A stretch of 8,040 nt of DNA, taken from Candidatus Rokuibacteriota bacterium. GTDB taxonomy: Bacteria > Methylomirabilota > Methylomirabilia > Rokubacteriales > JACPHL01. Position numbers and translations under genes: made by a program. Location of the stretch: the NCBI GenBank assembly GCA_016188625.1, contig JACPHL010000045.1, positions 1-8,040 on the forward strand, read 5' to 3'. The notes under the pieces were generated by a model. It ran no database searches. It was given only the letters and a program-made list of their open reading frames with translations, and was not told where the DNA came from. Within the stretch, counting starts at the first letter, position 1. Every line of letters starts with the position of its first letter. Below, one piece after another: positions 1 to 8,040 of this stretch.

Positions 1-1248
1 ATCAAGGAGGCGACCCTCCAGCGCCTCGACCACTACCTCGAGCTGCTCGCCGACAACGGCGCCAAGGCCGGCGGCGTGGTCCACTGGGCGGCCGACGCCC
101 GGGAGGCCCGGGAGATCATCCTGGGCCTCGCCCGCGAGCGCGGGGTCCGGCTCGTGGTCAAATCCAAGTCCATGGCGACGGAGGAGATCCACCTCAACGA
201 GGCCCTGGAGGCCGCCGGGATCACCCCGGTGGAGACCGACCTCGGCGAGTACATCATCCAGCTCGCGCGGGAGCGCCCCTCCCACATCATCGCCCCGGCG
301 ATCCACAAGACCAGGGGGCAGGTGGCCGAGCTCTTCTCGGCCCGGGTCGGCGAGACCCTGCCGCCCGACCCCGAGATCCTCACCCGGGTGGCCCGCCGGG
401 AGCTGCGGGAGAAGTTCCTCCGGGCGGACATGGGGATCAGCGGGGCCAACTTCGCCATCGCCGAGACCGGGAGCATCGTCCTGATCACCAACGAGGGGCA
501 CGGCCGGCTCATCACCACCGTGCCCCGGATCCACGTGGCCCTCATGGGGGTGGAGAAGGTCATCCCCTCCATGACCGACCTCATGGTCTTCCTCCGGACC
601 CTGCCGCGCGCGGCGACCGGGCAGAAGATCTCGAGCTACGTCACCCTGATCCGGGGGCCCCGGCGGCCGGGGGAGGCGGACGGGCCGGAGGAGTTCCATC
701 TCGTCGTCATGGACAACGGCCGGATCCGCCAGCTCGCGGGGACCCTCCGCGAGGCCCTCTATTGCCTCCGGTGTGGCGCCTGCCTCAACGTCTGTCCCGT
801 CTACCGGCAGATCGGCGGACACGCCTACGGCTCCACCTACTCCGGCCCCATCGGGATCCTCCTCACGGCCATGATCGAGGGTCATCGCGCCGCCCGGGAG
901 CTCGCCCACGCCTCGAGCCTCTGCGGGGCCTGCCAGGAGGCCTGCCCGGTCAAGATCGACATCCCCCGGATGCTGATCGAGCTCCGCCGCCACCTGGACG
1001 AGGAGCGGATCGCCCCCGCGGCCGAGCGGGCGCTCTTCGGGGCCTTCGCGCGCCTGCTCGAGCGGCCGGCGCTCTTCGGGCTGACGGCGCGGCTGGGGCG
1101 GCTCCTCCAGCGCCCCTTCCTGCGCGCCGGCCGGCTGCGCGCCCTCCCGTTCTTCCTCCGGGGATGGACGGGGGAGCGCGACCTCCCGGCCGTGGCCCCG
1201 CGCACCTTCCGCGAGCGCTGGGCTGCCCTCGAGCGGGAGGACTCATAG
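1..1248 (+). CDS. lutB: LutB/LldF-type lactate utilization iron-sulfur protein (5' truncated by window edge)
   Basis: This is the iron-sulfur electron-transfer subunit of the LutABC complex, which oxidises L-lactate to pyruvate in the cytoplasm. The frame is open from base 1, and its first residues (IKEATLQRLDHYLELL) already match the LutB N-terminal region, so the true start lies upstream; the GTG at 76 is internal. 415 residues are visible, against about 470 usual for the family. In window numbering, an LUD domain carries the signature GISGANFAIAETGS near residues 145-158. A ferredoxin-like pair of motifs follows: C255-x2-C258-x2-C261-x3-C265-P and C308-x2-C311-x3-C315-P, for [4Fe-4S] clusters. 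The C-terminal tail resembles the DUF3390 region of LutB proteins. The TAG stop directly abuts the lutC start, so the two are co-transcribed. LutA is not in the window and would be expected upstream. The substrate could be another 2-hydroxyacid; family assignment is firm. Confidence 0.95.
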   Translation: MKEATLQRLDHYLELLADNGAKAGGVVHWAADAREAREIILGLARERGVRLVVKSKSMATEEIHLNEALEAAGITPVETDLGEYIIQLARERPSHIIAPAIHKTRGQVAELFSARVGETLPPDPEILTRVARRELREKFLRADMGISGANFAIAETGSIVLITNEGHGRLITTVPRIHVALMGVEKVIPSMTDLMVFLRTLPRAATGQKISSYVTLIRGPRRPGEADGPEEFHLVVMDNGRIRQLAGTLREALYCLRCGACLNVCPVYRQIGGHAYGSTYSGPIGILLTAMIEGHRAARELAHASSLCGACQEACPVKIDIPRMLIELRRHLDEERIAPAAERALFGAFARLLERPALFGLTARLGRLLQRPFLRAGRLRALPFFLRGWTGERDLPAVAPRTFRERWAALEREDS

Positions 1249-1974
1249 GTGGCGACGCGCGAGGAGTTCCTCCGGCGTGTCCGCGAGGAGATGCAGAAGA
1301 CCAAGGGCCTCTTCCCGGCCGAGGTCTCCGTCCCACCCGCGGCCCCGGGCGAGGAGCTCCGGGGGATCCGCCAGCGAGTTGAGGCCTCCTGGGAGGCGCT
1401 GCTCGAGCGGTTCCGGGTCGAGCTGGAGCGGGTGGGGGGACGGTGCTACCGGTCCCGGAACCCCGAGGAGGCGACCGATCGGGTCATCGCCCTGGCCCGC
1501 GAGCGCGAGGTCCGTCGGATCGCGACCTGGAACTGGGGTGCCCTGGACCGCCTCCTCCACGCCGAGCGCCTCGAGGCCGCGGGGTTCCAGGTGCGGGAGG
1601 GCTCGCCGGTCAGCCTCGAGGGGACCGACCGGGGCGAGCTCCAGGGGTGGGTGGCCGGCGCCGACCTCGGGGTGACGGGGGCGGACTTCGCGGTGGCCGA
1701 GACGGGGAGCCTGATCCTGACCTCGGGCCCGGGGCGGGGGCGCGGGGTCTCGCTCCTGCCGCCCTACCACGTCGCCCTCTTCGGGCGGGCCCAGCTCCTC
1801 CCGGGCCTGGACGAGGTGGGCGTCGCCTTCGAGGCCCTGCACGGGCCCGGCGGGCTCGAGGGGGCCTCGATCACCTTCATCACCGGCCCGAGCCGGACCG
1901 CCGACATCGAGTTGACCCTCACCCGAGGGGTCCACGGCCCGAAGGAGGTCCACGTCATCTTCGTCGAGGGGTGA
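1249..1974 (+). CDS. lutC: LutC/LldG-type lactate utilization protein (LUD domain)
   Basis: This is the small LUD-domain subunit of the LutABC lactate oxidation complex. The protein is 241 residues, normal for LutC. The N-terminal part (1-60) is charged and helical. The LUD core follows, with the signature GVTGADFAVAETGSL at 141-155, PPYHVALFG at 171-179, ITGPSRTADIE at 211-221 and a C-terminal GVHGPKEVHVIFVEG. It shares the TGADFA/SGANFA motif with the LUD part of LutB but has no cysteine cluster. The GTG start at 1249 follows the lutB TAG stop with no gap, and GGAGG at 1236-1240 lies 8 nt upstream, which supports this start. Adjacency to lutB gives the functional call. Its exact biochemical role within the complex is not established for the family. 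Confidence 0.94.
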   Translation: MATREEFLRRVREEMQKTKGLFPAEVSVPPAAPGEELRGIRQRVEASWEALLERFRVELERVGGRCYRSRNPEEATDRVIALAREREVRRIATWNWGALDRLLHAERLEAAGFQVREGSPVSLEGTDRGELQGWVAGADLGVTGADFAVAETGSLILTSGPGRGRGVSLLPPYHVALFGRAQLLPGLDEVGVAFEALHGPGGLEGASITFITGPSRTADIELTLTRGVHGPKEVHVIFVEG

Positions 1975-1981
1975 GCGCGCC

Positions 1982-2419
1982 GTGGAGGAGCCGCAGGCGA
2001 AGAGGTACTTCACCCTGAAGGAGGCCGAGACCCTGATCCCGCGCCTCGAGGCGATCGTGGGCCGGCTCATGGACTGCCGCTCCGAGGCTGGGCGGCTCCG
2101 GGCCTCGCTCCAGGAGGAGCAGCGGAGGGTCGCCCTCTCCGGGGGCTTCCAGCTCGACCGTGAGGCCTGGCGGGAGCGGAGGGAACGGCTCGAGGCCTCG
2201 GCCCGCGAGATGGAGGCCCGGGTGGAGGAGATCCTGGGGCTGGGGGCCGTGCCCAAGGACCTCGAGCTGGGCCTGGTGGACTTCCCCTTCCTGCTCGGGG
2301 ACCAGGAGGTGAACCTCTGCTGGCGCTTCGGGGAGAAGCGGATCCGTTTCTGGCATGGGCTGGACGAGGGGTTCGCCGGCCGGAAGCCGCTCCCCGACGA
2401 GCTCGTGGAGGGGGAGTGA
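1982..2419 (+). CDS. DUF2203 family protein
   Basis: This is a 145-residue soluble protein of the DUF2203 family, whose function is unknown. The N-terminal RYFTLKEAETLIPRL (8-22) and the C-terminal block KDLELGLVDFP (92-102) with CWRFGEKRIRFWHGLDEGFAGRKPL (113-137) are the recognisable family hallmarks. Between them, residues about 25-85 are rich in Glu, Arg and Leu with heptad-like spacing, predicting long helices or a coiled coil. There is no signal peptide or membrane segment. The GTG start at 1982 is 7 nt after the lutC stop, and a purine-rich GAGGGGTGAG at 1966-1975 can serve as the ribosome binding site. The stop overlaps the next gene by 4 nt (GTGA), so it belongs to the lut transcript. 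Nothing in the sequence points to a role in lactate metabolism. Confidence 0.88.
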   Translation: MEEPQAKRYFTLKEAETLIPRLEAIVGRLMDCRSEAGRLRASLQEEQRRVALSGGFQLDREAWRERRERLEASAREMEARVEEILGLGAVPKDLELGLVDFPFLLGDQEVNLCWRFGEKRIRFWHGLDEGFAGRKPLPDELVEGE

Positions 2420-3177
2420 GGCGGGTGCGCTACGAGGCCATCCTCTTCGACCTCTTCGATACCCTGGTCCTCTTCGACCGGGATCGCCTCCCCCTCGTCC
2501 AGCTCGACGGGAGGGCGGTGCGCACGACGGCCGGCCACCTCCACCCGCTCCTCGCCGAGCGCTACCCGGAGACCACCCTCGACGCCTTCCACGACGCCCT
2601 GGTCTGGAGCTACCAGGAGGCCGAGCGCCGGCGGGCGCGGGACCACCGGGAGATCCCGGCCGGCGAGCGGTTCCGGCTCTGCTACGGCCGGCTGGGGCTC
2701 GACCCCGGGGCGGTCCCGGAGGAGGTGACCGGGCGGCTCCTGGCGGCCCACATGCTCCACCTGGCGAGGGCGGCCGAGTGCCCCGCCGATCACCTGGCGC
2801 TCCTGGACTGGCTCCGCGGCCGCGCCCGGCTCGGCGTCGTCTCCAACTTCGACTACGCGCCGACCGCACACCGGGTTCTCGAGCGGGCCGGTATCCGGGG
2901 GCGCTTCGAGGCCGTGGTCGTCTCCGAGGAGGTCGGGTGGCGGAAGCCGAGGCCCGAGATCTTCGAGGTCGCCTTCCGGCGGCTAGGGCTCGGAGCGCGC
3001 GCGGCCCTGTTCATCGGGGACCGTCCCGAGATCGACGTCCTCGGTGCCCACGGCGTGGGGATGGACGTGGCCTGGCTGAACCCGGGGCGCGAGCCTTTCC
3101 CCGAGGGTCTTCGGCCCCCGACCTACGAGTTGGGCCGCCTGGCCGACCTCCGCGGGGTCCTTGAAGGAAAGGGTTGA
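2416..3177 (+). CDS. HAD-superfamily (subfamily IA) hydrolase
   Basis: This is a 253-residue haloacid dehalogenase-type hydrolase, most likely a small-molecule phosphatase of the cytoplasm. All four HAD motifs are present: motif I FDLFDTL with nucleophile D12 and acid/base D15; motif II VVSNFD with S143; motif III around K177 in WRKPRPEIF; motif IV FIGDRPEIDVLG with D202 and D207 for magnesium binding. A helical cap domain occupies about residues 20-120. VSNFD and WRKPRPEIF are typical of the HAD-IA/YjjG-like group, but the substrate cannot be read from sequence. The GTG at 2416 overlaps the preceding TGA stop (GTGA), which suggests translational coupling; an in-frame GTG at 2425 is an alternative that would remove three residues without touching motif I. 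Its TGA stop lies inside the TTGACA -35 box of the next promoter. Confidence 0.9.
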   Translation: MRRVRYEAILFDLFDTLVLFDRDRLPLVQLDGRAVRTTAGHLHPLLAERYPETTLDAFHDALVWSYQEAERRRARDHREIPAGERFRLCYGRLGLDPGAVPEEVTGRLLAAHMLHLARAAECPADHLALLDWLRGRARLGVVSNFDYAPTAHRVLERAGIRGRFEAVVVSEEVGWRKPRPEIFEVAFRRLGLGARAALFIGDRPEIDVLGAHGVGMDVAWLNPGREPFPEGLRPPTYELGRLADLRGVLEGKG

Positions 3178-3202
3178 CAGGGGGCTGCCCGTCGGGTATC
3201 CT
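3174..3202 (+). promoter_or_regulatory. Sigma70-type promoter for the csp leader
   Basis: A perfect -35 hexamer TTGACA (3174-3179) is followed after exactly 17 nt by TATCCT (3197-3202), a 4/6 match to the -10 consensus. Transcription should begin near G3209. The -35 box contains the TGA stop codon of the HAD gene, so the upstream operon and the csp unit are packed with no spacer. This is the best consensus promoter in the window. It predicts a leader of about 116 nt before the csp start codon. Confidence 0.75.
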
Positions 3203-3207
3203 AATCG

Positions 3208-3284
3208 CGATTGCCGGGGTAAGTGCCTGAACGGTGATCGATGGATCGCGCGCAAGGGCTTCCCGATGGCCCTTGCGTTTTTTT
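3208..3284 (+). ncRNA. Structured csp leader or small RNA ending in an intrinsic terminator
   Basis: The segment between the predicted transcription start and the T-run folds into two hairpins. Hairpin 1 pairs GATTGCCG (3209-3216) with CGGTGATC (3232-3239), eight consecutive pairs including two G-U; a ninth, C3208-G3240, is possible if transcription starts one base earlier. Its 15-nt loop is purine-rich. A 10-nt linker leads directly into the terminator hairpin (3251-3277) and seven T. This is the layout of a small independent RNA of about 75 nt or of a terminator-controlled leader. I do not recognise a known riboswitch class. Long structured 5' leaders are known for cold-shock genes, but an embedded terminator is not the textbook mechanism. 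Whether it regulates anything is inference. Confidence 0.4.
3251..3284 (+). terminator. Intrinsic terminator upstream of csp
   Basis: The perfect 9-bp stem CGCAAGGGC (3251-3259) / GCCCTTGCG (3269-3277) has a 9-nt loop and is followed at once by seven T (3278-3284). It sits about 42 nt downstream of the predicted start of transcription and 40 nt before the csp start codon, so transcripts must read through it to express csp unless an unseen promoter lies between. No convincing promoter is visible in 3285-3324. Confidence 0.85.
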
Positions 3285-3324
3285 GTGGTCGCTTGCCCCC
3301 AGTTTGACGGAAGGAGCAGTGCAG

Positions 3325-3528
3325 ATGCGAGAGACCGGAACCGTGAAGTGGTTCAACGAGGCCAAGGGGTACGGCTTCATCGAGCGGTCGGGCGGGGAGG
3401 ACGTCTTCGTCCACTACTCGGCGATCCAGGGCTCGGGCTTCAAGACGCTGACCGAGGGCCAGCTCGTGGAGTTCGACGTCGTGGAGGGCGCCAAGGGGAA
3501 GCAGGCCGCCAACGTGACCCAGAAGTAG
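3325..3528 (+). CDS. csp: Cold-shock domain protein (CspA family)
   Basis: This is a 67-residue single cold-shock domain protein, a five-strand OB fold that binds single-stranded RNA and DNA and acts as an RNA chaperone. The N-terminal [16 protein letters not shown] contains the RNP1 motif (KGYGFI), and DVFVHYSAI contains RNP2 (VFVHY). The end, [11 protein letters not shown], is also typical, and the length matches the family. The ATG at 3325 is preceded by AAGGAG at 3311-3316 with 8 nt spacing. The frame stays open upstream to an ATG at 3241, but that would add 28 non-family residues across a terminator hairpin. The gene is monocistronic, with its own promoter and strong terminators on both sides. 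Whether it is cold-induced cannot be told from sequence, though the long structured leader makes post-initiation control plausible. Confidence 0.96.
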
Positions 3529-3544
3529 CCTGCCTCGCGGGCGG

Positions 3545-3576
3545 GCGGCCCCGGGGAGACCCGGGGCCGCTTTTTT
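3545..3576 (+). terminator. Intrinsic terminator after csp
   Basis: A perfect 11-bp stem, GCGGCCCCGGG (3545-3555) / CCCGGGGCCGC (3560-3570), is closed by a GAGA (GNRA) tetraloop and followed by six T (3571-3576). It lies 16 nt after the csp stop codon and should isolate csp from trxB. Confidence 0.92.
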
Positions 3577-3604
3577 CTGCATCCCGAGCCCCTCGGGGGG
3601 CGTC

Positions 3605-3613
3605 TGATATAAT
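3605..3613 (+). promoter_or_regulatory. Extended -10 promoter for trxB
   Basis: TGATATAAT combines a perfect TATAAT (3608-3613) with an upstream TGn extension. No TTGACA-like -35 box is present at the expected distance (the bases there are GC-rich), as is usual for extended -10 promoters. Transcription should start near 3620, about 32 nt before the trxB ATG. It stands in an otherwise GC-rich stretch between the csp terminator and trxB. Confidence 0.72.
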
Positions 3614-3651
3614 CGGGGTGCCGAGTTCAAGCCAAGGAGGCCGACCACACG

Positions 3652-4587
3652 ATGGCTGACGTCCGGAGGATCATCATCCTGGGATCGGGGTCCGCAGGGC
3701 TCACCGCGGCCGTCTACGCGGCCCGGGCCAACCTCGCTCCCCTGGTGCTGGCCGGGAGCCAGCCGGGTGGCCAGCTCACCCTCACCACGATGGTGGAGAA
3801 CTACCCCGGCTTCCCCGACGGGATCATGGGCCCCGACCTCATGGCCCTCATGCGGCAGCAGGCCGAGCGCGTCGGGACCGAGGTGCTCGACGACGACGCC
3901 ATCGCCGTGGACCTCTCCCATCGCCCCTTCACCGTCAAGACCGCCGAGCGGTCGTTCCGGGCCGAGGCCCTGGTCGTCGCCAAGGGGGCCTCGGCGAAGC
4001 TCCTGGGGCTCGACTCCGAGTGGCGGCTGCTCTGACGCGGGGTCTCCACCTGCGCGACCTGCGACGGCTTCTTCTTCAAGGACCAGGACCTGGTGGTGGT
4101 CGGCGGGGGCGACACGGCGGTGGAGGAGGCGCTCTTCCTGACCAAGTTCGCCCGCCGGGTGGACGTGGTCCACCGGCGGGACGCCCTGCGCGCGTCCAAG
4201 ATCATGCAGGAGCGCGCCCGCCGCGGCGAGAAGATCGGCTTCATCTGGAACAGCGTGGTGGAGGAGATCCGCGACGTGGAGGCGGGGAAGGTCACGGAGG
4301 TGCTCCTCCGCGACCTGGAGACGCGGAAGCTGACCGAGCGCCCCTGCGACGGGGTCTTCGTCGCCATCGGCCACACCCCGAACACCCAGCTCTTCGCGGG
4401 CCAGCTGGAGATGGACGAGCGGGGCTACCTGGTGACGCGGCCCGGCAGCACCGCCACCAACGTCCCCGGGGTCTTCGCCGCGGGCGACGTCCAGGACCAT
4501 GTCTACCGGCAGGCGGTGACCGCGGCGGGCTCGGGGTGCATGGCCGCCATGGACGCCGAGCGCTTCCTGGAGGCCGAGGGGCACTGA
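3652..4587 (+). pseudogene. trxB: Thioredoxin reductase (trxB) interrupted by one in-frame TGA
   Basis: This FAD/NADPH flavoenzyme would reduce thioredoxin. The frame codes for a normal-sized TrxB (311 positions) except for TGA at codon 128 (4033-4035). In order: an FAD-binding GSGSAG (11-16), QPGGQL and [14 protein letters not shown], the interruption, the redox motif C134-A-T-C137-D, the NADPH-binding [10 protein letters not shown] (151-160) with HRRD (174-177), and FAD-contacting GVFAAGD (273-279). Escherichia coli TrxB reads ...FKGRGVSACATCDG; the stop replaces the Gly before RGVS, a single GGA to TGA change with no frameshift. The ATG at 3652 has AAGGAGG at 3634-3640. Restart at GTG 4093 would lack the CATC motif, so neither half could be an active enzyme alone. 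UGA ends five frames here including this one, which argues against reassignment. Causes could be a true nonsense mutation, a sequence error, or less likely readthrough. Two more unusual residues (S14, K111) are described in the findings. Confidence 0.9.
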
Positions 4588-4608
4588 GGGCCGACCTTCG
4601 CCGGACCC

Positions 4609-4639
4609 GGCGCCGCCTCTTCGGGGGCGGCGCCTTTTT
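4609..4639 (+). terminator. Intrinsic terminator after trxB
   Basis: GGCGCCGCC (4609-4617) pairs with GGCGGCGCC (4626-4634). Two inner pairs (T4618-G4625, C4619-G4624) close a TTCG loop, giving an 11-bp stem with the very stable C(UUCG)G tetraloop, followed by five T (4635-4639). It lies 21 nt after the trxB stop codon. Confidence 0.9.
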
Positions 4640-4649
4640 CGTCTCGCTG

Positions 4650-4658
4650 TGCTATGAT
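4650..4658 (+). promoter_or_regulatory. Extended -10 promoter for the TIGR02757-rmuC operon
   Basis: TGCTATGAT is a TGn extension plus TATGAT (4653-4658), a 5/6 match to TATAAT, directly after the trxB terminator. It lies in the 14-mer GCTGTGCTATGATG (4646-4659), which recurs exactly at 6720-6733. No -35 box is evident. The predicted start of transcription (about 4665) would leave only around 10 nt before the GTG at 4676. Confidence 0.62.
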
Positions 4659-4675
4659 GCCCTCGAGGTGAACGG

Positions 4676-5575
4676 GTGACGCCCCCTCGGCTCAGGGCCC
4701 CGCTGGAGCGGCTCTACCGGGAGTTCGACTACCGCGGCCGGATCGCCAACGACGCGATCCAGTTCCCCCGCCGCTACCCCGACCCGGCGGATCGGGAGGT
4801 GGTGGCCCTGCTCGCCGCCTGCCTGGCCTACGGCCGGGTGGACCTCTTCAGCCGCGAGGTCGAGCGGGTGCTCCGGGTGATGGGACCGCGCCCCGCCGCA
4901 TTCATCCTCGGCTTCGATCCGGCCCGCGATGCCCCGCGCTTCCGGGGGTTCCGCTACCGGTTCAACCGCCCCGGGGACATCGCCGCGTTCTGCCTGGCGC
5001 TCCAGCGGATCCTCCGGACCCACGGCTCGCTCCGCGCCTACTTCCTCCGTGGATACTCGCCCGGGGACGCCCACGTGGGGCCGGCCCTGGAGCGGTTCGT
5101 CGCCGGGATTGTGGACCAGGATCTCCGCCCCGTCTTCCCGAAAGGCCGCCCCTCCCGCGGCTTCCTCCACCTCTTCCCCCGACCCTCGGCCGGCGGGCCG
5201 TGCAAGCGCCTCCTGCTCTTCCTCCGGTGGATGGTCCGGCGCGATCACCTGGACTTCGGCGACTGGGTCGAGGTCTCGCCGGCCAAGCTCCTGGCGCCGA
5301 TCGACACCCACGTGGAGAACATGGCCCGGGCCGTCGGGCTGACCCGCCGGCGGAGCCGGAACTGGGCCATGGTGACGGAGCTGACCGAGCGGTTCCGGCG
5401 GCTCGATCCCGGCGACCCCGTCAAGTACGACTTCGCCCTCTGCCACAAGCGGATGTCAGGGGACTGCCCTGGGCGCCGGGATCCGGTCCGGTGCCGCGGG
5501 TGCGGGCTCCGCCCGGTCTGCCGCCACTGGCAGCGCAACGGGCGTGGGCCCACCCGCACCGCTCTCCCGCGATGA
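4676..5575 (+). CDS. TIGR02757 (DUF2400) family protein, HhH-GPD glycosylase-like
   Basis: This is a 299-residue soluble protein of the TIGR02757/DUF2400 family, which has no established function. Family landmarks are DAIQFPRRYPDPADREVVALLAACLAYGRV at 26-55 (read in parts), RGFLHLFPRPSAGGPCKRLLLF at about 161-182, DFGDW near 193 and DPVKYDFALC at 247-256. Two features recall the HhH-GPD DNA glycosylases (Nth/MutY). One is PIDTHVENMARAVGLT, with D210 where Nth has its catalytic Asp in VDTHIFRV. The other is a C-terminal cysteine loop C264-x8-C273-x2-C276-x5-C282, close to the C-x6-C-x2-C-x5-C [4Fe-4S] loop. A classic LPGVG hairpin is not seen before D210. The GTG start at 4676 has only GAGGTGA at 4665-4671 close upstream. 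The stop overlaps rmuC (ATGA), so the two are coupled. A DNA repair role is inference; family membership is firm. Confidence 0.88.
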   Translation: MTPPRLRAPLERLYREFDYRGRIANDAIQFPRRYPDPADREVVALLAACLAYGRVDLFSREVERVLRVMGPRPAAFILGFDPARDAPRFRGFRYRFNRPGDIAAFCLALQRILRTHGSLRAYFLRGYSPGDAHVGPALERFVAGIVDQDLRPVFPKGRPSRGFLHLFPRPSAGGPCKRLLLFLRWMVRRDHLDFGDWVEVSPAKLLAPIDTHVENMARAVGLTRRRSRNWAMVTELTERFRRLDPGDPVKYDFALCHKRMSGDCPGRRDPVRCRGCGLRPVCRHWQRNGRGPTRTALPR

Positions 5576-6672
5576 TGGAGCCCTGGGCGTTCGTGCTCCT
5601 CGCCGTGGTCCTAGCCGGCCTCGCGGGCGGCCTCCTCTATCTGGCCGCGCAGCTCCGCGGGCTCCGGTCGGCGCGCGGCCAACCCGACCAGGCCCTGCTC
5701 CTGCTCCAGCAGGAGATCGCCTCGGTCCGCAGCGAGGGCCGCCAGGTCCAGGGCGAGACGGTCGGCGTCCTGCGCCAGGAGCTGCACCGCTTCGCGAGCC
5801 AGGTGAGCCAGCAGCTCGGGCAGGTGGGGAGCGGGGTCACCCAGCAGCTCCAGAACGTCACCGCGGTGGTGGGGCAGGTGCAGGGGAGCCTGGGGAAGCT
5901 CGGCGAGGTGACCCAGCGGGTGCTGGACGTCAGCAAGGACATCGCCGGGCTCGAGCAGATCCTCAAGTCGCCCAAGGTCCGGGGCGGCCTGGGCGAGACG
6001 TTCCTGGAGAACCTGCTGGCCCAGATGCTGCCCAGGGAGCACTACGTGCTCCAGCACACCTTCGCCACCGGCGACCGCGTGGACGCCGCGGTCCGGCTCG
6101 GCGACCGGCTGGTGCCCGTGGACGCGAAGTTCCCGCTCGAGAACTTTCGTCGGATGCTCGAGGAGGCGGACGAGGAGAAGCGGAGGCCGATCCGGCGACA
6201 GTTCGCCCGCGATGTCAAGAGCCACGCCGAGGGCATCGCCAAGAAGTATATCCTCCCCGACGAGGGGACCTACGACTTCGCCCTCATGTACATCCCCGCG
6301 GAGAACGTCTACTACGAGGTCGTGGTCAAGGACGAGGCCGACGGCGAGGAGTCGGCCCTCGGCTACGCCCTCCAACGCCGCGTCATCCCGGTCTCGCCCA
6401 ACAGCTTCTACGCCTACCTCCAGGTCATCCTCCTCGGCCTCAAGGGCCTCCAGGTGGAGCAGAACGCCCGGCTCATCCTCGATCTTCTGGGTCGGCTGAA
6501 GGGCGACCTCGGCCGCTTTCGGGAGGACTTCAACGTCCTGGGCCGGCACCTCACCAACGCCCGGAACAAGTTCGACGAGGCCACCTCGGCGCTCGCCAGG
6601 TTCGAGGCCAAGCTCGAGGGGGTCGAAGGGCGAGGCGAGCAGCCCGCCCTCCCGGGCCTCCCCGGCCAGTAA
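5572..6672 (+). CDS. rmuC: RmuC family protein (predicted DNA recombination-limiting nuclease)
   Basis: This is a 366-residue RmuC protein. RmuC limits DNA inversion and recombination in Escherichia coli, and its core is predicted to have a PD-(D/E)XK nuclease fold. Order: one N-terminal membrane helix (about residues 5-26, WAFVLLAVVLAGLAGGLLYL), a Gln-rich coiled coil (about 40-125), then the RmuC domain. Candidate nuclease-fold residues are E142 in RGGLGETFLENLL, D171 in DRVDAAV, and D184 and K186 in VPVDAKFPLENF. Later family blocks include YDFALMYIPAENVYYEVV and VSPNSFYAYLQVI. It is shorter than the E. coli protein, mainly in the coiled coil and tail. The start is ATG 5572, which overlaps the upstream stop; ATG 5575 is equivalent. 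The frame is open further upstream, but that part is a shadow of the previous gene. No Shine-Dalgarno is seen, so translation probably depends on coupling. Confidence 0.94.
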   Translation: MMEPWAFVLLAVVLAGLAGGLLYLAAQLRGLRSARGQPDQALLLLQQEIASVRSEGRQVQGETVGVLRQELHRFASQVSQQLGQVGSGVTQQLQNVTAVVGQVQGSLGKLGEVTQRVLDVSKDIAGLEQILKSPKVRGGLGETFLENLLAQMLPREHYVLQHTFATGDRVDAAVRLGDRLVPVDAKFPLENFRRMLEEADEEKRRPIRRQFARDVKSHAEGIAKKYILPDEGTYDFALMYIPAENVYYEVVVKDEADGEESALGYALQRRVIPVSPNSFYAYLQVILLGLKGLQVEQNARLILDLLGRLKGDLGRFREDFNVLGRHLTNARNKFDEATSALARFEAKLEGVEGRGEQPALPGLPGQ

Positions 6673-6723
6673 GGCGCAGCCGACCCGGGACGGTCGCGAT
6701 CCCTATGGCGGGGGGAGCCGCTG

Positions 6724-6732
6724 TGCTATGAT
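6724..6732 (+). promoter_or_regulatory. Extended -10 promoter for the small unknown gene
   Basis: TGCTATGAT (TATGAT at 6727-6732) lies in the same 14-mer, GCTGTGCTATGATG (6720-6733), as the promoter at 4650. No -35 box is seen. Predicted transcription would begin near 6739, only a few bases before ATG 6743/6746, giving a nearly leaderless mRNA. If this box is functional, the ATG at 6728, which lies inside it, cannot be the start codon. Confidence 0.58.
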
Positions 6733-6745
6733 GGAAGGGCCTATG

Positions 6746-7048
6746 ATGGGCACGTCTCCGTTCCAGGTCTACGGCATCAACGTCGTCGTGAGGCTTCTCG
6801 CCGAGGCCCCGCCGGGGGTCCGCCTCTACTGCCCGAAGGGCTCCCCGATCCGCTACGGCGTCGTCGTCGGGCGCGGCGACGGCTTCGACGAGGGGGCCAA
6901 TACCTTCCGGGAGATGCCCCCCCTCGAGGCGGTGGCCGCCTTCGAGGAGACCGCCGAGGAGGTGGAGGGGCATTACTTCTACGTCAGCGGGGAGGAGTAC
7001 CGGGTCCTCCGTCTCGACGCTGTCATCCTGGCCTTCCCCCAGGAGTAA
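6746..7048 (+). CDS. Small hypothetical protein, 100 aa, no family recognised
   Basis: I do not recognise this protein. It is a soluble, acidic, mixed alpha/beta sequence without signal peptide, membrane segment or cysteine motif (one Cys, in RLYCPKG). A basic, glycine-rich part (CPKGSPIRYGVVVGRGDGFDEGANTF) precedes an acidic helix (PPLEAVAAFEETAEEVEGHY) and a strand-rich end (YFYVSGEEYRVLRLDAVILAF). Codon use is GC-rich like its neighbours, which supports real coding. Four ATG are in frame: 6728, 6731, 6743 and 6746. I chose 6746 because GGAAGGG (6733-6739) lies 6 nt upstream and the first two fall within the predicted -10 box; the longest form would be 106 residues. It follows rmuC by 73 nt with its own promoter and precedes the Memo gene by 89 nt. 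Its function is unknown. Confidence 0.7.
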   Translation: MGTSPFQVYGINVVVRLLAEAPPGVRLYCPKGSPIRYGVVVGRGDGFDEGANTFREMPPLEAVAAFEETAEEVEGHYFYVSGEEYRVLRLDAVILAFPQE

Positions 7049-7137
7049 GCCTGGGGCGCGGCCGGGGCCGCCCCGCCCGTGGGCGGCGCCGCCTCTCACC
7101 ACGACGCTCCGGCGAGGATCCCAGCGCGGAGAGGAGG

Positions 7138-8040
7138 ATGGGTCCCTGGCGCGACGCTGAGGTCGGAGGGGACCTCCCCGGGGCGCGCGAGTACCCGAGG
7201 CTCCGGGTGGTGGAGGCCTTTCCGGCCGTCGTCGAGGGGCGAGAGGTGATCTGCCTGCGGGATCCCGCGGGTCTCACCGACGCCATCCTCGTCATCCCCC
7301 GCCGGCTCCTCCCCGTCCTCGCCCTCTTCGACGGCGAGCACTCGCTCCTGGACATCCAGGCCGAGGTCATGCGGCGCTCCGGCGAGCTCCTCTACCGGGA
7401 CGGCCTCGCGGAGCTGGTCGAGACCCTGGACCGCCAGCTCTTCCTGGAGGGGCCCCGTCTCGAGGGCGAGCGGGCGCGACTGGAGGCGGCCTTTCGTGCG
7501 GGGCCGACCCGACCGCCCCTGCACGCGGGCAAGGCCTATGCGGGCGATCCCCAGGGGCTCCGGGCCCAGATCGAGGCCTGCTTCACCCACGCCGACGGAC
7601 CCGGCCTCCCCGGCCCGGCCACGGCCGGGAGGCTCCGGGCCGTGATCGCCCCCCACATCGACCTCCACCGGGGTGGTCCGGCCTACGCCTGGACGTACCG
7701 GGCCGTCGCCGAGGCGGCCGAGGCCGAGTGCTTCATCATCTTCGGGACGGCCCATGCCGGCATGCCGCACCCCTTCGCGGTGACCCCCAAGACCTACGAC
7801 ACCCCCCTCGGCCCGCTCCCGGTGGATCGGGAGTTCATCGAGACGCTCGGGCATCGCTACGGCGGGAATCTCCTCGGCTCGGAGTTCGCCCACCGGGCGG
7901 AGCACTCCATCGAGTTCCAGGCGGTGTTCCTTCGCTATCTGTTCGCCGGCCGACGGGAGTTCACGGTCGTGCCGATCCTGGCCAGCTTCCTCCACGAGGC
8001 GCTGGCGGCCGGCGTCGATCCCGAGGCCGACCCCCGGGTG
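7138..8040 (+). CDS. Memo family protein (AmmeMemoRadiSam system protein B), 3' truncated by window edge
   Basis: This is the Memo-like member of the AmmeMemoRadiSam set, a group in which AMMECR1, Memo and radical-SAM proteins are encoded together; the bacterial role is not settled. 301 residues are visible with no stop before the window end. The Memo domain starts near residue 128 (LHAGKAYAGDP). It shows IAPHIDLHRGG with H173, IIFGTAHAG with H206, and AEHSIEFQAVFLRYLF with H256. H173 and H206 align with the metal-binding histidines of human MEMO1; the matching C-terminal cysteine would lie beyond the window. Residues 20-125 form an extra N-terminal domain, with PRLRVVEAFPAVVEGREVIC, then a helical part with LLDIQAEVMRRSGELL. 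The ATG at 7138 has GGAG at 7128-7131. Partner radical-SAM and AMMECR1 genes might lie downstream but are not seen. Confidence 0.9.
   Translation, partial: MGPWRDAEVGGDLPGAREYPRLRVVEAFPAVVEGREVICLRDPAGLTDAILVIPRRLLPVLALFDGEHSLLDIQAEVMRRSGELLYRDGLAELVETLDRQLFLEGPRLEGERARLEAAFRAGPTRPPLHAGKAYAGDPQGLRAQIEACFTHADGPGLPGPATAGRLRAVIAPHIDLHRGGPAYAWTYRAVAEAAEAECFIIFGTAHAGMPHPFAVTPKTYDTPLGPLPVDREFIETLGHRYGGNLLGSEFAHRAEHSIEFQAVFLRYLFAGRREFTVVPILASFLHEALAAGVDPEADPRV

Follow-up and report, generated by a model that had tools for sequence, protein, structure and literature searches.

We analyzed an 8,040-nucleotide stretch of DNA from Candidatus Rokuibacteriota bacterium (hereafter, the window), whose source assembly is 2.6 Mb in size and 84% complete. 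The named genomes that gave its closest matches belong to Candidatus Methylomirabilota. Its plus strand carries csp (3325-3528), a gene encoding a 67-aa cold-shock domain protein (Pfam CSD PF00313, E 1.8e-30). The gene is preceded by a Shine-Dalgarno-like sequence, GGAAGGAG (3309-3316), and is followed by a terminator of its own, identified by pattern scan (3543-3572). The csp leader on the same strand was found to consist, in order, of a promoter (3174-3202), a hairpin denoted hairpin 1 or P1 (3208-3240), and an intrinsic terminator (3250-3284). The promoter is of the sigma-70 type, with TTGACA at 3174-3179, a 17-nt spacer, and TATCCT at 3197-3202, giving a consensus score of 10/12. It was the one sigma-70-like site found by pattern scan in the surrounding 900 nt, compared with 0.0 +/- 0.2 in shuffled sequences. 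The -35 box overlaps the stop codon (TGA, 3175-3177) of an upstream HAD gene.

Hairpin 1 is predicted to form between CGATTGCC (3208-3215) and GGTGATCG (3233-3240) through 8 pairs including G-U, with a GGGG segment opening its loop. In the fold of minimum energy, it gains an inner stem, GGGU/GCCU. The terminator arms, GCGCAAGGGC and GCCCTTGCGT (3250-3259 and 3269-3278), form 9 canonical pairs plus a G-U pair around a loop at 3260-3268, and are followed by a U-run at 3278-3284. The terminator ends 40 nt before the csp ATG at 3325, and no promoter-like site was found by pattern scan between the two. The initial annotation of this DNA had described the same promoter, 5' hairpin and terminator, and had likewise seen no other promoter between the terminator and csp; our coordinates agree with it. 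The predicted 78-nt RNA comprising the two hairpins has a folding energy of -35.6 kcal/mol (z -3.67) and surpassed all 200 of 200 shuffles. Terminators identified by pattern scan alone were not rare (2 found versus 1.0 +/- 1.2 expected), and chance is excluded as an explanation of this one because it is conserved among relatives, as described below.

The leader also contains an ATG at 3241, in frame with csp (3241-3528), which would add 28 residues to the protein if used. We considered and rejected attenuation by a leader peptide: the frame from this ATG runs into csp, it has no preceding Shine-Dalgarno sequence, and inspection of the relatives by eye showed no clear counterpart. Elsewhere in the window, a thioredoxin-reductase-like gene (3652-4587) has an in-frame TGA at 4033-4035, shortly before the CATC active site. 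Both halves of the gene match consecutive parts of the Pyr_redox_2 profile, and the TGA may be a sequencing error, a mark of a pseudogene, or a case of recoding.

Conservation of the csp leader in Methylomirabilota

We collected csp upstream regions from relatives belonging to about ten families of one class, locating the csp start by tblastn and then scanning for a terminator (a hairpin plus T-run) and for a promoter. A terminator was detected in 69 out of 89 Methylomirabilota regions, and in 63 of the 89 a sigma-70-like promoter, TTGACA-17-TAnnnT as in the window, was located 25-130 nt ahead of it. Several of the 20 regions scored as lacking a terminator are detector misses or masked sequence (e.g. 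L011, L174, and L155; masked in L129). By comparison, among 63 non-csp genes taken from these loci, each 150 aa or longer, a terminator was found at that place in 5 and a promoter ahead of it in 1. Compensatory changes were observed in 5 out of 15 terminator-stem pairs. The initial annotation had pointed to the conservation of both stems in relatives as a check on its reading; the terminator is widely conserved, and L005 and L014, the closest relatives, appear to share a related hairpin 1 (three sequences in all, including the window, too few to claim covariation). In the window's order, G002 and G003 are the only genomes found with its leader type. A DNA search of the relatives with the 81-nt leader returned noise only, because the letters diverge.

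The recurrence of the promoter-terminator-csp order in about ten families supports the proposal, made in the initial annotation, that csp is subject to attenuation and would need read-through to be expressed. The terminator might instead belong to the upstream LUD/HAD operon, with csp transcribed from an unseen promoter beyond it: in the window it starts 73 nt past the HAD stop codon, which the promoter itself overlaps. However, the order was found next to unrelated or divergent upstream genes. The gene upstream of csp varies, and it lies on the opposite strand in L009 and L097, which argues against the leader terminator simply marking where an upstream operon ends. In addition, the window has no promoter-like site after the terminator, and such a site was found in 1 of the 69 terminator-bearing regions. 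We therefore regard an operon terminator as very improbable.

The window genome carries a second csp (C246, L162) with a strong promoter and no terminator, so only some csp paralogues carry a leader terminator. In L170, L176, and L177 (f2, a Rokubacteria-like family), one csp copy with its own leader terminator is directly preceded by a gene for a DEAD-box RNA helicase.

Specificity of the leader to csp

We built a covariance model, R1, from 26 sequences of the leader sub-types f5, f8, and f9, and ran it on 99 genomes. Strong matches were located directly 5' of csp, with the exception of one situated 9 nt from the end of a contig. Matches away from csp were weak, at about 35 bits and below (including G077:C43, at 35 bits, and G095:C30), and no gene class other than csp followed high-scoring matches in these genomes. 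The specificity to csp holds for the modelled sub-types f5, f8, and f9, since R1 fails to recognise the window's own leader sub-type. In L187 and L190, weak R1 matches were located ahead of a DAHP-synthase-like gene; this is another terminator-bearing leader and possibly a separate attenuator.

These results bear on whether the promoter and terminator could produce a separate small RNA (about 75 nt) that acts in trans, leaving csp to depend on leaky read-through or on expression from another site. The complete promoter-to-terminator unit, the strength of the terminator, and the lack of a visible antiterminator in the window would all suit such an RNA. In the modelled sub-types, however, no R1 leader was found to occur independently of csp: the high-scoring leader never stands apart from the gene save for the match at the contig end. 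Moreover, no promoter follows the terminator in 68 out of 69 cases. The initial annotation had offered a separate RNA of this size as its second reading. A free-standing small RNA now appears less likely, because the modelled leader occurs essentially only before csp, and we consider it improbable; a short terminated RNA is still expected.

Distribution in other phyla

The terminator was also found at named csp loci of Desulfobacterota, Nitrospirota, and a few other groups. In the Desulfobacterota class that includes L112, 30 out of 35 csp upstream regions contained a terminator and 26 out of 35 had a promoter ahead of it. The terminator counts were 7 out of 33 in a Nitrospirota class and, in sparser samples, 6 out of 27 in Acidobacteriota, 8 out of 27 in the Eisenbacteria phylum, and 7 out of 28 in the Desulfobacterota phylum. 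No strong leader terminator was found at the Marinobacter, Paenibacillus, and most Acidobacteriaceae csp loci scanned. Judged from these scans, the csp leader terminator is common in Methylomirabilota and in one Desulfobacterota class and is patchy elsewhere. In the latter class (L109, L111, L112, and their relatives), the pre-terminator segments GUCAG and GCAGGGC are complementary to the post-terminator segments CUGAC and GCCCUGC, in crossing order.

Complementarity between the RNA 5' end and the terminator loop

The initial annotation had suggested a contact between a GGG in the loop of hairpin 1 and a CCC in the terminator loop. In the window, a 5' element, CGGGG (3215-3219), is complementary to a segment of the terminator loop, UCCCG (3261-3265), with which it can pair. 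We found complementarity between the 5' end and the loop in many clades, through different letters: the 5' end GUUUAGCAUG accompanies the loop AUGCUAA in the Desulfobacterota class, UUUCGUGA lies opposite UCAUGAAA in f8 leaders, and CCGAUU lies opposite AAUCGG in L005, which is closely related to the window. The suggested contact thus survives in its general form, while the particular letters are not conserved.

We compared the fit of each 5' end to the loop of its own clade with its fit to the loops of other clades, permuting clades after removal of row and column effects. The 5' end was found to fit the loop of its own clade better than those of other clades (p 0.00045 with 23 groups; p 0.0003 with 18 collapsed clades), and an ungapped complementarity score gave p 0.00025. 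With the three clades that had suggested the idea held out, p was 0.026-0.041 (14-22 nt) and 0.0016 (26 nt). Three controls were null (p 0.70-0.80): the loop tested with the last 18 nt before the terminator, the loop tested with the post-terminator segment, and the first arm tested with the 5' end. When 13 newly sampled leader groups of other phyla were tested alone, the result was not significant (p 0.2-0.4), and all 32 groups pooled gave p 0.005 (18 nt) and 0.0002 (26 nt). Covariation counts are uninformative in the Desulfobacterota class, because its 5' element is nearly invariant. The contact in the window comprises 5 pairs and does not outscore shuffled versions of the GC-rich 5' end (z -0.2 to -0.4). 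The window's 5' end ranks second among the 23 clades for the window's loop, and the support for its contact comes from the comparison of clades and not from its own pairing score. At the level of sequence, the 5' end and the terminator loop are complementary and change together between clades.

This co-change also bears on a simpler account, in which the terminator would be a constitutive, unregulated, partial one that acts as a transcriptional brake, while csp, like E. coli cspA, would be controlled through the stability and translation of its RNA. The strength and loop of the terminator vary, and hairpins after it suggest additional translational control; both observations speak for this account. 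A bare terminator, however, gives no role to a complementarity that changes clade by clade, and we judge a mere brake to be unlikely.

Alternative pairings and antiterminators

The GGGG of the window has three mutually exclusive partners: hairpin 1, the terminator loop, and CUUGCCCC just past the terminator. In the minimum-energy fold of the read-through RNA, the post-terminator segment CGCUUGCCCC (3290-3299, plus strand) can form 10 pairs with GGGGUAAGUG (3216-3225). The GGGGY/RCCCC pairing is kept in the window's two nearest relatives, L005 and L014. Good pairing between pre- and post-terminator segments was found in the window and in the Desulfobacterota class, each taken singly; as a general rule, it was not significant in the clade test.

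In four sub-types, a pre-terminator segment can pair with the first terminator arm: GCUUUUGU with GCGAAAGC in f5, GGCUUGUUGUGG with CCGCAAGGGC in f8, GUUCCGUUGGUU with AACCGUAGGAGC in f9, and ACUUCCGUGGUUU with GACCGCGGAGG in f8b. In several of them, the truncated RNA is predicted to fold into this pairing. Across all clades, native pairs were not better than swapped ones (p 0.18), and no convincing antiterminator was seen in the window. A classical antiterminator is thus plausible in f5, f8, f9, and f8b, and not in the window.

Comparison with known systems

None of the Rfam 15 covariance models matched the window at the gathering score, and up to E 10 the search returned only an unrelated 8.5-bit match to PhotoRC-I. 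No known riboswitch in this release matched the window, and neither did the cspA thermoregulator model, at the gathering score or up to E 10. The leader resembles those of the E. coli cspA type in being a long, structured csp 5' leader. In the E. coli csp leaders inspected, by contrast, no intrinsic terminator was seen by eye, and the known control acts through mRNA folding and translation. A CGGUUU-like motif occurs about 8-12 nt past the -10 box of csp promoters, whether or not the leader has a terminator, in Methylomirabilota and in E. coli cspA, cspB, and cspG (L162, L124, L193-L197, and other leaders). The spacing from the -10 box to CGGUUU(G) in E. coli cspA, cspB, and cspG is similar to that in many of the leaders studied here, and cspI has GGUUUG. 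In 75 leaders, two adjacent positions were T in 77% and 73% of cases.

The leader shares the order of promoter, 5' hairpin, terminator, and gene with classical attenuators that have exclusive terminator and antiterminator folds, and in f5, f8, f9, and f8b a segment could pair with the first arm as in these. Unlike these, it has no recognised leader peptide or known ligand domain, and in most clades the contact is with the loop and not with the stem. The hexanucleotide loops typical of the ANTAR motif were not seen in the window. The leader is otherwise similar to ANTAR two-hairpin antitermination in having two hairpins, the second adjoining the terminator (EutV, PMC3369931). Terminators at metY-rpsO, at SgrS, and in B. 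subtilis man, lia, and pyr are comparable in that Csp alters read-through (PMC9765468, PMC11648934, PMC8307031). There, however, Csp acts on other genes, whereas here the predicted terminator precedes csp itself.

The cspA leaders of Agrobacterium and Enterococcus, described as thermosensors, are read through to the full mRNA (PMC3738593, PMC7724050), and the main text of a survey of premature terminators does not mention csp (PMC2965389). Among the openly accessible papers searched, none was found that describes a csp leader with a terminator. The proposed on/off control by a csp leader is apparently undescribed, and it is most likely a variant of transcription attenuation.

A model for attenuation of csp

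Taken together, the window probably contains a cis-acting transcription attenuator in the csp leader. We favor a csp-specific attenuator as the most likely explanation because the architecture recurs, R1 is nearly exclusive to csp, and the upstream genes differ or are divergent. RNA polymerase would start at about 3208-3210 and by default stop at the terminator to give a short RNA (about 75 nt), and csp would be made only from the read-through fraction. This fraction could be set by the contact of the 5' end with the terminator loop (CGGGG with UCCCG in the window). The 5' element can meet the loop while the second arm of the terminator is still incomplete, and it could therefore either delay closure of the stem or hold it as a kissing complex, with effects of either sign. 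In f5, f8, f9, and f8b, a segment after the 5' end may in addition act as a classical antiterminator by pairing with the first arm. We infer that termination is regulated, and likewise the sign of the contact's effect and its controller.

By analogy, the controller is most likely the Csp protein itself, cold, or both. Csp proteins bind single-stranded, U-rich RNA and change read-through at terminators, so occupancy of the leader would report the level of free Csp. Feedback by Csp, alone or with cold, is favored because of the effects of Csp proteins on read-through at intrinsic terminators. Two papers, both citing Bae et al. 2000, state that E. coli Csp proteins attenuate intrinsic termination (PMC9765468, PMC11648934), and B. 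subtilis Csp proteins mostly favor termination (PMC8307031). We raise, tentatively and with low confidence, the possibility of a class of autoregulatory attenuators in which the nascent 5' end kisses its own terminator loop and binding of the 5' end by free Csp, or cold, decides between the terminated and read-through RNA. In such a class, the CGGUUU motif would connect these leaders with the 5' ends of csp mRNAs in E. coli.

With a conserved terminator placed before its own gene, such a protein would have the simplest feedback loop possible. The arrangement allows the way in which these RNA chaperones sense their level to be tested directly and by measurement. Should the contact of the 5' end with the loop be real, it would represent an uncommon way of controlling an intrinsic terminator.
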